Shown: piece after piece, positions 1 to 64,000 of the stretch
Layout of the letters: every line of letters begins with the position of its first letter
Position numbering within the stretch: the first letter of the stretch is position 1
Assembly: GCA_021810635.1 (NCBI GenBank)
Contig: JAJZIH010000005.1
Span: forward strand, 1 to 64,000
Source: Pseudomonadota bacterium
Lineage (GTDB): Bacteria > Pseudomonadota > Gammaproteobacteria > JAKAQQ01
Direction: 5' to 3'
Length of the DNA: 64,000 nt
The notes under the pieces: generated by a model
The model's input: the letters and a program-made list of their open reading frames with translations, nothing else
What the model was told of the DNA's origin: nothing
The model's database searches: none
Made by a program: the position numbers and the translations under genes

Positions 1-154
1 TGAGATACCCGAATCGGACGAGGGTTTTTTGCACCCATTCATAACGGGCAACCGGGCTACTCAGCACCGAAAAGGCCACCGCCTGGGTCCCGGACAAAAA
101 CTCGGCCAACTGATCGATGGAAGTCAGATTATCGAGGTTCATAAGGGTTTTCAT
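1..154 (-). CDS. Transposase, N-terminal part (cut by window edge)
   Basis: The reverse strand from 154 encodes 51 residues beginning MKTLMNLDNL and containing GTQAVAFSV and TLVRFGYL before it leaves the window. This resembles the N-terminus of DDE integrase-core transposases that begin with a 'fLxGTQAVAFSV...RfGYL' block. A second in-frame ATG at 142 sits 12 nt after AGGGAG, whereas the ATG at 154 directly abuts it, so either start is possible. Its outer inverted repeat appears to have been displaced to 1682-1697 by the IS110 insertion. Family assignment is from recall of the conserved block; the catalytic domain is outside the window. Confidence 0.6.
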   Translation of the reverse strand, partial: MKTLMNLDNLTSIDQLAEFLSGTQAVAFSVLSSPVARYEWVQKTLVRFGYL

Positions 155-186
155 CTCCCTATCATGAACAAACCCCGATCCGGCTT

Positions 187-200
187 CAGACTCATTTCAT
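187..200. repeat. 14-bp direct repeat, left copy (CAGACTCATTTCAT)
   Basis: CAGACTCATTTCAT occurs here and again at 1676-1689, bracketing the IS110 transposase and its leader. With CT as the recombination core, the left copy joins host-side target sequence to the element's own left end. The repeat is longer than a CT core alone would give, so donor and target sequences of this element seem to share this motif. Confidence 0.75.
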
Positions 201-204
201 GTTA

Positions 205-448
205 GAAACACAGCCCCCGTTACCCTCTTTCTGCCCCGATAATGGGGCTTTGGGCCAGCCGGGTCCGGCATGATTCTGCCCCCCAGTCAACCATGATCCG
301 GGGGGTGTTGTCACCGGACCCGGTCGGGCAGCCAGTTATCGCTGATAGGGGATCGGTCCCGTACGGAGACCGTCTGTAACGTGGATGCCGAAGCCGGCTG
401 CCTCTGGTCTGTCGAAAACCACTCACGCGAAATCGCGGGGAGGCCAGT
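205..448 (+). ncRNA. Candidate IS110 bridge RNA / structured left end
   Basis: The non-coding leader of the transposase folds into successive hairpins visible by eye: GCCCC-gataat-GGGGC (233-248), a perfect 10-bp stem CCGGGTCCGG (259-268) with CCGGACCCGG (314-323) enclosing a 45-nt loop, and CGGTC/GACCG (354-372). Inside the large loop, CCCCCCAG (279-286) equals part of the element's right end (1671-1678), and GGGGGGTG (300-307) is the exact complement of CACCCCCC at 1669-1676. IS110 elements are known to encode a bridge RNA with target and donor loops in this position. The limits are approximate and no promoter was identified. Confidence 0.45.
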
Positions 449-1654
449 ATGCAAGACCCAGCATATCCCGAGTCGATCGAGGTGTTCATTGGAGTTGATG
501 TCGGCAAGGGCCAGCACCATGCCGTGGCGCTGGATCGTGACGGCAAGCGGCTTGTAGATCGGGCGCTGCCCAACAGTGAAGCACCGCTCAAGGCCCTGAT
601 CGCAGAACTGAGATCCCGGGGGACGGTGCTGTTCGTCGTCGATCAGCCGGCCTCGATCGGTGCGCTGCCGATCGCTGTTGCCCGCGCCGAAGGAGTCGCT
701 GTGGCCTATCTGCCGGGCTTGGCCATGCGCCGCATCGCGGATCTGCATGCCGGAGAGGCCAAGACGGATGCCCGCGATGCGGCGATCATTGCCGAGGCGG
801 CCCGCTCGATGCCGCACGCACTGCGCACCCTGCAGCTCGCTGACGACGCGCTCGCCGATCTGATGCTGCTGTGCGGCTTCGACGACGATCTGGCGGCACA
901 GATCACCCAGGTGAGCAATCGCCTGCGTGGACTGCTCACGCAAATCCACCCCGCGCTCGAGCGCGTTCTCGGACCGCACCTCGACCATCCCGCCGTGCTC
1001 GATCTGCTGCAGACATATCCCACGCCCAAGACCTTGGCTGCGCTGAGCCGACAGCGCTTGATCATGCGCCTGAAGAAGCTTGCGCCCCGCATGGCCAAGC
1101 GACTGGCCGAGGAAATCTGCCAGGCTCTCGGTGAACAGCACGTGGTCGTCCCGGGCACGGAGGCCGCCGGGCTGGTCGTGCCCCGGCTGGTGCAGCAGCT
1201 GCGTACCCTGCGCACCCAGCGCGAGGCGCTCGCCCAGGAAGTGGAACGGCGGGTTTCCGCGCACCCTCTTGCCCCGGTCCTGATGAGCATGCCGGGAGTC
1301 GGCATCCGGACCGCCGCAAGACTCCTGACCGAGGTCACCCCACGGCCCTTCGCCTCGGCGGCCCATCTGGCCGCCTACGCAGGCCTGGCCCCAGTGACGC
1401 GCCGCTCGGGCAGTTCCATTCGCGGCGAGCATCCCTCCCGGCGAGGGAACAAGATCTTGAAACGGGCGCTGTTCCTCTCGGCCTTCGCCGCCTTGCGTGA
1501 TCCCGTCTCTCGGGCCTACTACGACCGCAAAATCCACCAGGGCAAGCGGCACAATCAGGCCCTGATCGCGCTTGCCCGGCGGCGCTGCGATGTGCTCTTT
1601 GCGATGCTGCGGGACGGCAGCTTCTATCAGGCGGCTCCAGCCGCTAACGCTTGA
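449..1654 (+). CDS. IS110-family transposase (DEDD_Tnp_IS110 + Transposase_20)
   Basis: A 401-residue protein with both halves of IS110 transposases. The N-terminal RuvC-like domain shows GVDVGK (first Asp), VVDQPAS and AKTDARDA (last two Asp); the second acidic position is Asp rather than the usual Glu, as in a DQPA subgroup. The C-terminal Transposase_20 domain has MPGVGIRTA, AYAGLAP and SGSSIRG, the last containing the conserved Ser nucleophile. GGGAGG lies 5 nt before the ATG. Length and domain completeness suggest an intact enzyme that would insert DNA at sites chosen by its guide RNA. Confidence 0.95.
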   Translation: MQDPAYPESIEVFIGVDVGKGQHHAVALDRDGKRLVDRALPNSEAPLKALIAELRSRGTVLFVVDQPASIGALPIAVARAEGVAVAYLPGLAMRRIADLHAGEAKTDARDAAIIAEAARSMPHALRTLQLADDALADLMLLCGFDDDLAAQITQVSNRLRGLLTQIHPALERVLGPHLDHPAVLDLLQTYPTPKTLAALSRQRLIMRLKKLAPRMAKRLAEEICQALGEQHVVVPGTEAAGLVVPRLVQQLRTLRTQREALAQEVERRVSAHPLAPVLMSMPGVGIRTAARLLTEVTPRPFASAAHLAAYAGLAPVTRRSGSSIRGEHPSRRGNKILKRALFLSAFAALRDPVSRAYYDRKIHQGKRHNQALIALARRRCDVLFAMLRDGSFYQAAPAANA

Positions 1655-1675
1655 CAAAGATATAGGGGCACCCCC

Positions 1676-1689
1676 CAGACTCATTTCAT
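1676..1689. repeat. 14-bp direct repeat, right copy (CAGACTCATTTCAT)
   Basis: Second copy of the motif found at 187-200. Downstream bases (ATTGGACA) resemble but do not match those after the left copy (GTTAGAAACA), which fits a model where the left copy continues into the IS110 and the right copy continues into the interrupted IS end. Confidence 0.75.
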
Positions 1690-1697
1690 ATTGGACA
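1682..1697 (-). mobile_element. Displaced outer end of the interrupted IS
   Basis: Read on the minus strand, 1697-1682 gives TGTCCAATATGAAATG, and joining it across the IS110 to 192-155 continues AGTCTGAAGCCGG toward the partial transposase. The joined sequence would be the terminal inverted repeat and leader of that transposase gene. The other end of the element is outside the window, so this border rests on reconstruction only. Confidence 0.4.
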
Positions 1698-1707
1698 AGG
1701 CTTCCCG

Positions 1708-1736
1708 TTGATTTGGCCGGATGAAAATCGTATAAT
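1708..1736 (+). promoter_or_regulatory. sigma70-type promoter for the rplC operon
   Basis: TTGATT (1708-1713) and a perfect TATAAT (1731-1736) are separated by 17 nt. Transcription would start near 1743, giving a leader of about 60 nt before rplC. The -35 hexamer lies only 10 bp outside the presumed IS end, so the insertion has not damaged it. It allows rplC and following genes to be expressed without rpsJ upstream. Confidence 0.75.
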
Positions 1737-1757
1737 CTCCGGTTCACTAGGTTTTTC

Positions 1758-1808
1758 ATGGCACTGGTCAATCGCAATCGGTGCCGAGATGAGGACAAGT
1801 CGCCATGA
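1758..1808 (+). CDS. Possible 16-residue leader peptide coupled to rplC
   Basis: ATG at 1758 opens a frame encoding [16 protein letters not shown] that stops with TGA at 1806-1808, overlapping the rplC ATG as ATGA. No good Shine-Dalgarno sequence precedes it, and rplC has its own GAGGA at 1791-1795. It could couple translation to rplC or be accidental. It does not resemble the C-terminus of ribosomal protein S10. Confidence 0.25.
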
Positions 1809-2467
1809 CGATTGGCGTGATCGGCCGCAAATGCGGCATGACGCGTTTTGTCACTGAAACCGGTGCCGTGGTTGCGGCGACGGTCATTCAGGTCGAGAAC
1901 AACGCCGTGACCCAGGTCAAAACCCCGGCGACCGACGGCTATGCGGCCGTCCAGGTGGCGCACGGCCCCAGGCGGCGCTCCAACCGAGTCGCCAAGGCGT
2001 TGGCCGGCCATTTCGCAAAGGCCGGTATCGAGCCGACGGGTGGCCTCCACGAATGGCGGATCGGGGCCGAGGAGGCTGCCCGCTACGTACCCGGTCAGGT
2101 TCTTTCGGTGACAGTCTTCAGCGCCGGGCAGAAGGTCGACGTGGGGGGCCTGACCCGAGGCAAGGGTTTTGCGGGCACGATCAAGCGACACCATTTTTCG
2201 AGTCAGGACGCGACCCACGGAAACTCGCTGTCGCACCGGGCGCCGGGGTCCATCGGCCAGCGGCAGACGCCCGGCCGGGTGTTTAAGGGCAAGCGGATGG
2301 CAGGCCGTCTGGGTCATGATATCCAGCGGATCCAAAATCTCCCCGTGCTCAGGGTCGACCCGGACAAGGGCCTTCTTTTTATCGGTGGTGCCGTGCCGGG
2401 TGCTCCCGGGACAACCGTTGTGGTCGCTCCGGCTGTCAAGGCGCGGAGACCGGAGTCCGTCTCGTGA
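1805..2467 (+). CDS. rplC: 50S ribosomal protein L3
   Basis: This 220-residue protein begins [14 protein letters not shown], the usual L3 start that places it near the peptidyl transferase centre. The central extension contains [16 protein letters not shown], in which the second Gln corresponds to the residue methylated by PrmB in E. coli. It is the first ribosomal gene visible; rpsJ (S10), which normally precedes it, is replaced by IS sequence. The last bases overlap rplD as GTGA. Confidence 0.98.
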
Positions 2468-3072
2468 AACTCAAGGTTTTGGACCATGCGGGGGGCGAGA
2501 TGGAAATCACGGAGGGCCGTCTCGAAACGCCCTTCAATGAACCTCTGGTTCACCAGCTGGTCACGGCCTATTTCGCGGCTGGACGGCAGGGAAGCAAGGC
2601 CCAGAAATCAAAGGCCCAGGTCCGTGGAGGTGGGCGCAAGCCCTGGCGCCAGAAAGGGACCGGCCGGGCCCGGGCCGGTAGTATCCGCAGCCCGCTGTGG
2701 CGGGGCGGTGGCCGGGTTTTTGCGGCCGCCCCGCGGGACTACAGCCAGAAAGTCAATCGCAGCATGTACCGGGGCGCTCTCCGCAGCATCGTGGGTGAGT
2801 TGATCCGGAAGGATTGCCTCGTGCTCGTTGATGAGCTAAAGCTCGAAGCCCCGAAGACGCGGGAACTCGCTGCGAGGCTCAAGGACTACCAGCTGGCCGA
2901 CGTCCTGATTGTCACCGAGACCTTTGACGAAAGGCTGGATCTGGCCTCGCGTAACCTGCCGTGGGCCGAACTCTGCCCCCTGACGCGCCTGCATCCGGTT
3001 GACCTCCTCCGCTATGAGAAGGTGCTGATGACGGTGCCGGCCTGGAAACAGCTGGAGGCCCGACTGGCATGA
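2464..3072 (+). CDS. rplD: 50S ribosomal protein L4
   Basis: L4 (202 residues) shows the extended-loop signature [18 protein letters not shown] followed by SPLWRGGG, which lines the exit tunnel. It starts with GTG overlapping the rplC stop by 4 nt. In E. coli L4 represses the S10 operon through the leader upstream of rpsJ; that leader is absent here, so the same autoregulation cannot act on this transcript unless the new 60-nt leader contains a different site. Confidence 0.98.
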
Positions 3073-3383
3073 GCACGATGAAATCGCTCGACCTCTTAGA
3101 TCTCGTTTCCGGACCCCATCTGACGGAAAAGGCCACCCGTCTGGCCAGTGACCATCGGCAGTATGTGTTCAAGGTCCGGTCCGCGGCCAACAAGGCCGAT
3201 GTGAGGCGTGCCGTCGAGATGCTGTTCGGCGTCCAGGTGGCCCGGGTGACGCTGCTCAACCAACCGGGCAAAAGCAAGCGACAGGGTGGCCGGACCGGGT
3301 GGCGGTCGGGTTTCAAGAAAGCCTATGTGTGCCTCGCACCCGGGCAGAATCTTGATCTCGGTGGAGGCGTCGAATCCCCATGA
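3069..3383 (+). CDS. rplW: 50S ribosomal protein L23
   Basis: 104 residues with the L23 pattern: PHLTEKATRLASDHRQYVFKV near the N-terminus and a KRQGGRTGWRSGFKKAYVCL loop. L23 sits at the tunnel exit and docks trigger factor and SRP. The ATG at 3069 overlaps the rplD stop (ATGA). The stop in turn overlaps an ATG opening a 12-codon frame leading to rplB. Confidence 0.97.
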   Translation: MSTMKSLDLLDLVSGPHLTEKATRLASDHRQYVFKVRSAANKADVRRAVEMLFGVQVARVTLLNQPGKSKRQGGRTGWRSGFKKAYVCLAPGQNLDLGGGVESP

Positions 3384-3414
3384 AGCATGACCGCGATTGC
3401 GCAGGAGAGGCGTC

Positions 3415-4239
3415 ATGACGCTGATCAAGCCGAAACCGACCTCGCCGGGTCGGCGCTTTGCCGTGAAGGTCGTGACTCCGGGGCTCCATCGGGGCGAACC
3501 GTGCGGGTCACTGCTCGAGCCGGTCCGCAAGCACGGAGGGCGCAATAATCTGGGCCGGATCTGTGTCCGCCACCGCGGTGGGGGGCATGCCCGCCGCTAC
3601 CGGATCGTCGATTTCAGGCGCACCAAGGACGCCATTCCGGGCCGGGTGGAACGGATCGAGTACGATCCCAACCGGACGGCCAATCTCGCCCTCATCCTCT
3701 ATCCGGATGGTGAGCGCCGGTATATTCTTGCGCCTGCGGGTCTCGGGGTTGGTGATACCGTTCTGTCGGGCAATCAGGCACCGATCCGCCCGGGAAACTG
3801 CCTGCCCCTACGCAACATTCCGGTCGGCTCCCAGGTCCATGCCATCGAACTCAAGCCGGGGCGCGGGGCCCAGCTGGCACGCAGTGCCGGTGCCAGCGCG
3901 CAGCTCATCGCCCGCGAAGGCCGTCAGGTCACGCTCCGTTTGCGTTCGGGCGAACTCCGGAAGGTGGCGGTTGAATGCCGGGCCACGATCGGGGAGGTCG
4001 GCAACATGGAACACAATCTCGAGTCTTACGGTAAAGCGGGGGCCAAGCGGCACCGGGGCATCCGGCCGACGGTGCGCGGGGTTGCGATGAACCCGGTTGA
4101 CCACCCCCATGGGGGTGGCGAAGGCCGGGGCAAGGGGAACCACCCGCAGTCGCCCTGGGGCCAGCCGGCCAAGGGTTACAAGACACGCCACAACAAGCGG
4201 ACCGACCGGCTGATTGTCCGCCGACGCCAGGTCAAATAA
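3415..4239 (+). CDS. rplB: 50S ribosomal protein L2
   Basis: 274 residues beginning [14 protein letters not shown]. The ATG at 3415 is chosen over an upstream TTG (3397) because AGGAGAGG at 3402-3409 is well spaced and the L2 family starts there. The C-terminal [13 protein letters not shown] motif contains the conserved His near the peptidyl transferase centre. The tail [16 protein letters not shown] is normal, so the protein is complete. Confidence 0.98.
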
Positions 4240-4253
4240 CCGAGGTTCCTGAC

Positions 4254-4547
4254 ATGTCGAGATCCGTCCGCAAGGGACCCTTTGTCGATCCCCATCTGGC
4301 CCGCAAGGTGGCGGAGGCGGGAGCGAGCCATAACAAGCGGCCCATCAAGACCTGGTCGCGCCGCTCCATGGTGGTCCCCGAAATGGTGGGGCTTACGCTT
4401 GCGGTTCACAACGGCCGACAGCACTTGCCCATTCTCGTGACCGAAAACATGGTCGGGCACAAGCTGGGGGAGTTCGCCCCGACACGAACCTTCAAGGGGC
4501 ACCCAGCTGACAAGAAGACGCCCCAGCCGGCCGGCAAGGCAGGTTGA
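4254..4547 (+). CDS. rpsS: 30S ribosomal protein S19
   Basis: Complete S19 (97 residues) starting [15 protein letters not shown] and carrying the [13 protein letters not shown] segment and a basic [15 protein letters not shown] tail. S19 forms the head of the small subunit with S13, encoded further down the same cluster. Only 14 nt separate it from rplB. Confidence 0.98.
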
Positions 4548-4550
4548 GCC

Positions 4551-4883
4551 ATGGTCGACACGATTGCCTCCCATCGTTATGCCCGGGTGTCGCCTCAGAA
4601 GGCGCGTCTCGTGGCCGATCTGGTCCGCGGCAAACCGGTTGCCCAGGCGGTTGAGATCCTCCGCTATGGCCATCCAGCCGCCTGCCGGGTTGTACTCAAG
4701 GTCCTCGAGTCTGCGGTCGCCAACGCCGAAAACAATGCGGGCGCTGATGTCGATGAGCTCAAGGTCACCCGGATCCAGGTCGACGAGGGCCCCCGGCTCA
4801 AGCGCTTCCACGCCCGCGCCCGTGGCCGGTCGAATGTCATTATCAAGCGCACGAGCCACATTACCGTGAAGGTAGGGAGTTAA
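4551..4883 (+). CDS. rplV: 50S ribosomal protein L22
   Basis: A 110-residue L22 with the core [17 protein letters not shown] and the tunnel-lining hairpin ending [11 protein letters not shown]. The hairpin is the region altered in macrolide-resistant mutants of other species; no deletion is apparent here. It begins 3 nt after the rpsS stop. Confidence 0.97.
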
Positions 4884-4885
4884 CC

Positions 4886-5557
4886 GTGGGGCAGAAAGTC
4901 AATCCGATCGGTTTTCGGCTCGGCATCTCGAACGAGTGGAGTTCGCGATGGTATGCCGAACGGAAGTCCTTTGCGAGCCAGCTCAAGACCGATGCCGAAA
5001 TCCGCGAGCACCTGCGGAGCCGTCTGGCCCAGGCGGCCGTGAGCCGTATCGAGATTCTGCGGCGCGGCAACCAGTGTGAGGTCACCCTGCACACGGCAAG
5101 GCCGGGAGTCGTGATCGGCAAACGCGGCGAGGAGATTGCCGCGCTGGAACGGGACCTGGCCGGCCGGCTCCAGGGCAGCGAGATCAACCTGCACATCCAG
5201 GAGATTCGCAAACCTGAACTCGACTCCACCCTGGTCGCGCAAAGTATCGCCGACCAGCTCGAGCGCCGCATCATGTTTCGGCGGGCCATGCGGCGTGCGG
5301 TCGCTTCAGCGATGCGGGCTGGGGCGCAGGGGATCAAGGTCAGGGTTTCCGGGCGGCTCAACGGGGCGGAGATTGCCCGAAGCGAGTGGTACCACGAAGG
5401 CCGGGTCCCCCTGCATACCCTGCGGGCCGATATCGATTTCGGGCAGGCGACGGCTAAAACCACCTATGGCACGATCGGCATCAAGGTCTGGATTTTCAAG
5501 GGCGAGCTGATCGAGCCCGTGGTGGCACCAGCGGTCGCGGAAGCCGGAACCTCCTAG
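4886..5557 (+). CDS. rpsC: 30S ribosomal protein S3
   Basis: 223 residues starting with GTG ([13 protein letters not shown]). A KH domain is evident with [10 protein letters not shown], and the C-terminal domain has [21 protein letters not shown]3 lines the mRNA entry channel and contributes helicase activity. The GTG lies 2 nt after the rplV stop, so its translation probably depends on coupling. Confidence 0.98.
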
Positions 5558-5573
5558 AGGCGAGAGCGAAACC

Positions 5574-5990
5574 ATGTTACAGCCGAAGCGCAGCAAGTTT
5601 CGTAAGCAGCAGAAAGGCCGCAACCGTGGAGTGGCGACGCGCGGTCATACCGTGGCCTTTGGCGAGTTCGGCCTCAAGGCGGCCGAAGCGGGGATGGTGA
5701 CGGCCCGCCAGATCGAGGCGGCTCGACGCGCGATTACGCACCATGTCCGCCGTGGTGGAAAAATCTGGATCCGGGTCTTTCCGGATGTTCCGGTGACACG
5801 CAAGCCGCTTGAGGTCCGGATGGGAAGCGGAAAGGGCAACGTGGAATACTGGGCCGCGCGGATCCGTCCGGGCTTTGTCCTTTACGAAATGGAAGGGGTG
5901 ACCGAGGAGGTCGCCCGCGAGGCCCTGCGGCTTGCTGCCGCCAAACTTCCGATTCGAACCCAATTTGTGATGCGGACGGTGCTCGGATGA
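5574..5990 (+). CDS. rplP: 50S ribosomal protein L16
   Basis: 138 residues, [19 protein letters not shown] at the start and the conserved [20 protein letters not shown] block, whose Arg is a hydroxylation site in E. coli. L16 organises the A-site region of 23S rRNA. A purine-rich GAGGCGAGAG precedes the ATG. Its stop overlaps rpmC (ATGA). Confidence 0.98.
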
Positions 5991-6196
5991 ACATGAATGA
6001 ACGTCGTGCCCAGACGGCCGTGGAACTGACCGAGGCCCTGGCAGCGGAAAAACGGAATCTGGCCAAGCTTCGGATCGAACGGGGGGTCGGCCAGCTGGGT
6101 AAACCCCATGAATTCCGGAAATCACGCCGTGAAGCGGCGCGGATCCTGACGGTGCTGAATGATCGACTGTCCCGGGGGGCGACCCATGACGAATGA
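5987..6196 (+). CDS. rpmC: 50S ribosomal protein L29
   Basis: L29 of 69 residues. It retains the helical hairpin of the family, with [14 protein letters not shown] and [19 protein letters not shown]. The N-terminus is a little divergent from E. coli L29. Its 3' end overlaps the likely rpsQ start by 11 nt. Confidence 0.93.
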
Positions 6197-6473
6197 AACC
6201 TCAACAGATCGGGGCCGAGTCATGACCGGGCGCGCGGTTCGTGCCTCTCTGTCGAATTCGGTGGTGGTCGAATTCAGCCGCCAAGTTCGGCATCCGAAAT
6301 ACCACAAATACATCCGGCGCCGGACTCGAATCATGGCTCATGACGAGAGCGGAACGGTGAAGGCCGGTGATCTGGTGCGCATCCGGGAATGCCGGCCACT
6401 CTCCAAGCGGAAGAGCTGGAGCATCGAGGCGGTCATCGGGCACGAGGGCACCGCCGGGAGTCCGCGGTCATGA
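6186..6473 (+). CDS. rpsQ: 30S ribosomal protein S17
   Basis: 95 residues; [20 protein letters not shown] and [14 protein letters not shown] are the S17 OB-fold signatures. Start at 6186 gives an alignment of the same length as E. coli S17 at the N-terminus; ATG at 6222 is an alternative. The C-terminus runs a few residues longer ([10 protein letters not shown]). The stop overlaps rplN (ATGA). Confidence 0.95.
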
Positions 6474-6838
6474 TCCAGATGGAAACGGTGCTCGCGTCGG
6501 CGGACAACAGCGGAGCCAGACAGCTCCGGTGCATCAAGGTGCTGGGCGGTTCCAAGCGCCGCTATGCCGGCATTGGCGATATCATCAAGGTCAGCATCAG
6601 CGAAGCCATGCCGCGGGGTAAGGTCAAGAAGGGGGAGATCTACGATGCGCTCGTGGTACGGACCCGTCATGGAATCCGCCGTCCGGACGGTTCTCTGATT
6701 CGTTTCGATAGCAATGCGGCCGTCCTCCTCAACAACAAGCAGGAACCGATCGGCACACGCATTTTCGGCCCGGTGACGCGCGAGCTCAGAACCGAGCGGT
6801 TCATGCGTATCGTCTCTTTGGCGCCCGAAGTCTTGTGA
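6470..6838 (+). CDS. rplN: 50S ribosomal protein L14
   Basis: L14, 122 residues, [19 protein letters not shown] at the start, with [15 protein letters not shown] and [11 protein letters not shown]. This is first of the spc-operon genes in E. coli; no separate promoter is obvious here and it overlaps rpsQ by 4 nt, so S10 and spc units are probably one transcript. Confidence 0.98.
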
Positions 6839-6848
6839 GGAGCGTTTG

Positions 6849-7163
6849 ATGAATCGAATCCGCAAGGGGGATGAGGTGGTGGTGATTGCCGGCCGGGACA
6901 AGGGTCGTCGAGGCATCGTTCTGCGGGTGGCGGATGACCGTGTGTGGGTCGAGGGGATCCACATGGTCAAGAAGCACCTCAAACCCAATCCCAACACCAA
7001 TACCCAAGGGGGCATCATCGAGCGGGAGGCTCCGCTGCATGTGTCGAACGTCATGATTTACAACCCGGTCGAAAAGAAACCGGCCCGCGTCGGTTACCGA
7101 AGGCTGGCGGACGGCCGCAAGGTGCGCTTTTTCCGTTCGACCGGTGAGTCAGTGGATGTCTGA
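6849..7163 (+). CDS. rplX: 50S ribosomal protein L24
   Basis: 104 residues with an N-terminal KOW motif ([16 protein letters not shown]) and the [22 protein letters not shown] segment. GAGGAG just upstream supports the ATG at 6849 rather than a TTG three bases earlier. L24 initiates 50S assembly. Confidence 0.97.
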
Positions 7164-7173
7164 GAGGAACCCC

Positions 7174-7713
7174 ATGAGCCGCCTGCAAGACCATTACGAA
7201 CAGGAGATCGTGCCCCGCTTCATGCGGGAGCACGGGTATGCGAACCGCATGGCGGTTCCCCGCATCACCAAGATCACCCTCAATATGGGGGTCGGAGAGG
7301 CCACCTCGGATCGCAAGATCATCGAGCACGCCGTGTCCGACCTCAGCGCGATCACCGGCCAGCGGCCCGTCGTGACCCATGCCCGAAAATCCATCGCCAG
7401 TTTCAAGGTCCGGGAGGGGTGGCCCATCGGGTGCAAGGTGACGTTACGCCGCGAACGCATGTATGAGTTCCTGGACCGCCTGATCCAGGTGGCGATCCCG
7501 CGGATCCGTGATTTCCGGGGACTCAACCCGCGGGCGTTTGACGGGCGTGGGAACTATACCCTGGGCATCCGTGAACAGATCATTTTTCCCGAGATCGATT
7601 ACGACAAGATCGATGCCCTGCGCGGGCTCGATGTTAATTTCGCAACGACGGCCCGGACCGATGAAGAGGCCCGCACGCTGCTCAAGGCGTTTTCATTTCC
7701 GTTCCGGAACTAG
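7174..7713 (+). CDS. rplE: 50S ribosomal protein L5
   Basis: 179 residues ([17 protein letters not shown]) with [10 protein letters not shown], the [21 protein letters not shown] block and the [20 protein letters not shown] motif. L5 anchors 5S rRNA and contacts the P-site tRNA. GAGAGG 5 nt upstream selects this ATG over an upstream in-frame start at 7144 inside rplX. Confidence 0.98.
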
Positions 7714-7730
7714 ATGGACGGGGGAGACCG

Positions 7731-8036
7731 ATGGCCAAGAAATCAATGATCAACCGGGAACTCAAGCGGAAAAAGGTGGCGCTGCGGCTGAAGACCCGGC
7801 GCGATACCCTGAAAGCGGCGGCGCGTGACCTCAAGCTCACGTTCGAAGAGCGCCGGAACGCAGTCGATGCGCTGGCGCGGTTGCCCCGGGACAGCAGCCC
7901 GTGCCGACAGCGGCGGCGTTGTGCGATGACCGGACGGCCGCGCGGGGTCTACCGCAAGTTCGGTCTGGGCCGTTCCGCCCTGCGGGAACTCGCCATGCGC
8001 GGAGATATTCCCGGGCTCCGCAAGGCCAGCTGGTAG
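7731..8036 (+). CDS. rpsN: 30S ribosomal protein S14
   Basis: A long, zinc-free (C-minus) S14 of 101 residues: [15 protein letters not shown] at the start, [15 protein letters not shown] in place of a zinc ribbon, and the conserved [21 protein letters not shown] end. GGGGGAGA precedes the start. Use of the zinc-independent form contrasts with the Cys-type L36 in the same cluster. Confidence 0.97.
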
Positions 8037-8045
8037 GAGAAATCG

Positions 8046-8441
8046 ATGACGATGTCTGATCCTTTGGCCGATCTTTTGACGCGGATCCGGAATGCGCAAC
8101 GGGCCGGTCATGCCGAAGTGGAGCTGCCCTCCTCCAGCCTCAAGCGGGAGGTGGCCCGTGTCCTCAAGGAGGAGGGATACCTCGATGAGGTCAACGAGCG
8201 AAACGATGGGCCGATCCCGCTCCTGCAGATCCGGTTGCGTTACCACGAGGGCCAGCCGGCCATTCGCCTTCTGCGGCGCGTGAGCCGTCCGGGGCTGCGC
8301 GTCTACCGGGATCGCCGCCGGTTGCCCCGGGTCCAGAACGGCTATGGAGTGGCTGTCATTTCGACCTCGCGTGGCGTCATGAGTGACCGCCAAGCTCGGG
8401 TCATTGGCGAAGGGGGAGAAATCCTGTGTCTGGTGTCCTGA
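8046..8441 (+). CDS. rpsH: 30S ribosomal protein S8
   Basis: 131 residues. DPLADLLTRIRNAQRAGH and the C-terminal YGVAVISTSRGVMSDRQA motif identify S8, the central-domain 16S binder that in E. coli also represses the spc operon at the L5 gene. AGGAG precedes the ATG. Confidence 0.98.
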   Translation: MTMSDPLADLLTRIRNAQRAGHAEVELPSSSLKREVARVLKEEGYLDEVNERNDGPIPLLQIRLRYHEGQPAIRLLRRVSRPGLRVYRDRRRLPRVQNGYGVAVISTSRGVMSDRQARVIGEGGEILCLVS

Positions 8442-8473
8442 TGAACCCGGTTCTGATCGGGAGGGGGAGGTAA

Positions 8474-9007
8474 ATGTCCCGGGTCGGGAAACGTCCCATT
8501 TCGATTCCCAAGGGGGTTTCGGTTGAATTCAAGGCGCAGTCCGTGACGGTCCAGGGTCCCCGCGGGAAGCTGCTGCTGGAGTATCCGGCGGCGGTGGGCT
8601 TCGAGCAGACCGGGAGCTCACTCTCCGTTGCGGCGCACGGTTCCAGCCGGCAGGTCCGAGCCCTCTCAGGAACGATCCGGTCGATTGTCGCCAACATGGT
8701 CGAAGGAGTGAGTCAGGGCTTCGAGCGTCGGCTCGAACTCGTGGGAGTGGGTTACCGTGCCCAGGTCCAGGGCCGAAACCTGCAGCTCACGCTGGGTTAT
8801 TCCAAGCCGGTTGTCTATCCGGTGCCGCCGGAAATTGCGATCGAGACGCCGTCCCAGACCGAAATCGTGATCAAGGGGTGTGATCGCCAGCGGGTCGGCC
8901 AGGTCGCAGCCGAGATCCGGTCACTGCGCAGGGCCGATCCCTACAAGGGCAAGGGGGTCCGGTACGCCGGTGAAGTGCTCAAACTGAAGGAGACGAAAAA
9001 GAAATGA
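8474..9007 (+). CDS. rplF: 50S ribosomal protein L6
   Basis: 177 residues with [15 protein letters not shown], the [19 protein letters not shown] motif in the first repeat domain and the [15 protein letters not shown] signature near the end. L6 lies close to the factor-binding centre. GGGAGGGGGAGG gives a strong ribosome binding site. Stop overlaps rplR (ATGA). Confidence 0.98.
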
Positions 9008-9381
9008 CCTTGAAGATCACTGCTTCCGGCAAAAAGCCTGCGCGTCTCAAGCGGGCGCGGCGTGCCCGCGTCAGGATTGCCCGCCAGGGGGTGATGCGGC
9101 TCACCGTGTTCCGGACACCAAACCATATTTATGCCCAGATTTTCACCCCGGAGGGAGCGCGGGTTCTGGTCCAGGCGTCAAGCCTCGAACCCTCGGTTCG
9201 CGATTCGTGGGCGCCTGGAACCACCAAGACCGCACGGGCCGAGCGGGTGGGTCAGCTTTTGGCCGAACGCGCGGTCGCCATCGGAATCGATCATGTGGCG
9301 TTCGACCGCTCCGGGTTCAAGTACCACGGTCGTGTGCGTGCCTTGGCCGAAGGGGCCCGGTCACGCGGACTCAAGTTCTAG
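9004..9381 (+). CDS. rplR: 50S ribosomal protein L18
   Basis: L18, 125 residues, a little longer than E. coli (117). It shows [16 protein letters not shown], the [17 protein letters not shown] helix and the closing [20 protein letters not shown] motif for 5S rRNA binding. The N-terminal tail is rich in Lys and Arg. Confidence 0.97.
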
Positions 9382-9402
9382 TTGATTCATCGGGAATCGT
9401 AC

Positions 9403-9909
9403 ATGGCACGAGAGACATCGGAAACGAGTGAATTCCAGGAAAAGCTGGTGACTGTCAACCGGGTGGCCAAGGTGGTCAAGGGAGGGCGCCGCTTCGGTTT
9501 CGCCGCCCTGACCGTGGTGGGTGATGGCCACGGTCGGGTCGGTTTCGGCTACGGCAAGGCTCGAGAGGTTCCACTTGCCATCCAGAAGGCCATGGAAGAA
9601 GCCCGTGGCCATCTCGTGAAAATCCCGCTCAACCAGGGCACACTGCACTATGCGGTTCGAGGCCACCATGGAGCGACACGGGTTTACCTCCAGCCGGCCT
9701 CCGAGGGAACCGGGATCATTGCCGGCGGTGCCATGCGTGCCCTCCTTGAGGTTCTTGGGGTGCGCAACGTCTTGGCCAAGGCCATGGGTTCCAGAAATCC
9801 CATCAACGTGGTTCGGGCCACGATGGCGGCCCTGACCGGGCTCGAGTCGCCCAAGTCCATTGCCGCCCGCCGCGGGCTGTCCAAAGAACAGTTGCGGGTG
9901 AAACCGTGA
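9403..9909 (+). CDS. rpsE: 30S ribosomal protein S5
   Basis: 168 residues from ATG 9403 ([11 protein letters not shown]). The S5 double-stranded RNA-binding domain has [31 protein letters not shown], then the [20 protein letters not shown] motif of the C-terminal domain. An in-frame TTG at 9382 directly follows the rplR stop but lacks a binding site. GTGA overlap with rpmD. Confidence 0.98.
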
Positions 9910-10109
9910 GTACGCCCCGGCACCTCCGGCTGACGCTCGTGCGCAGCCTGGCCAAGAAAACCGCCCGTCAGCGCTCCTGTGCCCGGGGGCTGGGCCTCCG
10001 GCGACGGGGCCACAGCGTCGTGGTTGATGCTACGCCTGAGAATCTGGGCATGATCCGAAAGATTGAAAGCCTGTTGGCAGTGGAGGAAGAATCCCATGCG
10101 GCTCAATGA
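9906..10109 (+). CDS. rpmD: 50S ribosomal protein L30
   Basis: 67 residues starting with GTG. The pattern [27 protein letters not shown] followed by [17 protein letters not shown] is that of L30, slightly extended relative to the E. coli 59-residue form. It overlaps both neighbours (rpsE by 4 nt, rplO by 14 nt). Confidence 0.95.
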
Positions 10110-10530
10110 TTTGCACCCGGGACGGGGGTCCCGGGTCCGCTCCAAGCGGTTGGGACGAGGAATCGGCTCGGGGCTCGGCAAGACCTCGGGACGTGGGCAC
10201 AAGGGTCAGCATGCCCGGACGGGTGGGCTCCGCAAGGTCGGTTTCGAGGGTGGCCAGATGCCCTTGCAGCGCCGCCTGCCGAAGATGGGGTTTCGTTCAG
10301 CCCTCTCGCGCCGCTATGCGGCCGTCCGGCTGGGAGATCTTGCCCGCCTTGAGGATACGGTCATCGATCTCGCGGTTCTGAAGCGCACCCGGCTGGTCCC
10401 GCGGGGCACCAGTGTAGTCAAGGTGATCCTGAATGGAACCTGCGAGAAGGTGCTCACAATCCGGGGGCTTCGGGTGACCCGCGGGGCCCGTGCCCGCATT
10501 GAGGCCCTGGGCGGCCGGGTGGAGGATTGA
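10096..10530 (+). CDS. rplO: 50S ribosomal protein L15
   Basis: 144 residues from ATG 10096, preceded by [26 protein letters not shown], the glycine-rich [19 protein letters not shown] stretch and [14 protein letters not shown] identify L15, a late-assembly protein. An upstream in-frame ATG at 10063 falls inside rpmD and is rejected. Confidence 0.97.
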
Positions 10531-10531
10531 C

Positions 10532-11863
10532 ATGTCACGGACGGGGAGCGCCATGACCGGCTCTTTCGGGGGACTCAAGGGATCCACCGAACTGCGCGGG
10601 CGCTTCCTGTTCCTGGTGGGCGCCCTGTTTGTCTTCCGGGTGGGGGCACATATTCCGGTTCCGGGGATCAACCCGGTGGCCCTGGCCCGGCTGTTCAACG
10701 CGCAGCAGGGCGGCATTCTCTCGATGTTCAACATGTTCTCGGGGGGTGCCCTGGCCCGCATGAGCGTCTTTGCGCTCGGCATCATGCCCTATATCTCCGC
10801 CTCGATCGTCATCCAGCTCCTGACCTCGGTGCTGCCCAGTTTCGAAGCCTTGAAGAAGGAGGGCTATTCGGGCCAGCGCAAGCTGACCCGCTATACCCGG
10901 TACAGCACCGTCGGCTTGGCCTTCATCCAGGCGATGTTTGCTTCCATCGCCCTGCAGTCCCAGGGGGTGGTGATCGATCCTGGCCTCGGCTTTATCGTGA
11001 CGGCGGTCGTGAGTCTCGTGACGGGGACCGTCTTCCTGATGTGGTTGGGCGAGCAGATGACGGAGCGAGGCATCGGAAACGGAATCTCGATGATCATCTT
11101 TGCCGGCATCGTGGCCGGTTTGCCATCCGCGGTCGCGGGTACCCTCCAGCTCGTCAGCACCGGGCAGATGTCGCCGATCATGGCGATCTTCATCGCCGTC
11201 GTCGTGCTGCTGGTCACCATGTTTGTGGTTTTCATCGAACGCGGTCAGAGACGCATCACGGTGAACTACGCCAAGCGGCAGCAGGGTAACCGCCTCTACG
11301 CCGCTCAGAGCTCCCACCTGCCTCTCAAGCTCAACATGCCGGGGGTCATCCCGCCCATCTTCGCCTCCAGCCTGATTCTGTTCCCGGCCCTCATTGGGGG
11401 GTGGTTTGGGAACAGCAAGCAGTTCATCTGGCTGGACCGGATCAAGACGATCCTGAGCTTTCCGCAGCCCCTTTACGTGATTCTCTATTCGGGGCTCATC
11501 ATCTTCTTCTGCTTCTTTTATACGGCGCTCGTCTTCAATTCCAAGGAGACGGCAGATAATCTCAAGAAATCGGGCGCGTTCATTCCCGGGATCCGTCCGG
11601 GTGAGCAGACCGCCGGCTTCATCGATGGGATCCTCAACCGGCTGACCTTCTGGGGGTCGATCTACGTCACGGCCGTCTGCCTGCTGCCCCAGTTTCTCAT
11701 GTCCGATTTTCACGTGCCCTTCTATTTCGGGGGGACCTCCCTGCTCATCATCGTGGTCGTGGTCATGGATTTCATGGCTCAGCTGCAGGCCCATCTCATG
11801 TCGCACCAGTATGAGAGCCTGCTCAAGCGGTCCGGTTTCCACGGCGCACGTCGGACGACCTAG
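10532..11863 (+). CDS. secY: Protein translocase subunit SecY
   Basis: 443 residues, ten predicted membrane spans, forming the protein-conducting channel with SecE and Sec[28 protein letters not shown] is the amphipathic entry and plug region, followed by [15 protein letters not shown]. The cytosolic loops contain [18 protein letters not shown] and [12 protein letters not shown], sites of SecA/ribosome contact. GGAGG 6 nt before ATG 10532 supports this start; ATG 10553 is possible. Confidence 0.97.
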
Positions 11864-11889
11864 CCCATGGGGCCTAAACGGGGACAGCC

Positions 11890-12003
11890 ATGAAAGTACG
11901 AGCGTCAGTCAAGCGGATTTGTCGAAATTGCAAGATCGTCAAGAGGGGACGGGTCGTCCGGGTGGTCTGCAAGGAAGCTCGCCACAAGCAACGGCAGGGC
12001 TAG
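11890..12003 (+). CDS. rpmJ: 50S ribosomal protein L36
   Basis: A 37-residue protein, [15 protein letters not shown], in the usual place between secY and rpsM. The Cys-Cys-Cys-His zinc ribbon (CRNC ... VCKEARH) is intact, so this is the zinc-containing C+ form. Spacing to secY is 26 nt. GGGGACAG gives a modest binding site. Confidence 0.95.
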
Positions 12004-12007
12004 GGCC

Positions 12008-12036
12008 TTGCTCATGCGCGACCCATTGGTTATAAT
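12008..12036 (+). promoter_or_regulatory. sigma70-type promoter for rpsM-rpsK-rpsD-rpoA-rplQ
   Basis: TTGCTC (12008-12013), 17-nt spacer, perfect TATAAT (12031-12036). It starts 5 nt after the rpmJ stop and would give a leader of about 20 nt before rpsM. This separates an alpha-type operon from the S10-spc transcript; in E. coli a promoter occurs at the same junction. Confidence 0.7.
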
Positions 12037-12063
12037 TGCACATTTGACCGGGAGCTTCTCGCC

Positions 12064-12420
12064 ATGGCCCGAATAGCGGGTGTCAACATACCGGCGACCC
12101 AGCATGCCGCCCTCGCCCTCACGGCGATCTACGGGATCGGGCGGTCCCGGGCGCGGCAAATCTGCCAGGTGGCTGGTGTCAATCCATCCGTGCCGGTCCG
12201 CGAGCTTACAGAACCTCAGATTGAGGCGCTTCGCGTCGGTGTTTCTCGCTTCATCGTGGAGGGCGACCTCCGCCGTGAAGTGGCCATGAACATCAAGCGT
12301 CTCATGGACCTCGGGACCTACCGGGGGCTGCGTCACCGTCGAGGGCTGCCGGTCCGGGGACAACGGACCCGAACGAACGCACGGACCCGCAAGGGCCGCT
12401 CACGTCAGGCCAAGCACTAG
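12064..12420 (+). CDS. rpsM: 30S ribosomal protein S13
   Basis: 118 residues, [15 protein letters not shown] at the start, helix-two-turn-helix with [17 protein letters not shown], and the conserved [24 protein letters not shown] tail that reaches tRNA. GGGAG lies 9 nt upstream. Confidence 0.98.
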
Positions 12421-12464
12421 GCTGATTTTATTTATCCCCGACCGACAACGAGGCTTATAGGCGA

Positions 12465-12860
12465 ATGGTCGAAAACGAAAGTGGTTCTCCCCGTACCCGC
12501 AAGGCACGCAAGATCGTGGTGGATGCCCTTGTGCACATTCATGCCTCCTTCAACAACACGATCATCACGGTGACTGACCGTCAGGGCAATGTGTTGGCTT
12601 GGTCGAGTGCGGGTCAGGCCGGATACCGTGGCTCGAGGAAAAGCACCCCGTTTGCGGCCCAGGTCGCCGCAGAGAAAGTGGCTGGACAACTGACTGACCA
12701 TGGGGTCCGCAACCTCGATGTCCAGGTCCAGGGTCCCGGACCGGGACGCGAATCGGCGGTACGGGCACTCAACAACCTGGGGTTCAAGGTCAACAGCATC
12801 TCGGATGTGACGCCCATCCCCCATAATGGCTGCCGACCGCCCAAAAAGCGGCGCGTCTGA
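12465..12860 (+). CDS. rpsK: 30S ribosomal protein S11
   Basis: 131 residues. [18 protein letters not shown], the [21 protein letters not shown] segment and the closing [18 protein letters not shown] identify S11 of the small-subunit platform. It follows rpsM after 44 nt that contain no clear signal beyond GAGG at 12450. Confidence 0.98.
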
Positions 12861-12880
12861 GCAAGGGCGAGGAGCACATC

Positions 12881-13504
12881 ATGGCACGGTATCTCGGACC
12901 ACGGCTCAAATTGTCCCGGCGTGAGGGGACCGACCTGTTTCTCACGGGCGCAGCCCGCCCCCTGTCCAGCAAATGCCGTCATGAAGTCCCGCCGGGCCAG
13001 CATGGCCACGCCCGGGCCGCCAAATCGTCGGACTACGGGTTGCAGCTTCGGGAAAAACAGAAGGTTCGCCGCATGTACGGTCTTTTGGAGCGCCAGTTCC
13101 ACCGCTACTACGAGGAAGCCGTGCGCCGTCGTGGCGCGACAGGCGAGACCCTGCTCCAGTTGCTGGAGTCCCGGCTCGACAATGTTGTGTACCGGATGGG
13201 ATTTGCGGCGACGCGCGCTGAAGCGCGCCAGCTGGTCGGCCACCGGGCTGTCGAAGTGAACGGCCAGATCGTTGACCTGCCGTCCTATCTGGTGAGTCCG
13301 CAGGATGTCCTGACCATCCGGGCCAAGGCCCGGAAGCAGCCACGCATCCGGGCTGCGCTCGACCAGGCCAAAAACCTGGGTTTCCCGGAGTGGGTGGATG
13401 TGGACGATGGCGAGTACAAGGGGGTTTTCAAGGCGGTCCCCCAGCGAGCGGCTCTGTCGCCGGACATCAACGAAAACCTGGTCGTCGAGTTTTATTCGAA
13501 GTAA
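12881..13504 (+). CDS. rpsD: 30S ribosomal protein S4
   Basis: 207 residues, [20 protein letters not shown]. The S4 RNA-binding domain contains [20 protein letters not shown] and [15 protein letters not shown]. The N-terminal [11 protein letters not shown] has lost the four-Cys zinc site seen in some bacteria. In E. coli S4 is the alpha-operon repressor; the short leader here has not been matched to its pseudoknot. Confidence 0.98.
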
Positions 13505-13532
13505 ACCTTCTCTGACTGTTGTTGGGTGTCAT

Positions 13533-14540
13533 ATGGTGAATTCAGCCAGCGATCTGATGAAAGCAAACGGCATCGAGAGTGAAGCCATCGGGCCGAACGC
13601 CTCCCGGTTCGTCCTGGAGCCGCTCGAGCGCGGTTTCGGCCATACGCTGGGCAATGCCCTGCGTCGAATCCTCCTGTCCTCGATTCCCGGCTATGCCGTG
13701 ACGGAAGTCGAGATTTCGGGCGTCGTTCATGAGTATACGACCCTTGAAGGGGTCAACGAAGATGTGATTGACCTGCTTCTCAACCTCAAGGGGCTCGCCA
13801 TCCGGGCCCACGGCGTCGAGCAGGCCACCCTGCGGCTTTCCAAGACCGGTCCGGGAGTCGTCAGGGCTTCCGACATCCAGCTGGACCACCAGATCGAGAT
13901 CCTCAATCCCGATCACGTGATTGCCAATCTCAACAAGCAGGGACATCTCAGCCTTGAACTCGTGATCGAACGGGGACGGGGTTATGTACCTGCCGTACAG
14001 CGGCAGGATCCCGGGGGGCGCACGCTTGGCCATCTCCGGGTGGATGCCTCGTTTTCGCCGATCCGGCGGGTTTCCTTCCAGGTCGAAAATGCCCGGGTCG
14101 AACAGCGGACTGATCTTGACCGGTTGGTGCTCGAGGTCGAGACCAACGGGACACTGACAGCCGAGACGGCCGTAACGGAAGCCGCGCAGATTCTGCGGAG
14201 CCAGCTCAGCGTGTTTCTCACCGACGAAGAGGCCCGCGTGTCGGCGGAAGCCGCGCCGGCGGCCTCGACTCCGCTCGACACCGTGTTTCTCAAGCCGGTC
14301 GATGAACTCGACCTTACGGTTCGCTCCCTGAATGCCCTCAAGGCCGAGCAGATCGAATTCATCGGCGATCTTGTCCAGCGGACCGAGGCCGACCTGCTGC
14401 GGACACCCAATCTGGGCAAAAAATCGCTTGTGGAGATCAAGGATGCCCTCGCCCTCCATGCACTGTCGCTCGGCATGACGATCGAGAACTGGCCCCCCCA
14501 ATCCCTGCGCCATCCGGAAGCTCCGGCCGTGGTCAGCTGA
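13533..14540 (+). CDS. rpoA: RNA polymerase subunit alpha
   Basis: 335 residues from ATG 13533, aligned with the usual start. The assembly domain has [23 protein letters not shown] and [15 protein letters not shown]; the C-terminal domain has [19 protein letters not shown] and the [14 protein letters not shown] helix that contacts UP elements and regulators. A frame upstream overlaps rpsD but is not the natural N-terminus. Confidence 0.98.
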
Positions 14541-14557
14541 CTCGGAGGAACGACGAG

Positions 14558-15139
14558 ATGCGCCACCGCAATATTGGCCGACAGCTGAGCCGTTCGAGCA
14601 GTCATCGGGCAAGTCTCCTCCGAAACCTCGCAATCTCGCTGATCACCGAGGAGCAGATCCGGACCACGGTCGCCAAGGCGAAAGAACTCAGGCGCGTGGT
14701 GGAACCGATCATCACGCTGGCCCGTGACGGGGATACGGTGGCCCACCGTCGTCTGGCCTTCGACCGCCTGCGCCATCGCCCGACCATCACGAAACTGTTT
14801 GTGGACCTCGGGCCCCATTACCGGTCGCGTCCTGGTGGTTACCTACGAATCGTTCATGCCGGGTACCGGAACGGAGACCACGCGCCGGTCGCTCTCGTCC
14901 AGCTGGTGGACCGGCCGGAAAAGGTCCGGCGCAAACCGTCTCTGAAGACGGATGAAACGGCTCCGGCTGGAGCCGAGGAAGCGGCCAAGAAACGCACCAC
15001 CAGTTCGTCCACATCGTCCCGGGGGAAGGCCGGAACGATCCCACCACCAGCGGAAGCGGCCGGAATGGGGAAGGCCCAGAAGCCAACCGGCATCTTCCGA
15101 CGCTGGCGCAAGACGGACGAGAAGCCCGGTAAATCCTAG
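14558..15139 (+). CDS. rplQ: 50S ribosomal protein L17 with long C-terminal extension
   Basis: The first ~125 residues are standard L17 ([67 protein letters not shown]). The remaining ~68 residues are low-complexity, rich in Lys, Thr, Ser, Pro and Ala, with the E. coli protein ending near residue 127. The tail lies on the ribosome near the tunnel exit in known structures, but its role here is unknown. GGAGG precedes the ATG. The stop codon overlaps the convergent uvrA stop. Confidence 0.95.
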
Positions 15140-18018
15140 GACCGGATCCGGCGGGACCGAACTCCCGGTTGCCGTTTCCGCGTTGCCGGCTGCGTCGTTT
15201 GCCGGATGGCCGCTTGGAGGAAACGGCCGGTGACGGACTCCGGCGATTGGGCCACCTGCTCGGGTGTTCCATGGGCGATCAACGCTCCACCACCGGCCCC
15301 GCCTTCCGGTCCCAGGTCGATGACCCAGTCCGCGCATTTAATGACATCCAAGTGGTGCTCGATCATGATGACCGTGTTGCCGCGGTCTCGCAACCGGAAC
15401 AGGACCCGGAGAAGCTGGGAGATGTCCTCGAAGTGGAGCCCCGTGGTGGGTTCGTCTAGGAGATAGAGACTTTTCCCCGTCTCTCGTTTGCTGAGCTCGC
15501 GCGAAAGCTTGATGCGTTGGGCCTCTCCCCCGGACAGCGTGGTGGCATTCTGGCCCAGCCGGACGTAGCCCATGCCGACATCCCGGAGGGTTGAGAGTTT
15601 CTGGGCAACGGGCGGGATGGCTGAGAAGAAGTCAGCGGCCGCCTCGACGCTCATGTCGAGGACTTCTGCAATCGTCTTGCCCTTGTAGCGGATTTCAAGG
15701 GTTTCGCGGTTATACCGGAGTCCATGGCACTGCTCACAGGGAATGTAGAAATCCGGCATGAAGTGCATTTCGACTCGGATCAGTCCGTCGCCTTCGCAGG
15801 CCTCGCAGCGTCCGCCGCGGACGTTGAAGGAGAAGCGCCCCGATGCGTATCCACGCGCACGGGCTTCCGGCGTCTGGGCATAGAGTTCACGGATCGGAGT
15901 GAAGAGTCCGGTGTAGGTCGCGGGGTTGGATCGCGGGGTGCGGCCGATCGGGCTCTGGTCGATGTCGATGACCCGTTCCACGGCATCGGCGCCCTCGCAT
16001 GCGGAAAAGGGCGCCGGCTCGGCCACGTTGAGACCGAGATGACGGGCCAGCGCACGATAGAGAGTATTGTTTACCAGGGTCGACTTGCCAGATCCGGAAA
16101 CCCCCGTGACGCAGACCAGGAGCCCCAGAGGGAAGGCGACATCGATCGAACGCAGGTTGTTGCCGGAAACGCCTCGAAGAACCAGCTGGCGGGACGGGTC
16201 CCGGGGCTTGCGGGCAGGCGGTAGCGGGATCTGCCGCTGCCGGGACAGGTATTGCCCGGTCAGGGAATCCGGGTTGCGGGCGATTTCCTCCGGATGTCCG
16301 GTGGCCATGACCCGGCCCCCATGGATCCCCGCGCCCGGCCCCATGTCCACCACGAAGTCGGCGGACCGGATGGTTTCCTCGTCGTGCTCGACGATGAGCA
16401 GCGTGTTGCCGAGATTCCGGAGGCGGGAGAGTGTATCCAGCAGTTTCCGGGTATCCCGGGGATGCAATCCAATCGACGGTTCATCCAGGACGTAGAGGAC
16501 GCCCACCAGTCCCGACCCGATCTGGCTGGCCAGACGGATGCGCTGGGCTTCTCCCCCGGATAGCGTCTCGGTGGCCCGTTCGAGGGCCAGGTAGCCGAGC
16601 CCCACATCGGTCAGGAACTTGAGCCTGTCATGGATTTCCTTGACGATCTGTTCTGCAATCCGGGCTTTCTGCCCTTCGAGAGGGATGTGCTGGAAGAACG
16701 CCAAGGTCCGGTCAATCGGCCAGCGGGTGATGGAGGGCAGATCCTCCTCGGCCACAAAGACATTCCGGGCCGCGCGATTGAGGCGTCCGCCGCCGCACTC
16801 GCTGCACGGCTGGATCCGGAGCAGCTGGGCCCATTCCAATTTCAGAAGATCAGAATCCGTCTCGCGGTAACGCCGGGTCAAATTGGGGATGACCCCATCG
16901 AAACGGGTTTCACGCGTCTGGCGACGGGACCCGAAACGGTGCTGGAAGCGGATCCGCTCGCTCCCGCTTCCCCACAGGATGATTTTCCGGACGTCGGGCG
17001 AAAGCTCCTCGAACGGATTCTCCAGGCTGAAACCGTAATGCGCGGCGAGGCCCCGCAGGATTTCAAAGTAATAGGGATTCCCATGGTCCCAGCCCTGGAT
17101 CGCGCCGGCGGAGAGGCTGAGTCCGGGTCGTGGCACGATGCGTTGGGGGTCGAAGGACTCGTGGACGCCAAGGCCTTCGCAGGCCGGACAGGCACCAGCC
17201 GGGTTGTTGAAGGAGAACAGACGTGGTTCGAGTTCGGAAAGGCTGTAGCCGCAGACTGGACAGGCATAGCGGTTGGACAAGGTCAGGAGCGTTTTCCGCG
17301 GCGCCTCTTCAAGAGCAATCTCGATCAGTCCAGTGCCCAATCCGAGGGCCGTCTCGATGGATTCGGCCAGCCGGCCGGCCGCCTCCGGGCGAGCCCGGAA
17401 GCGATCGACGACCACGTCGATCTGATGCTTGCTGCGGGGATTCAGTCGGGGCAGGTTTTCAAGTTCCAGAAGCTCTCCATCCAGACGGATACGGATGAAC
17501 CCCCGGGCCTGGAGCATCTTGAAAAGCTCGACGTAACTCCCCTTGCGTTCGCTCACGACCGGAGTCATGAGGAGATGACGACGCTCCGGGGGGAGGGAGA
17601 GGATGCTGTCGACCATTTGGGAGACGGTGAGGGCGTCGAGCGGGAGTTTATGGTCCGGGCATCGTGGGGTGCCGGCCCGCGCAAAAAGAAGCCTCAGGTA
17701 GTCGTAGATTTCCGTGACCGTGCCGACGGTCGACCGCGGGTTGTGAGAGGTTGATTTTTGTTCGATCGAAATGGCCGGCGACAACCCCTCGATGAGGTCA
17801 ACGTCGGGTTTGTCCATGACGGACAGAAACTGGCGGGCGTAGGCCGATAGTGACTCTACGTAACGCCGTTGGCCCTCGGCGTAGATCGTATCGAAGGCGA
17901 GCGAAGACTTGCCGCTGCCCGAAAGGCCGGTGATGACGATCAGCCGGTCCCGGGGCAGGTCGAGGTTGACGTTCTGGAGATTGTGGGTGCGCGCCCCGCG
18001 GATGCGGATCAGGTCCAT
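15136..18018 (-). CDS. uvrA: Excinuclease ABC subunit A
   Basis: 960 residues, full length for the damage-recognition ATPase of nucleotide excision repair. There are two ABC halves, each with Walker A ([24 protein letters not shown]) and signature ([26 protein letters not shown]). Two zinc modules are evident: CPVCGYSL...CPACEGLG and CEACEGDG...CEQCHG. It is likely co-transcribed after the FAD oxidase 25 nt upstream; the nearest GGAGGT is unusually far (20 nt) from the ATG. The 3' end overlaps rplQ by 4 nt with no terminator between. Confidence 0.98.
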
Positions 18019-18043
18019 CCCGGCTTTCCGGAGAGATAACCTC

Positions 18044-19453
18044 CTATTTTACCGGATTGGAATTCGGCAAGTCGGTGGGGTCGGGAAGGAGCTTGCCCGG
18101 GTTGAGGAGGCCCAGGGGATCGAAAACCCTTTTGATCTCCTGCATGAGGGTCAGAGAGGTGGCGTCGAGCTGCCAGAGCATGAAGGCCCGCTTGCTGAGG
18201 CCGATGCCGTGCTCGCCCGAGATGACCCCATCGAGCCGGAGAACCAGCCGGAAGACGGCTTCCCGGGCGAGTCTGGCCCGCTCCGTAGCGGCCGCATCAT
18301 CCGCATCGAAGACCAGGTTGACGTGCAGGTTTCCGTTTCCGGCGTGTCCAAAGGTCACGATGGCGGTTTCATGCTCGGTACCGAGCGCGGTCAGTTCGCC
18401 CAGGAATTGGGGCAGCCGGGTCGTCGGAACCACGACATCTTCGTTGATTTTCCCCGAGCCCAGCCGTCTCAGGGCCGGGGACAGCGATTTTCTTGCCAGC
18501 CAGAGTGGGCCCGCGTCTTCCGGGCTTTCGGCGACAACCAGATCCATGAGTCCCGCATGGGCGAGGCACTGCTCCAGGCGGGCACGGGCCGTGCGTTCGA
18601 GCGGACGGTCCGACTCGATCTCGACCAGGAGAAGCGCCTGGGCGCCGGTCGGAAGACCGGGTATGGATTCCCGGATGAGACCAATGGCCGCCCCGTCCAT
18701 GAACTCGATCGCAGAAGGGGGGATGGGCTGGTTGAGGAGTGCAATCAGGCTTTCGGTGGCCTCTTCCGGAGAACGGTACAGGACGCGGTAAGTGAGACAT
18801 TCCGTCGGGCGGGGGACGAGCCTCAGGGTTGCTTCCGCCACGATGGCGAGTGTGCCCTCCGACCCCACGATCAGCCTCGTCAGGTCGTAGCCGATCGCGC
18901 TTTTCGTTGTCCTGACACCGGTCCGGAAGCACCGGCCCCGGCCATCGACGGCGGCGAGTCCGAGAACGTGGTCCCGCGTCGTGCCATAGCGGACCGCGTG
19001 AGGGCCGCCTGCGTTGGTGCCGATGTTGCCGCCCAGGGTTGAATAGGGGGCGGAAGAAGGATCCGGCGGCCAGAACAAACCCTCGCGGCCGGCGGTTTTC
19101 TGGATCGCTTCATTGGTCACGCCCGATTGAGCGACGATCAACCGGTCACGGGGCAGGAACTCGAGGATGCGGTTCATGCGTTCGGTCGACACCACAAGCC
19201 CCCCTGCCACGGGGACACTGGCTCCGGTGGTGTTGCTGCCGAGTCCGCGCGGTACGACGGCGGCCCGGTGACGTGCGGCCCATTCGACAATGGCCTGGAT
19301 TTCCTCGATGGATTCCGGGAAAACCACCGCGTCCGGGCGAGCGGTGCGGCGGCTATTGTCATATCCGTAGGCCAGGCAGGTGGCCGGATCCTCCCGGCAG
19401 CGCTCCGGACCCAGCAGGGCACGGAGGGCGGATCGATCCGTTCCGCGGTTCAT
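18044..19453 (-). CDS. FAD-linked oxidase (GlcD / D-lactate dehydrogenase-like)
   Basis: 469 residues from ATG 19453, which overlaps the SIS gene stop as ATGA. An N-terminal PCMH-type FAD domain shows [20 protein letters not shown] and [17 protein letters not shown]. The C-terminal FAD-oxidase domain has [15 protein letters not shown] and [10 protein letters not shown]. Relatives oxidise D-2-hydroxy acids (glycolate, D-lactate, D-2-hydroxyglutarate) and pass electrons to quinone or cytochrome. No GlcE/GlcF partners lie nearby, so a single-subunit D-2-hydroxy-acid dehydrogenase is likeliest; substrate cannot be told. Confidence 0.85.
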
Positions 19454-20052
19454 CTGGCGGCGAAATGGTGGTCGATCACGGCACAAATGACGTGCAGGAT
19501 GAGGATGTGCATCTCCTGGATACGGGCCGTGGACGGGTCCGGAACCCGGAGTTCGGTGTCTTCCGGGCGGAGGAGTGCGGCCAGCGCTCCCCCATCACGT
19601 CCAGTCAGGGCAACGATTCCCAGCCCCATCTCCTGGGCCACCCGCACCGCGGCATTGACGTTGGCGGACCGCCCGCTTGTCGACAGGGCAATCAGCGCGT
19701 CCCCGGGTTGTCCGAGGGCCCGTACGGGCTTGGCAAAGACCTCTTGGTAGGCATAGTCATTGGCGATCGACGTCAGCGTGGAAGTGTCGGTCGTGAGCGC
19801 GATGGCCGGCAGCGGACGGCGTTCAGACTCGAAGCGGTTCAGGAGTTCGGCGGAGAAATGCTGTGCATCGGCGGCCGACCCGCCATTGCCGCAGATGAGA
19901 ATCTTCCGCCCGGCCGTGAGGGTGGTGGCCAGTTGTGAAGCGGCACGGGCCACGGGTCCGGCGAGGGCGGACCGGGTGCGGCGGCAGGTCTCCAGATGCT
20001 GTTCAAAAAGGCGCTCGACGACCGGATCGATGAGGGGGGATGGTTTGTGCAT
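19450..20052 (-). CDS. SIS-domain protein, GmhA/DiaA type
   Basis: 200 residues with a single SIS domain: ICGNGGSAADAQHFSAELLNRF, then LIALSTSGRSANVNAAV. This fits sedoheptulose-7-phosphate isomerase GmhA or its paralogue DiaA, a DnaA-binding initiation factor. The Glu and His of the GmhA active site are hard to assign by eye; TARIQEMHILILHVICAVID matches the conserved C-terminal helix in both. The neighbours (uvrA, oxidase) do not include LPS heptose genes, so both roles remain open. Confidence 0.75.
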   Translation of the reverse strand: MHKPSPLIDPVVERLFEQHLETCRRTRSALAGPVARAASQLATTLTAGRKILICGNGGSAADAQHFSAELLNRFESERRPLPAIALTTDTSTLTSIANDYAYQEVFAKPVRALGQPGDALIALSTSGRSANVNAAVRVAQEMGLGIVALTGRDGGALAALLRPEDTELRVPDPSTARIQEMHILILHVICAVIDHHFAAR

Positions 20053-20100
20053 GGATGCTCCCGAATCTCAAGAGATTGTAAGCCTGGAACCGCAGGTCCA

Positions 20101-21018
20101 TCAGGAAAACCAGAACCGTTTCCGGCCCCTCTCCCGGATTTCCTCGAGGAGTCGTCCCAGAATCCCGGGTGGATTCGCCGGATCGGGTTCGCACCAGGCC
20201 AGATACAGCGTGATGGGCTCGGTCGGGCTGTGGGCGGTTAAGCGGATGACGAGCCGTCCGGCAGCGAGATCCTCCCGGATCAAATGATCGGGCAGGTGGC
20301 CCACCCCGAGTCCGGCCAGGATGGCAAGGCGTTTCGCGGCCTGGTCCGGTACACGCAGCAAATCCTGGCCCGGCAGGATCCCGAAATGCCCGGGAGGAAG
20401 TACGCGGGAGCTGTCAATGGCCGCGACGGTCCGTTCGCGCAGGATTTTCTCGGGATCAAGCGGTTCCGGTTCCCGGGCCAACGGATGGTTTGGGTGCATG
20501 ACGAAATGGAAACGGACCTCGCCGATCGGCGCCAGGCGAAACGTCCCGTCCGCCGGATAGCCCGCCAACGCCACGCCAAGAGCCAGGTCGGCCCGGCCGG
20601 CCTGGAGGGCGTCCCACAAGCCGCGCAGCACTTCCGTCGTCCAGAGGATCTCCGGCGGTCTTTGGTCTTTCGGCATCTGGTCGATGACCTCGATGACGCG
20701 CTCAGGAAGGATGAGGTCGCTCACGGCCATCCGGATCCGGTATTGCCCCCCTTGGCTCAGGGTTCTCAAACGGTCAAACCGGGACTCGGCAATGGCCAGG
20801 AGGCTACGGGACTCGGCCACGACGGTGGTTCCAAACGGCGTCGGAGTGAGCCGACGGTGGGCCCGGGTGAAAAGCGGTTGGCCCAGGTTTTTTTCGATGC
20901 GCGAAAGCTGATAACTCAGGGTCGCGGGGGACCGGTCGAGTCTACGGGCGGCTTCCGTAAGACTTCGGCTCTCCGTGATCAGTACGAGGAGACGGAGCTG
21001 GGAGAGATCGAGACGCAT
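20101..21018 (-). CDS. LysR-family transcriptional regulator
   Basis: 305 residues. The N-terminal winged helix-turn-helix has MRLDLSQLRLLVLITESRSLTEAARRL followed by RSPATLSYQLSRIEKNLGQPLFTR. The rest is a periplasmic-binding-like effector domain. It is divergent from the dioxygenase gene at 21092 with 73 bp between, the classic arrangement for LysR control of the adjacent operon. The effector is unknown. On its own strand it precedes the SIS gene by 48 nt, so it may head a longer transcript through uvrA. Confidence 0.9.
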   Translation of the reverse strand: MRLDLSQLRLLVLITESRSLTEAARRLDRSPATLSYQLSRIEKNLGQPLFTRAHRRLTPTPFGTTVVAESRSLLAIAESRFDRLRTLSQGGQYRIRMAVSDLILPERVIEVIDQMPKDQRPPEILWTTEVLRGLWDALQAGRADLALGVALAGYPADGTFRLAPIGEVRFHFVMHPNHPLAREPEPLDPEKILRERTVAAIDSSRVLPPGHFGILPGQDLLRVPDQAAKRLAILAGLGVGHLPDHLIREDLAAGRLVIRLTAHSPTEPITLYLAWCEPDPANPPGILGRLLEEIRERGRKRFWFS

Positions 21019-21091
21019 CCTTTAGATCAATTCGAACATAAGAAACGTAATTCTAGCAATTTCTTCTATAAAATAACGCTACAATAAGCGC
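21019..21091. promoter_or_regulatory. Divergent control region between lysR-type and dioxygenase genes
   Basis: A 73-bp AT-rich spacer, unlike the GC-rich surroundings. It contains a dyad AGAA-N6-TTCT (21041-21054) and, toward the dioxygenase gene, TACAAT (21080-21085) as a possible -10. These are compatible with a LysR operator and promoter, but no match to the T-N11-A consensus was clear. Confidence 0.4.
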
Positions 21092-21994
21092 ATGAAAGTC
21101 CGAACCCGGCCTCTTGTCGGAAACGGGTCCGCTCTGTCTGACAGTGCACCCAGTCGGCCCCGTGCGCTCTTTCTGAGTCACGGATCCCCGATCTATCTCG
21201 TCGAAAAGCACCCCGTGACCCGGGTCTGGAGCCAGATCGGACAGCGCATCGGGCAGGACTTCGAGGCGGTCATCGTGATTTCAGCCCATGGACAGGGGGC
21301 CCCGACCCTCTATGGCGGCGGACCGGTAACCCGGCTTGCCTACGATTTTTACGGCTTTCCCGCGGACTGCTACACCAGAACCTGGTCTCCACCCGGAAAC
21401 TCCGCACTGGCCCGCAGTCTTTGCGCCGAAATGAGCCGGGCAACCGGTCAGACCGTCGCGAGCCGGTACGACGGTCCCTTGGATCACGGGGTCTGGCTGC
21501 CCCTGAGCTTCCTCTGGCCAGATCCCTCATGTCCGGTTTTCTCATTGGGGCTGCCACCAGCCCAGGATCCGGCCGAGTGGTGGCGGTGGGGAGAGCGTTT
21601 AAAGCCACTTTCCGAGCGTCCCTATCTCTGGATCGGGAGCGGTGGTCTCGTCCACAACCTGGGAGCTCTCGAGCGCGACCAGCATGATCCTGAAGGAACC
21701 CGCTGGGCCCGCCAGTTTGCCGATTGGGTGGTCGAAGCCGCAGTCCGCTCCGACTGGGATGCTCTCGTCCATCCCGACCGGGGCCCCCATGCCGCGCGGG
21801 CGTTGCCGACGCTCGAACATTACGGTCCACTGCTCACGATCGGCGCGCTGATCAGACCCGACCGGCTGGTACCGTACTACCAGGCCTTTGACTACGGGAG
21901 CCTCGGGCTCCATATCCTGATCGAAGAGTTGGCCCAAGGCTGGCTCGCCGCTCTCCCCTCTGCCACTCCAGGAGCCGTCCGCCATGCCTCATGA
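21092..21994 (+). CDS. DODA-type extradiol ring-opening dioxygenase family protein
   Basis: 300 residues of the class III extradiol family (LigB/YgiD/DODA). LFLSHGSPIYLVEKHP holds the first metal His, VIVISAHGQGA the second, and RYDGPLDHGVWLPLSFL a third conserved His. The bacterial members act on catechol-type diols, often of unknown physiological substrate. Together with the following YceI, WrbA and dienelactone hydrolase genes it suggests handling of aromatic or quinone compounds. It overlaps the YceI gene by 11 nt. Confidence 0.85.
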   Translation: MKVRTRPLVGNGSALSDSAPSRPRALFLSHGSPIYLVEKHPVTRVWSQIGQRIGQDFEAVIVISAHGQGAPTLYGGGPVTRLAYDFYGFPADCYTRTWSPPGNSALARSLCAEMSRATGQTVASRYDGPLDHGVWLPLSFLWPDPSCPVFSLGLPPAQDPAEWWRWGERLKPLSERPYLWIGSGGLVHNLGALERDQHDPEGTRWARQFADWVVEAAVRSDWDALVHPDRGPHAARALPTLEHYGPLLTIGALIRPDRLVPYYQAFDYGSLGLHILIEELAQGWLAALPSATPGAVRHAS

Positions 21995-22604
21995 TCACCT
22001 GAAACGTACCCGTTCGTGGATTGTCGTGCTGGGTCTTGCCGTAAGCATCGCCACGGCACACGCCGCCATCTACCAGCTCAACCCGCCGCATACCTACCCC
22101 CAGTTCGAGATTCGACACCTCGTTTTCTCCCTGATCCACGGCCAGTTCAACAAGACCCGGGGCTATCTTCGGCTCAACCGGAAGACCGGCCAGGCCGGTG
22201 TCGTGGCCAAGATCTGGGTCCGTTCCCTGGATACCGGTTTCGCCCCGCGCGACCATGACCTCATGGCCAAGCCTTTTTTCGACGCCCGGCGCTATCCCTA
22301 CCTGTTTTTCCGCTCGACCAGGGTGGTGTTCCACGGACGGCACCGGGCGACTCTTACGGGAATCCTCACGATGAGGGGCGTCTCGCGCCCGGTGGTTCTC
22401 CAGGTCACGCGGATTCACTGTGCGGTGAGCCCGCTCAACCAGAAACGGGTCTGCGGATTCGATGCCCAAGGTTCCCTCGAGCGGTCCTGGTTCGGTGTGG
22501 ACGGCCTCCTGCCGATGCTGCCCGATCGGGTCCGTCTGATTCTCAACGCCGATGCGGTCATCATGAAACATCCCCCGGCCGCGGTGCGGAAAGCACTTCG
22601 CTAA
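21984..22604 (+). CDS. YceI-family periplasmic protein
   Basis: 206 residues with a Sec signal (RSWIVVLGLAVSIATAHA) and the YceI lipocalin-like barrel: YPQFEIRHLVFSLIHGQFNKTRG, then SLDTGFAPRDHDLMAKPFFD. YceI proteins bind isoprenoid lipids such as ubiquinone-8. Translation is probably coupled to the upstream dioxygenase gene. The barrel pattern is strong; ligand is inferred from family. Confidence 0.88.
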   Translation: MPHDHLKRTRSWIVVLGLAVSIATAHAAIYQLNPPHTYPQFEIRHLVFSLIHGQFNKTRGYLRLNRKTGQAGVVAKIWVRSLDTGFAPRDHDLMAKPFFDARRYPYLFFRSTRVVFHGRHRATLTGILTMRGVSRPVVLQVTRIHCAVSPLNQKRVCGFDAQGSLERSWFGVDGLLPMLPDRVRLILNADAVIMKHPPAAVRKALR

Positions 22605-22648
22605 TCACCCACGAACAGTCTTCCTGTTAAAAGTAAGGAGATCGATCC

Positions 22649-23293
22649 ATGAAAACCAAGGTTCTCGTCATTTTCTACAGCATGTATGGCCACCTTTACC
22701 AGATGGCGGAAAAAGTGGCTGCGGGTGCCCGCTCGGTTCCCGATACCGAAGTCGTCGTGAGCCAGGTCCCGGAACTGGTCCCGGATGCGGTGCTCGAAAA
22801 ATCTGGTGCCAAGGCCGCCCGCCGGAGTTTCGGGCATGTGCCCATGGCCCAGATCGACGACCTCCGCGATGCCGATGCGATCCTGTTCGGGACTCCCACG
22901 CGTTTTGGCAACATGTGTGCGCAGATGAAGAATTTCCTCGACCAGACCGGTCCGCTCTGGGCGGAGGGCGCGCTCATCGGCAAAGTCGCGAGCGTCTTTC
23001 TCGGAACTGCAAGCCAGCATGGCGGGCAGGAAACGACCGCCCTGACCTTCTATCCCATTCTGGTCCACCACGGCATGATCGTCGTGGGGGTGCCCTACAG
23101 CGAGACCCGCCTGACCACGCTTGAGGAGATTACGGGCGGAGGGCCATACGGGGCCGGCACCCTGTCCGGCACGGACGGACGACGGCAGCCTTCGGCGAAT
23201 GAACTGGCCATCGCGGAAACCCAGGGGCGGCATGTGGCCCGGATTGCCCGCGAGCTCAAGCTTGGCCGCGAACGGGTCCGGTCGGCATCCTAG
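22649..23293 (+). CDS. wrbA: NAD(P)H:quinone oxidoreductase, WrbA type
   Basis: 214 residues, flavodoxin fold binding [23 protein letters not shown] is the phosphate loop, [19 protein letters not shown] the isoalloxazine contact, and HGGQETTAL a WrbA signature. WrbA reduces quinones by two electrons, avoiding semiquinone. TAAGGAG precedes the ATG. The C-terminal 15 residues extend slightly past the usual end. Confidence 0.92.
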
Positions 23294-23346
23294 TTGGCCT
23301 GCGGCACGAGATTGATCCAACCCGCATTCTTTCCGAGGAGGTTCCA

Positions 23347-24072
23347 ATGAAAAGCGAAACCGTGAGCTATGGTCATGAGGGTGTGGATTTGGAAGCCTAC
23401 GTGGCCTATGACGAGCAGCGGACCGGCTCGCGTCCCGCAATCCTGATCGCCCATGAGTGGTTTGGGATCAGCGATCATGAGCGTGAGGCTGCCCGACAGC
23501 TCGCCCACTCCGGTTATCTGGCCTTTGCCGCGGATCTCTATGGCGTCCGGAACCGGCCCCAGACGACTGAGGAAGCGGCCCGGATGGCGACCGAATACCG
23601 GGCGGGTGACCGGCATCTCCTGCGCGGACGCGTGAGTGCTGCTCTGACCGAGATGAAAAAGCATCCACAGGCCCGGAAAGGGGCAACGGGAGCGCTCGGA
23701 TTCTGTTTCGGAGGGACTGCCGTCCTGGAGCTGGCACGCAGTGGTGCCGAAACCCGCGGGGTGGTGAGTTTTCACGGCGGCTTGGCTCCATCCACGGCAT
23801 CGCGTTCTCCCAAGGTCCACGCTGCGGTTCTCGCCCTCCATGGGGCGGATGACCCCTTCGTACCAGCGGCCGAAGTGGCAGCGTTCCAGGAGGAGATGAG
23901 GAGCCGGGCGGTCGACTGGCAGCTCGTTTTCTATGGTGGAGCAGTGCACAGCTTCACCAACCCGAAGGCGGGTAGTGACCCAAGCCAGGGATTGGCCTAT
24001 GAACCGCGCTCGGCAGCACGCGCCTGGCAGGCTGCTCTCGCTTTTTTCGAGGAACGGTTCGCTGGGGGTTAG
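23347..24072 (+). CDS. Dienelactone hydrolase family protein
   Basis: 241 residues, alpha/beta hydrolase. The triad is visible: Cys in GALGFCFGG, Asp in LHGADDPFVP, His in YGGAVHSFTN. Family members open dienelactones of chloroaromatic degradation, but many act on other esters. TCCGAGGAGGTTCC gives a strong ribosome site. It is last in the run dioxygenase-YceI-wrbA. Confidence 0.9.
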   Translation: MKSETVSYGHEGVDLEAYVAYDEQRTGSRPAILIAHEWFGISDHEREAARQLAHSGYLAFAADLYGVRNRPQTTEEAARMATEYRAGDRHLLRGRVSAALTEMKKHPQARKGATGALGFCFGGTAVLELARSGAETRGVVSFHGGLAPSTASRSPKVHAAVLALHGADDPFVPAAEVAAFQEEMRSRAVDWQLVFYGGAVHSFTNPKAGSDPSQGLAYEPRSAARAWQAALAFFEERFAGG

Positions 24073-24075
24073 GCG

Positions 24076-24092
24076 GCCGGGAGAAACCCGGC
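24076..24092. terminator. Weak hairpin between convergent genes
   Basis: GCCGGG-agaaa-CCCGGC lies between the dienelactone hydrolase stop (24072) and the cytochrome c stop (24115). There is no T tract on either side, so it may slow polymerase from both directions but is not a classical intrinsic terminator. Confidence 0.3.
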
Positions 24093-24114
24093 GTCCGCAT
24101 CCAACGTCCCGGAG

Positions 24115-24726
24115 TCAGTGCAGTCCCTGCAGGTAACTGGCCACGGCCTTGATCTGCGCCGGGGTGAGACGGGAGGCCACGTAGTTCATCATGCCGTGGT
24201 TCGTGCTTTTTCTTTTCCCATCGGCGAAAGCTTTGAGCTGATCAACCAGATAAGGCGCCCATTGGCCAGCGAGGCGGGGATAAGCCGCCGGTTCATTGCC
24301 CATGCCATCCGGGCCATGGCAGGCCATGCAGGCCGGGACCCCCTGCTTCGGCAGGCCGCCGCGGAAAATCCGCTGGCCCAAGGCCACCAACTTCGGATTT
24401 GCGGTGCCCGGTGACATCTTCTGTTTCGAAAAAAAACGGGCCACCGAATCCATCTGTGCCGGGGTCAGGGACTGGGCCATGGAGGACATGATCGGGTTGC
24501 TTCGGCGGCCCGATTTGAAGTCCTGGAGGGAATGAATGATATAGGCTTGACCTTGGCCTGCAAGTTTCGGGAAGCTCGGGGTCAGGCTGTTGCCATCCGG
24601 GCCATGGCAGGCCGAACAGACGTTCTGCGCGAGTGCGGCACCGCTGGGAGGCGCCGCCCGGGCCGGGATCGCCCCACCCAGGAAGACGAAACTCGCGCTA
24701 CACAACACGACCACCGACCACTTCAT
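24115..24726 (-). CDS. Diheme class I cytochrome c (cytochrome c4-like)
   Basis: 203 residues from ATG 24726 (MKWSVVVLC), with GAGGAG about 10 nt upstream; longer starts at 24744 or 24753 exist. A signal peptide ends near ARAAPP. Two heme motifs, CSACH and CMACH, head duplicated domains, each with a distal Met region (NPIMSSMAQSLT; MMNYVASRLT). Such periplasmic proteins donate electrons to terminal oxidases. The aa3 oxidase encoded at 46618-50176 is a plausible partner, though the genes are distant. Confidence 0.92.
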   Translation of the reverse strand: MKWSVVVLCSASFVFLGGAIPARAAPPSGAALAQNVCSACHGPDGNSLTPSFPKLAGQGQAYIIHSLQDFKSGRRSNPIMSSMAQSLTPAQMDSVARFFSKQKMSPGTANPKLVALGQRIFRGGLPKQGVPACMACHGPDGMGNEPAAYPRLAGQWAPYLVDQLKAFADGKRKSTNHGMMNYVASRLTPAQIKAVASYLQGLH

Positions 24727-24909
24727 GATCCGGGCACTCCTCATGAATAACATTTGGCTGGGAACCGGTCACATCCGCGAAGCCCTTATTGTAACCGAGG
24801 ACTCGCTCGAGCGTCCATCCGGAACCCGAAAAGGGAACCGGGGCGGGCTCCCCGCTCCTGTCCGCCCGCCATCCAGAATAGAATATCCTCCTCTCCCTCC
24901 GGTCTCCAT

Positions 24910-25908
24910 GTGAAACGATCTTTCGGACTCCCGCTCGTCATGGCTCTCGGGATCGTCGGCGTTGGCCTGATGGCGGTACTGACGGGTTTCCATGGCGTGG
25001 TGAGGGCCTTGGCCACCGCAGGTTGGGGGCTCCTCTGGCTGGTTCCCCTGCATGTCCTCACCATCGGGCTGGACAGCGAGGGGTGGCATGACCTGCTCTG
25101 GAACCAGGGCCATCGGCTGTCACGCTCCTATCTGGGATGGGCCGCCTGTGTCCGGGAGGCGATGCACGCTCTCGTGCCGATCAGTGCAGGTGGTGTGACG
25201 GCCGGGATCCGGTTGCTTTGGATCCGTGGGGTCCCTTTGGCCGAGGCCGTGGCCAACGTGGTCGTCGAGGGAACGCTCACCGTAGCGAGTGAATGGCTGC
25301 TCGTTTTCATGACCCTGATCGCAGCGCTCTGGTGGCTCCCGCGGGCCGGGCCCCTGACCGCCGTTGTGGGGCTCCTGCTTGCGGGATCTGCGGTTGTTCT
25401 GGGACTCATCTTCTGGGCCCAGATCCACGGGCGTGTTTTCGAATGGATGAGCCGCCAGAGTCTCCGCCTGAATGCGCGGTTCCGTTCCGCTGACACGCCG
25501 GCCGATCCCCAGGCGCTCAGGAGAGCGGTCCGGGGAATCTACGGCCATCCCGGGGCACTCGTCCGGTGCACCCTCTGGCAGATGGCGAGTATCGGTGCCG
25601 GCGGTGTCGAGATCTGGATCATTTTCCGTCTCATGCATCTTCCCGGTAGCCTAGTGTTTGCCCTGTTGCTCCAGTGTCTCGGGCGGGCCGTTCGTTCCTT
25701 CACGTTTTTCATGCCGGGGGGGATCGGGATCCAGGAGGCGGTCTATGCTCTCCTCGCTCCGGTCGGACAGATGAGCCCGGCCATGGGCATCGCCATCTCC
25801 CTGGCTTCGAGGTTCCGGGATCTCCTTTTCGGTCTGCCGTTGCTCGTCTCCTGGCAACGAGTCGAATCCCGGTGGATGCACCGCGAACGTGCCCGGACCG
25901 CCGGATGA
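24910..25908 (+). CDS. Flippase-like integral membrane protein (HpnL-like)
   Basis: 332 residues from GTG 24910, about eight membrane spans. WGLLWLVPLHVLTIGLDSEGW and the late GGIGIQEAVYALL and SLASRFRDLLFGLPLL match the lysylphosphatidylglycerol synthase TM/flippase-like family, and recall the hopanoid-associated HpnL. No hopanoid gene is adjacent, so substrate is open. No Shine-Dalgarno is seen before the GTG; ATG 24940 is an alternative. The preceding 156 bp (24754-24909) hold nothing recognised. Confidence 0.7.
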   Translation: MKRSFGLPLVMALGIVGVGLMAVLTGFHGVVRALATAGWGLLWLVPLHVLTIGLDSEGWHDLLWNQGHRLSRSYLGWAACVREAMHALVPISAGGVTAGIRLLWIRGVPLAEAVANVVVEGTLTVASEWLLVFMTLIAALWWLPRAGPLTAVVGLLLAGSAVVLGLIFWAQIHGRVFEWMSRQSLRLNARFRSADTPADPQALRRAVRGIYGHPGALVRCTLWQMASIGAGGVEIWIIFRLMHLPGSLVFALLLQCLGRAVRSFTFFMPGGIGIQEAVYALLAPVGQMSPAMGIAISLASRFRDLLFGLPLLVSWQRVESRWMHRERARTAG

Positions 25909-25960
25909 AGATCCGGGCATCCCGATCTGTTCCGGCCGGAGGGACAGCGGGAGGGATTCC

Positions 25961-27235
25961 GTGAGCGTTGAACCCGACCGTGGTTTCCGCGAGGTTTGGC
26001 GGTGGCGGATGGCCCGTGCGGTCCGCCACTTCGTCAACCGGGCCGGCCCGTTCTGGGATGCCGTGACGCACCGGTCGCGCCGGGTCAGCCCGGATGACCT
26101 TCTGGAAGCCGCCGCCCGGGAAACCGGTCTGTCGGATTTTGGGGATCCGCCGCTTGAGGTGCCGCTCCGGATGCTGGCCGAATCTATTGCCCACGAGGCC
26201 CGGCTCAGCCATCTCGGCAGGTTGGGCTTCCACTGGGACACGTTCCGGCTGCTCGTGAACCGGCTCTGGATCACGGAGACCCTGAAGCGTTACCCCGAAG
26301 TGGGTCAGGAGCGCATCGAATCCCCGGTCTTCATCACGGGCCTGCCGCGGACTGCCAGTACCTTCCTGCAGACCCTGTTTCTACAGGATCCGGCCAACCG
26401 GTCCCCGCGGGTCTGGGAGGTCACCTATCCGCGTCCGGGCAGGGGCCGGCCCCTGGATTTTCGGGTCTGGCAACGGAAAGTCAAGCACGAGCTCACCTGG
26501 CTCGACTTTCTGGAGCCCGACTTCCAGAGCGTCTATCCGATCGCTTGGGATTCTCCCCAGGAATGCAGTGAAATCCTGAGTCACAGCTTCGAGAGCTATC
26601 GGTTCGATACCACCTACGAGATCCCCTCCTACCTGCGGTGGATGGACCGCCGGGACCCGGACCCGGCCCATGTACTCCACCGCCGCTTCCTACAGTTACT
26701 GCAGTTCCAGGGGGGGGCGGGACGCTGGGTGCTCAAGGCCCCTGACCACATTTTTTCGCTGGGTGCTCTTCTTGAGACCTATCCGGATGCGCGCGTCATC
26801 GTGACCCATCGCGATCCGGCATCCGTTCTGCCGTCGGTGGTGGCTCTGACAGCGCTCCTGCATGGTCTGTTCAGCGATGCGCTGAGCCTGGACCAGGTCC
26901 GGCACAAGGTGACGGAACGCTGGATCGAAGGGGCGCGACGGATTGTTGCCTTCACGGAAACGCCGGTCAACCCGGAGGTTCGCGTGACCCATGTTTTTTA
27001 CGACGAGTTGACGCAGGATCCCATGAGAATCATGGAGCGACTCTACGGGTTTTTGGGCTGGGCTTGGACGGAGGAAACGCCTGCGGCTATCGTCGATTAC
27101 CTCAACCGATCGCGGGCCGGTCGCTACCCTCCCAACCGCTTCCAGGGGGAACTCGCGGACCTCATGCCACCCCCCCTCGTCCGCGAACAGTTTGCCCGCT
27201 ACCTCATGACCTTCGGAATCCGCGCCGAGGCCTGA
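25961..27235 (+). CDS. Sulfotransferase family protein
   Basis: 424 residues from GTG 25961, chosen because GGGAGG lies 5 nt upstream. The PAPS-binding loops are visible: FITGLPRTASTFLQTLF (5'-phosphosulfate) and ARVIVTHRDPASVLPS (3'-phosphate). It resembles Sulfotransfer_3 proteins, which sulfate lipids, sterols or carbohydrates. The N-terminal 100 residues are extra to the catalytic core. Fifty-two bases separate it from the flippase-like gene, suggesting the pair modifies and moves a lipid, which is inference. Confidence 0.85.
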   Translation: MSVEPDRGFREVWRWRMARAVRHFVNRAGPFWDAVTHRSRRVSPDDLLEAAARETGLSDFGDPPLEVPLRMLAESIAHEARLSHLGRLGFHWDTFRLLVNRLWITETLKRYPEVGQERIESPVFITGLPRTASTFLQTLFLQDPANRSPRVWEVTYPRPGRGRPLDFRVWQRKVKHELTWLDFLEPDFQSVYPIAWDSPQECSEILSHSFESYRFDTTYEIPSYLRWMDRRDPDPAHVLHRRFLQLLQFQGGAGRWVLKAPDHIFSLGALLETYPDARVIVTHRDPASVLPSVVALTALLHGLFSDALSLDQVRHKVTERWIEGARRIVAFTETPVNPEVRVTHVFYDELTQDPMRIMERLYGFLGWAWTEETPAAIVDYLNRSRAGRYPPNRFQGELADLMPPPLVREQFARYLMTFGIRAEA

Positions 27236-27469
27236 TCCGCACCGGTTGCAGCGGACCAAAAGTGATTGGCAACGGAGTTGAAGGAGAAAGATGATCGCCG
27301 TTTCAGCCGGATATGAACCCGTTTCTCCACGGGAGCACCGGTCTATTTGGGGACAGCGGTGTCCCTCCGCTTGACAAATCTCGGGGGGCAGAATCGAAAA
27401 TAGCTGGGTAACTCTACCCGGCTGGCATTGGAAACAATCACTCGCGGATGACACGAAGGAGGTTTTGCA

Positions 27470-27655
27470 ATGAACATCAAGAGACCTCCAGTCGGTCAAG
27501 TTCTTCTCTTTTTCCCATTCCTAGTGTCCCTGCTTTTTGGCGCAGCCATTGCGGGCGTTGGACCCATTCACGTTACGCCTGCTTGTACAAGGCCTCCGAT
27601 TCAAAAGGGAGCCTGTCTTAGCCAGCAAGGCCACTGGGTCTGCTATAAGGAATAA
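27470..27655 (+). CDS. Small secreted protein of unknown function, three cysteines
   Basis: 61 residues: a basic N-terminus, a strong hydrophobic signal (VLLFFPFLVSLLFGAAIAG) and a ~33-residue mature part with three Cys and a terminal GHWVCYKE. AAGGAGG seven bases before the ATG is one of the best ribosome sites in the window. Upstream is a hairpin GCTGGGTA-ACTC-TACCCGGC (27404-27422). Codons such as AGA, CTA and ACA are rarer in neighbours, suggesting different origin. I do not recognise it; a signalling, toxin-like or envelope role are all possible. Confidence 0.65.
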   Translation: MNIKRPPVGQVLLFFPFLVSLLFGAAIAGVGPIHVTPACTRPPIQKGACLSQQGHWVCYKE

Positions 27656-27766
27656 GTTTCACAGCTGTCAGCTGTACCACCGGTTCATTCGTCATCGGGT
27701 GATACAGGTGGTATGCTGCCTTTATCGTTCCTGACCATCAAGGTAAGTTAAGGAGGATGGGCTCTG

Positions 27767-28471
27767 TTGGACCCTCACCGACATCGGTATTTGCTGGATT
27801 TTGGAGAAAGGTTTGGTCGCGGCGTCGGGAAGCTGTTACTGCTTTGCCTTGTCGTAATCGTGGCCGTACCTCTGGCCTGGGCCGGAACCGCGGCTCCCCT
27901 CACGGCATCGCATACCCACAGGCGGCACCCAGGGCAGACGGTGCATCCCGTCTGGCGGACCACCAAGCTCGGTCGTATCCTGGTCATCGGGCACCGGGTC
28001 CGGATCCCCCAGCCCGTCGTCTTCGAGATCATCAAGGCGGCCTTGAACCGTACCTGGTCGACCTCGGCCCGGGACCGCAACCAGATCGTCTGCCAGTTCC
28101 GCTATCCTTTGGGTTCCCATCTCAAGGACCAGGCGGTCCTCTTCTGCCAGACCAACAATGAACACTTCCAGTTTCGGGAAAGACACTGGTTCATGAACTA
28201 CAAGAAAACTATTCTGGGCCCTCTTGAGTTCCAGGAGTTCCAGACCGACCAGATGCACTTGGTGGACCCGAACCACCTGCGGCGGCTTTTGGCCAGGCTG
28301 CCAGCCGCGAACGGGCGTTACGAGTTCGAGGTCACGAAGCATGGCCACCCGGCCTCCGAGTGGTTCATGAACCGGGGTCGGCTGGTCAAGGTGATCTATT
28401 TCAGGAAAAAGTCAAAGGGAGGCGCGACGATCCAGCCGAAGCTGGGTCAGTCGATCAGACGGGCCGAATAA
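27767..28471 (+). CDS. Unrecognised exported protein
   Basis: 234 residues beginning at TTG 27767, ten bases after AGGAGG; an ATG abutting that AGGAGG opens a different frame and is less likely. Residues 22-45 form a signal (LLLLCLVVIVAVPLAWAGTAAP). The mature part is basic, with VCQFRYPLGSHLKDQAVLFCQTNNEHF and an EWFMNRGRLVKVIYF end, perhaps a small beta-rich fold with one Cys pair. No family was recognised. It follows the small secreted protein by 111 nt containing an inverted repeat TACCACC/GGTGGTA. Confidence 0.6.
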   Translation: MDPHRHRYLLDFGERFGRGVGKLLLLCLVVIVAVPLAWAGTAAPLTASHTHRRHPGQTVHPVWRTTKLGRILVIGHRVRIPQPVVFEIIKAALNRTWSTSARDRNQIVCQFRYPLGSHLKDQAVLFCQTNNEHFQFRERHWFMNYKKTILGPLEFQEFQTDQMHLVDPNHLRRLLARLPAANGRYEFEVTKHGHPASEWFMNRGRLVKVIYFRKKSKGGATIQPKLGQSIRRAE

Positions 28472-28968
28472 TGCGGAGGATCGGATCACGGGAACCGGCC
28501 CGCTGGCCTCCGGATTGATGCTGGATGGCGGGGCTACTGTCCAGAGCGAGCCCGAGGACGATTCCGGGACCGTGAAGACCGGTTGTTTGTACTCCGGTTG
28601 CCCCCTGTTACTTTCAACCTGAAGGGGGTTCATCGCGATTACCGTCAATCGGGATGAAAACGGAGACCGGTAAATGAAGGATGCCACGCCGACTCCACAG
28701 AATCGGACTAGATTCAGCCCCGAAAACTGAACCACTCCCATCCCCGGGGTGTCCTTTGCGAGTGTCCCGCCGGCGGGCCGGCTCTGGCCAAGTCAGGGGT
28801 CCCCGTCCGGAAATCCCCAGGAGGGGGAGTCACGGGGCAACCGTGGGGTTGGATTGCCCACATTCTTCCGTTGCAGAGGACCGGCCTCCCTCCCTCCCCC
28901 AAACCACCCCAACGCACCCTCACCGAATAACAACCTTGGCCTTTTCAAACCTCAGTAACTGTATATAC
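28472..28968. other. Gap without a convincing gene
   Basis: About 500 bp with no frame carrying a ribosome site or recognised domain on either strand. A hairpin CCCCCT/AGGGGG with a 16-nt loop occurs at 28601-28628 but has no T tract. The longest reverse-strand frame (from 28741) lacks similarity I can name. It may be decayed coding sequence. Confidence 0.5.
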
Positions 28969-29001
28969 AAAAAAAGCCCCGGCGCAAGAGTTGCCGGGGC
29001 T
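28969..29001 (-). terminator. Intrinsic terminator (minus strand) after polA / candidate sRNA
   Basis: On the minus strand AGCCCCGGC, a 9-nt loop and GCCGGGGCT are followed by seven T. The 9-bp GC-rich stem and T tract make this the clearest intrinsic terminator here. It stands about 120 nt beyond the polA stop, beyond two further hairpins. Confidence 0.85.
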
Positions 29002-29090
29002 AGGCACCGTCGGCCTGGTTGGGGAAACCAGCCGACGTTTCCGCTCAGGGAGGAGAGCGGAAAAGAACCGATACTCTTATGACCCGAGGT
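28969..29090 (-). ncRNA. Candidate small RNA downstream of polA with anti-Shine-Dalgarno loop
   Basis: Between the polA stop and the terminator the minus strand folds into three consecutive hairpins. The first has a perfect 9-bp stem TTTCCGCTC/GAGCGGAAA (29063-29038) closing the loop TCCTCCCT, complementary to ribosome binding sites. The second pairs GTCGGC-TGGTT with AACCA-GCCGAC (29036-29009, one bulge). The third is the terminator. In E. coli (spf, Spot 42) and Pseudomonas (ErsA) a small RNA gene also follows polA. The 5' end and promoter are not clear, so a processed polA 3' UTR is equally possible. Confidence 0.5.
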
Positions 29091-29121
29091 CTTCCGGGAA
29101 GTTCCCCGCTGGGGATGGGGG

Positions 29122-31812
29122 TCAGTGGGCGAGCCCCCAGTTGGGGCCGATTCCCACTTGGACGACCAGGGGGACCGTCAATTCGACCGCTGAGGTCATT
29201 TCGTGGCTGATCCCCGCCGCCACCGCATCCAGCTCCTCCTCGGGAACTTCAAGGACGAGTTCGTCGTGGACCTGGAGAATGAGCCGGGACCTGCAGCCAT
29301 GGTCCCGAAGCCACCGTTCGGCGCCGATCATGGCGATCTTGATGATATCGGCCGCCGTGCCCTGCATGGGGGCATTGATGGCGGCCCGTTCGGCAGCCTG
29401 CCGCACTCCGGGAGAACGGCTTTCGAGGTCGGGCAGGTATAGCCTTCGGCCGAGCAGGGTCTCGACAAAGCCCTGCCGATGCGCCTGCTTCCGGGTCGCG
29501 TCGAGAAAATCGCGGACCCCCGAATAGCGTGAAAAGTAGCGGTCCATGTAGCTTTTGGCCAGCTCGCGGGACAGCCCGAGCTGCCGGCCGAGTCCAAAAG
29601 CGGACATGCCGTAAATGAGTCCGAAGTTGATGGTCTTGGCCAGGCGGCGTTGCTCTTCGCCCACGGTCTCGGGCGGGATTCCGAACAGCTCCGCCGCGGT
29701 GGCCCGGTGGACGTCCTGCTGGGCCGCGAAGGCGGCCACGAGGCCCGGATCTCTCGAGAAATGAGCCAGGATCCGAAGTTCGATCTGGGAGTAATCCAGG
29801 GAGACAATCCGGGCCCCGGGCCCGGCGACGAAGGCCTGCCGGATCCGCTGGCCGGCGGCGGTGCGGACGGGGATGTTCTGCAGGTTGGGATCCGAAGAGG
29901 ACAACCGGCCGGTGGCGGTGACCGCCTGATGGTAGCTCGTGTGGATCCGCCCGGTCCGGGGATTGATTTCCTGGGGCAGTTTTTCTGTATAGGTCGACCG
30001 GAGCTTGGCCAAGCTCCGGTATTCAAGGATCAGACGCGGCAGGGCGTGGTGGGCCGCGAGTTCCTCGAGCACAGCCTCCGAAGTCGAACGCTGGCCACCC
30101 GGTGTTTTGCCCTGCGCGGGAATGCCCAGTTCGTCGAACAGAATGATCTGTAGTTGTTTGGGCGAATCCGGGTTGAATTCCCGGCCGGCGAGTTCATAGG
30201 CCTGGTTGCGCAAGCCCTGCAGGGCGGAGTCGAGGTCTCGTGACTGTTCGGCGAGCTGTTCGCGGTCGATCCGGACGCCGGTGCGCTCCATCCCGAACAA
30301 CACCGAGGATAGCGGCATTTCAACGGATTCCACCAGCCGGACAAGCGCGGGGTTGGGTTCCAGTGCCTGGCTCAGGAGCCGGTGGAGTCGCCAGGTGATC
30401 CACGCGTCTGCCCCGGCATAGGCGGTCGCCTGGTCGAGTGGAATCTCGTCAAAAGTTTTCCGGTTCGGGCCACGGCCGGTCAGCGATTCGAAGGGAGTCT
30501 TGTGAATGCCGAGATAGCGTGAGGCCACCGAATCGAGATCATGTCGTCCCGCTGTACTGTTCAGGACATAGCTCTCGAGCATGGTGTCGGAGCGGATACC
30601 GGCCAGCGCAATGCCCTCGTTCATGAAAACATGGCGGTCGTACTTGATGTGGTGCCCGACCTTTGGGCGGGCCGGATCCTCGAGCAGGGGCCGCAGGGCC
30701 GCGAGGACTTCGGTGACCGGGAGTTGGGGGAGGTGGGCGGCTTCGGGTTTGTGCCGGAGCGGCAGGTACGCCGCTTCCTCGCCATTCAGACTGAAGGACA
30801 GACCGACGAGACGGGCTTCCAGGTAGTTGAGGGAAGTGGTCTCGGTATCAAGCGCGATCAGATCCGCGCTGGCCAGCCGTTCCCGCCACTGTTCGAACTC
30901 AGCCCACTCGGTGATGCAACGGGAATGTCCTGTGCCGGGGGGAGGGGGAGGAGCCGGAGCCTCCGGTGCCGCCGGATCATGGATCTCGAGCGCGGCCAGG
31001 ACGTCGTTGAGTCGCGCGGGGTCGGGCGGGACAAGGCGAAGGGTTTCTACCCGCTCTTCAAGGGGAACCTCGCAGTCCAGGGTGACGAGCCGGTGGGCGA
31101 GATCCAACGTTCCGCGGCCCTCCCGCAGGGCCCGGCCCGCCTGCCCGGGAATGGCCTCCCGGTGCGCCCAGAGGCGGTCCAAGGATCCGTACTGCTCGAG
31201 CCAGCGGGCCGCCGTTTTGGGGCCGACGCCGGGAATGCCGGGAATGTTGTCCGAGCTGTCGCCGACGAGGGCGAGATAGTCGACCATCTGCTCCGGCCAG
31301 ACTCCGTAATGCGCCTTGACGCCGTCCCGGTCCAGCACATCCCGCGTCACCGGATTGACGAGGGTAATGCCTCCGGCGACGAGCTGAGCGAGATCCTTGT
31401 CGGGGCTGAATAAAAGGACCTGGAGTCCCCGGTTGCGGGCCGCGCAGGCCAGTGTGCCGAGCACGTCGTCGGCTTCCACCCCGGGGATCTGGACCACCGG
31501 GAAGCCCATGGCCTTCAGTGCCGCCTGCAGCGGCGCAATCTGGACGCCGAGCGATTCCGGCATGGGAGGGCGCTGGGCCTTGTACTGGGGAAAGAGGGTG
31601 TGCCGAAAGGATCGGCCGGGGCTGTCAAACACGATCGCGGCCCATTGCGCTGGATGCTGCTCGCGCAGGTTGCGCACCATGTTGAGCACTCCCTTGACGG
31701 CCCCGGTGGGAAATCCGCTGGCGGTGGCGAGCGGAGGAAGCGCGTGGAAGGCCCGATAAAGGTAGGCGGTCCCATCAACCAGGAGGATCAGAGAGTCTTC
31801 AGCGGCGGACAT
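29122..31812 (-). CDS. polA: DNA polymerase I
   Basis: 896 residues with all three domains. The 5' nuclease begins ILLVDGTAYLYRAFHALPP; the 3'-5' proofreading domain keeps DLIALDTETTSLNY, a variant GHHIKYD (usually with Asn) and YAGADAW; the polymerase has motif A DYSQIELRILAHFS, motif B RRLAKTINFGLIYG and motif C LQVHDELVLEV. Proofreading may be altered by the His for Asn change in exo II. It overlaps the lptM gene by 14 nt. Confidence 0.97.
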   Translation of the reverse strand: MSAAEDSLILLVDGTAYLYRAFHALPPLATASGFPTGAVKGVLNMVRNLREQHPAQWAAIVFDSPGRSFRHTLFPQYKAQRPPMPESLGVQIAPLQAALKAMGFPVVQIPGVEADDVLGTLACAARNRGLQVLLFSPDKDLAQLVAGGITLVNPVTRDVLDRDGVKAHYGVWPEQMVDYLALVGDSSDNIPGIPGVGPKTAARWLEQYGSLDRLWAHREAIPGQAGRALREGRGTLDLAHRLVTLDCEVPLEERVETLRLVPPDPARLNDVLAALEIHDPAAPEAPAPPPPPGTGHSRCITEWAEFEQWRERLASADLIALDTETTSLNYLEARLVGLSFSLNGEEAAYLPLRHKPEAAHLPQLPVTEVLAALRPLLEDPARPKVGHHIKYDRHVFMNEGIALAGIRSDTMLESYVLNSTAGRHDLDSVASRYLGIHKTPFESLTGRGPNRKTFDEIPLDQATAYAGADAWITWRLHRLLSQALEPNPALVRLVESVEMPLSSVLFGMERTGVRIDREQLAEQSRDLDSALQGLRNQAYELAGREFNPDSPKQLQIILFDELGIPAQGKTPGGQRSTSEAVLEELAAHHALPRLILEYRSLAKLRSTYTEKLPQEINPRTGRIHTSYHQAVTATGRLSSSDPNLQNIPVRTAAGQRIRQAFVAGPGARIVSLDYSQIELRILAHFSRDPGLVAAFAAQQDVHRATAAELFGIPPETVGEEQRRLAKTINFGLIYGMSAFGLGRQLGLSRELAKSYMDRYFSRYSGVRDFLDATRKQAHRQGFVETLLGRRLYLPDLESRSPGVRQAAERAAINAPMQGTAADIIKIAMIGAERWLRDHGCRSRLILQVHDELVLEVPEEELDAVAAGISHEMTSAVELTVPLVVQVGIGPNWGLAH

Positions 31813-31957
31813 GGATGGCGTCCGGGCGGGGGTGGGTGGCCGGTGCCGGAAGCCGGTGGTGGGGAGGGCTCGGTGGGAGGTAAAGCGGGCCTTTTTGTCC
31901 GCAACCTGCGAGCCCCGCGGTGAAGAGGAGGAGCACTCCCGCCAGCAGGACTTTCAT
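31799..31957 (-). CDS. lptM: LptM-like outer-membrane lipoprotein
   Basis: 52 residues: a lipoprotein signal MKVLLAGVLLLFTAGLAGC followed by CGQKGPLYLP, the signature of LptM (YifL), which helps LptD fold in the LPS translocon. The rest is Pro- and His-rich. In many proteobacteria lptM precedes lysA-dapF; here it precedes and overlaps polA. The ATG at 31957 has only a weak CGGAG upstream. Confidence 0.8.
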   Translation of the reverse strand: MKVLLAGVLLLFTAGLAGCGQKGPLYLPPSPPHHRLPAPATHPRPDAIHVRR

Positions 31958-32093
31958 GGGTAGTTGGCTCCGGTCGATCACCCGTGGCAGTATATCAAGG
32001 TGACTTGGAGCCGACCTGCCGCATGATTCCATCCCTCCCGCCGATCTTGGGGAACACACGGGCGTCCGCACGACACGTCGCGGGACTGCCGGC

Positions 32094-33845
32094 TTGAGCA
32101 GGGAGGACAGCTGGTCGGCACGGTGGGACGCCCTGCAGGGGATCGATCCTGCGACCGGATTGTTGCGGCGATCCCACTGGATCGAGGCGGTTCGTCAGCA
32201 GGGATCGCGCGGGGTCCGATCGGAAGGGATGTCGGCGATCCTCCTCCTTGGACTCGAAGGATTCGAGGACCGCATGCCGCGGCCGGGGGATCCGCCACCG
32301 GAACGGGTGCTCCAGGCCGTTGCCGAGCGTCTGAAGAGCCTGCTTGGTGCCGCGGATCTCCTGGGGGTCACTCGCGAGGGGGTGTTCGGGTTTTTTCTGC
32401 CCGGACTGGGCGAGGATCAGTTCTTGATCCACTTTTCCGACTCCCTCCTCAAGGCTCTTCAGGCCCCGCTTCCGGTTGAAGGAGCCGCCGGTCCGGGATT
32501 GTCCGCCCGGACCGGCGTGGTTCGCTATCCGGATGACCCGAATTTCCCGGTCGAGATCCGGCTCCGCCAGGCTGAGCTGGCGCTCTGGGAAGCGCGGCGG
32601 CAGGGCATCCGCCGCCTCCTCTATTCGGAGGAGATGATGCAGCGCTGGGATCACCGGCACCAGATGGAGTCGCGTTTCACCGAAGCCCTCCATGCTTGCA
32701 AGCCGTTCCTCCGCTACCAGCCGATCGTGGACATGTCGGACGGTACCCTGTTCGGATTCGAGGGACTGATCAGCTGGCGGCCCGATGACCGCCAACTGAT
32801 CCCGGCTGCCCAGTTCATCGAGGGCATCGAAGCCGATACCGCGCTGGCCCGGGAGCTCGGCCACTACGTCCTGGGATACGCGGCGGAGCACATCGAGCAC
32901 TGGTCCGCCGTCGGGTTCGAGGGCGTCATCACGGTGAACATCAGCGCCCGGCACCTGCTGTGCGATGGCTTCCTGGACGATGTGGCCGAGGCCTTGCAGC
33001 GGATCCGCCACGAGCGGGACCGGCTCATGATCGAGATCACGGAGACGAGTCCCATCACCGATCTGGCCCGCGCGCGCCAGGTCATCGAGACCCTGCAGTC
33101 CTGGGGAGTCCGGTTTCTGCTGGACGATTTCGGGACCGGCAATGCCACGATGCACTACCTTCAGGAGCTGCCGGTTGATGGCATCAAGATCGAAAAGCGC
33201 TTCGTGGGAGATCTACTCAGGCGTGACCAGGCACTCGACATCGTGACCGCGCAGCTTTTACATGCCCGAAGCCAAGGGCTCACGGTGATCGCCGAGGGAG
33301 TGGAGAACGAAAGCGTGGGAACCCTGCTGCTTGAGCTCGGGTGCCGCTACGCGCAGGGGTACTGCATTGCACCACCGCTCTTGCCGTGGGATATCCCCAA
33401 CTGGCTTGGCCGCTGGATTCCGCCTCCGCAGTGGTACCAACGGGACCAGCGTCCGTGGCCGATCAACCACGTCGATGGGATGGCAGCCGCCTTTTCGCAC
33501 CTGCGCTGGCTGGAGGCGCTCCGCCATGCCTTCGCCCGGCCCGCCAGCGAGGGGGCCGGATCTCCGGACCCGGTGGATGTGCTCCACCGGCAGGAGTCCT
33601 GCCGGCTCGATGGGTGGCTCAAGCGCACCATGCATGAAGGCTCGCCGACCGAGACGTTTTTTTTCGCCCGACTCGGCCGGCTGCACGAATCCATCCATGC
33701 CCAGGGACTGCGCCTTGCCTCCGACTGGTCGGAACGGAGGAACCTGTCGGCCCGGCAGGCCTTCGATCGCGAACTGGCCCAGCCTTCCCATGAACTCATG
33801 ACTCGGCTGGTCAGTATCCTGGGACAGATTGATGCGCCGGATTAG
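32094..33845 (+). CDS. c-di-GMP phosphodiesterase: degenerate GGDEF-EAL-CZB-like
   Basis: 583 residues starting with TTG. Residues 1-190 look like a GGDEF fold without the GGDEF motif. The EAL domain (about 205-455) keeps catalytic residues: FEGLISW, VNISARHL, EITETSP, LDDFGTGN, KIEKRF and AEGVE, so activity is plausible. The last ~110 residues contain HLRW, CRLDGWL and LHESIH, the His/Cys spacing of CZB zinc-sensing domains. It would therefore link zinc or redox state to c-di-GMP. No regulator lies beside it. The start codon has poor support. Confidence 0.85.
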   Translation: MSREDSWSARWDALQGIDPATGLLRRSHWIEAVRQQGSRGVRSEGMSAILLLGLEGFEDRMPRPGDPPPERVLQAVAERLKSLLGAADLLGVTREGVFGFFLPGLGEDQFLIHFSDSLLKALQAPLPVEGAAGPGLSARTGVVRYPDDPNFPVEIRLRQAELALWEARRQGIRRLLYSEEMMQRWDHRHQMESRFTEALHACKPFLRYQPIVDMSDGTLFGFEGLISWRPDDRQLIPAAQFIEGIEADTALARELGHYVLGYAAEHIEHWSAVGFEGVITVNISARHLLCDGFLDDVAEALQRIRHERDRLMIEITETSPITDLARARQVIETLQSWGVRFLLDDFGTGNATMHYLQELPVDGIKIEKRFVGDLLRRDQALDIVTAQLLHARSQGLTVIAEGVENESVGTLLLELGCRYAQGYCIAPPLLPWDIPNWLGRWIPPPQWYQRDQRPWPINHVDGMAAAFSHLRWLEALRHAFARPASEGAGSPDPVDVLHRQESCRLDGWLKRTMHEGSPTETFFFARLGRLHESIHAQGLRLASDWSERRNLSARQAFDRELAQPSHELMTRLVSILGQIDAPD

Positions 33846-34555
33846 GCCGGGCCCGTAACGACCTCGAAATCGAGGTGGCACTCGCCCACGACTTCGGCGG
33901 TCCCCCGGTCGCCCGCGGCGAGCGGTCCCACACCGGCCGGTGTCCCCGTGAAGAGCAGGTCGCCTGCCGCCAGTTCCTCGTAACGGGAGAGTTCCGAGAT
34001 GAGGGTTGCGATCGGCCAGATCATCTCGTCTGTGCGCCCTTCCTGGCGGAGAGTCCCGTTCACGACGAGCCGAATCGTGCGGGGAGAGTCGACGAAGCGG
34101 CCGACGCCGGCCGGGACCAGGGCCGAACAGGCGGCGGATCCGGTGAAGCTTTTGGAGAGCTCCCACGGCTGGCCCCGCTTTTTGAGCTGGGCCTGGAGAT
34201 CGCGGCGGGTCAGGTCCAGCCCGATTGCATAACCGAAGATCGCCTGCACGGCCTCCTGGGGAGCAATCCGGCGGCCACCTGACCCCAGAGCGACGACCAG
34301 TTCGACTTCGTGCTGGAAGTCCTGGGTGAAGGGCGGGTAGGGAATGCGGGAGCTGTCGGCCAAAAGTGCATGGGCCGGTTTCATGAAGAAGCAGGGTGCC
34401 TCATCCGTCGGCGCTCCCATCTCGCGGGCGTGCTCGCGGTAATTACGCCCCACGCAGTAGATGGCGCGCACCGGAAAGCGGGCGTCCTGGCCCGTGACGG
34501 CGAGAGAAATCCGGGGAGATGGGGGAAAACAGAACAGGGGGTCGGACGGAGTCAT
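33842..34555 (-). CDS. Fumarylacetoacetate hydrolase family protein
   Basis: 237 residues. YCVGRNYREHAREMG and the metal ligands in HEVELVVALG and IGLDLTRRDLQ, then GDLLFTGTPAGVGPL, place it with YcgM-type FAH proteins, which act as acylpyruvases or oxaloacetate decarboxylases. The start overlaps the PP-loop gene stop (ATGA), and its stop overlaps the convergent EAL gene. Confidence 0.9.
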   Translation of the reverse strand: MTPSDPLFCFPPSPRISLAVTGQDARFPVRAIYCVGRNYREHAREMGAPTDEAPCFFMKPAHALLADSSRIPYPPFTQDFQHEVELVVALGSGGRRIAPQEAVQAIFGYAIGLDLTRRDLQAQLKKRGQPWELSKSFTGSAACSALVPAGVGRFVDSPRTIRLVVNGTLRQEGRTDEMIWPIATLISELSRYEELAAGDLLFTGTPAGVGPLAAGDRGTAEVVGECHLDFEVVTGPA

Positions 34556-35301
34556 GGCGGTTTTTCTCCGATCAGGGAATCGCTCGGGTGGGGTTTGGAT
34601 GGCAGGGGGTGGAGTTCGCAGTACTGGAAACGCTGGTCGCGGAGCACTGACTCTCCTTTCCGAAAGGGGACCGGGTGGGTGAAGGGGGGGCCGTCATAGA
34701 CGAAACTGTGGAACTCGCCGTTTTCCCCGCAGGGATCCACCGTTGGCGGCAGGGCGGCCAGGAAACCGGTGTCGAACTCGCGGCCCGCGAACGCCGGTTC
34801 GAGCTGTTCCGTATCCGCACAGACCACGACGGCCCGGAAGCCTTCGGCGATGAACCGGCGGGCCAGGAGATCGGTGGGTTCTCCCCATAGAGGGAAGAGG
34901 CCCGTCATGCCGACGCGCCCGAGATGCTCCTCACGGTAGCGGCGGATGTCCTCGAGAAAGAGATCACCGAAGGCGACCCGGTTGATCCCGGCCGCCCGAT
35001 ATTCCGCCAGGCGCCAGCCAAGGGCCGCTTCATATTCGGCATTGCCGCCCTGCGCGGGCAGAAAGACCAAGTCCAGCGGCAGGTCGAGCGAACGGGCCTG
35101 GGCTTCGAGCAAGGATCGTTGCACGCCGTGCATGGCAACGCGCTGGTAGGTTTCGTTCAGGGTCGTGAGGAGGCGGACGACCCGGTAGCGCGGATCGGTG
35201 GCCAGGCGGGCCAGTGCCATGAGTGAATCCTTGCCCCCGGAAAAGGACAGAACGACCGGATGCGTTTCCTGCCGTTGCTGGGTGGTGGGCGGTGGTTCCA
35301 T
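34552..35301 (-). CDS. PP-loop ATPase, Dph6 / diphthine-ammonia ligase-like
   Basis: 249 residues from ATG 35301. The ATP pyrophosphatase loop VLSFSGGKDSLMAL and the late GENGEFHSFVYDGPPF motif are those of the Dph6 family. Bacteria lack diphthamide, so the true role differs and is unknown. It sits 9 nt after the uvrD stop and couples to the FAH gene. A longer in-frame start lies inside uvrD and has no support. Confidence 0.8.
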   Translation of the reverse strand: MEPPPTTQQRQETHPVVLSFSGGKDSLMALARLATDPRYRVVRLLTTLNETYQRVAMHGVQRSLLEAQARSLDLPLDLVFLPAQGGNAEYEAALGWRLAEYRAAGINRVAFGDLFLEDIRRYREEHLGRVGMTGLFPLWGEPTDLLARRFIAEGFRAVVVCADTEQLEPAFAGREFDTGFLAALPPTVDPCGENGEFHSFVYDGPPFTHPVPFRKGESVLRDQRFQYCELHPLPSKPHPSDSLIGEKPP

Positions 35302-35309
35302 AGGCAGGG

Positions 35310-37499
35310 TCAGGAATCCAGGTTCTCGAGGCGGGCCATGGACCAGACCAGCCACTTGCTGCCAGCCCGGTCGAAGCGGACCTGGACCCGGCATTGGGCA
35401 CCGCTCCCTTCCTGGTCCAGGATGACGCCTTCACCGAAGCTCGGATGGCGGACCCGTCGTCCGATCGACACCGGACCACCGGCCTCCGGGATCTGGTGGC
35501 GGGGGATGCCGCGGGGGGCCGGGAACCGGGCTGAGGGGCGGAGCGTCTGCACGGCCGGGTTCAGGATTTCCATCTGATTTTCCGGAATTTCCCGGAGAAA
35601 ACGCGACGGGAGAGACTGGTAGAGACGGCCACGCAACCGCCGTTGCCGGGCGAGGGTGAGGAACAGCCGCTGCTGGGCACGCGTCATGCCGACGTAAAAG
35701 AGCCGGCGTTCCTCCTCGAGCCCTCCCGGTGCGTCAAGGGACCGGATATGCGGGAGCAGGCCTTCCTCGAGTCCGGCGATGAACACCGTGTGAAACTCGA
35801 GACCCTTGGCCGCATGCAGGCTCATGAGCTGGACTTCGGCAGGTTGCGTTTCCGCCGATTCGAGGTCGGTGGCAAGCGTCATCTGTGCCAGGAAGGCGGC
35901 CAAGCGGGGGAAGGGGGATTCGTCCCCCGGCAGTTCCTCCGGTTCGAATGTGGCGGCGGCGTTGATGAGTTCACCCAGGCTTTCGAGGCGGCTGACTGCC
36001 CGCAGGGGGTCATCCTGCCGGTAGAACTCGGGCAGGCCGCTCAACTCGATGACCCGTTCGACCTGCTGTGGCAGATCCTGGCCGATCATGGCCTCGCGCA
36101 TCCGCGAAAGGAGGGCGGACCACTGGCTGAGAGCGGTGCGGATCCGTGGGGGGGAACCGTCCTGTGCCAGGCGGTTCAGCGCGGCGGTGAGGGACAGGGA
36201 TTCATGCTGGGCCGTCTGGCGGGCGCGCTCGAGGGTCTTGTCCCCAATCCCCCGGGGGGGGGCGTGGAGCGCCCGCTCGAGCGCCGACGCATGATCCGGA
36301 TTCACGAGGAGCCTGAGGTAAGCCAGGACATCCTTGATTTCGACCCGTTCGAGAAAGCGGACCCCTCCGTAGACACGGTACGGGATACGGTGGCGGACGA
36401 GGACTTCCTCGATGACGCGGGACTGGCTGTTCGAGCGGTAGAGCACGGCGAGTGTGGTCGGAGCCTGTCCGGCGGCCAGCAGCCGCTCGATCTCGGAGAC
36501 GATGTAGTCGGCCTCTTCCTGTTCATGGTCGGCATGGAAAAGCACCGGCCGGCGACCTTCCTCGCCCTCGGTCCAGAGGGTTTTGCCCAGCCGCGACGGA
36601 TTGTGCGCGATCAGTGCATTGGCGGCCTCGAGGATGGACCGGCTGGAGCGGTAGTTCTGCTCGAGCCGGATCGTGTGGGTCTTGGGAAAATCACGGGAAA
36701 AGGCCAGGATGTGCTCGATCCGGGCCCCCCGCCAGCCGTAGATGGCCTGATCGTCGTCCCCCACCACGAAGGGGCGGGCCCCGGGCCCCGCCAGCGCACG
36801 GAACCAGAGGTACTGGAGCGGGTTCGTGTCCTGGAATTCGTCGATCAGGATTTCGGTAAAACGTTCACGATACTGGTCGCGGATCCCGGGATGGGCCTGC
36901 CACAGATCGAGACAGCCGAAGAGGAGTTCCGGGAAGTCGGCGGCACCGAGCGTCCGGAGCTTTTTTTCGTAGTCGGCATAAAGCGTTCGCAAGGTTTCAT
37001 CGCTTTCTCCACCGGTTTCAGATCCCTGTCCGGCGCGCAAACCGGCATCCTTCTGCTGGTTGATGTACCACTGGACGAGGGTCGGGGCATGGTTCCGCTC
37101 ATCCCACCCCCGGTCCTGGATGAGTTGCCGGACCAGCCGACGCTGGTCCTCATCGTCGAGGATCGTGAAGTCCCGAGGCAGACCGGCCTCGGCGGCGTGG
37201 CGGGCTAGGATGCGGTAGCCGATGCTGTGAAAGGTCCCGAGCCACATGGTCCGGGCTTCGAGGCCGGCCAGCCGGAAAACCCGCCCCCGCATTTCCCGTG
37301 CAGCCTTGTTGGTAAAAGTGACGGCCAGCACCTGGTCGGGACGCTTTCCATCGACGGCGATACGCCAGGCGATCCGGTGGACAAGCACCCGGGTCTTGCC
37401 GCTGCCGGCCCCGGCCAGGACCAGTACCGGGATGTCGGGCTGGCTCACGGCCTCGCGCTGGGGTTCGTTCAGGGGTTGGAGCAGGCGGTTCGCATCCAT
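35310..37499 (-). CDS. uvrD: DNA helicase II / UvrD-Rep family
   Basis: 729 residues from ATG 37499 (MDANRLLQPLNEPQREAV), matching the normal UvrD start. SF1A motifs are complete: LAGAGSGKTRVL, DEFQDTNPLQYLW, GDDDQAIYGWRGA, LEQNYRSSRSIL, LMSLHAAKGLEF and FYVGMTRA. It unwinds nicked DNA in excision and mismatch repair, linking functionally to the distant uvrA. No Shine-Dalgarno is visible; TACAAT lies 8 bp before the ATG, so a leaderless message is conceivable. Confidence 0.95.
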   Translation of the reverse strand: MDANRLLQPLNEPQREAVSQPDIPVLVLAGAGSGKTRVLVHRIAWRIAVDGKRPDQVLAVTFTNKAAREMRGRVFRLAGLEARTMWLGTFHSIGYRILARHAAEAGLPRDFTILDDEDQRRLVRQLIQDRGWDERNHAPTLVQWYINQQKDAGLRAGQGSETGGESDETLRTLYADYEKKLRTLGAADFPELLFGCLDLWQAHPGIRDQYRERFTEILIDEFQDTNPLQYLWFRALAGPGARPFVVGDDDQAIYGWRGARIEHILAFSRDFPKTHTIRLEQNYRSSRSILEAANALIAHNPSRLGKTLWTEGEEGRRPVLFHADHEQEEADYIVSEIERLLAAGQAPTTLAVLYRSNSQSRVIEEVLVRHRIPYRVYGGVRFLERVEIKDVLAYLRLLVNPDHASALERALHAPPRGIGDKTLERARQTAQHESLSLTAALNRLAQDGSPPRIRTALSQWSALLSRMREAMIGQDLPQQVERVIELSGLPEFYRQDDPLRAVSRLESLGELINAAATFEPEELPGDESPFPRLAAFLAQMTLATDLESAETQPAEVQLMSLHAAKGLEFHTVFIAGLEEGLLPHIRSLDAPGGLEEERRLFYVGMTRAQQRLFLTLARQRRLRGRLYQSLPSRFLREIPENQMEILNPAVQTLRPSARFPAPRGIPRHQIPEAGGPVSIGRRVRHPSFGEGVILDQEGSGAQCRVQVRFDRAGSKWLVWSMARLENLDS

Positions 37500-37544
37500 G
37501 TTTGCTATTGTAAGTGACACTCATCGGCGGAGCGCGCCCGATTC

Positions 37545-38477
37545 ATGGTTACCGGGGAATCCCGCATGGGGCGCCATGCGGTTGGAGTCTCGATCCTGAA
37601 CTACAACTCGGCCGCGCTGACCCGGACGGCCGTCGCCTCAATCCTTGAGAAAACCGATCCGGCTTTGGATTTCCGGATTCTGGTTGTGGAAAATGGCTCA
37701 TCCTCCGCCGGACGGATCAGCCCGGAGGAGTGGTCGGACGCGCGGGTTCAGGTCGTGACAAGCCGGATCAACCTGGGTTTTGCCGGCGGACATCAGTTCG
37801 CGCTGCAGTTCATCCGAGCCCGGTACTACTTTTTCTTCAATAACGACGCGTACTTCGTGAATGATGTGCTGCGCGCGCTCTTTGATTTCATGGACGCCTG
37901 CCCCGATGTCGGGCTCGCGACCGGTCGTTGTCTGGGTGCGGACGGAGGGGAGCGGCCCTCATTCGACTATCTGCCGGGACTGCTCCGGTCCCTCGTCGGG
38001 TCGGGGATCCTGCGCCGGATCCATCCGGCGCGCTATCCCGACCGCCACGCCCGTTATGAGAGGCCGATCGATGTGCCGATGGTCACGGGCAGCGCACTGT
38101 TCGTTCGCGGCGACCTGCTGGAATCCCTGGGTGGGCTCGATACCGGATTTTTCCTCTATTGTGAGGAGGAAGACTTGGCCCGGCGGGTTCGGACGGCCGG
38201 GCAACGCATCTGTTTCGTCCCGGGTGCGTGTTTCTGCCACCTCGGTGGTGGCAGCATGCCCGTGCAGCTGGCTCTCAGGAAGGAGTTTTACCTGTCGTTC
38301 CTCTACTACCTGAGAAAACACCACGGGGCCCTGTACACCCTGGGCTTCTGGGGGTTTCTCCTGGCCAAACTCTTCTCACGGGCGCTCCGGCAGAAAGATT
38401 CATGGGCACTGTGGTGGTTCGTGATCCGTGGGGCGCCCATGCGCGAAAGCCTCCGGTTCCGCCAGCAGATGAACTAG
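37545..38477 (+). CDS. Glycosyltransferase family 2
   Basis: 310 residues, GT-A fold resembling rhamnosyltransferases. SILNYNSAALTRTAVASIL starts the domain, FFFNNDAYF is the metal-binding (DXD-like) site, and DTGFFLYCEEEDLARRVRTAG the acceptor motif. The last 50 residues are hydrophobic, suggesting membrane association. It is divergent from uvrD with 45 bp between starts. No other glycan genes are adjacent. Confidence 0.88.
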   Translation: MVTGESRMGRHAVGVSILNYNSAALTRTAVASILEKTDPALDFRILVVENGSSSAGRISPEEWSDARVQVVTSRINLGFAGGHQFALQFIRARYYFFFNNDAYFVNDVLRALFDFMDACPDVGLATGRCLGADGGERPSFDYLPGLLRSLVGSGILRRIHPARYPDRHARYERPIDVPMVTGSALFVRGDLLESLGGLDTGFFLYCEEEDLARRVRTAGQRICFVPGACFCHLGGGSMPVQLALRKEFYLSFLYYLRKHHGALYTLGFWGFLLAKLFSRALRQKDSWALWWFVIRGAPMRESLRFRQQMN

Positions 38478-38992
38478 GAGCGGGTCCGGGGCAGGGGAAG
38501 CAAACCGTGACCGTGGGATTCGAGTGTGCCCAGTCAAACGGAATCAGATCCAGGCGGGAGCCCCTCTTCGTCAAATCCGGCCAAGCCCGGTCGCGGTGGA
38601 CTTCCCGTGCAGAAGTTGGGGTGACTCGGACGGCCTCCCAGAGGCGGACCCAGATGGGCTTCATGCTGAGTCCCGACCCTCCGCAGGATCCGCGGCTCAG
38701 ACAGGTTCACCCTGAATTTCCGGTACACGCGCTTTCGCACCCGCGACAGGGCTCATCACTCAATCCGTCGGGCGGAACCACCCGACTCCCATCTTCCACG
38801 TTTTGATGTTCCTCCCCCTCGAGTTTCGTCAAGTGGAAGCGGAGGACAGGCCGGGGCACTGGAGGGGAGTCCTTCCAGTCGAAGGGACACGGTTGGTTTC
38901 CGGCTGCGGCACCGATCCCAACCCGTGGAGGGTCGTAACGGACGGGGCCGTGCTCCCGTGTGACTTTCCCAACCTGAAACTACAAATCGCGC
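38478..38992. other. Gap without a convincing gene
   Basis: About 515 bp between the glycosyltransferase and the hsp20 terminator. No frame with a ribosome site or a recognised domain; several overlapping short frames on the minus strand give unrecognised, Arg- and Pro-rich products. A hairpin CTGGAAGGACTCCCCTCCAG (minus strand, 38876-38857) is the only structure noted. Possibly decayed sequence. Confidence 0.5.
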
Positions 38993-39025
38993 AAAAGAAA
39001 AGGCCCTCCGGGATCCGGAGGGCCT
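38993..39025 (-). terminator. Intrinsic terminator after the hsp20 pair
   Basis: On the minus strand an 11-bp perfect stem AGGCCCTCCGG / CCGGAGGGCCT with a 3-nt loop is followed by TTTCTTTT. It lies 22 bp after the second hsp20 gene and closes that operon. Confidence 0.85.
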
Positions 39026-39047
39026 CGGGAACGGGATGGTCAACCGC

Positions 39048-39461
39048 TCAGGATGTGATCGGAATCCGCCGAGCCCTGTGACTCTCCCGTTTCTGGAGAG
39101 ATACACGGAGTACCCCGTTCTTGAGTTCAGCGTGAATCCGCTCGGGATCGATCGCCTGACGCCCCAGCGTGAACTGCCGCTGGTAGTGGGATCCCCGGAG
39201 ATCGGCATCCACAGACGTCATGGATTCGGGCAGGTCGACTGCCAGAGTGCCTTCGAGGGTGAGTCTCTCGTCGGCAATCTCGACCTTGAGGGAGTCCGGG
39301 GACACGCCGGGCATGTCCGCCTCGATCAGGATCGCCTCCCCCGTCTCGCGGATGTCCACGGGGGGCAGGAGCATCGTGGGTTCGCGCCGGGTTACGGGCT
39401 GCGCCCGTTCCGCAGTGGTCGATGCGGGCTTGCCACGGGCACTCAGTTGCTGTTGAGTCAT
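39048..39461 (-). CDS. Small heat-shock protein, Hsp20 family (second of pair)
   Basis: 137 residues. An alpha-crystallin domain spans roughly 35-130: PPVDIRETGEAILIEADMPGV, LTLEGTLAV, RGSHYQRQFTLG and KNGVLRVSLQK. It lacks a C-terminal IXI pair beyond RIPITS. GGAGGT stands 8 nt upstream. It is 27 nt after the first hsp20 gene and clearly co-transcribed. The family holds unfolding proteins for DnaK/ClpB. Confidence 0.93.
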   Translation of the reverse strand: MTQQQLSARGKPASTTAERAQPVTRREPTMLLPPVDIRETGEAILIEADMPGVSPDSLKVEIADERLTLEGTLAVDLPESMTSVDADLRGSHYQRQFTLGRQAIDPERIHAELKNGVLRVSLQKRESHRARRIPITS

Positions 39462-39488
39462 GGATGGTTACCTCCTCGTTAATCCCGA

Positions 39489-39953
39489 TCAGGCAGCGCG
39501 GACTTCGACCCGCTTCGGCTGAAGCGCCGCCTTCTTCGGGAGGATCAGGGTGATGACTCCGTTTTTGGCCTGGCCCGTGATGGCATCAGGATCAACGGAA
39601 TCCGGAAGACTCAGGGTTCTCAGGAATTCCCCGTTGAAGCGTTCCTGGCGGTAGATCGTGGATTCCTTGATGTCCTTCTCGGTCGTCGTGGTCCGCTTGC
39701 CGGTAATGGTGAGCAGGCCCTCTTTGATCTCAACGGAGAGATCCTTCTGATCGACCCCAGGGGCGAACACGTAGATGCGGAATTCCTGCTCCGTTTCCCC
39801 GATGTTGACCAAGGGGAAACGGTTGGCGGAACTCGCCCGCACGTCCCGATTGAAGGAATCGGCGAACCAGCTTTCCAAGGCCGAACGAAACGGCCCCATC
39901 TCGTTGAAAAAAGGGAAATCAGTCTCGAATGGGCTCATCAGATCAAACCACAT
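39489..39953 (-). CDS. Small heat-shock protein, Hsp20 family (first of pair)
   Basis: 154 residues from ATG 39953 (MWFDLMSPF), fixed by GGAGGT 6 nt upstream; an in-frame start 39 nt earlier is in the leader. The alpha-crystallin domain has FPLVNIGETEQEFRIYVFAPGV, LLTITGKR, NGEFLRTLSLPDSVD and KNGVITLILPKK. It differs enough from the second copy that they probably form mixed oligomers or serve distinct clients. Confidence 0.95.
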   Translation of the reverse strand: MWFDLMSPFETDFPFFNEMGPFRSALESWFADSFNRDVRASSANRFPLVNIGETEQEFRIYVFAPGVDQKDLSVEIKEGLLTITGKRTTTTEKDIKESTIYRQERFNGEFLRTLSLPDSVDPDAITGQAKNGVITLILPKKAALQPKRVEVRAA

Positions 39954-40003
39954 GGCAGCACCTCCATACGTCGGAATGGCTCGGGGTGGCATCCACCCCT
40001 GTA
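39954..40003 (-). promoter_or_regulatory. hsp20 leader with hairpins, possible RNA thermometer
   Basis: The ~50-nt leader has a strong hairpin GGGGTGG-ATG-CCACCCC (39999-39983, minus strand) followed by a weak one in which AUUCC can pair, with G-U pairs and a C-A mismatch, to the GGAGGU ribosome site (39965-39960). Small heat-shock genes of proteobacteria often carry ROSE or fourU thermometers of this plan. Pairing was done by eye. Confidence 0.4.
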
Positions 40004-40009
40004 CCTTTC

Positions 40010-40039
40010 TATATGGAGCCGACCACCCGGGATTTCAAG
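40010..40039 (-). promoter_or_regulatory. sigma32-type (RpoH) promoter of the hsp20 operon
   Basis: On the minus strand CTTGAAA (40039-40033) and CTCCATATA (40018-40010) are separated by 14 nt. This matches the RpoH consensus CTTGAAA-N(11-15)-CCCCATNT in all but one position of each useful core. It overlaps the end of the beta-propeller gene. rpoH itself is encoded at 53787-54668. Confidence 0.8.
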
Positions 40040-41411
40040 AGCCCGGTGCCCGTCGGTTCCGCTTCCGGATCCCGAGGATGGCCAGGCTGAGCGCCAGCCC
40101 GGCAAGGGTCAAGGGGCCCAAGGCGCTCGAACTGCTGACGTTGGGGTTCTGGTAGGACACGAAGACGCTCACCGTGGCGGGCGCGGAGACCGGAGAGGGC
40201 CCGCCCGCGACGGTTTCACAGAGGAAAGTGAAGGCATCTTCCCCGGAGAACTGGGGTGCCGGGACGTAGGTAAAAAGACCGCTGCTGGGCACGATCGTGA
40301 CGGAGCCGTGCGCCGGGGGGACCACCAACTGGAAGTCGCGTTCGCGGCCCAGGACGTCGCTGCAGCCCAGCGTATTCTGGCTCGGGGTGTTTTCAATGCT
40401 GTTGTAGACCCCGCCGAAGGCGATGAGATCACCCGGTCCGACGAAGGCGCCGAATGATTCAGGGCCATCAAAGGGGCCCAGGGTCTCGGCAACGGAGCGG
40501 GTTGCGGTGTTGATGTCGAGTACGCTGTTCTGGGCGGGTTCGACGGCGTAAAGATGGGCCCCGGAGGGGGAAATCGCGAGCCCTGCGGGATCGCCTCCGA
40601 CATCAATGCTTCCCTCGACGCTATCCGTGGTCGTGTCGATCAACGAAATGGTTCCGCTCCCGGTGTTCGATACGTAGAGGATGCCGCCGGTGGGGGACAA
40701 GGCCAGACCGGTCGGGTCAATTCCCACCGGGATGGTCGCGATGACCTTCCTTTCGTGACGGTCGATCACGGAGATGCTGTTGCTGCCGGCGTTGGCCACA
40801 TAAGCCGTGAATCCGCGGGGAGAGACCATGACCGCTCCCGGGTCCTTCCCCACCGGAATGGTCAGGAGGCTCGCGGCCAGCGGGGCCGAAACCACGGAAA
40901 CCGTCCCGTCTCCGCGATTGGACACGAACAGGAGCGAACCGTCAGGCGTCATGGCGATGCCGTCCGGCTGGTTACCCACGGCAATGGTTTGCAGTGCAGT
41001 CGAGGTGGAGACGTCGATCTCCGAGACGTCGTTGGCTCCGGCATTGGCCACAAAGGCCGCGCTCCCACCCGGACTGAACACGATGCTGTCCGGGTCGGCC
41101 CCGACGGAAATGGTGCCGGTGACGACATTGTGTACGTTCAACGCCGTGACGGTGCCACTGCCGGAGTTGGCGACGTAGATGGGGCTGCCGATCGGGGAGA
41201 CCGCGATGGCTGCAGGTCCCTGCTGGGTGTTGGGCGTGGCGATTTCGTTGAAGTTGTTGCCGGTATCCAGAATGGCCACCGTTCGGTTGCCTTTCTGGGC
41301 GACATAAAGATCCGGCAGGGCCTGTGCCGTTCCCATGGTGCTGACCACGGCGGTGATGATCAGCGCCAGCACGGAAGCCCCGGGGCGCCATCCGGAAAGG
41401 TCGAGCGGCAT
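40035..41411 (-). CDS. Exported YVTN beta-propeller protein with C-terminal anchor
   Basis: 458 residues from ATG 41411 (GTG at 41420 possible). A signal ends at GTAQALPD. Seven or so YVTN repeats follow, e.g. LPDLYVAQKGNRTVAILDTG and GSPIYVANSGSGTVTALNV. Then a cadherin/Big-like domain shows VVPPAHGSVTIVP and PQFSGEDAFTFLC. The end is a membrane span (LGPLTLAGLALSLAILGI) plus RKRNRR, similar in layout to sorting signals but without PEP or GG. It is probably a surface scaffold; no enzymatic role is evident. Confidence 0.85.
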   Translation of the reverse strand: MPLDLSGWRPGASVLALIITAVVSTMGTAQALPDLYVAQKGNRTVAILDTGNNFNEIATPNTQQGPAAIAVSPIGSPIYVANSGSGTVTALNVHNVVTGTISVGADPDSIVFSPGGSAAFVANAGANDVSEIDVSTSTALQTIAVGNQPDGIAMTPDGSLLFVSNRGDGTVSVVSAPLAASLLTIPVGKDPGAVMVSPRGFTAYVANAGSNSISVIDRHERKVIATIPVGIDPTGLALSPTGGILYVSNTGSGTISLIDTTTDSVEGSIDVGGDPAGLAISPSGAHLYAVEPAQNSVLDINTATRSVAETLGPFDGPESFGAFVGPGDLIAFGGVYNSIENTPSQNTLGCSDVLGRERDFQLVVPPAHGSVTIVPSSGLFTYVPAPQFSGEDAFTFLCETVAGGPSPVSAPATVSVFVSYQNPNVSSSSALGPLTLAGLALSLAILGIRKRNRRAPGS

Positions 41412-41522
41412 GCGGGTCACGAATCCTGAATCGGGCGTTTAGTTTATCCATGATCCCCACGGGGATCAAGCGCGGACGGGTCAGAGTGGTTCCCCCGGTC
41501 TGGAACCGGACGGGTGATACCC

Positions 41523-41555
41523 TGGTCAACCGGGTGGGAAACGGACGGTTGACAA
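41523..41555 (+). promoter_or_regulatory. BirA-type biotin operator upstream of bioB
   Basis: TGGTCAACC (41523-41531), a 15-bp spacer and GGTTGACAA (41547-41555) form a near-perfect dyad matching the BirA consensus TTGTNAACC-N15-GGTTNACAA, with one mismatch in the left arm. The right arm contains TTGACA, the likely -35 of bioB, so binding of biotinyl-AMP-charged BirA would block transcription. A -10 TAGACT lies 19 bp further, a slightly long spacing. Confidence 0.85.
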
Positions 41556-41607
41556 GTAGAGGGTCCGGAAGGCTAGACTGCCCTCAGATATCCCTGCGGC
41601 AAGACCC

Positions 41608-42600
41608 ATGCCAACCGCCCCTGCTTTCGACCCGCCCTGGACCGTTGATCGGGCCCTCGCACTCTTCCAGGCTCCCTTGAACGACCTGCTCTTCTGGTCT
41701 CACGGCGTCCATCGGCGACATTTTGACCCGAATGAGGTCCAGTTGAGCACTCTCCTCAGTGTCAAGACCGGAGGCTGTCCCGAGGATTGCCATTACTGCC
41801 CCCAGAGCGCACGCCACGCGACCGCGATCGAGGCCGGACCGTTGTTACCCGTCGACCGCGTGGTTGACGCCGCCCGGCGGGCCCAGGCGGCCGGTGCCAC
41901 CCGGTTTTGCATGGGGGCCGCCTTCCGCGGACCCAAGGACCGGGATCTTGACCACATCCTCGAGTACATCCGTGCGGTCAAGGCACTCGGACTCGAAACC
42001 TGTGCCACCCTGGGTCTCCTGACCGACGAACAGGCCGAAAAACTGGCCCGGGCCGGGCTCGATTTCTACAACCACAACCTGGATACCTCGCGCGACTACT
42101 ATGCCGAGATCGTGACGACCCGGAACTACGAAGACCGGCTTTCGACCCTGCGGCGGGTTCGCCAGGCCGGTATGCACGTCTGTTGTGGCGGTATCCTGGG
42201 GATGGGTGAGCGAGTGGAAGACCGGGCAGCCCTCCTCGTCGAACTGGCCCAGATGGAGCCGCAGCCGGAAAGCGTGCCCCTCAACGCCTTGGTTCCCGTT
42301 CCCGGGACCCCGCTCGCCGATTGCGACCCCGTCCCACCCCTGGAGTTTGTCCGGACGGTGGCCGTGGCCCGGATCCTCATGCCAGCCGCCCATGTCCGCC
42401 TGTCGGCCGGACGTAGCCGGATGAGCGATGAGCTCCAGGCCCTCTGTTTTTTTGCCGGCGCGAACTCGATCTTCTATGGAGAGGAACTGCTGACCACCCC
42501 GAACAACGACATGGAGGCGGACCGGGGGTTGTTCCGGGCCTTGGGCATCCGTGCCGAGATGCGGCCGGAGGTGCGGGAGACCCATGCTCCAGGGGATTGA
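41608..42600 (+). CDS. bioB: Biotin synthase
   Basis: 330 residues, radical SAM enzyme that inserts sulfur into dethiobiotin. The radical SAM cluster motif is [20 protein letters not shown] and GGILGMGE are conserved, and RLSAGRSRM holds the auxiliary [2Fe-2S] Arg ligand. It is the first gene of bioBFHCD. Confidence 0.97.
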
Positions 42601-43750
42601 CCCCCCTCCGGAGCGGGGGAAAGTGTCGGCGGGAGTCCGGATCCGCCGGGTCCGCGAGACTCCCTGCCGGCCCGAGATCGTGATCGACGGCCGCAAGCTG
42701 CTCAGTTTTTCCTCGAATGATTATCTGGGGCTGGCCACCCACCCGGCGGTGATCGATGCCTGGAGCCAGGGGGCCCGTCAATGGGGAGTGGGTAGCGGGG
42801 GATCGACGCTCCTGTCCGGACATACCGCAGCCCACCGTGAACTCGAGGAGGCCTTGGCCGATTGGCTCGGACGGGACCGGGTCCTGCTCTTCTCGAACGG
42901 TTACATGGCGAATCTCTCGATCCTGCAGTCCCGCTGCCACGGCGGACAGGCGATCGTTCAGGATCGGCTGAACCATGCTTCGCTTTATGATGCCGCCCGC
43001 CTGGTCCGGGGGCCGCTTTTTCGTTACGCCCATGCCGAGGTACCGGATGCTGCTCGTCTCCTGGCCCGGGCCAGGCCGGCGACCGGGACCCTGCTCGTGA
43101 CCGAGGGGATTTTCAGCATGGAAGGGGACCGGGCCCCCCTCCCCGAGCTCGCCCGGGTCGCGCGTCAGGCCGGAGCCGAGTTCATGGTCGACGATGCCCA
43201 TGGGATCGGCCTGTGGGGTGAGGCCGGCCAGGGCACCGTTGCGTTCTACCGACTCGGACAGGACGAGATCCCGCTGCTCATGGGCACTTTCGGCAAGGCG
43301 TTCGGTACCTACGGAGCGTTCGTCGCCGGTCCGGATGCACTCATCGAGACCCTGATACAGGAAGCGCGGCCCTTCCGCTATACAACGGCGCTGCCGCCGG
43401 CTCTGGCGGTGGCAACGCATGAAGCGTTGAGGCGGGTCATCGGAGAACCCGAGAGACGGGCCCGTCTCCACGAATGGGTGGGTTATTTCAGCCGGGCGGC
43501 CCGCGAACTCGGCCTGCCGCTCGGCCCTTCGCCCTCTCCCATCCAGCCGTTCCTGATCGGGTCGTCGGAGGAGGCGCTGACACTGAGCCAGGCACTCGAG
43601 GCCCGCGGGATTTATGCACCGGCCATTCTCCCACCGACCGTACCCCGGGGTCAGGCACGCTTGCGGATCAGCCTGAGCGCCGCTCACACGCAATCCGATC
43701 TGGATCGCCTCCTCGAGGCCCTGTCCAGCTTGTGCCCCATCCCCGCATGA
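42584..43750 (+). CDS. bioF: 8-amino-7-oxononanoate synthase
   Basis: 388 residues from ATG 42584, overlapping bioB by 17 nt; GGGAGA is just upstream. PLP-dependent oxoamine synthase with [24 protein letters not shown] and the PLP Lys in [13 protein letters not shown]. Condenses pimeloyl-ACP with alanine. Confidence 0.96.
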
Positions 43751-44499
43751 CCCTGGTGCTGGTTCACGGCTGGGGATTCAACGCACGCGTTTTCGATCCC
43801 CTGCGGGAGCCCTTCGAACAGGTCGGGATCGAAACCTCCTGTGTCGAACTGCCTGGACACGGACGGCGGAAGGAGGACCGGGTGGATCCGACACTCGCGG
43901 CGTGGGCCGAGGATTGTCTGGAATCCCTGCCGGAAACCCCGGTGGCCCTTCTCGGATGGTCGCTGGGCGGACAGGTGGCACTCGAAATCGCGATCCGGAA
44001 TCCCGAACGGGTCACAGCTCTCATTCTCGTGAGCACCACGCCGAGATTTGTGACGGGATCCGATTGGCCCCACGGGCATGATCCCGGGACCTTTGACCGC
44101 TTTGCCCGGGATCTCGAAAACGACTACTCGGGCACACTCGAGGATTTCCTCTTCCTGCAGGTCCGGGGACGGGGTGAGGCGCGAACCCTGATTCCCCGGA
44201 TGCGCACCGCTTTGCAAGCCGGCGGATCGCCGACCCCGGCAGGACTTCGGGCCGGACTCGAGATCTTGCGTACAGTGGATTTGCGAACGGCCGTACGGGA
44301 CGGAATCCCCCTCCCCGTGCTCCTCGTCGCGGGCCGGCGGGACCGGCTGGTTCCGCCGGAGGCGGTGGAATGGCTCGCACGGGCGCTTTCGGCCGGCACG
44401 CACTGGTTCGAGGAGGCGGGCCACGCTCCTTTCCTCAGTGACCCGGCCGAATTCTGCCGGGTCCTGTCCGGCTACCTGGCGGACTTTCTCCATGGTTAG
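43747..44499 (+). CDS. bioH: Pimeloyl-ACP methyl ester esterase
   Basis: 250 residues, alpha/beta hydrolase that releases pimeloyl-ACP from its methyl ester. VLVHGWGFNARVF is the oxyanion region, LGWSLGGQ the Ser nucleophile, AGRRDRLVP the Asp and EAGHAPFLSDP the His. The start overlaps bioF (ATGA), which excludes a long upstream extension in the same frame. Confidence 0.93.
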   Translation: MTLVLVHGWGFNARVFDPLREPFEQVGIETSCVELPGHGRRKEDRVDPTLAAWAEDCLESLPETPVALLGWSLGGQVALEIAIRNPERVTALILVSTTPRFVTGSDWPHGHDPGTFDRFARDLENDYSGTLEDFLFLQVRGRGEARTLIPRMRTALQAGGSPTPAGLRAGLEILRTVDLRTAVRDGIPLPVLLVAGRRDRLVPPEAVEWLARALSAGTHWFEEAGHAPFLSDPAEFCRVLSGYLADFLHG

Positions 44500-45310
44500 A
44501 CTGGCATCAGACTGGATCCGGCGCGGATTCAACCGGGCGGCACTCGCTTATGACGAAACCGCCCGTCTCCAGCAGTGGGTGGAAAGCGAGCTGGTCAGCC
44601 GCCTGGACTTCCTCGATCTCACCCCACGACGGATTCTCGATCTCGGCTGCGGAACCGGTCACGCCGAACCCGCGCTGGGCCGTGCCTATCCGGGCACGGT
44701 TCTGGTGGGGATCGATTCGGCATTCAATTTCCTGCGCCGAAAACAGGAACAGGAAGACCGGCGGTCCTGCGTCTTTTGCGCCGATGCACGTGCATTGCCC
44801 CTGGCCAGCGAGTCCATTGATCTGGTTTTCAGCAACCTCATGCTGCAATGGTGCGAAAACCCAGGTCCGGTTTTTGGCGAGGTCTTCCGCGTTCTCAATG
44901 GACGTTCTCCGTTTCTGTTTTCGACTTTCGGGCCGAGGACGCTCCATGAGGTCAAGGAGGCCTGGGCCAGAGTGGATCGGGAGCCTCATGTCCTGGACTT
45001 TCCCGGTTTGCCTGAGCTGGGGGCCCAGTTGTCCCGCCACGGATTCGTCGAGGTCGTACTGGATGTCGAGACGGTGATCGAGGAGGTGGCCAGCCTGACC
45101 GAACTCGGGCGGATGCTCAAACACATGGGGGCGAATTCCCACCCCATGGGCAGCCACCGGGGGCTCACCGGCCGGGCGCGCTGGCAGGGCGTGAACGAGG
45201 CCTATGAGGCGCGGCGCCGACCGGGTGGCGGGCTGCCGGTGACCTACGAGATCATCTACGGAATGGGTTGGAAGCCGTCCCTGCTCCGGCGGGTGGGGGA
45301 TCCGTCATGA
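44492..45310 (+). CDS. bioC: Malonyl-ACP O-methyltransferase
   Basis: 272 residues from ATG 44492, 8-nt overlap with bioH. SAM-binding ILDLGCGTGHAEPAL and LVFSNLMLQWCENPG are the class I methyltransferase motifs. RGFNRAALAYDETARLQ at the start is the BioC N-terminal signature (sFgraA..Yd..A.lQ). It masks malonyl-ACP as a methyl ester to enter fatty-acid elongation, later undone by BioH. Confidence 0.95.
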   Translation: MVRLASDWIRRGFNRAALAYDETARLQQWVESELVSRLDFLDLTPRRILDLGCGTGHAEPALGRAYPGTVLVGIDSAFNFLRRKQEQEDRRSCVFCADARALPLASESIDLVFSNLMLQWCENPGPVFGEVFRVLNGRSPFLFSTFGPRTLHEVKEAWARVDREPHVLDFPGLPELGAQLSRHGFVEVVLDVETVIEEVASLTELGRMLKHMGANSHPMGSHRGLTGRARWQGVNEAYEARRRPGGGLPVTYEIIYGMGWKPSLLRRVGDPS

Positions 45311-46005
45311 GGACCCGGGGCGTCTTCATCACCGGAACGGATACTGGGGTCGGGAAGACCTGGGCCAGTGTCGCGTGGATTTCCTGCGGGGTCGAACGGG
45401 GGCTCCGCGTCGGCGCGATGAAACCGGTCGCCACCGGTGCCACTCGGGGTGTCCGCGGGGAATGGCAGCACGAGGACGTGATCCGGCTCCAACAGGTGAT
45501 TAACTTGGAGGAGACAGGCGGCGAAATCAATCCTTACTGTTTTGAACCTCCCATCTCACCCAATATTGCCGCGCGTCAGGCAGGCCGGGAGATCCGTCTC
45601 GAGGCAATCCGGGAGTGTGCGCGCCGGCTCGAGGAGCGGGCCGATCTGGTGGTCGTGGAGGGCGTGGGGGGCTGGCGGACGCCCCTCTCGGAGCAGGAGT
45701 CCGTTGCGGACCTGGCTCGGATCCTGGACTACCCGGTGATCCTGGTCGTCGGGTTGCGGCTGGGCTGCATCAACCAGGGCCGGCTTTCGGCCGAAACCAT
45801 CGCCCGGGATGGTCTCCCCTGCCTCGGGTGGATCGGCAACGGACTGGATCCCGGCCTGGACGAGCCCGAGGAGGTGATTGCCACCCTGAGACGAAGCCTG
45901 CCGGTCCCCTGTCTCGGGATCCTCCCCTATGTCTCCACTCCCGACTTCGCCCGCTTGGCACAGGCCCTGCAGGAGGGATTCGACGGCCTGGCCGGGCGGC
46001 CGTAG
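45307..46005 (+). CDS. bioD: Dethiobiotin synthetase
   Basis: 232 residues from ATG 45307 (ATGA with bioC). P-loop GTDTGVGKTWAS, the KPVATGAT substrate loop and VVVEGVGGWRTPLS are those of BioD. The operon lacks bioA (DAPA aminotransferase), which must be elsewhere. ATG 45268, in frame, lies inside bioC and is rejected. Confidence 0.96.
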   Translation: MRTRGVFITGTDTGVGKTWASVAWISCGVERGLRVGAMKPVATGATRGVRGEWQHEDVIRLQQVINLEETGGEINPYCFEPPISPNIAARQAGREIRLEAIRECARRLEERADLVVVEGVGGWRTPLSEQESVADLARILDYPVILVVGLRLGCINQGRLSAETIARDGLPCLGWIGNGLDPGLDEPEEVIATLRRSLPVPCLGILPYVSTPDFARLAQALQEGFDGLAGRP

Positions 46006-46102
46006 CGGCCGCGGTTCGTCCAGCGGGGCCAGCCCCCATGAGTGTGGCGTCTGTGTGAGCCATGGTGCATAATTCCCCGACTCGATCTGCAAGTTCCAGC
46101 CG

Positions 46103-46621
46103 ATGTCAACCCTCGTGATCAGCCCTAACCGGTCCCTTCAAGGTGCGGAGCTCAGGCTGATGGCGGCAGGCTTGGTCGGCAGCCTGACTTTGGGTGGGGT
46201 CATGACGGTCTTGTGGGGTTTCTGGCCCATTCTGGTTTTTGATGCGCTGGCTCTGGCCGGGCTGGTCTACGGAGTCTGGAAGGCGGATCGCCGCAGCCGG
46301 TACCGCGAAGTGATCCGCATCGACGACGGGTGGCTGCTCGTTGAGAAGGGACAGAGCGTCCCGGAATACCGGTTCCGGGCTTTGCGGGTCTGGACCCAGG
46401 TCGTGGCGGGTATTCGTCCGGCCGACGGGAAGTATCATGTCGCTGTTCGCTCCGGCGGACAGGAATGCGAGATGGGGGGTTGTCTGGGCGAGGAGGAGCG
46501 GCGGTTGCTGGCCCGGCGACTCCGGGAGATGCTGGCGGCCCCACCCGACCGGACGGATACCGGACCGGGGCCGACGACCGGTCCGAGTTTCAAGACTCAT
46601 GCGGGAGACTTTCGCTCATGA
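46103..46621 (+). CDS. DUF2244 membrane protein
   Basis: 172 residues. Two membrane spans (LRLMAAGLVGSLTLGGVMTVLWGFWPIL region) and a cytosolic part with IRIDDGWLLVEKG are typical of DUF2244, often located at the head of cox clusters. Function unknown. Its stop overlaps coxB as ATGA, so a role linked to the oxidase is likely. Upstream, CATAAT at 46072-46077 may serve as a -10. Confidence 0.82.
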   Translation: MSTLVISPNRSLQGAELRLMAAGLVGSLTLGGVMTVLWGFWPILVFDALALAGLVYGVWKADRRSRYREVIRIDDGWLLVEKGQSVPEYRFRALRVWTQVVAGIRPADGKYHVAVRSGGQECEMGGCLGEEERRLLARRLREMLAAPPDRTDTGPGPTTGPSFKTHAGDFRS

Positions 46622-47457
46622 AGCATCAATGGTTTCGGGTCGGGTCCGTCCTGTTGGTCGCGGGGGCCGTACCCCGGACGATGGCCGCCTCCCTATACAA
46701 TCTGCCGAGGGGCGTCACCCCGATCAGCCATGAGATCTACGGGCTCAACCTGATGGCTTTCTGGATCATGTGTGCAATCGCCGTCGTGGTCTTCGGGGCG
46801 ATCACCTGGTCCATGATCTTCCATCGCCGCTCCCGGCATCCGAAACCCGCCACCTTCCAAGAGAACACGGTTCTGGAAGTGGTCTGGACGGTGATTCCGT
46901 TCATCATTCTCCTTGTCATGGCGGTTCCCGCGGCCCGCGTTCTTCTCCACGCGGAGGATGTCCATCACTCGGAGATGACCGTCGAGGTGACCGGCTACCA
47001 GTGGCTGTGGCGGTATACCTACCCACGCTGGCACATCAACATCTATAGTCGGCTGGCGGATTCCAGCCTCCGTATCGCGCCCCTGGATTCGGGTTTGAGC
47101 CCCTATTCCGTGCCCCATTACCTGCATTCGGTGACCCAACCCCTGGTGCTTCCAGTCGGCGAAAAGGTCCGCCTGCTCATCACCTCGCGGGACGTCATCC
47201 ATTCCTGGTGGGTCCCCGATCTGGGCGTTCAGATGGACGCCAACCCGGGGCTGGTGAACTCGATCTGGGTCCGCATCCTCAAACCCGGGACCTACCGGGG
47301 CCAGTGCAACCAGATCTGCGGCTGGGGCCACGCCTACATGCCGATTGTCGTCGTGGCCAAGCCCAAGACCCAATTCATGGCCTGGGTGCGCGAATGGCAG
47401 GCACGGCACGGGGGTGCGGCCGGTCACGCCGCGTCACCGGCCCCTCAGGGTTCGTAA
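46618..47457 (+). CDS. coxB: Cytochrome c oxidase subunit II
   Basis: 279 residues from ATG 46618 with a signal (LLVAGAVPRTMAA) and two transmembrane helices. The CuA site is present: HSWWVPDLGVQMDANPG and GQCNQICGWGHAYMPI (two Cys, His, Met). No C-terminal heme c domain, so this is a plain aa3-type subunit accepting electrons from a separate cytochrome c. Confidence 0.96.
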   Translation: MKHQWFRVGSVLLVAGAVPRTMAASLYNLPRGVTPISHEIYGLNLMAFWIMCAIAVVVFGAITWSMIFHRRSRHPKPATFQENTVLEVVWTVIPFIILLVMAVPAARVLLHAEDVHHSEMTVEVTGYQWLWRYTYPRWHINIYSRLADSSLRIAPLDSGLSPYSVPHYLHSVTQPLVLPVGEKVRLLITSRDVIHSWWVPDLGVQMDANPGLVNSIWVRILKPGTYRGQCNQICGWGHAYMPIVVVAKPKTQFMAWVREWQARHGGAAGHAASPAPQGS

Positions 47458-47506
47458 GAGTTTCTTGCTTGCTGTTAGCCGGCCCGATGAACGGAGAGAC
47501 TGAACG

Positions 47507-49087
47507 ATGACCGACTCGATCGCCCTGAATGCCGAACCGCACTACGCCGCCCGAGGCGGTCTGATGCGCTGGATCACCACGACCAACCACAAGGACATCG
47601 GGACGCTGTACCTCGTTTTCAGCCTCATCATGTTCTTCATCGGTGGGGCCATGGCCATGGTGATCCGGGCGGAACTGTACCAGCCCGGACTCCAGTTCGT
47701 GACCCCGGCCTTCTACAACCAGATGGTCACCCTCCACGGCCTCATCATGATCTTCGGGGCGGTCATGCCGGCGCTCGTGGGGCTCGCCAACTGGATGATC
47801 CCGCTCATGATCGGGGCTCCGGACATGGCCCTGCCTCGGCTCAACAACTGGAGTTTCTGGATCCTCCCGTTTGCCTTTACGCTCCTGCTCCTCACCCTGT
47901 TTCTGCCCGGCGGCGCTCCCGAGGGCGGATGGACGTTGTACGTCCCCTACAACCTGGAGCTCGGCTATTCCTTCCCCTTCATGATCTTCGCGATCCATCT
48001 CATGGGCCTTTCATCGATCCTGGGCGGCATCAACGTGATCGTCACCATTCTCAACATGCGGGCTCCGGGGATGACCCTCATGAAGATGCCGCTGTTCGTC
48101 TGGGCGTGGCTGATCACGGCCTACCTCCTCGTGGCCGTCATGCCGGTTCTGGCGGGCGGGGTGACCATGCAGCTGCTGGATCGCTATTTCGGAACCCATT
48201 TCTTTTCCGTGGCGGGGGGGGGAACCCCGCTCCTCTGGCAGCACGTGTTCTGGTTCTTCGGACACCCGGAAGTGTATATCATGATCCTGCCGGCTTTCGG
48301 CATCATTTCGGAAATCGTGCCGACCTTTTCGAGGAAGCCGCTTTTCGGGCGGACCTCGATGATCTACGCCCTGGCCTCGATCGCCTTTCTTTCGTTCATG
48401 GTCTGGGGCCATCACATGTTTACTTCGGGAATGCCGGTCTCCGCCGACCTGTTCTTCATGTTCGCCACGATGCTCATCGCGGTGCCCACCGGGGTCAAGA
48501 TTTTCAACTGGGTGGCGACCATGTGGCGGGGGGCCATTACCTTTGAAACGCCGATGCTGTTCGCCGTGGCCTTCATCATCCTGTTCACCATCGGCGGTTT
48601 CTCGGGGGTCATGCTGTCCCTGGTCCCGGCGGATTTCCAGTATCACAACAGTTACTTCGTGGTGGCCCATCTCCATTACGTGCTGGTGACCGGGACTGTG
48701 TTCGCCATCATGGCGGCTGTCTACTACTGGCTGCCCAAGTGGACGGGACACATGTACAACGAGTTCTGGAGCAAGGTGCATTTCTGGCTGAGCGTGATCT
48801 TCGTCAACGTACTGTATTTCCCGATGCATTTCCTCGGGCTGGCCGGAATGCCGCGCCGGGTACCGGACTATGCGGTCCAGTTCACCGATCTCAACATGGT
48901 CTCCAGCATCGGCGGTTTCGTGTTTGGGGCCTCCCAACTCATTTTTGTCGCCATCATCTTCGCGACGGTCTATGGAGGACGGCGGGCGGAAGCGCGGGCC
49001 TGGGAGGGAGCCCATGGCCTCGAATGGACGGTTCCCTCACCAGCCCCCTACCATACCTTTACTGCCCCGCCCGAGGTGCCCGGGTGA
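47507..49087 (+). CDS. coxA: Cytochrome c oxidase subunit I
   Basis: 526 residues, twelve membrane spans. Catalytic features: TLHGLIMIF (low-spin heme His), WFFGHPEVYIMILP (Glu at the end of the D channel and CuB His-Tyr), WGHHMFTSGMP (CuB His pair) and VPTGVKIFNW (K-channel Lys). D-channel Asp in GAPDMALPRLN. This is an A-type heme-copper oxidase. 49 nt separate it from coxB. Confidence 0.97.
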   Translation: MTDSIALNAEPHYAARGGLMRWITTTNHKDIGTLYLVFSLIMFFIGGAMAMVIRAELYQPGLQFVTPAFYNQMVTLHGLIMIFGAVMPALVGLANWMIPLMIGAPDMALPRLNNWSFWILPFAFTLLLLTLFLPGGAPEGGWTLYVPYNLELGYSFPFMIFAIHLMGLSSILGGINVIVTILNMRAPGMTLMKMPLFVWAWLITAYLLVAVMPVLAGGVTMQLLDRYFGTHFFSVAGGGTPLLWQHVFWFFGHPEVYIMILPAFGIISEIVPTFSRKPLFGRTSMIYALASIAFLSFMVWGHHMFTSGMPVSADLFFMFATMLIAVPTGVKIFNWVATMWRGAITFETPMLFAVAFIILFTIGGFSGVMLSLVPADFQYHNSYFVVAHLHYVLVTGTVFAIMAAVYYWLPKWTGHMYNEFWSKVHFWLSVIFVNVLYFPMHFLGLAGMPRRVPDYAVQFTDLNMVSSIGGFVFGASQLIFVAIIFATVYGGRRAEARAWEGAHGLEWTVPSPAPYHTFTAPPEVPG

Positions 49088-49090
49088 GCC

Positions 49091-49228
49091 GTGGCCGCCC
49101 TCGATCCCGGTTCGCGGTCCGACGAGGCGCGCCGTCGTCGGCGCTCGGTGCGCTTGGCGGTCCTCCTCGGGATCGTCTCGCTGATCTTTTATGTCGGGTT
49201 CTATCTCGTGGGAGCGTGGGTCCGCTGA
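49091..49228 (+). CDS. Small cytochrome oxidase assembly-type protein
   Basis: 45 residues starting with GTG, three bases after coxA. A basic stretch (EARRRRRSVRLAV) precedes one membrane span (LLGIVSLIFYVGFYLVGAW). Proteins of this size and shape occupy this slot between coxA and ctaG in many proteobacteria. Here ctaG does not follow; the next gene is coxC. Confidence 0.65.
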   Translation: MAALDPGSRSDEARRRRRSVRLAVLLGIVSLIFYVGFYLVGAWVR

Positions 49229-49306
49229 ATGGCCCGACGAGGTGGCCCCGGATCCCTCTACCATCCGGTTCCCCGCTCCTCTACTTTCCCGGGAGATGAT
49301 GCCTGC

Positions 49307-50176
49307 ATGAACGCCCCAGCCGATTCCTACTATCTGCCTCACGAAAGCCGCTGGTCGATTTTGGGCTCCATCGGGCTCTTTGCCTTCATGCTCGGAGCGG
49401 GCATCTGGCTCGACGGCCATGACCTGGTCGGTCCGCTGATCATGGGCATCGGGGTGCTCTGCATCATTTGGACCCAATTCGGCTGGTTCAGTACCGTCAT
49501 CCGGGAGAGCCTGACTGGCCGCTACAACCCGCAGGTCGACCGGACCTTCCGCTGGGGAATGATCTTTTTCATCTTTTCGGAAGTGATGTTTTTTGGCGCC
49601 TTCTTCGGCACGCTTTTCTACGAACGACTGTTCGTGGTCCCCTGGATCGGGGGCGCGGGCAACATGTTCTTTACCCACGCCCTGCTCTACCCGCATTACC
49701 GGGCCCTGTGGCCGACCAATGGCCCGGCCCACGCCGGGGGCGAGTTCGTCAGGATGCCGACCTGGGGGATCCCCGCGCTCAATACCCTGATCCTCCTTTC
49801 CAGTGCCGTGACCGTGACCTGGGCCCTCTGGGCACTCAAGGCCGGGAACCGCCGCAAGGTCATCGCCGGGCTGGTTGCGACCATCGCCCTCGGTGTCACC
49901 TTTCTGGGGATGCAGGCCCACGAGTATTACCTGGCCTACACCCACTTCAACCTGACGCTTCATAGCGGCATTTACGGTGCGACCTTTTTCCTCCTGACGG
50001 GTTTCCATGGTCTGCACGTCACGATCGGTGTGATCATGTTGACCGTGATTCTGATCCGGGTGCTGCAGGGGCATTTCACTGCCGAACGGCACTTTGCCTT
50101 CGAGGCCGTCTCCTGGTACTGGCACTTCGTCGATATTGTCTGGCTGGGCCTCTTTATTTTTGTTTACTGGCTGTAG
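49307..50176 (+). CDS. coxC: Cytochrome c oxidase subunit III
   Basis: 289 residues from ATG 49307 (MNAPADSYYLPHESRW). Seven membrane spans; IFSEVMFFGAFFGTLFY contains the conserved Glu, HSGIYGATFFLLTGFHGLHVTIG and YWHFVDIVWLGLFIFVYWL are subunit III motifs. An upstream in-frame ATG at 49229 gives an unnatural N-terminus. Confidence 0.96.
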   Translation: MNAPADSYYLPHESRWSILGSIGLFAFMLGAGIWLDGHDLVGPLIMGIGVLCIIWTQFGWFSTVIRESLTGRYNPQVDRTFRWGMIFFIFSEVMFFGAFFGTLFYERLFVVPWIGGAGNMFFTHALLYPHYRALWPTNGPAHAGGEFVRMPTWGIPALNTLILLSSAVTVTWALWALKAGNRRKVIAGLVATIALGVTFLGMQAHEYYLAYTHFNLTLHSGIYGATFFLLTGFHGLHVTIGVIMLTVILIRVLQGHFTAERHFAFEAVSWYWHFVDIVWLGLFIFVYWL

Positions 50177-50201
50177 GCGGCCTGCCAGGAATGATCCCCA
50201 A

Positions 50202-50438
50202 TTATCCCAGCGGCCGGGGATGCCCGATCCCCGGCTCGATGCCGTGGGGATGGATCCAGCCGAGCCAGTAGCCCAGCATCAGCAGCAAAAACAGGATCAG
50301 GGACAGCCCGATGCGCCAAGACAGGGCCCGGACGGTGCGGGTGCTCCCTCCCCGGTCCTTGAGCAGGAACCACAGTCCCTGAAACAGGGTGGCGACGATG
50401 AGGATGAAGAGCGCTACGATGACCAGCTTGAAGAGCAT
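50202..50438 (-). CDS. DUF2909 twin-transmembrane protein
   Basis: 78 residues, two membrane helices (LVIVALFILIVATLFQGLWF and IGLSLILFLLLMLGYWLGW). It lies on the reverse strand inside the cox cluster between coxC and SURF1, the position seen in pseudomonads. Function unknown, presumably oxidase biogenesis. No strong ribosome site. Confidence 0.8.
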   Translation of the reverse strand: MLFKLVIVALFILIVATLFQGLWFLLKDRGGSTRTVRALSWRIGLSLILFLLLMLGYWLGWIHPHGIEPGIGHPRPLG

Positions 50439-50520
50439 GGGTGGAGCCGGGAGCCTCCGGGAGCGGAAGGTTGTTTAGTATGCCACGGGGTCTTGGCCCG
50501 ATGAACACCCGGTGTTCCGG

Positions 50521-51240
50521 ATGAGCGGCTGGCGTTTCCAGCCCAGACGCTGGCCAACCCTGGCGGCCTGGTTGCTGATCCTGGGATTCGGATTCCTGGC
50601 GCACTGGCAGTGGCGCGCGGCCTGGCAGAGTGAGGCCCGGCTGCGCACGCTCCAGACGAGCCGCGGAAACCGGCCCGAGCCGTGGTCGCCGGGCCTGGCT
50701 GCCGCCCCGTTTGAGCGGCTCTCCGTCCGGGGACGGTATCTTCGGAACCGGGATCTCCTTCTCATCGATCTCTACCATCACGATCAAATCGGCTCCCAGA
50801 TCGTGAGCGTCTTCCGGCCCCGTTCGAGTCCGGTCTGGATCCCGGTTGACCGCGGCTGGATCCCCACGAGCCCGCTGGGCGTGACCCGGACGGCTCTGGA
50901 CAGGCAACTTCCGCGGGGATCCGTGGAGCTCGTCGGATATGCCGGCCGGATCCCGCGCCCGGCGCTCCGGCTTGGGCGCGGGCCGGTCCCCCCCCACTGG
51001 CCCAAACCGGTCCTCTACCCTTCCCACCGGTACCTGGAGACGCTCTACCGGCACCGGCTGACCCGCTTGGTGCTTTTACTGGGTCCCCGCCAGCCGGGCG
51101 GGTTCGTGCGCCAGTGGCGGCCGGTCAGGAAAATCGGGCCGGAACAGCATTTCGGCTATGCTTTGCAATGGTTGATCCTGGCCTTGGTCGTTTTGGGTGT
51201 CTGGATCGGCCTCAACCTGCACCGGAAGTCTCCCCCATGA
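50521..51240 (+). CDS. SURF1 family cytochrome oxidase assembly protein
   Basis: 239 residues from ATG 50521; GTG at 50512 is an alternative. Two membrane spans flank a periplasmic domain, as in SURF1/Shy1, which inserts heme a into subunit I. Motifs: LGFGFLAHWQWRAAW, VRGRYLRNRDLLL, IPVDRGWIP and the HFGYALQWLILALV end. Stop overlaps the next gene (ATGA). Confidence 0.88.
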   Translation: MSGWRFQPRRWPTLAAWLLILGFGFLAHWQWRAAWQSEARLRTLQTSRGNRPEPWSPGLAAAPFERLSVRGRYLRNRDLLLIDLYHHDQIGSQIVSVFRPRSSPVWIPVDRGWIPTSPLGVTRTALDRQLPRGSVELVGYAGRIPRPALRLGRGPVPPHWPKPVLYPSHRYLETLYRHRLTRLVLLLGPRQPGGFVRQWRPVRKIGPEQHFGYALQWLILALVVLGVWIGLNLHRKSPP

Positions 51241-51848
51241 ACGCACCCCGTCATCTCTCCTTTCCCAAATGGGCGATCTGGGTCGCCCTGATCGGTGTCT
51301 TTGCCCTGCCCATCATGATTGCCGGGCTCTGGTACATCAATGTGGACCAGTGGGGGGTGGGCACGACCACGAACTATGGGGACCTCATCACCCCTCCGGT
51401 CCGGTTGCGGATCGAGCCGCTCCAGTGGATTACCGGCCCCAAGGTATACGGCTCCCGTTATTTCCATGGGCGCTGGACCCTGGTTTACATCGGCGGGGCC
51501 AATTGCAACCCCGATTGCCGGGCGGCGATCTATGCCACTCGCCAGATCCGTCTTGCTCTGGGGGAAGAGATCCGCCGGGTGCAGCGTCTCTATGTGGTGA
51601 CCCATCATCCGCAGAAACTCGCGTTCCTCAAGGTCGAGGACCCGGATCTCACCATTGCCCTGGCCCGGGGACGGGCTGGCCGTGACTTCATCCGCCAGTT
51701 CTTCAAGGCAGCGCATGCCCGGCTTGGACAACGGATCTATCTGGTCGATCCCATGGGCAACCTCATGATGTCCTACCCGGCCGCCGTGAACCCGGCTGGA
51801 CTGCTTCGCGATCTCAAGCGCCTGCTGTCCGTTTCCGCGATCAGCTGA
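51237..51848 (+). CDS. SCO-like thioredoxin-fold protein in the cox cluster
   Basis: 203 residues: one N-terminal membrane anchor and a periplasmic domain with VYIGGANCNPDCRAAIYATRQI, a CxxxC copper-binding pattern like SCO1, and RIYLVDPMGNLMMSYP. The conserved distal His of SCO proteins may be the one in KAAHARLG, but spacing is not standard. It probably delivers copper or reduces CuA cysteines. True function is uncertain. Confidence 0.72.
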   Translation: MNAPRHLSFPKWAIWVALIGVFALPIMIAGLWYINVDQWGVGTTTNYGDLITPPVRLRIEPLQWITGPKVYGSRYFHGRWTLVYIGGANCNPDCRAAIYATRQIRLALGEEIRRVQRLYVVTHHPQKLAFLKVEDPDLTIALARGRAGRDFIRQFFKAAHARLGQRIYLVDPMGNLMMSYPAAVNPAGLLRDLKRLLSVSAIS

Positions 51849-52873
51849 TGGGCGGACGCTGGGACCTGTTCCGTCTGCTGACCGCGCTCGCGATCCTCTG
51901 GACACTGGTTCTGATTGCAGTCGGCGCCTATGTCCGTCTGTCCAACGCGGGCCTGTCCTGCCCGGGCTGGCCGGCTTGCTATGGACACCTGGTGGTGCCG
52001 ACCCAGGGGGCGGCGCTCCATCGGGCCGACCAACTGCACCCCGGTCGGCCGTTGCGTCCGGTTCAGGCCTTCAAGGAGATGTTCCACCGCTATCTCGCGG
52101 GCGGTTTCGGCCTCGTGATCCTGATCATGGCCGGACTCTCGGTTTCCGGGCGCCGCCGGCACGAACCCGGGCCGAGGCGGCTTTCCTGGATCATCCTGGG
52201 GCTGGTGATCCTGCAGGCCCTTCTGGGAATGTGGACAGTCACCCTCGAACTCGAACCGATCGTCGTGGTCGGACATCTTCTCGGCGCGTTTTTGATCTGG
52301 GACTGCCTGCTCATCCTCTGGGCCCGGGACACCATGACCTTTCGCTGGCGGGGCGAGGTCGCCTCTTCCTGGGGACGGAGAATCGGGCTATTGGCCCTTT
52401 CCTTCCTCGTGATCCAGATCTTTTTAGGAGCTTGGACCAGTACCCACTACGCCTGGGTCGGTTGTCCAGATTTCCCGACCTGCCTCGGTACCTGGTGGCC
52501 CCGCCACCTCGAATACGGTCGGGCCTTCGTGCTCTGGAACCGCTTGGGGGTTGACTATCAGGGAGGCACCCTTCCGCTCCGGGCACGGGCTGCCATCTAC
52601 TTCCTGCACCGCATCGGGGCACTCGTGGTATTTGTCACGATGATCGGATGGACGGCGGCTCTCTGGGTCCACAGCCGAAGAGGGTCGCTCCGGATGATGA
52701 GCGCTGTTGTCGCTGGTCTGACCGTGCTCCAGGTGGCGATCGGAATCAGCATGGCCACAATCGGTATGCCCCGGTGGCTCGCGGTGGGTCATACCTTTTT
52801 TGCGGCCCTCCTGCTCGGCGCCGCCACGCTTCTGGTCTATGCCTTGTGGACGCCCCCCAACCCGTCCCGGTAG
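51848..52873 (+). CDS. ctaA: Heme A synthase (COX15/CtaA)
   Basis: 341 residues, eight spans. GAYVRLSNAGLSCPGWPACYG holds the Cys pair, and His ligands lie in MFHRYLAGG, VVGHLLGAF, FLHRIGALV and AVGHTFFAA. The enzyme converts heme O to heme A for the aa3 oxidase. It starts at TGATG overlapping the upstream gene. Confidence 0.94.
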   Translation: MGGRWDLFRLLTALAILWTLVLIAVGAYVRLSNAGLSCPGWPACYGHLVVPTQGAALHRADQLHPGRPLRPVQAFKEMFHRYLAGGFGLVILIMAGLSVSGRRRHEPGPRRLSWIILGLVILQALLGMWTVTLELEPIVVVGHLLGAFLIWDCLLILWARDTMTFRWRGEVASSWGRRIGLLALSFLVIQIFLGAWTSTHYAWVGCPDFPTCLGTWWPRHLEYGRAFVLWNRLGVDYQGGTLPLRARAAIYFLHRIGALVVFVTMIGWTAALWVHSRRGSLRMMSAVVAGLTVLQVAIGISMATIGMPRWLAVGHTFFAALLLGAATLLVYALWTPPNPSR

Positions 52874-53766
52874 CGGCGGCCCGAGCGCTTCTCTGGCGCG
52901 ACTTGATCGGGGTGACGAAACCCCGGGTCGTCTCGCTGATCGTGTTTACCGCCCTCGTGGGCATGCTGCTCGCGGTTCCGGGGTGGCCACCCCTGGGTCT
53001 GTTGTGTGCGGCAACGGTCGGTATCGGATGCGCGGCAGCCTCTGCCGCCGCCTTTAACCATCTCCTCGACCGCCGCATCGATGCCCGGATGCTGAGGACC
53101 CGGTATCGGCCCCTCCCTCAGGGCCATCTCAAGCCCTGGCAGGTCCTCGGCTGGGCCTGGCTGTTGGCGTTTTTCGCCTTCCTGCTTCTGGTCTTTGCCG
53201 TGAATGTGCTGACGGCTGTCCTCACCTTTGCGTCCCTGATCGGCTACGGCCTGGTTTATACGCGTTTCCTCAAGAAAATCACGCCCCAGAACATCGTCAT
53301 TGGAGGGGCGGCGGGTGCGGCCCCACCGGTTCTGGGCTGGACGGCGATGACCGATCACATTTCGGCGGTGAGCCTCAGCCTGTTCATGATCATCTTTGTC
53401 TGGACTCCACCCCATTTCTGGTCCCTGGCCATCGGGCGCAAGAGCGACTATGAACGGGCCGGAATTCCCATGCTGCCCGTGACGCACGGAGAGCGTTTCA
53501 CGACTCTTCAGATCCTCTTCTATACGATCCTGCTCGTGACCCTGAGCTACCTGCCCGGACTACTCGGTTACGGCGGATGGATTTATTTGGCCGGAGTGAC
53601 GGTCTTGAACGGCGGCTTTCTCACCGGGCTGGTGCGGCTCCTGCGGGCCCCACAGCCAGTCCCCCCCGCCTTGGCACTGTTCCGGTATTCCATCTGGTAT
53701 CTGGCTCTACTTTTTGCAGTCCTTCTCGCGGGCCACTATGTCGCCGCGCCTTGGGGCAGCGCCTGA
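52846..53766 (+). CDS. ctaB: Heme O synthase (protoheme IX farnesyltransferase)
   Basis: 306 residues from GTG 52846, overlapping ctaA by 28 nt; no clear ribosome site, so the start is provisional. UbiA-type prenyltransferase: LTKPRV-like GVTKPRVVSLIVFTALVGM, and the diphosphate site NHLLDRRIDARMLRTRYRPL. IIFVWTPPHFWSLAI is also characteristic. It supplies heme O to CtaA. Confidence 0.94.
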   Translation: MDAPQPVPVAAARALLWRDLIGVTKPRVVSLIVFTALVGMLLAVPGWPPLGLLCAATVGIGCAAASAAAFNHLLDRRIDARMLRTRYRPLPQGHLKPWQVLGWAWLLAFFAFLLLVFAVNVLTAVLTFASLIGYGLVYTRFLKKITPQNIVIGGAAGAAPPVLGWTAMTDHISAVSLSLFMIIFVWTPPHFWSLAIGRKSDYERAGIPMLPVTHGERFTTLQILFYTILLVTLSYLPGLLGYGGWIYLAGVTVLNGGFLTGLVRLLRAPQPVPPALALFRYSIWYLALLFAVLLAGHYVAAPWGSA

Positions 53767-53786
53767 ACGGCAATTTTCCGGGTGAC

Positions 53787-54668
53787 TCAGGTCACCGCGA
53801 GGCTACCGAGTTCCCGCCGCAGGCGGCCCAAGGCGCTGGATTCGATCTGGCGGACCCGTTCGACTGAAATGCCAAAACGCTCGGCCAGGACTTTGAGCGG
53901 CGGTTTTTCGCCGGTCCCGAGCCAGCGGGAACGCACGATTTCCCGGCTGCGGTCATCCAGTTTGTGAAGGGCGTCCTCCAGATTCCGGTGGTGGTGCTGC
54001 GCCGAATCCTCCTGTTCGAGTGCGTCAACGGGATCCAGGCTGGTTTCATCCGCCAGCCACTCGAGGGGAGCGCGGGGAGAGGCTTCCCCATCGGGGGTGT
54101 CAGGCGAGCCGTCCAAGCTGACTTCGTGCCCCAGGAAGCGGGTTTCCATGTGACGGACTTCGGCCGGACTGACCTTGAGATCTTGCGCAATCGCCTCGGC
54201 TTCCGCCGCCGAGAGACCGCCCGGTCCCTTGAGGTGTTTCCGGAGGTTGAAGAAAAGACGACGCTGGGCTTTCGTCGTGGCAATTTTGACCAGGCGCCAG
54301 TTCCGGATGATGAACTCGTGGATTTCCGCCCGGATCCAGTGGACTGCAAAGCTGATCAGCCGCACTCCCCGTTCGGGGTTGAAGTGCTTGACGGCCTTCA
54401 TGAGCCCGATGTTTCCCTCCTGGACGAGATCGCCCATGGGAAGCCCGTAGTTGCGGTAGCTTTTTGCAATGTAGACCACAAAACGGAGGTTGGACAGGAT
54501 GAGTTTCTGGGCAGAAAAAAGGTCGCCTTCCTGCCGGTAACGACGGAACAACTCCCGTTCTTCGTCGGCCGATAGAACCGGGATGCGCCGGATGGCTTTG
54601 AGATAGGCTTCAAAACTTTGCCGGGGGCTCTGGGTAATGGCTTGTGAGTACCCAACATCTTGATTCAT
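53787..54668 (-). CDS. rpoH: Heat-shock sigma factor sigma32
   Basis: 293 residues from ATG 54668; GAGGT seven bases upstream chooses it over an ATG at 54695. Region 2 has NLRFVVYIAKSYRNYGLPMGDLVQEGNIGLMKAVKHF, then the RpoH box QRRLFFNLRK unique to sigma32, and region 4 with LKVLAERFGISVERVRQIESSALGRLR. It directs heat-shock genes such as the hsp20 pair. Control by CIRCE is visible upstream. Confidence 0.97.
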   Translation of the reverse strand: MNQDVGYSQAITQSPRQSFEAYLKAIRRIPVLSADEERELFRRYRQEGDLFSAQKLILSNLRFVVYIAKSYRNYGLPMGDLVQEGNIGLMKAVKHFNPERGVRLISFAVHWIRAEIHEFIIRNWRLVKIATTKAQRRLFFNLRKHLKGPGGLSAAEAEAIAQDLKVSPAEVRHMETRFLGHEVSLDGSPDTPDGEASPRAPLEWLADETSLDPVDALEQEDSAQHHHRNLEDALHKLDDRSREIVRSRWLGTGEKPPLKVLAERFGISVERVRQIESSALGRLRRELGSLAVT

Positions 54669-54710
54669 AAAGCGAACCTCGCTTGATGGAACCATGACTC
54701 CAAGATCATT

Positions 54711-54736
54711 TTAGCACTCTTCCCCTTAGAGTGCTA
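54711..54736. promoter_or_regulatory. CIRCE-type operator upstream of rpoH
   Basis: TTAGCACTC (54711-54719), nine bases, GAGTGCTA (54729-54736). This equals the CIRCE consensus TTAGCACTC-N9-GAGTGCTAA except for the last base (T). On the rpoH strand TAAAAT directly beside it (54713-54708) may be the -10, so HrcA binding would block the promoter. CIRCE is best known at groESL and dnaK. Confidence 0.88.
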
Positions 54737-54774
54737 TCCAGCTGAAAAGTTCGGTCCGGCCGGTCACCAAGAGG

Positions 54775-55935
54775 TCAGTGAAGGGGCGTCGGCATATAAA
54801 TGCCGCCCAGTATGGCCGTCTTCCGGGCTCCGGTGACGGAGGGCAGGCTGCCGGGTTTGAAAGACAGCCTTTCCCGGGCGAGCCAGGCAAATGCCATGGC
54901 TTCAAGCGCGTCCGGGTCAAACCCGATCGCCATTGTGGTTGTGACGGTCCAGCCTGGAAGGTATTGCCGGATTTCGTCCATGAGGAGGGGGTGCTTGGCC
55001 CCGCCCCCGCTGACCAGGAGACGGCGTGCGTCGGGGGCATGCGCCTGAACCGCCTGTGCGACCGTAGTCGCAGTCAGAGCAACGAGCGTGCGGGCGATGT
55101 CCGGAGCGGCGGCCCGGGCATGCCGGATGAGCCGCGAGCGGAGCCAGTCCCGGCTGAAATATTCCGGACCCGTGCTTTTCGGCGGCGGGCGCGTGAAATA
55201 GTTGTCGCAGGCCAAATCCGCGAGGATTTCTGGGATGACCTGCCCCTGGCTGGAGTAAAAGGCATCCTGGTCGTAGGGATGGCTGGTCTGATCGGAAATC
55301 CATCCGTCAAGCAGGGTATTGGCGGGCCCCGTATCGAACCCGATGACCTCGGGGACGAGCGGAGGAAGGAGTGTGAGGTTGGCGATTCCGCCGAGATTCA
55401 AAATGACGGCTGCCGGGTCCGACAGCGGAGAATTCGGTGCAAGGCAATCGTTCCAGAACGACGGAATCAAAGGCGCGCCCCCTCCTCCGAAGGCCATGTC
55501 CATCCGGCGGAAATCCGCAACCGTGAGAATTCCGCTGTGGGCGGCAATCCGGTTCGGATCGCCGATCTGGATCGTAAAGGGGGACCTGTGATCCGGGCGG
55601 TGTCGCACGGTCTGGCCGTGACTGCCGATGGCCCGGATCCGGCGCGGCGGAATTCCGGAATCCGACAGGATCCGAAACACCGTCCGGCCGAAAAAATCGC
55701 CCAGTTCGGCATCCAGCGCACCAAGGAGATCAATGGGATCGTCCGATCCATAGCGTGAGGATGCAAGGTCCAGGATCCGGGAACGCAGGCCGGAGGGATA
55801 GGGAACCATCTGGAAGGCCTCCAGGCGGGGACGGGGCAGGCTGAAATCGACGATGGCGCAGTCCGCACCATCGGCGCTCGTGCCCGACAGGAGCCCGATG
55901 AAGGTTTGGTTGGAAGGATCGGACGGGCTGGACAC
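54775..55935 (-). CDS. anmK: Anhydro-N-acetylmuramic acid kinase
   Basis: 386 residues. GLLSGTSADGADCAIVD is the phosphate loop, IGSHGQTVRH and GDPNRIAAHSGI are AnmK motifs, and NLGGIANLTLL the adenosine region. It phosphorylates and opens anhydroMurNAc during cell-wall recycling. It precedes rpoH on the same strand. Confidence 0.96.
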   Translation of the reverse strand: MSSPSDPSNQTFIGLLSGTSADGADCAIVDFSLPRPRLEAFQMVPYPSGLRSRILDLASSRYGSDDPIDLLGALDAELGDFFGRTVFRILSDSGIPPRRIRAIGSHGQTVRHRPDHRSPFTIQIGDPNRIAAHSGILTVADFRRMDMAFGGGGAPLIPSFWNDCLAPNSPLSDPAAVILNLGGIANLTLLPPLVPEVIGFDTGPANTLLDGWISDQTSHPYDQDAFYSSQGQVIPEILADLACDNYFTRPPPKSTGPEYFSRDWLRSRLIRHARAAAPDIARTLVALTATTVAQAVQAHAPDARRLLVSGGGAKHPLLMDEIRQYLPGWTVTTTMAIGFDPDALEAMAFAWLARERLSFKPGSLPSVTGARKTAILGGIYMPTPLH

Positions 55936-56088
55936 GCTTCCCCCTGCTGATTGCTAAATCCCCCGGGGCGCCGGGATGGCGCCTCGAGTGATTTCGCCTA
56001 AATCGCCAGAAACAGCCGATTTGAAACTGTTCGCCTGCCGCCCCGTCCGGCAAGCTGTCGCTCCGATGTCACTGGAGTCCCGGACCCG

Positions 56089-56748
56089 ATGATTCTACCG
56101 TCTCTGCTCACGGAGCGCCGCAGGAGCGGTGCGCGCAAGACCATCCGGGCCGGACTCCTTTTCATCGGGCTGGCCGCGTGGGGAGTGGCATCCGGGCGCT
56201 ACCACTTCGATTACCGGGTGGTGGGTACCCGATGCCTGCCGCGGATCACGTACGACAACGGGCATGAGATCTATCTCTGGATGAATCGCCGGCCGGGCTG
56301 TCAGCCGGTTCGTGCGTCCACGGGTACGAATCTTTCGGCAAAGCCCCTGCGCGTGTTCCGCGAAGCGCCTTACTGGGTGGTGGGCGGGGTGGCTCCCGAA
56401 GTGGTCCTGACCCTTCGGAAAGGGCAAATCCGGCTCCGCGCGGACGCCTCCGGGCCGGACGCCCGTCGCCTCCAACGGACCGTGGGAAGGAGAGGATCCG
56501 GACCGCTCCGGAAGTGGCGCCTGCACCCCGGAAGCCTGCGTCTTCAGTTGCTCCACTGGAGCCTGCTCGCCGGTTACCGTCTGGTCTGGAAAGGCCCGGT
56601 CTGGTGGGTCCGGCATGAACATCGTGGCCACATCGGACTGTGGCACGCCCTTGAGGCCCTGACACTTCGGGCGCGTTCCCGTGGACGGATCCTCAGGATC
56701 CGGGTTTTCGGCGGCAATCGTGTGATCGCCGTGGATCCCGGCCCATGA
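56089..56748 (+). CDS. TcpQ-domain pilus protein (PilL-like)
   Basis: 219 residues. An N-terminal hydrophobic stretch (AGLLFIGLAAWGVASG) suggests export. The last ~90 residues match the TcpQ/PilL C-terminal domain: WRLHPGSLRLQLLHWSLLAGYRLVWKG then LRIRVFGGNRVIAV. R64 pilL has such a domain. The middle part has VVGGVAPEVVLTL. It begins the pilus operon, 153 bp after the divergent anmK start. Confidence 0.7.
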   Translation: MILPSLLTERRRSGARKTIRAGLLFIGLAAWGVASGRYHFDYRVVGTRCLPRITYDNGHEIYLWMNRRPGCQPVRASTGTNLSAKPLRVFREAPYWVVGGVAPEVVLTLRKGQIRLRADASGPDARRLQRTVGRRGSGPLRKWRLHPGSLRLQLLHWSLLAGYRLVWKGPVWWVRHEHRGHIGLWHALEALTLRARSRGRILRIRVFGGNRVIAVDPGP

Positions 56749-57179
56749 AATTTCGGTGTCAATGGTGCACGTGGACTCTGGTGGGCCTGATCTTGATTCC
56801 GGCATCCGGCCGGGCCGCCAAAATCCGGACTCCGGCATCGAGTCTCTTCCAAGTCGAGCGGACTGGCCGGTATCGTTTCCCCGACCCGTCCGCCGGTCCC
56901 CTCCGGCCTCGTACCGGAGGACCCGAAACCTGGGTGGTCACCCCGGGAAGCCTCCACCGTGAACTGCGCCGGTGGGTGACCCAATCGGGCTACCAGCTGG
57001 TCTGGAAAAGTCCCAAAGACTATCTCCTGACCACACGAGCGGTCCTCCACGGTCCCTTCATCCGGGTCCTCGCCATCCTCATGCGGGCACTGGAACGGGC
57101 CGGCTCCCCGGTCAGGGCCACGCTCTACCTGAAAAACCGCGTCCTGATCATCGATCGCCCGACCGGTGGGCTGCAGTGA
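56745..57179 (+). CDS. Second TcpQ-domain pilus protein
   Basis: 144 residues: signal (WTLVGLILIPASGRAA) and a TcpQ domain, TWVVTPGSLHRELRRWVTQSGYQLVWKSP and RATLYLKNRVLIID. It overlaps the first TcpQ gene by 4 nt and pilN by 4 nt (GTGA). Its position corresponds to pilM in R64, but the domain is TcpQ-like, so it may be a duplicate partner of the secretin. Confidence 0.72.
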   Translation: MKFRCQWCTWTLVGLILIPASGRAAKIRTPASSLFQVERTGRYRFPDPSAGPLRPRTGGPETWVVTPGSLHRELRRWVTQSGYQLVWKSPKDYLLTTRAVLHGPFIRVLAILMRALERAGSPVRATLYLKNRVLIIDRPTGGLQ

Positions 57180-58777
57180 GAATCGTGGAACTGGAATTCG
57201 GATGGATCATTCCGGTCTCCCATCGTGGGTTTGGGCGGAAACTCCGGTGGGGAGCCCTGGGTCTTGCGACCCTGCTGACTGGATGCACCATGATCCCTGC
57301 CGGAGGCCGGGTGCCTCCAAGGCTCCGGGGCCAGACATCCCGGCTGGCTGCCCGGCAGTCCCGGCAGCTCCAGCGCCGGACGCTCAGCATTCACGCTGGA
57401 TACTACTTCGGCAGTGGCCGCCCGGTTCCGCCCCCGGGATCCCTCACACGACCTGCCGTATTTCGCGAGCCGGTCACGCTCGTGACCGGCCACCTCTATC
57501 TTTACCAGTTGGTCGACCGGCTCTCACAGCTTTCCGGTTTGCCCGTGCGTCTGGGCGCCCTCCTCGAACAGCAGCAAACCAGAAATGGACAGCAGGAGAC
57601 CCAACGATCACTCCTGCGGGCGACCGGCCGGGTCATGAGGATCAGCTATCGGGGAACCCTGGCCGGGCTGCTCAACGAGATTGCCGCGCACTATGGACTT
57701 TCCTGGCGCTGGCGACGCGGAGCGATCCGCTTTTTCCGCTACGAAATCCGGGTGTTTCCGGTGGCTGTCCTGCCCGGTTCGATCGGGACTTCACTGGTCC
57801 TCACCAACCAGAGCGATCTCGGTAGCCAGGGGGCGGGCACGGGAGGAGCGAGCGAGACGAGCAGCCAGACCGTGACGCAAAGTCAGAGCAATGACTTCTG
57901 GGGTCGACTGGTTGCCGACCTCAAAACGATGCTCACCGCCCACGGGACCGTGTTCGCCGATCCGGAAGCCGGGACGGTGGCGGTCACGGATCGCCCCATG
58001 ATCCTGCGCCGAGTGGGCCGATACCTCGTCTCCATCAACCGGAAGATGCAAAGAGAGGTCTCGGTGAGTGTCCAGGTCTATTCGTTGGATCTCTCGAACG
58101 CCGCGCTCCGGAGTTTCAACCTGAACGTCGTGTTCGACAACCTGGCCCGGACCTACGGAATCACGGAGACCGGAGCCAGCCCGGTGGCGGCGGTCGGGGG
58201 GGCCGCCTCATTGTCCGCCACGCTGCTCGATACCGCCACGGGACGCATTGGGCAGTACGCCGGCAGCCATCTCCTCGTCCAGCTCTTGGGGCAGTACGGC
58301 CATGTGGCCCTCGTGACCCAAGGTTCCGGAATCGCGCTTCAGGGCCAGCCCTTGCCCATCCAGGTCACCAAAACCGTGGGCTACCTGGCAAGCGCCCAGA
58401 CCACGGCGTCCACGCTGGTCGGGCAGTCGACCGCCCTCACGCCCGGACAGGTCACGACCGGATTTTCGATGATTGTCGTGCCGCGGATCCTGACCGGCGG
58501 CCGACTGGCCATGCAGTATGCGATTGATCTGGCCACGCTCAATTCGCTGACGACGATCACCTCGGGGGGGGAGTCCATCCAGGTGCCGAGCGTGAGTTCG
58601 CAGCGGTTTGTCCAGCGGGTTCTCATGCGGAGCGGACAAACGCTGGTCCTTGCGGGATTCGAGCAGACCGAGAACAGCCGCCAGGGGGATCAGGGGCTCC
58701 TGTCCTGGTTCTCCGGGACGAGCCGCGCGCGCAAGATGATTTTTGTGACGCTGACCGCCCGCCGGATCCGGGCCTGA
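57176..58777 (+). CDS. pilN: Type IVb pilus secretin lipoprotein, PilN family
   Basis: 533 residues from GTG 57176. A lipobox (ATLLTGC, Cys 37) places it in the outer membrane. An STN-like domain (HLYLYQLVDRLSQLSGLPV) is followed by a secretin core ending LAFEQTENS-like LVLAGFEQTENSRQGDQG. Ser/Thr/Gln-rich linker near 220-240. It would form the pore for the pilus. Confidence 0.88.
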   Translation: MRIVELEFGWIIPVSHRGFGRKLRWGALGLATLLTGCTMIPAGGRVPPRLRGQTSRLAARQSRQLQRRTLSIHAGYYFGSGRPVPPPGSLTRPAVFREPVTLVTGHLYLYQLVDRLSQLSGLPVRLGALLEQQQTRNGQQETQRSLLRATGRVMRISYRGTLAGLLNEIAAHYGLSWRWRRGAIRFFRYEIRVFPVAVLPGSIGTSLVLTNQSDLGSQGAGTGGASETSSQTVTQSQSNDFWGRLVADLKTMLTAHGTVFADPEAGTVAVTDRPMILRRVGRYLVSINRKMQREVSVSVQVYSLDLSNAALRSFNLNVVFDNLARTYGITETGASPVAAVGGAASLSATLLDTATGRIGQYAGSHLLVQLLGQYGHVALVTQGSGIALQGQPLPIQVTKTVGYLASAQTTASTLVGQSTALTPGQVTTGFSMIVVPRILTGGRLAMQYAIDLATLNSLTTITSGGESIQVPSVSSQRFVQRVLMRSGQTLVLAGFEQTENSRQGDQGLLSWFSGTSRARKMIFVTLTARRIRA

Positions 58778-58787
58778 TCCGGTGGCC

Positions 58788-60023
58788 ATGGACATCATCG
58801 AATGCCGTGGAGTCCGCTACGCCGCCGGTCTGTACTGGTGGCAGGCCGCAGAACGGGCGGACCTGCGTGCTCCACAACGCACCGCCCGGCGACTGGTCCG
58901 TGAAATCGGGGGCATGGTGGATTCGGACGCCGGCTCGCCGGGATACGACACGGTCGTGATCGATCGGGCGGGTGGTCGGATCGGACTGGGGGCGTCGGGG
59001 ACGACGGAGCGGGTCCGCGCGCTCGCTCTCGCGCTGGCTCTGGCCCGGCCGAAAACCGGTGTGCTCTGGTGCCTTGCGTTCGAGCCGGGCCAGAGGATCG
59101 TCATCGCCACGGTGAATGGCCGGGTCTTGGGCGAGGGAGACTACGTGGGCAGCGAGACGGGTGCGCGGGCACGCATGGCCCTCCTGCTTGAACACTATGG
59201 TGACCAGCTGTCCGAACGAATCGAGGGAGAACGTGGGGATGCCGGATGGGCCCTTCTGGAAGACGCACTGGGTGCGGTTCCACCCTCCAGCCTTCCCCGC
59301 ACCCGCTCCCTGCACCGGCCGCGCCGGGAGGTTTTGGTCTGGAGCCTGGCCGGTTTGCTGCTTCTGGGGCTCGGGATTTGGGGCTGGACACACCGCGTGG
59401 CGCTCACGGGAATCCGGGACAGCGGGAGGCGTTCATTGTCGACCCGAAAGACCCGTGGGGGCCCACCCCTGGCCGCCGTTCTTCGTGCGATCCGGGGACC
59501 AGCTCCGCGGTCGGTGCTGTCGGTCTGTCGGCGGGAATGGCGTTCGCTGGAACTGATTGACGAGGGGTGGTCGTTTGCGCGTTTCATCTGCACCGCGCGG
59601 CGGGCGAGTGTGGTTTGGCGCTACCGCCCGGGCGCCTCGTTCGTGCATCTGCCACACCGGGCAGTGATGACCTCGAGCCCGCACGAGGTGGTGTCCTCGT
59701 ACCCGCTGCAACCAGGGCCGGAGACGACCCTGACGCAGGGTCTGATTCCACGCACACGGGTGGAGGGCAATTTCTACGAATGGGTTCGCGCGGTCGGGAT
59801 CCAGGCCGCAGCGTTCAGCTGGCAAGGCACGGTCCCGGGAAGATTGTCTCCCTGGTCCCAAGCCGAGTGGTCGGTCGCGATGAAAGGCAACGACCCGTTC
59901 CGACTGGGGCCGGATTTGGCCGCGTTCCATGGTCTTTCGATCCGCCGGATGGAAGCGACGCTTTCCCTGAACGGTCGGCTGGTCTGGCATCTTGAGGGGG
60001 TGATCTATGCGAATCCGTTGTGA
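58788..60023 (+). CDS. pilO: Type IVb pilus accessory protein, PilO family
   Basis: 411 residues (ATG 58788; GTG 58782 possible). A cytosolic N-terminal half is followed by one membrane span (VLVWSLAGLLLLGLGIWGW) and a periplasmic C-terminal half. The layout, and its place between pilN and pilP, match the PilO/PAP_PilO family; sequence motifs alone are weak. Two adjacent Ala/Leu-rich helices (VRALALALALARP) occur near residue 80. Confidence 0.75.
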   Translation: MDIIECRGVRYAAGLYWWQAAERADLRAPQRTARRLVREIGGMVDSDAGSPGYDTVVIDRAGGRIGLGASGTTERVRALALALALARPKTGVLWCLAFEPGQRIVIATVNGRVLGEGDYVGSETGARARMALLLEHYGDQLSERIEGERGDAGWALLEDALGAVPPSSLPRTRSLHRPRREVLVWSLAGLLLLGLGIWGWTHRVALTGIRDSGRRSLSTRKTRGGPPLAAVLRAIRGPAPRSVLSVCRREWRSLELIDEGWSFARFICTARRASVVWRYRPGASFVHLPHRAVMTSSPHEVVSSYPLQPGPETTLTQGLIPRTRVEGNFYEWVRAVGIQAAAFSWQGTVPGRLSPWSQAEWSVAMKGNDPFRLGPDLAAFHGLSIRRMEATLSLNGRLVWHLEGVIYANPL

Positions 60024-60552
60024 GTTCTGGAGTGGGGTCGCGGTCTTTTGTCTGCTGGTGGGAGTGGCGCGGGCAGCCGGCGGGGCGGGGCCGGCGCCGG
60101 TCCGGGCGCGGCATGGGACGGGGTTCCACGTGTCCCGTCTGGGCCGGTTGCGCGCGCAGGAAACCCTGCTCCGGGCGGAACTCGCGATCGCAAAACTGAA
60201 GGCGGCCATTGCCCGTGAACGGGTTTCCAGTGCCCTGTCGACGGCCCCCTCCGGTCTTGTGGTGCTGCCAGAGGTCCGCTCCGTCGGCGGACTCGCAAGA
60301 CAGGTTCATGCGGTTGTCCAGTATCCGGACGGATCCCGCATGACGGTGCGGGCAGGGTCCATTCTGGCTAACGGGATCCGGGTGATCCGCGTGCAGCGCC
60401 GGGGAGTGTGGGTCCGGCTGCCGGCGGGTCAGGTGCGTGCCTTGGGGTTTGCCCCAGGTTCCCTCCCGGCGCTCCAGACGCCGGGGGCACCGTTCATTCC
60501 CGCCCGTGCGGGCGGTGCGGGCGTCTCTTCCGGACCGGGCGGGCCGGGATGA
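60007..60552 (+). CDS. pilP: Type IV pilus biogenesis protein PilP
   Basis: 181 residues: signal (WSGVAVFCLLVGVARAA), a coiled coil (LRAQETLLRAELAIAKLKAAIA) and a compact domain, VHAVVQYPDGSRMTVRAGSILANGIRVIRV, typical of the PilP family. Starts inside pilO by 17 nt and overlaps pilQ (ATGA). The C-terminus is rich in Gly/Ala. Confidence 0.8.
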   Translation: MRIRCEFWSGVAVFCLLVGVARAAGGAGPAPVRARHGTGFHVSRLGRLRAQETLLRAELAIAKLKAAIARERVSSALSTAPSGLVVLPEVRSVGGLARQVHAVVQYPDGSRMTVRAGSILANGIRVIRVQRRGVWVRLPAGQVRALGFAPGSLPALQTPGAPFIPARAGGAGVSSGPGGPG

Positions 60553-62141
60553 GTCCATCGGTTCCGGAATCCCGGTGGAGTTCCCTGCCCGAAGGGGATC
60601 CGGCGGTGTTTTACGATCATGCGCTGACCGGTCGGTTTGTCACGTGTGACGACCTGCGGGACGTGATCGCCCTGTGTCGCAACGGAGTGGTGCTGGTCAG
60701 CGAAGGCTATCAGGACGAGATCCGGGTCCGGAACCTGCTGGCCTTGATCCGGATCGGCTGGAAAGCCTACCGGCAGACGTGCCCGGTTTCCTATCAGGTG
60801 CTTCGTGACCTCAGCACCGAAAGGAACCCCGCGAATGCGCCGGAGGACGCAGGAGCGATGGTGAATCTGGCCCGGCAGATGTTCGCCGAAGCCGCCCGGC
60901 AGCGGGTTTCCGACATTCACTTGGTCATGGATACCGCCGGCCGGATGGGCACGTTGCTCATGCGCCTGTTCGGGGATTTGCGGGAGGTGCGGCAGATGAA
61001 ACTGCGCGAGGCCGAGGAACTGGCGGGTGTGATCTATGGGGTCATGGCCGAGGAGGGAGACGGCCATTACAACCCGTCGGCTCCGCAGAAGGCCCGGATC
61101 GGGACCCGGGCCGGGCACCTGCCGGCGGGGCTGCACGGGATACGGATCCAGTCGACCCCGCTCCTCGGGGGTTCGATGATGGTGCTCCGCCTCCTGCCTC
61201 AGGATGTCGGCGTGGGCGGGGACTGTCTGGTCGATACGCTACAGGAGCTTGGCTACACGTCGGACCAGGGATCCGAGATGAGCCGTCTGCTGGATCATGC
61301 ATCGGGCGTCACGGTGATTTCGGGGCCGACGGGCTCCGGGAAGTCCACGACCCTCGTGGCCGCGCTCAAATCGCTCCGGAGCCGTCAGCAGACCCGACAC
61401 ATTCTCACGCTCGAGGATCCTCCCGAGTACCAGATCGAAGGCGTGCGACAGATTCCCGTTCAGCACGATGACTGGGGGCGCCATATCGAGGATGTCATGC
61501 GGCTCGATCCGGATATCGTGATGGTGGGCGAAGTGCGGAGCCGGGAAGGGGCCGTCGGTACCCTCCGGGTGGCCAATACCGGGCATCTGGTCCTGACCAC
61601 GGTGCATGCCAACAGTGCCTGGAAGATCTTGGCCCGACTGCTGGATCTGTGTGCCAGGCCCGAGAACCAGACCCTTCTGTATGACCCGGCCGTGCTGCGC
61701 GGCCTGGTGGCCCAGCGTCTCGTGCAAAGGCTGTGTCCAGAGTGCTCGCTGCCACTTGCACCGGATGACGGCTCGATCCCCGTGCAGGACGCCCGGATGC
61801 TCCGGGACCTCCTGGGGCAGCGGTGGGGAGGGACCCGGCGGCGCGGGCCTGGCTGCTCGGCGTGCCATGCGGGACACAGCCCAGTCGCGGGCGTCGCCGG
61901 GCGGACCGTGGTGGCGGAGGTGGTGACCACGACACGGGACCTCCTCCAGCAGGCCCGGATGGAGGGAGTTGAGCAGGCGGAGCGGGTGTGGAGACAGCGT
62001 CCGGGCTCGCTCACGATGGCACGGCACTGGCTCATGCGGTTTGCGCAAGGTGAAGTCGAATATGCCAGCCGGGCGGGAGTGGACCTCGTGCTGGAGGAGG
62101 AGGCCGGATGGTCGTTGGAACAGACGGGAGGCGGAAAGTGA
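60549..62141 (+). CDS. pilQ: Type IVb pilus assembly ATPase PilQ (GspE family)
   Basis: 530 residues. Walker A GPTGSGKSTTLVAAL, Asp box HILTLEDPPEYQIEG, Walker B DPDIVMVGEVRS and the His box GHLVLTTVHANSA mark a secretion ATPase. A Cys cluster near the end (CPECS...CSACH) resembles the zinc site of GspE. VSDIHLVMDTAG is the N1D-type lead. It powers pilin assembly with PilR. Confidence 0.95.
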   Translation: MSPSVPESRWSSLPEGDPAVFYDHALTGRFVTCDDLRDVIALCRNGVVLVSEGYQDEIRVRNLLALIRIGWKAYRQTCPVSYQVLRDLSTERNPANAPEDAGAMVNLARQMFAEAARQRVSDIHLVMDTAGRMGTLLMRLFGDLREVRQMKLREAEELAGVIYGVMAEEGDGHYNPSAPQKARIGTRAGHLPAGLHGIRIQSTPLLGGSMMVLRLLPQDVGVGGDCLVDTLQELGYTSDQGSEMSRLLDHASGVTVISGPTGSGKSTTLVAALKSLRSRQQTRHILTLEDPPEYQIEGVRQIPVQHDDWGRHIEDVMRLDPDIVMVGEVRSREGAVGTLRVANTGHLVLTTVHANSAWKILARLLDLCARPENQTLLYDPAVLRGLVAQRLVQRLCPECSLPLAPDDGSIPVQDARMLRDLLGQRWGGTRRRGPGCSACHAGHSPVAGVAGRTVVAEVVTTTRDLLQQARMEGVEQAERVWRQRPGSLTMARHWLMRFAQGEVEYASRAGVDLVLEEEAGWSLEQTGGGK

Positions 62142-63286
62142 CGGCACGGTTGGAGCGGAGGGAGCGACGGCGGAATCTGGACTACCGCCTGGCCCTGTGG
62201 TTGTGGAAACGCAATGGCAAGGAGAGATTTTTCAGGCGGCTCGACCGGATCCTGCGGCGTCCGTCGATCAACATCGTCACGGTGGTGGATGAAATGGTGC
62301 GCCGGGCTGGCCGGCGGGGCCCTGCGGATGTCGAGACTCTGGTCCTCCGCGAAATTCAAAAACGCATGCAGGCGGGGCTCCCAGTGGCGGAATCGATGGC
62401 GGATCTCACGGATCCGGTGGAACGGATGCTGATCCGGGGAGGGGAACAGATGGTGGGTAAGATCAGTGCGGAGGATCAGCGGACAGGAATCCAGCGAGTT
62501 TTCCACTATCTCAGCCGGCGCCTGGAGTCCGGACGCCGGATGCGCGGCGCCGTGCGCGGCGCATGGGTCAATCTGGCCACGTATTTTGTACTGATTCTGG
62601 CCGCACTCGTTACGTTTTCCGATTATGTGATTCCCAAAATCGCAGGTTTGTATCCGCCTGCGGACTGGACGGGAGTGGCTCGCTCCCTGCTGGTCGCCAG
62701 CCGGGTCGTTGAATCGACTGGATTTGCCGTTTTTGTGGGCAGCGGCGTGTTGGCCCTTCTGATCTTGCCGTTCCTGCTGCCCTACTGGACCGGCCCGCTC
62801 CGGTGTGCTCTGGATGGCATCCCGCCGTTCAGTTTTTATCGTCTGCAGGAAGGAGGAGCGTGGCTCGCCAGTATCCCTGCCCTGACGGACAGCGGACGGA
62901 TCAAGGCCTATGACGCGCTTGTCGAAACCGAACGGCTGTCCAGGCCCTGGATGCGGGAGCGCCTGCAGGCCATCCGGCGGGGCATGGCCGCCGGTCTCGG
63001 CATGGGCCGCGCCATGCAGCAGTCCCCGTTCCGGTTTCCGGATGCCGAAATTGTCGCTGATATTTCCCTGTTCGAGAGCCAGGGACTCAATATTGAGGAT
63101 ATCCTTCGTGAAGTCGCGGCGGAGTGGGCGGAGACCGGCTTTCGGCGGGTGGTCATCCAGGCCGGCCGGATTGAAGCGCTGGCCCGCATCGTGTTTGCGC
63201 TCATTGTGCTGTGGTACACGTTGGGAACCGTTGTCCTGCAGATCCAGATTCCGAATTACTTCATGTCCATGGCACACATGGGGTAA
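62138..63286 (+). CDS. pilR: Type IVb pilus inner-membrane protein PilR (GspF family)
   Basis: 382 residues from GTG 62138, with GGAGG six bases upstream and overlap with pilQ. Three membrane regions (LATYFVLILAALVTF, GFAVFVGSGVLALLILPFLL, LARIVFALIVLWYTLGTVV) and two T2SSF-like cytosolic domains. It is the platform protein for the ATPase. An upstream in-frame ATG at 62108 is less likely. Confidence 0.9.
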   Translation: MTARLERRERRRNLDYRLALWLWKRNGKERFFRRLDRILRRPSINIVTVVDEMVRRAGRRGPADVETLVLREIQKRMQAGLPVAESMADLTDPVERMLIRGGEQMVGKISAEDQRTGIQRVFHYLSRRLESGRRMRGAVRGAWVNLATYFVLILAALVTFSDYVIPKIAGLYPPADWTGVARSLLVASRVVESTGFAVFVGSGVLALLILPFLLPYWTGPLRCALDGIPPFSFYRLQEGGAWLASIPALTDSGRIKAYDALVETERLSRPWMRERLQAIRRGMAAGLGMGRAMQQSPFRFPDAEIVADISLFESQGLNIEDILREVAAEWAETGFRRVVIQAGRIEALARIVFALIVLWYTLGTVVLQIQIPNYFMSMAHMG

Positions 63287-63324
63287 CCGCCCCGCGGCGG
63301 AAAATCCGTGCCAGGTGTCTGTTG

Positions 63325-63915
63325 ATGAGGAGCAGGGGGTGTGTTGTGGGCAAAAGCGTTTTGACTGAAACCGGGACGCGCCGGACCCAGGAGGGGCTCA
63401 CGCTGGTCGAGACCCTGATTGCCGTGGTGATTGGCATCATCATTCTGGTCGGCGCGTTCATCGTCGCCGGTCAGGTCTTGAGTAACAACCGCCTGTCGAA
63501 CGCGGAGACCGACATCGCCTCGATCGAGGGGGGCGTGAAGCAGCTCTATGCCGGCCAGGGCAACTACAACGGGCTCACCAACCAGGTCGCCGTCAACGCC
63601 GGGGTGTTTCCCGTCGATATGGTGGGTACCGGAACGCCGGTGGATTCCTGGCAGGGTGCAGTGACCCTGGAACCGGGCACTGACGTTTCGGCGAACTACG
63701 GTGGCGATTTTGCGATTCAGATGGCGAATGTCTCCCAGAGCGCCTGCATCAAGCTCGCGACCTACCAGTACGGCAGCTGGGTGGCCTTTTCAATCAATGG
63801 GACATCGCTTTATTCGCCCGGCAGTCCGGTTGCAGTCGGTTCCAGCCCCACGCCGCTGGCCTCGGGAGACTGCACTCCGGGGAGCACCAACACCCTGCTC
63901 TGGATTGTCGGCTGA
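63325..63915 (+). CDS. pilS: Type IVb prepilin, PilS family
   Basis: 196 residues from ATG 63325 (GTG 63346 would give 189). A leader ending RTQEG is followed by LTLVETLIAVVIGIIILVGA, a prepilin N-terminus with Gly at -1 and Glu at +5. The mature subunit has Cys residues near positions 133 and 179 (QSACIKL, SGDCTPG), compatible with a C-terminal disulfide loop, as in type IVb pilins. It is likely the major subunit. Confidence 0.88.
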   Translation: MRSRGCVVGKSVLTETGTRRTQEGLTLVETLIAVVIGIIILVGAFIVAGQVLSNNRLSNAETDIASIEGGVKQLYAGQGNYNGLTNQVAVNAGVFPVDMVGTGTPVDSWQGAVTLEPGTDVSANYGGDFAIQMANVSQSACIKLATYQYGSWVAFSINGTSLYSPGSPVAVGSSPTPLASGDCTPGSTNTLLWIVG

Positions 63916-63936
63916 GCGGGAACCGGGGTACGCACG

Positions 63937-64000
63937 ATGTGGATGGCGGGCGTCGTCGGATTCCTGATGGGGCTGTTGGTCCTGTTTGCGGACCTTGCCG
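63937..64000 (+). CDS. Start of a gene after pilS (cut by window edge)
   Basis: ATG 63937 opens MWMAGVVGFLMGLLVLFADLA, a hydrophobic start that reads as a signal sequence. In R64 the next gene, pilT, encodes a lytic transglycosylase and pilU a prepilin peptidase. Only 21 residues are seen, so identity is unknown. Confidence 0.35.
   Translation, partial: MWMAGVVGFLMGLLVLFADLA

Follow-up and report, generated by a model that had tools for sequence, protein, structure and literature searches.

A predicted small RNA gene downstream of polA

The minus strand of the window (the whole stretch of DNA that was analysed, 64,000 nucleotides) contains, downstream of polA, two hairpins followed by an intrinsic terminator, which are read directly from the sequence (Table 1). 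An initial annotation had reported a 9-bp hairpin with the loop UCCUCCCU, a second hairpin and a 9-bp terminator with seven T, and its coordinates and description proved exact on inspection of the sequence and on folding. Folding yields these three stems at -56.9 kcal/mol with a z-score of -5.0, a stability that none of 200 shuffled sequences reached. The terminator is missing from the list of the terminator scan because its 9-nt loop exceeds the 8-nt maximum that the scan allows. Hairpin 1 is preceded by a predicted promoter, GAACTT-N16-TCATA, that the initial annotation had overlooked and of which the -35 element begins 17 nt past the polA stop codon (the stop ends at 29122). This arrangement is the form of RpoE/AlgU promoters. 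The search for a second copy in the same genome returned only a weak match (G000:C6:94553) that consists of just a terminator.

Table 1. Features of the predicted small RNA locus and its flanking genes (window coordinates)
Feature	Position	Strand	Basis or remark
-35 element GAACTT, predicted RpoE/AlgU-type promoter	29099..29104	minus	same element in 8 family genomes
-10 element TCATA, 16-nt spacer	29078..29082	minus	transcription start predicted near 29072
Predicted small RNA, ~104 nt	28969..29072	minus	predicted start; end at the U-tract; anti-hemB model match 28969-29063
Hairpin 1, 9-bp stem	29038..29063	minus	sequence, folding; covariation across families
Hairpin 1 arms and loop, TTTCCGCTC-TCCTCCCT-GAGCGGAAA	29063..29038	minus	sequence
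Hairpin 1 loop UCCUCCCU, anti-Shine-Dalgarno type	29047..29054	minus	invariant in six genomes, two genera
Hairpin 2, loop UCCCC (DNA TCCCC)	29008..29037	minus	5/11 pairs with compensatory changes, six family genomes
Intrinsic terminator (stem of 9 bp, then seven U)	28969..29001	minus	sequence, folding, alignment
Terminator stem AGCCCCGGC-n9-GCCGGGGCT	29001..28975	minus	sequence
Seven-T tract	28975..28969	minus	sequence
polA, upstream neighbour, same direction	29122..31812	minus	PF00476, 526.8 bits
c4-like cytochrome c with two haems; distal flank of the slot presumed ancestral	24115..24753	minus	

Conservation within the family

The same element was found by blastn in five relatives. Because hairpin 1 and its loop are identical in the six aligned genomes (two genera) and hairpin 2 keeps its pairing with compensatory changes at 5 pairs, the hairpins are evidently more than a chance occurrence; GAACTT-N16-TC is likewise present in all six. 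In a third genus (g3), represented by G003 and G005, polA is followed by a diverged form of the RNA that keeps the promoter, so that an RNA of this kind is present in this position in 8 of 9 family genomes (the slot of the ninth, G007, was left out of the reading). This comparison of polA-downstream regions, which the initial annotation had proposed, supports its claim of a small RNA gene with an anti-Shine-Dalgarno loop in the polA slot, conserved with covariation, and the locus is very probably a real small RNA gene. The third loop (AACUCUUGC, in the terminator) is not C-rich in the genus of the window, unlike that of most of the family.

Class-wide distribution and promoter

The slots downstream of polA were taken from ~110 further genomes, partly incomplete, of one class, which the presence of ErsA and sX13 in some of its genomes suggests to be the Gammaproteobacteria as defined by GTDB. 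Among 116 class-wide slots, both the promoter and the loop hairpin were present in 21, only the promoter in 9, only the hairpin in 10 and neither in 76, a co-occurrence with a Fisher p of 3.6e-9; both features together were found in 0/116 and 0/109 control stretches (the reverse strand, and 500-820 nt further on). A covariance model, R1, was built from 25 slot RNAs including the window locus. In its alignment, 14 of 17 pairs show compensatory changes, a count that none of 500 shuffles equalled but that is partly circular, most members having been chosen by the presence of the hairpin; when members were chosen from the promoter and a 6-nt motif alone, a script found stems of at least 6 bp in 15 of 23.

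R1 has matches in 122 of 229 genomes. Sixty-two matches, from 59 genomes, are located at most 1.5 kb downstream of polA and on its strand, 40 of them in genomes outside the training set, and in a sample of the phylum the ten genomes with matches were all of the same class. The window locus has the features of the R1 family: the loop hairpin, the second hairpin, the terminator, the upstream RpoE-type promoter and the slot.

The R1 model contains no promoter sequence. Nevertheless, the strict motif GAAC[TC]-N15-17-TC stands before hairpin 1 in 29 of the 30 best R1 matches, versus 25 of 1762 control windows (1.4%), and the thirtieth has AAACTT instead of the strict -35 element. Nine of these 30, including a second copy in G135, do not follow polA, and the strict motif is present at every one of the nine. 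Four tandem copies of the RNA follow polA in G178 (L394); three are preceded by the strict motif, and the fourth has the promoter variant GGAACAAA...GGTCTGAC. Two adjoining copies were also observed in G114, G155 and G157. The organism itself encodes RpoE (G000:C33:34522-35079, 254 bits, above the curated cut-off); its gene is preceded by GAACTC-N16-TCATA and followed by an ORF in which an RseA-like motif, SAFLDGE, is present. A GAACTC promoter of the RpoE form was also found at the other six rpoE loci that were read.

These observations bear on the possibility that the hairpins belong to the 3' end of the polA transcript itself (a terminator with stabilising stems) and yield at most a processed 3'-UTR RNA. 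The hairpins are on the same strand, starting ~50 nt past the polA stop codon, and a scan for sigma-70-type promoters at the locus found none, as this explanation would have it. We nevertheless judge it improbable: an RpoE-type promoter is directly ahead of the RNA, the nine top matches that do not follow polA keep both RNA and promoter (several of them beside engB or the cytochrome c4 gene), the tandem copies of G178 have promoters of their own or a close variant, and termination has no need of conserved loops. A polA 3'-UTR product, which the initial annotation had offered as an alternative, is possible as a by-product, but as an account of the locus it is the weaker reading because the RNA has a dedicated RpoE-type promoter, which copies elsewhere than behind polA retain as well.

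Gene neighbourhood of the RNA

Several displaced copies of the RNA adjoin engB or a c4-type cytochrome gene, which form the opposite side of the slot; this would follow from an ancestral gene order polA - RNA - engB - cytochrome c4, which we presume. In the window, the c4-like gene is ~4 kb from the RNA and engB was not seen adjacent to the RNA; in genus g3, the c4-like gene is directly beside the RNA. The ~4 kb between the RNA and the c4-like gene of the window (24754-28700) contain several ORFs, among them one predicted membrane protein and one that is sulfotransferase-like by eye. The RNA is near hemB in three loci (L382, L383 and L387), of which L382 also has engB and the cytochrome c4 gene. 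A fourth locus, L267, was first thought to be beside hemB; Pfam gave no support for this.

Relationship to named RNA families

At gathering cut-offs, no Rfam family has a match within the window. The models suggested by the initial annotation (spf, ErsA and the cuckoo families) all fell short of their cut-offs, and the closest family is anti-hemB (RF02837; 47.0 bits, E 2.2e-10), which is 2.5 bits below its gathering cut-off of 49.5 and aligns over its full length (model positions 1-81 of 81: hairpin, middle stem and terminator). Because R1 was trained on the window locus, it is the match of the anti-hemB model that gives this locus independent support. The sX13 model (RF02232) scores 25.2 bits at the locus (cut-off 50), and the ErsA / Pseudomon-1 model (RF01719, cut-off 50 bits) has no match there. 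Across the class, R1 loci account for 69 of the 70 strongest anti-hemB matches, 13 of 18 sub-threshold ErsA matches and 7 of 10 sub-threshold sX13 matches. Cross-matches among CU-rich RNAs can arise from composition, but composition cannot explain the placement of these matches in one slot with one promoter.

The anti-hemB RNA (Burkholderia ncS04) has the same hairpin 1 loop, CCUCCCUGAGCGG, and the same terminator as the window RNA, which differs in being behind polA and away from hemB. Among the anti-hemB-like copies, the GAACTT promoter is kept in L382 and L383 and is absent from L267 and L387, unlike the case of the window RNA; this difference may reflect a change of regulation within the group.

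ErsA is driven by sigma22 and located between polA and engB (PMC5819304, PMC8575079). It resembles the window RNA in its position behind polA and in a sigma22 promoter of the same form, and its terminator loop is C-rich; the 5' part of ErsA, with its U-rich pairing region, is different (PMC8575079). Only one genome, G169, has an ErsA match above the cut-off; this match follows polA, and its promoter is GAACTT-N17-TCATA.

The sX13 RNA of Xanthomonas acts through C-rich loops: independently of Hfq, it represses messages that carry G-rich motifs close to the start (PMC3771888). It too lies behind polA and has three stems with C-rich loops, whereas the window RNA has two C-rich loops plus the terminator loop described above, and the sX13 loops are CCCC rather than CCUCCC. 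An RpoE-type promoter was not seen in the sX13 genome G172.

Judged by its sequence, the window RNA is a further member of the ErsA / anti-hemB / sX13 kind. We lean towards the view that these three names, each used in its own lineage, denote a single small RNA of the polA-engB-cytochrome c4 slot that is ancestral, anti-Shine-Dalgarno in type and mostly under RpoE control. About half of the genomes sampled in the class would have it, mostly without annotation, and the window locus would be a typical member. In a literature search limited to one library, no paper was found that joins ErsA, anti-hemB and sX13, nor any that names both ErsA and sX13; the link seems undescribed so far, each RNA having been named piecemeal. 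The sX13 study leaves two questions about other bacteria: whether RNAs similar to sX13 are encoded at their polA loci, and whether these work in the same way (PMC3771888). To the first, the present data support the answer yes for many families, usually with an RpoE-type promoter. If this is true, Pseudomonas is one known case of an old and widespread RNA arm of the envelope-stress response, and slot, promoter and loop can serve to find such RNAs in unstudied bacteria.

The initial annotation had preferred the cuckoo RNAs over ErsA as relatives. A gammaproteobacterial RNA of the CcsR/ar14 type would share the C/U-rich loop, and the ar14 (RF02344) and CcsR1 (RF02791) models do score 28.5 and 17.0 bits at the locus; these values are far under the respective cut-offs (58.8 and 65.3), in contrast to the near-threshold score of anti-hemB, and in slot and promoter the locus resembles ErsA and anti-hemB. 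A cuckoo RNA is therefore very unlikely. An orthologue of Spot 42, the CRP-controlled carbon regulator, would occupy the same slot behind polA but is equally implausible, given 13.0 bits with the Spot_42 model (RF00021) against a cut-off of 80 and an RpoE-type promoter instead.

Predicted function

We interpret the locus, with a probability of about 0.8, as the gene of a single-copy, trans-acting RNA of ~104 nt that has its own RpoE (sigma-E/AlgU)-type promoter, would be induced by envelope stress, and would repress translation initiation by means of anti-Shine-Dalgarno loops. The structure, its conservation and covariation, the promoter motif, the slot and an rpoE gene with a like promoter are all read from the genomes; that the RNA is transcribed, depends on RpoE, pairs with mRNA and selects among messages is what we infer. 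Under envelope stress, RpoE would transcribe the predicted RNA from its own promoter in the polA-engB-c4 slot, and the intrinsic terminator would end the transcript. The two apical loops, UCCUCCCU and UCCCC, may then base-pair with selected messages at G-rich Shine-Dalgarno regions (GGGAGGA, GGGGA) and so would prevent translation from starting, a mechanism reported for sX13 in Xanthomonas (PMC3771888).

Since CCUCC, which is the core of the anti-Shine-Dalgarno sequence of 16S rRNA, is part of the hairpin 1 loop, the simplest interpretation is that the loop pairs with start regions. The initial annotation had also proposed a sponge for a GGA-binding partner; a sponge for such a protein was rejected, since GGA is absent from the conserved loops, which are rich in C and U. 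A target search with GGGAGGA-N3-9-ATG in G000 gave 31 sites, versus 12 for the reversed-pattern control. No gene with a GGGAGGA start region common to G000 and G002 (two species of the genus) was found, and therefore no target is named; the set of targets may evolve quickly or involve weaker matches. Hfq was not found in the 87%-complete G000 assembly, which is attributed to an assembly gap because 8 of 8 relatives carry Hfq.

Two further sequence features were observed at the locus. Shortly past the terminator, on the minus strand at 28883-28905, is TTTGGGGGAGGGAGGGAGGCCGG, which has four G-runs (G-quadruplex-like) and is complementary to the CU-rich loop. In the stem of hairpin 1, CCGCTC/GAGCGG (window 29041-29060; alignment A3 columns 4-9 / 20-25) is conserved in sequence between distant families to a greater degree than pairing requires, and is perhaps a site for a protein or an RNase.
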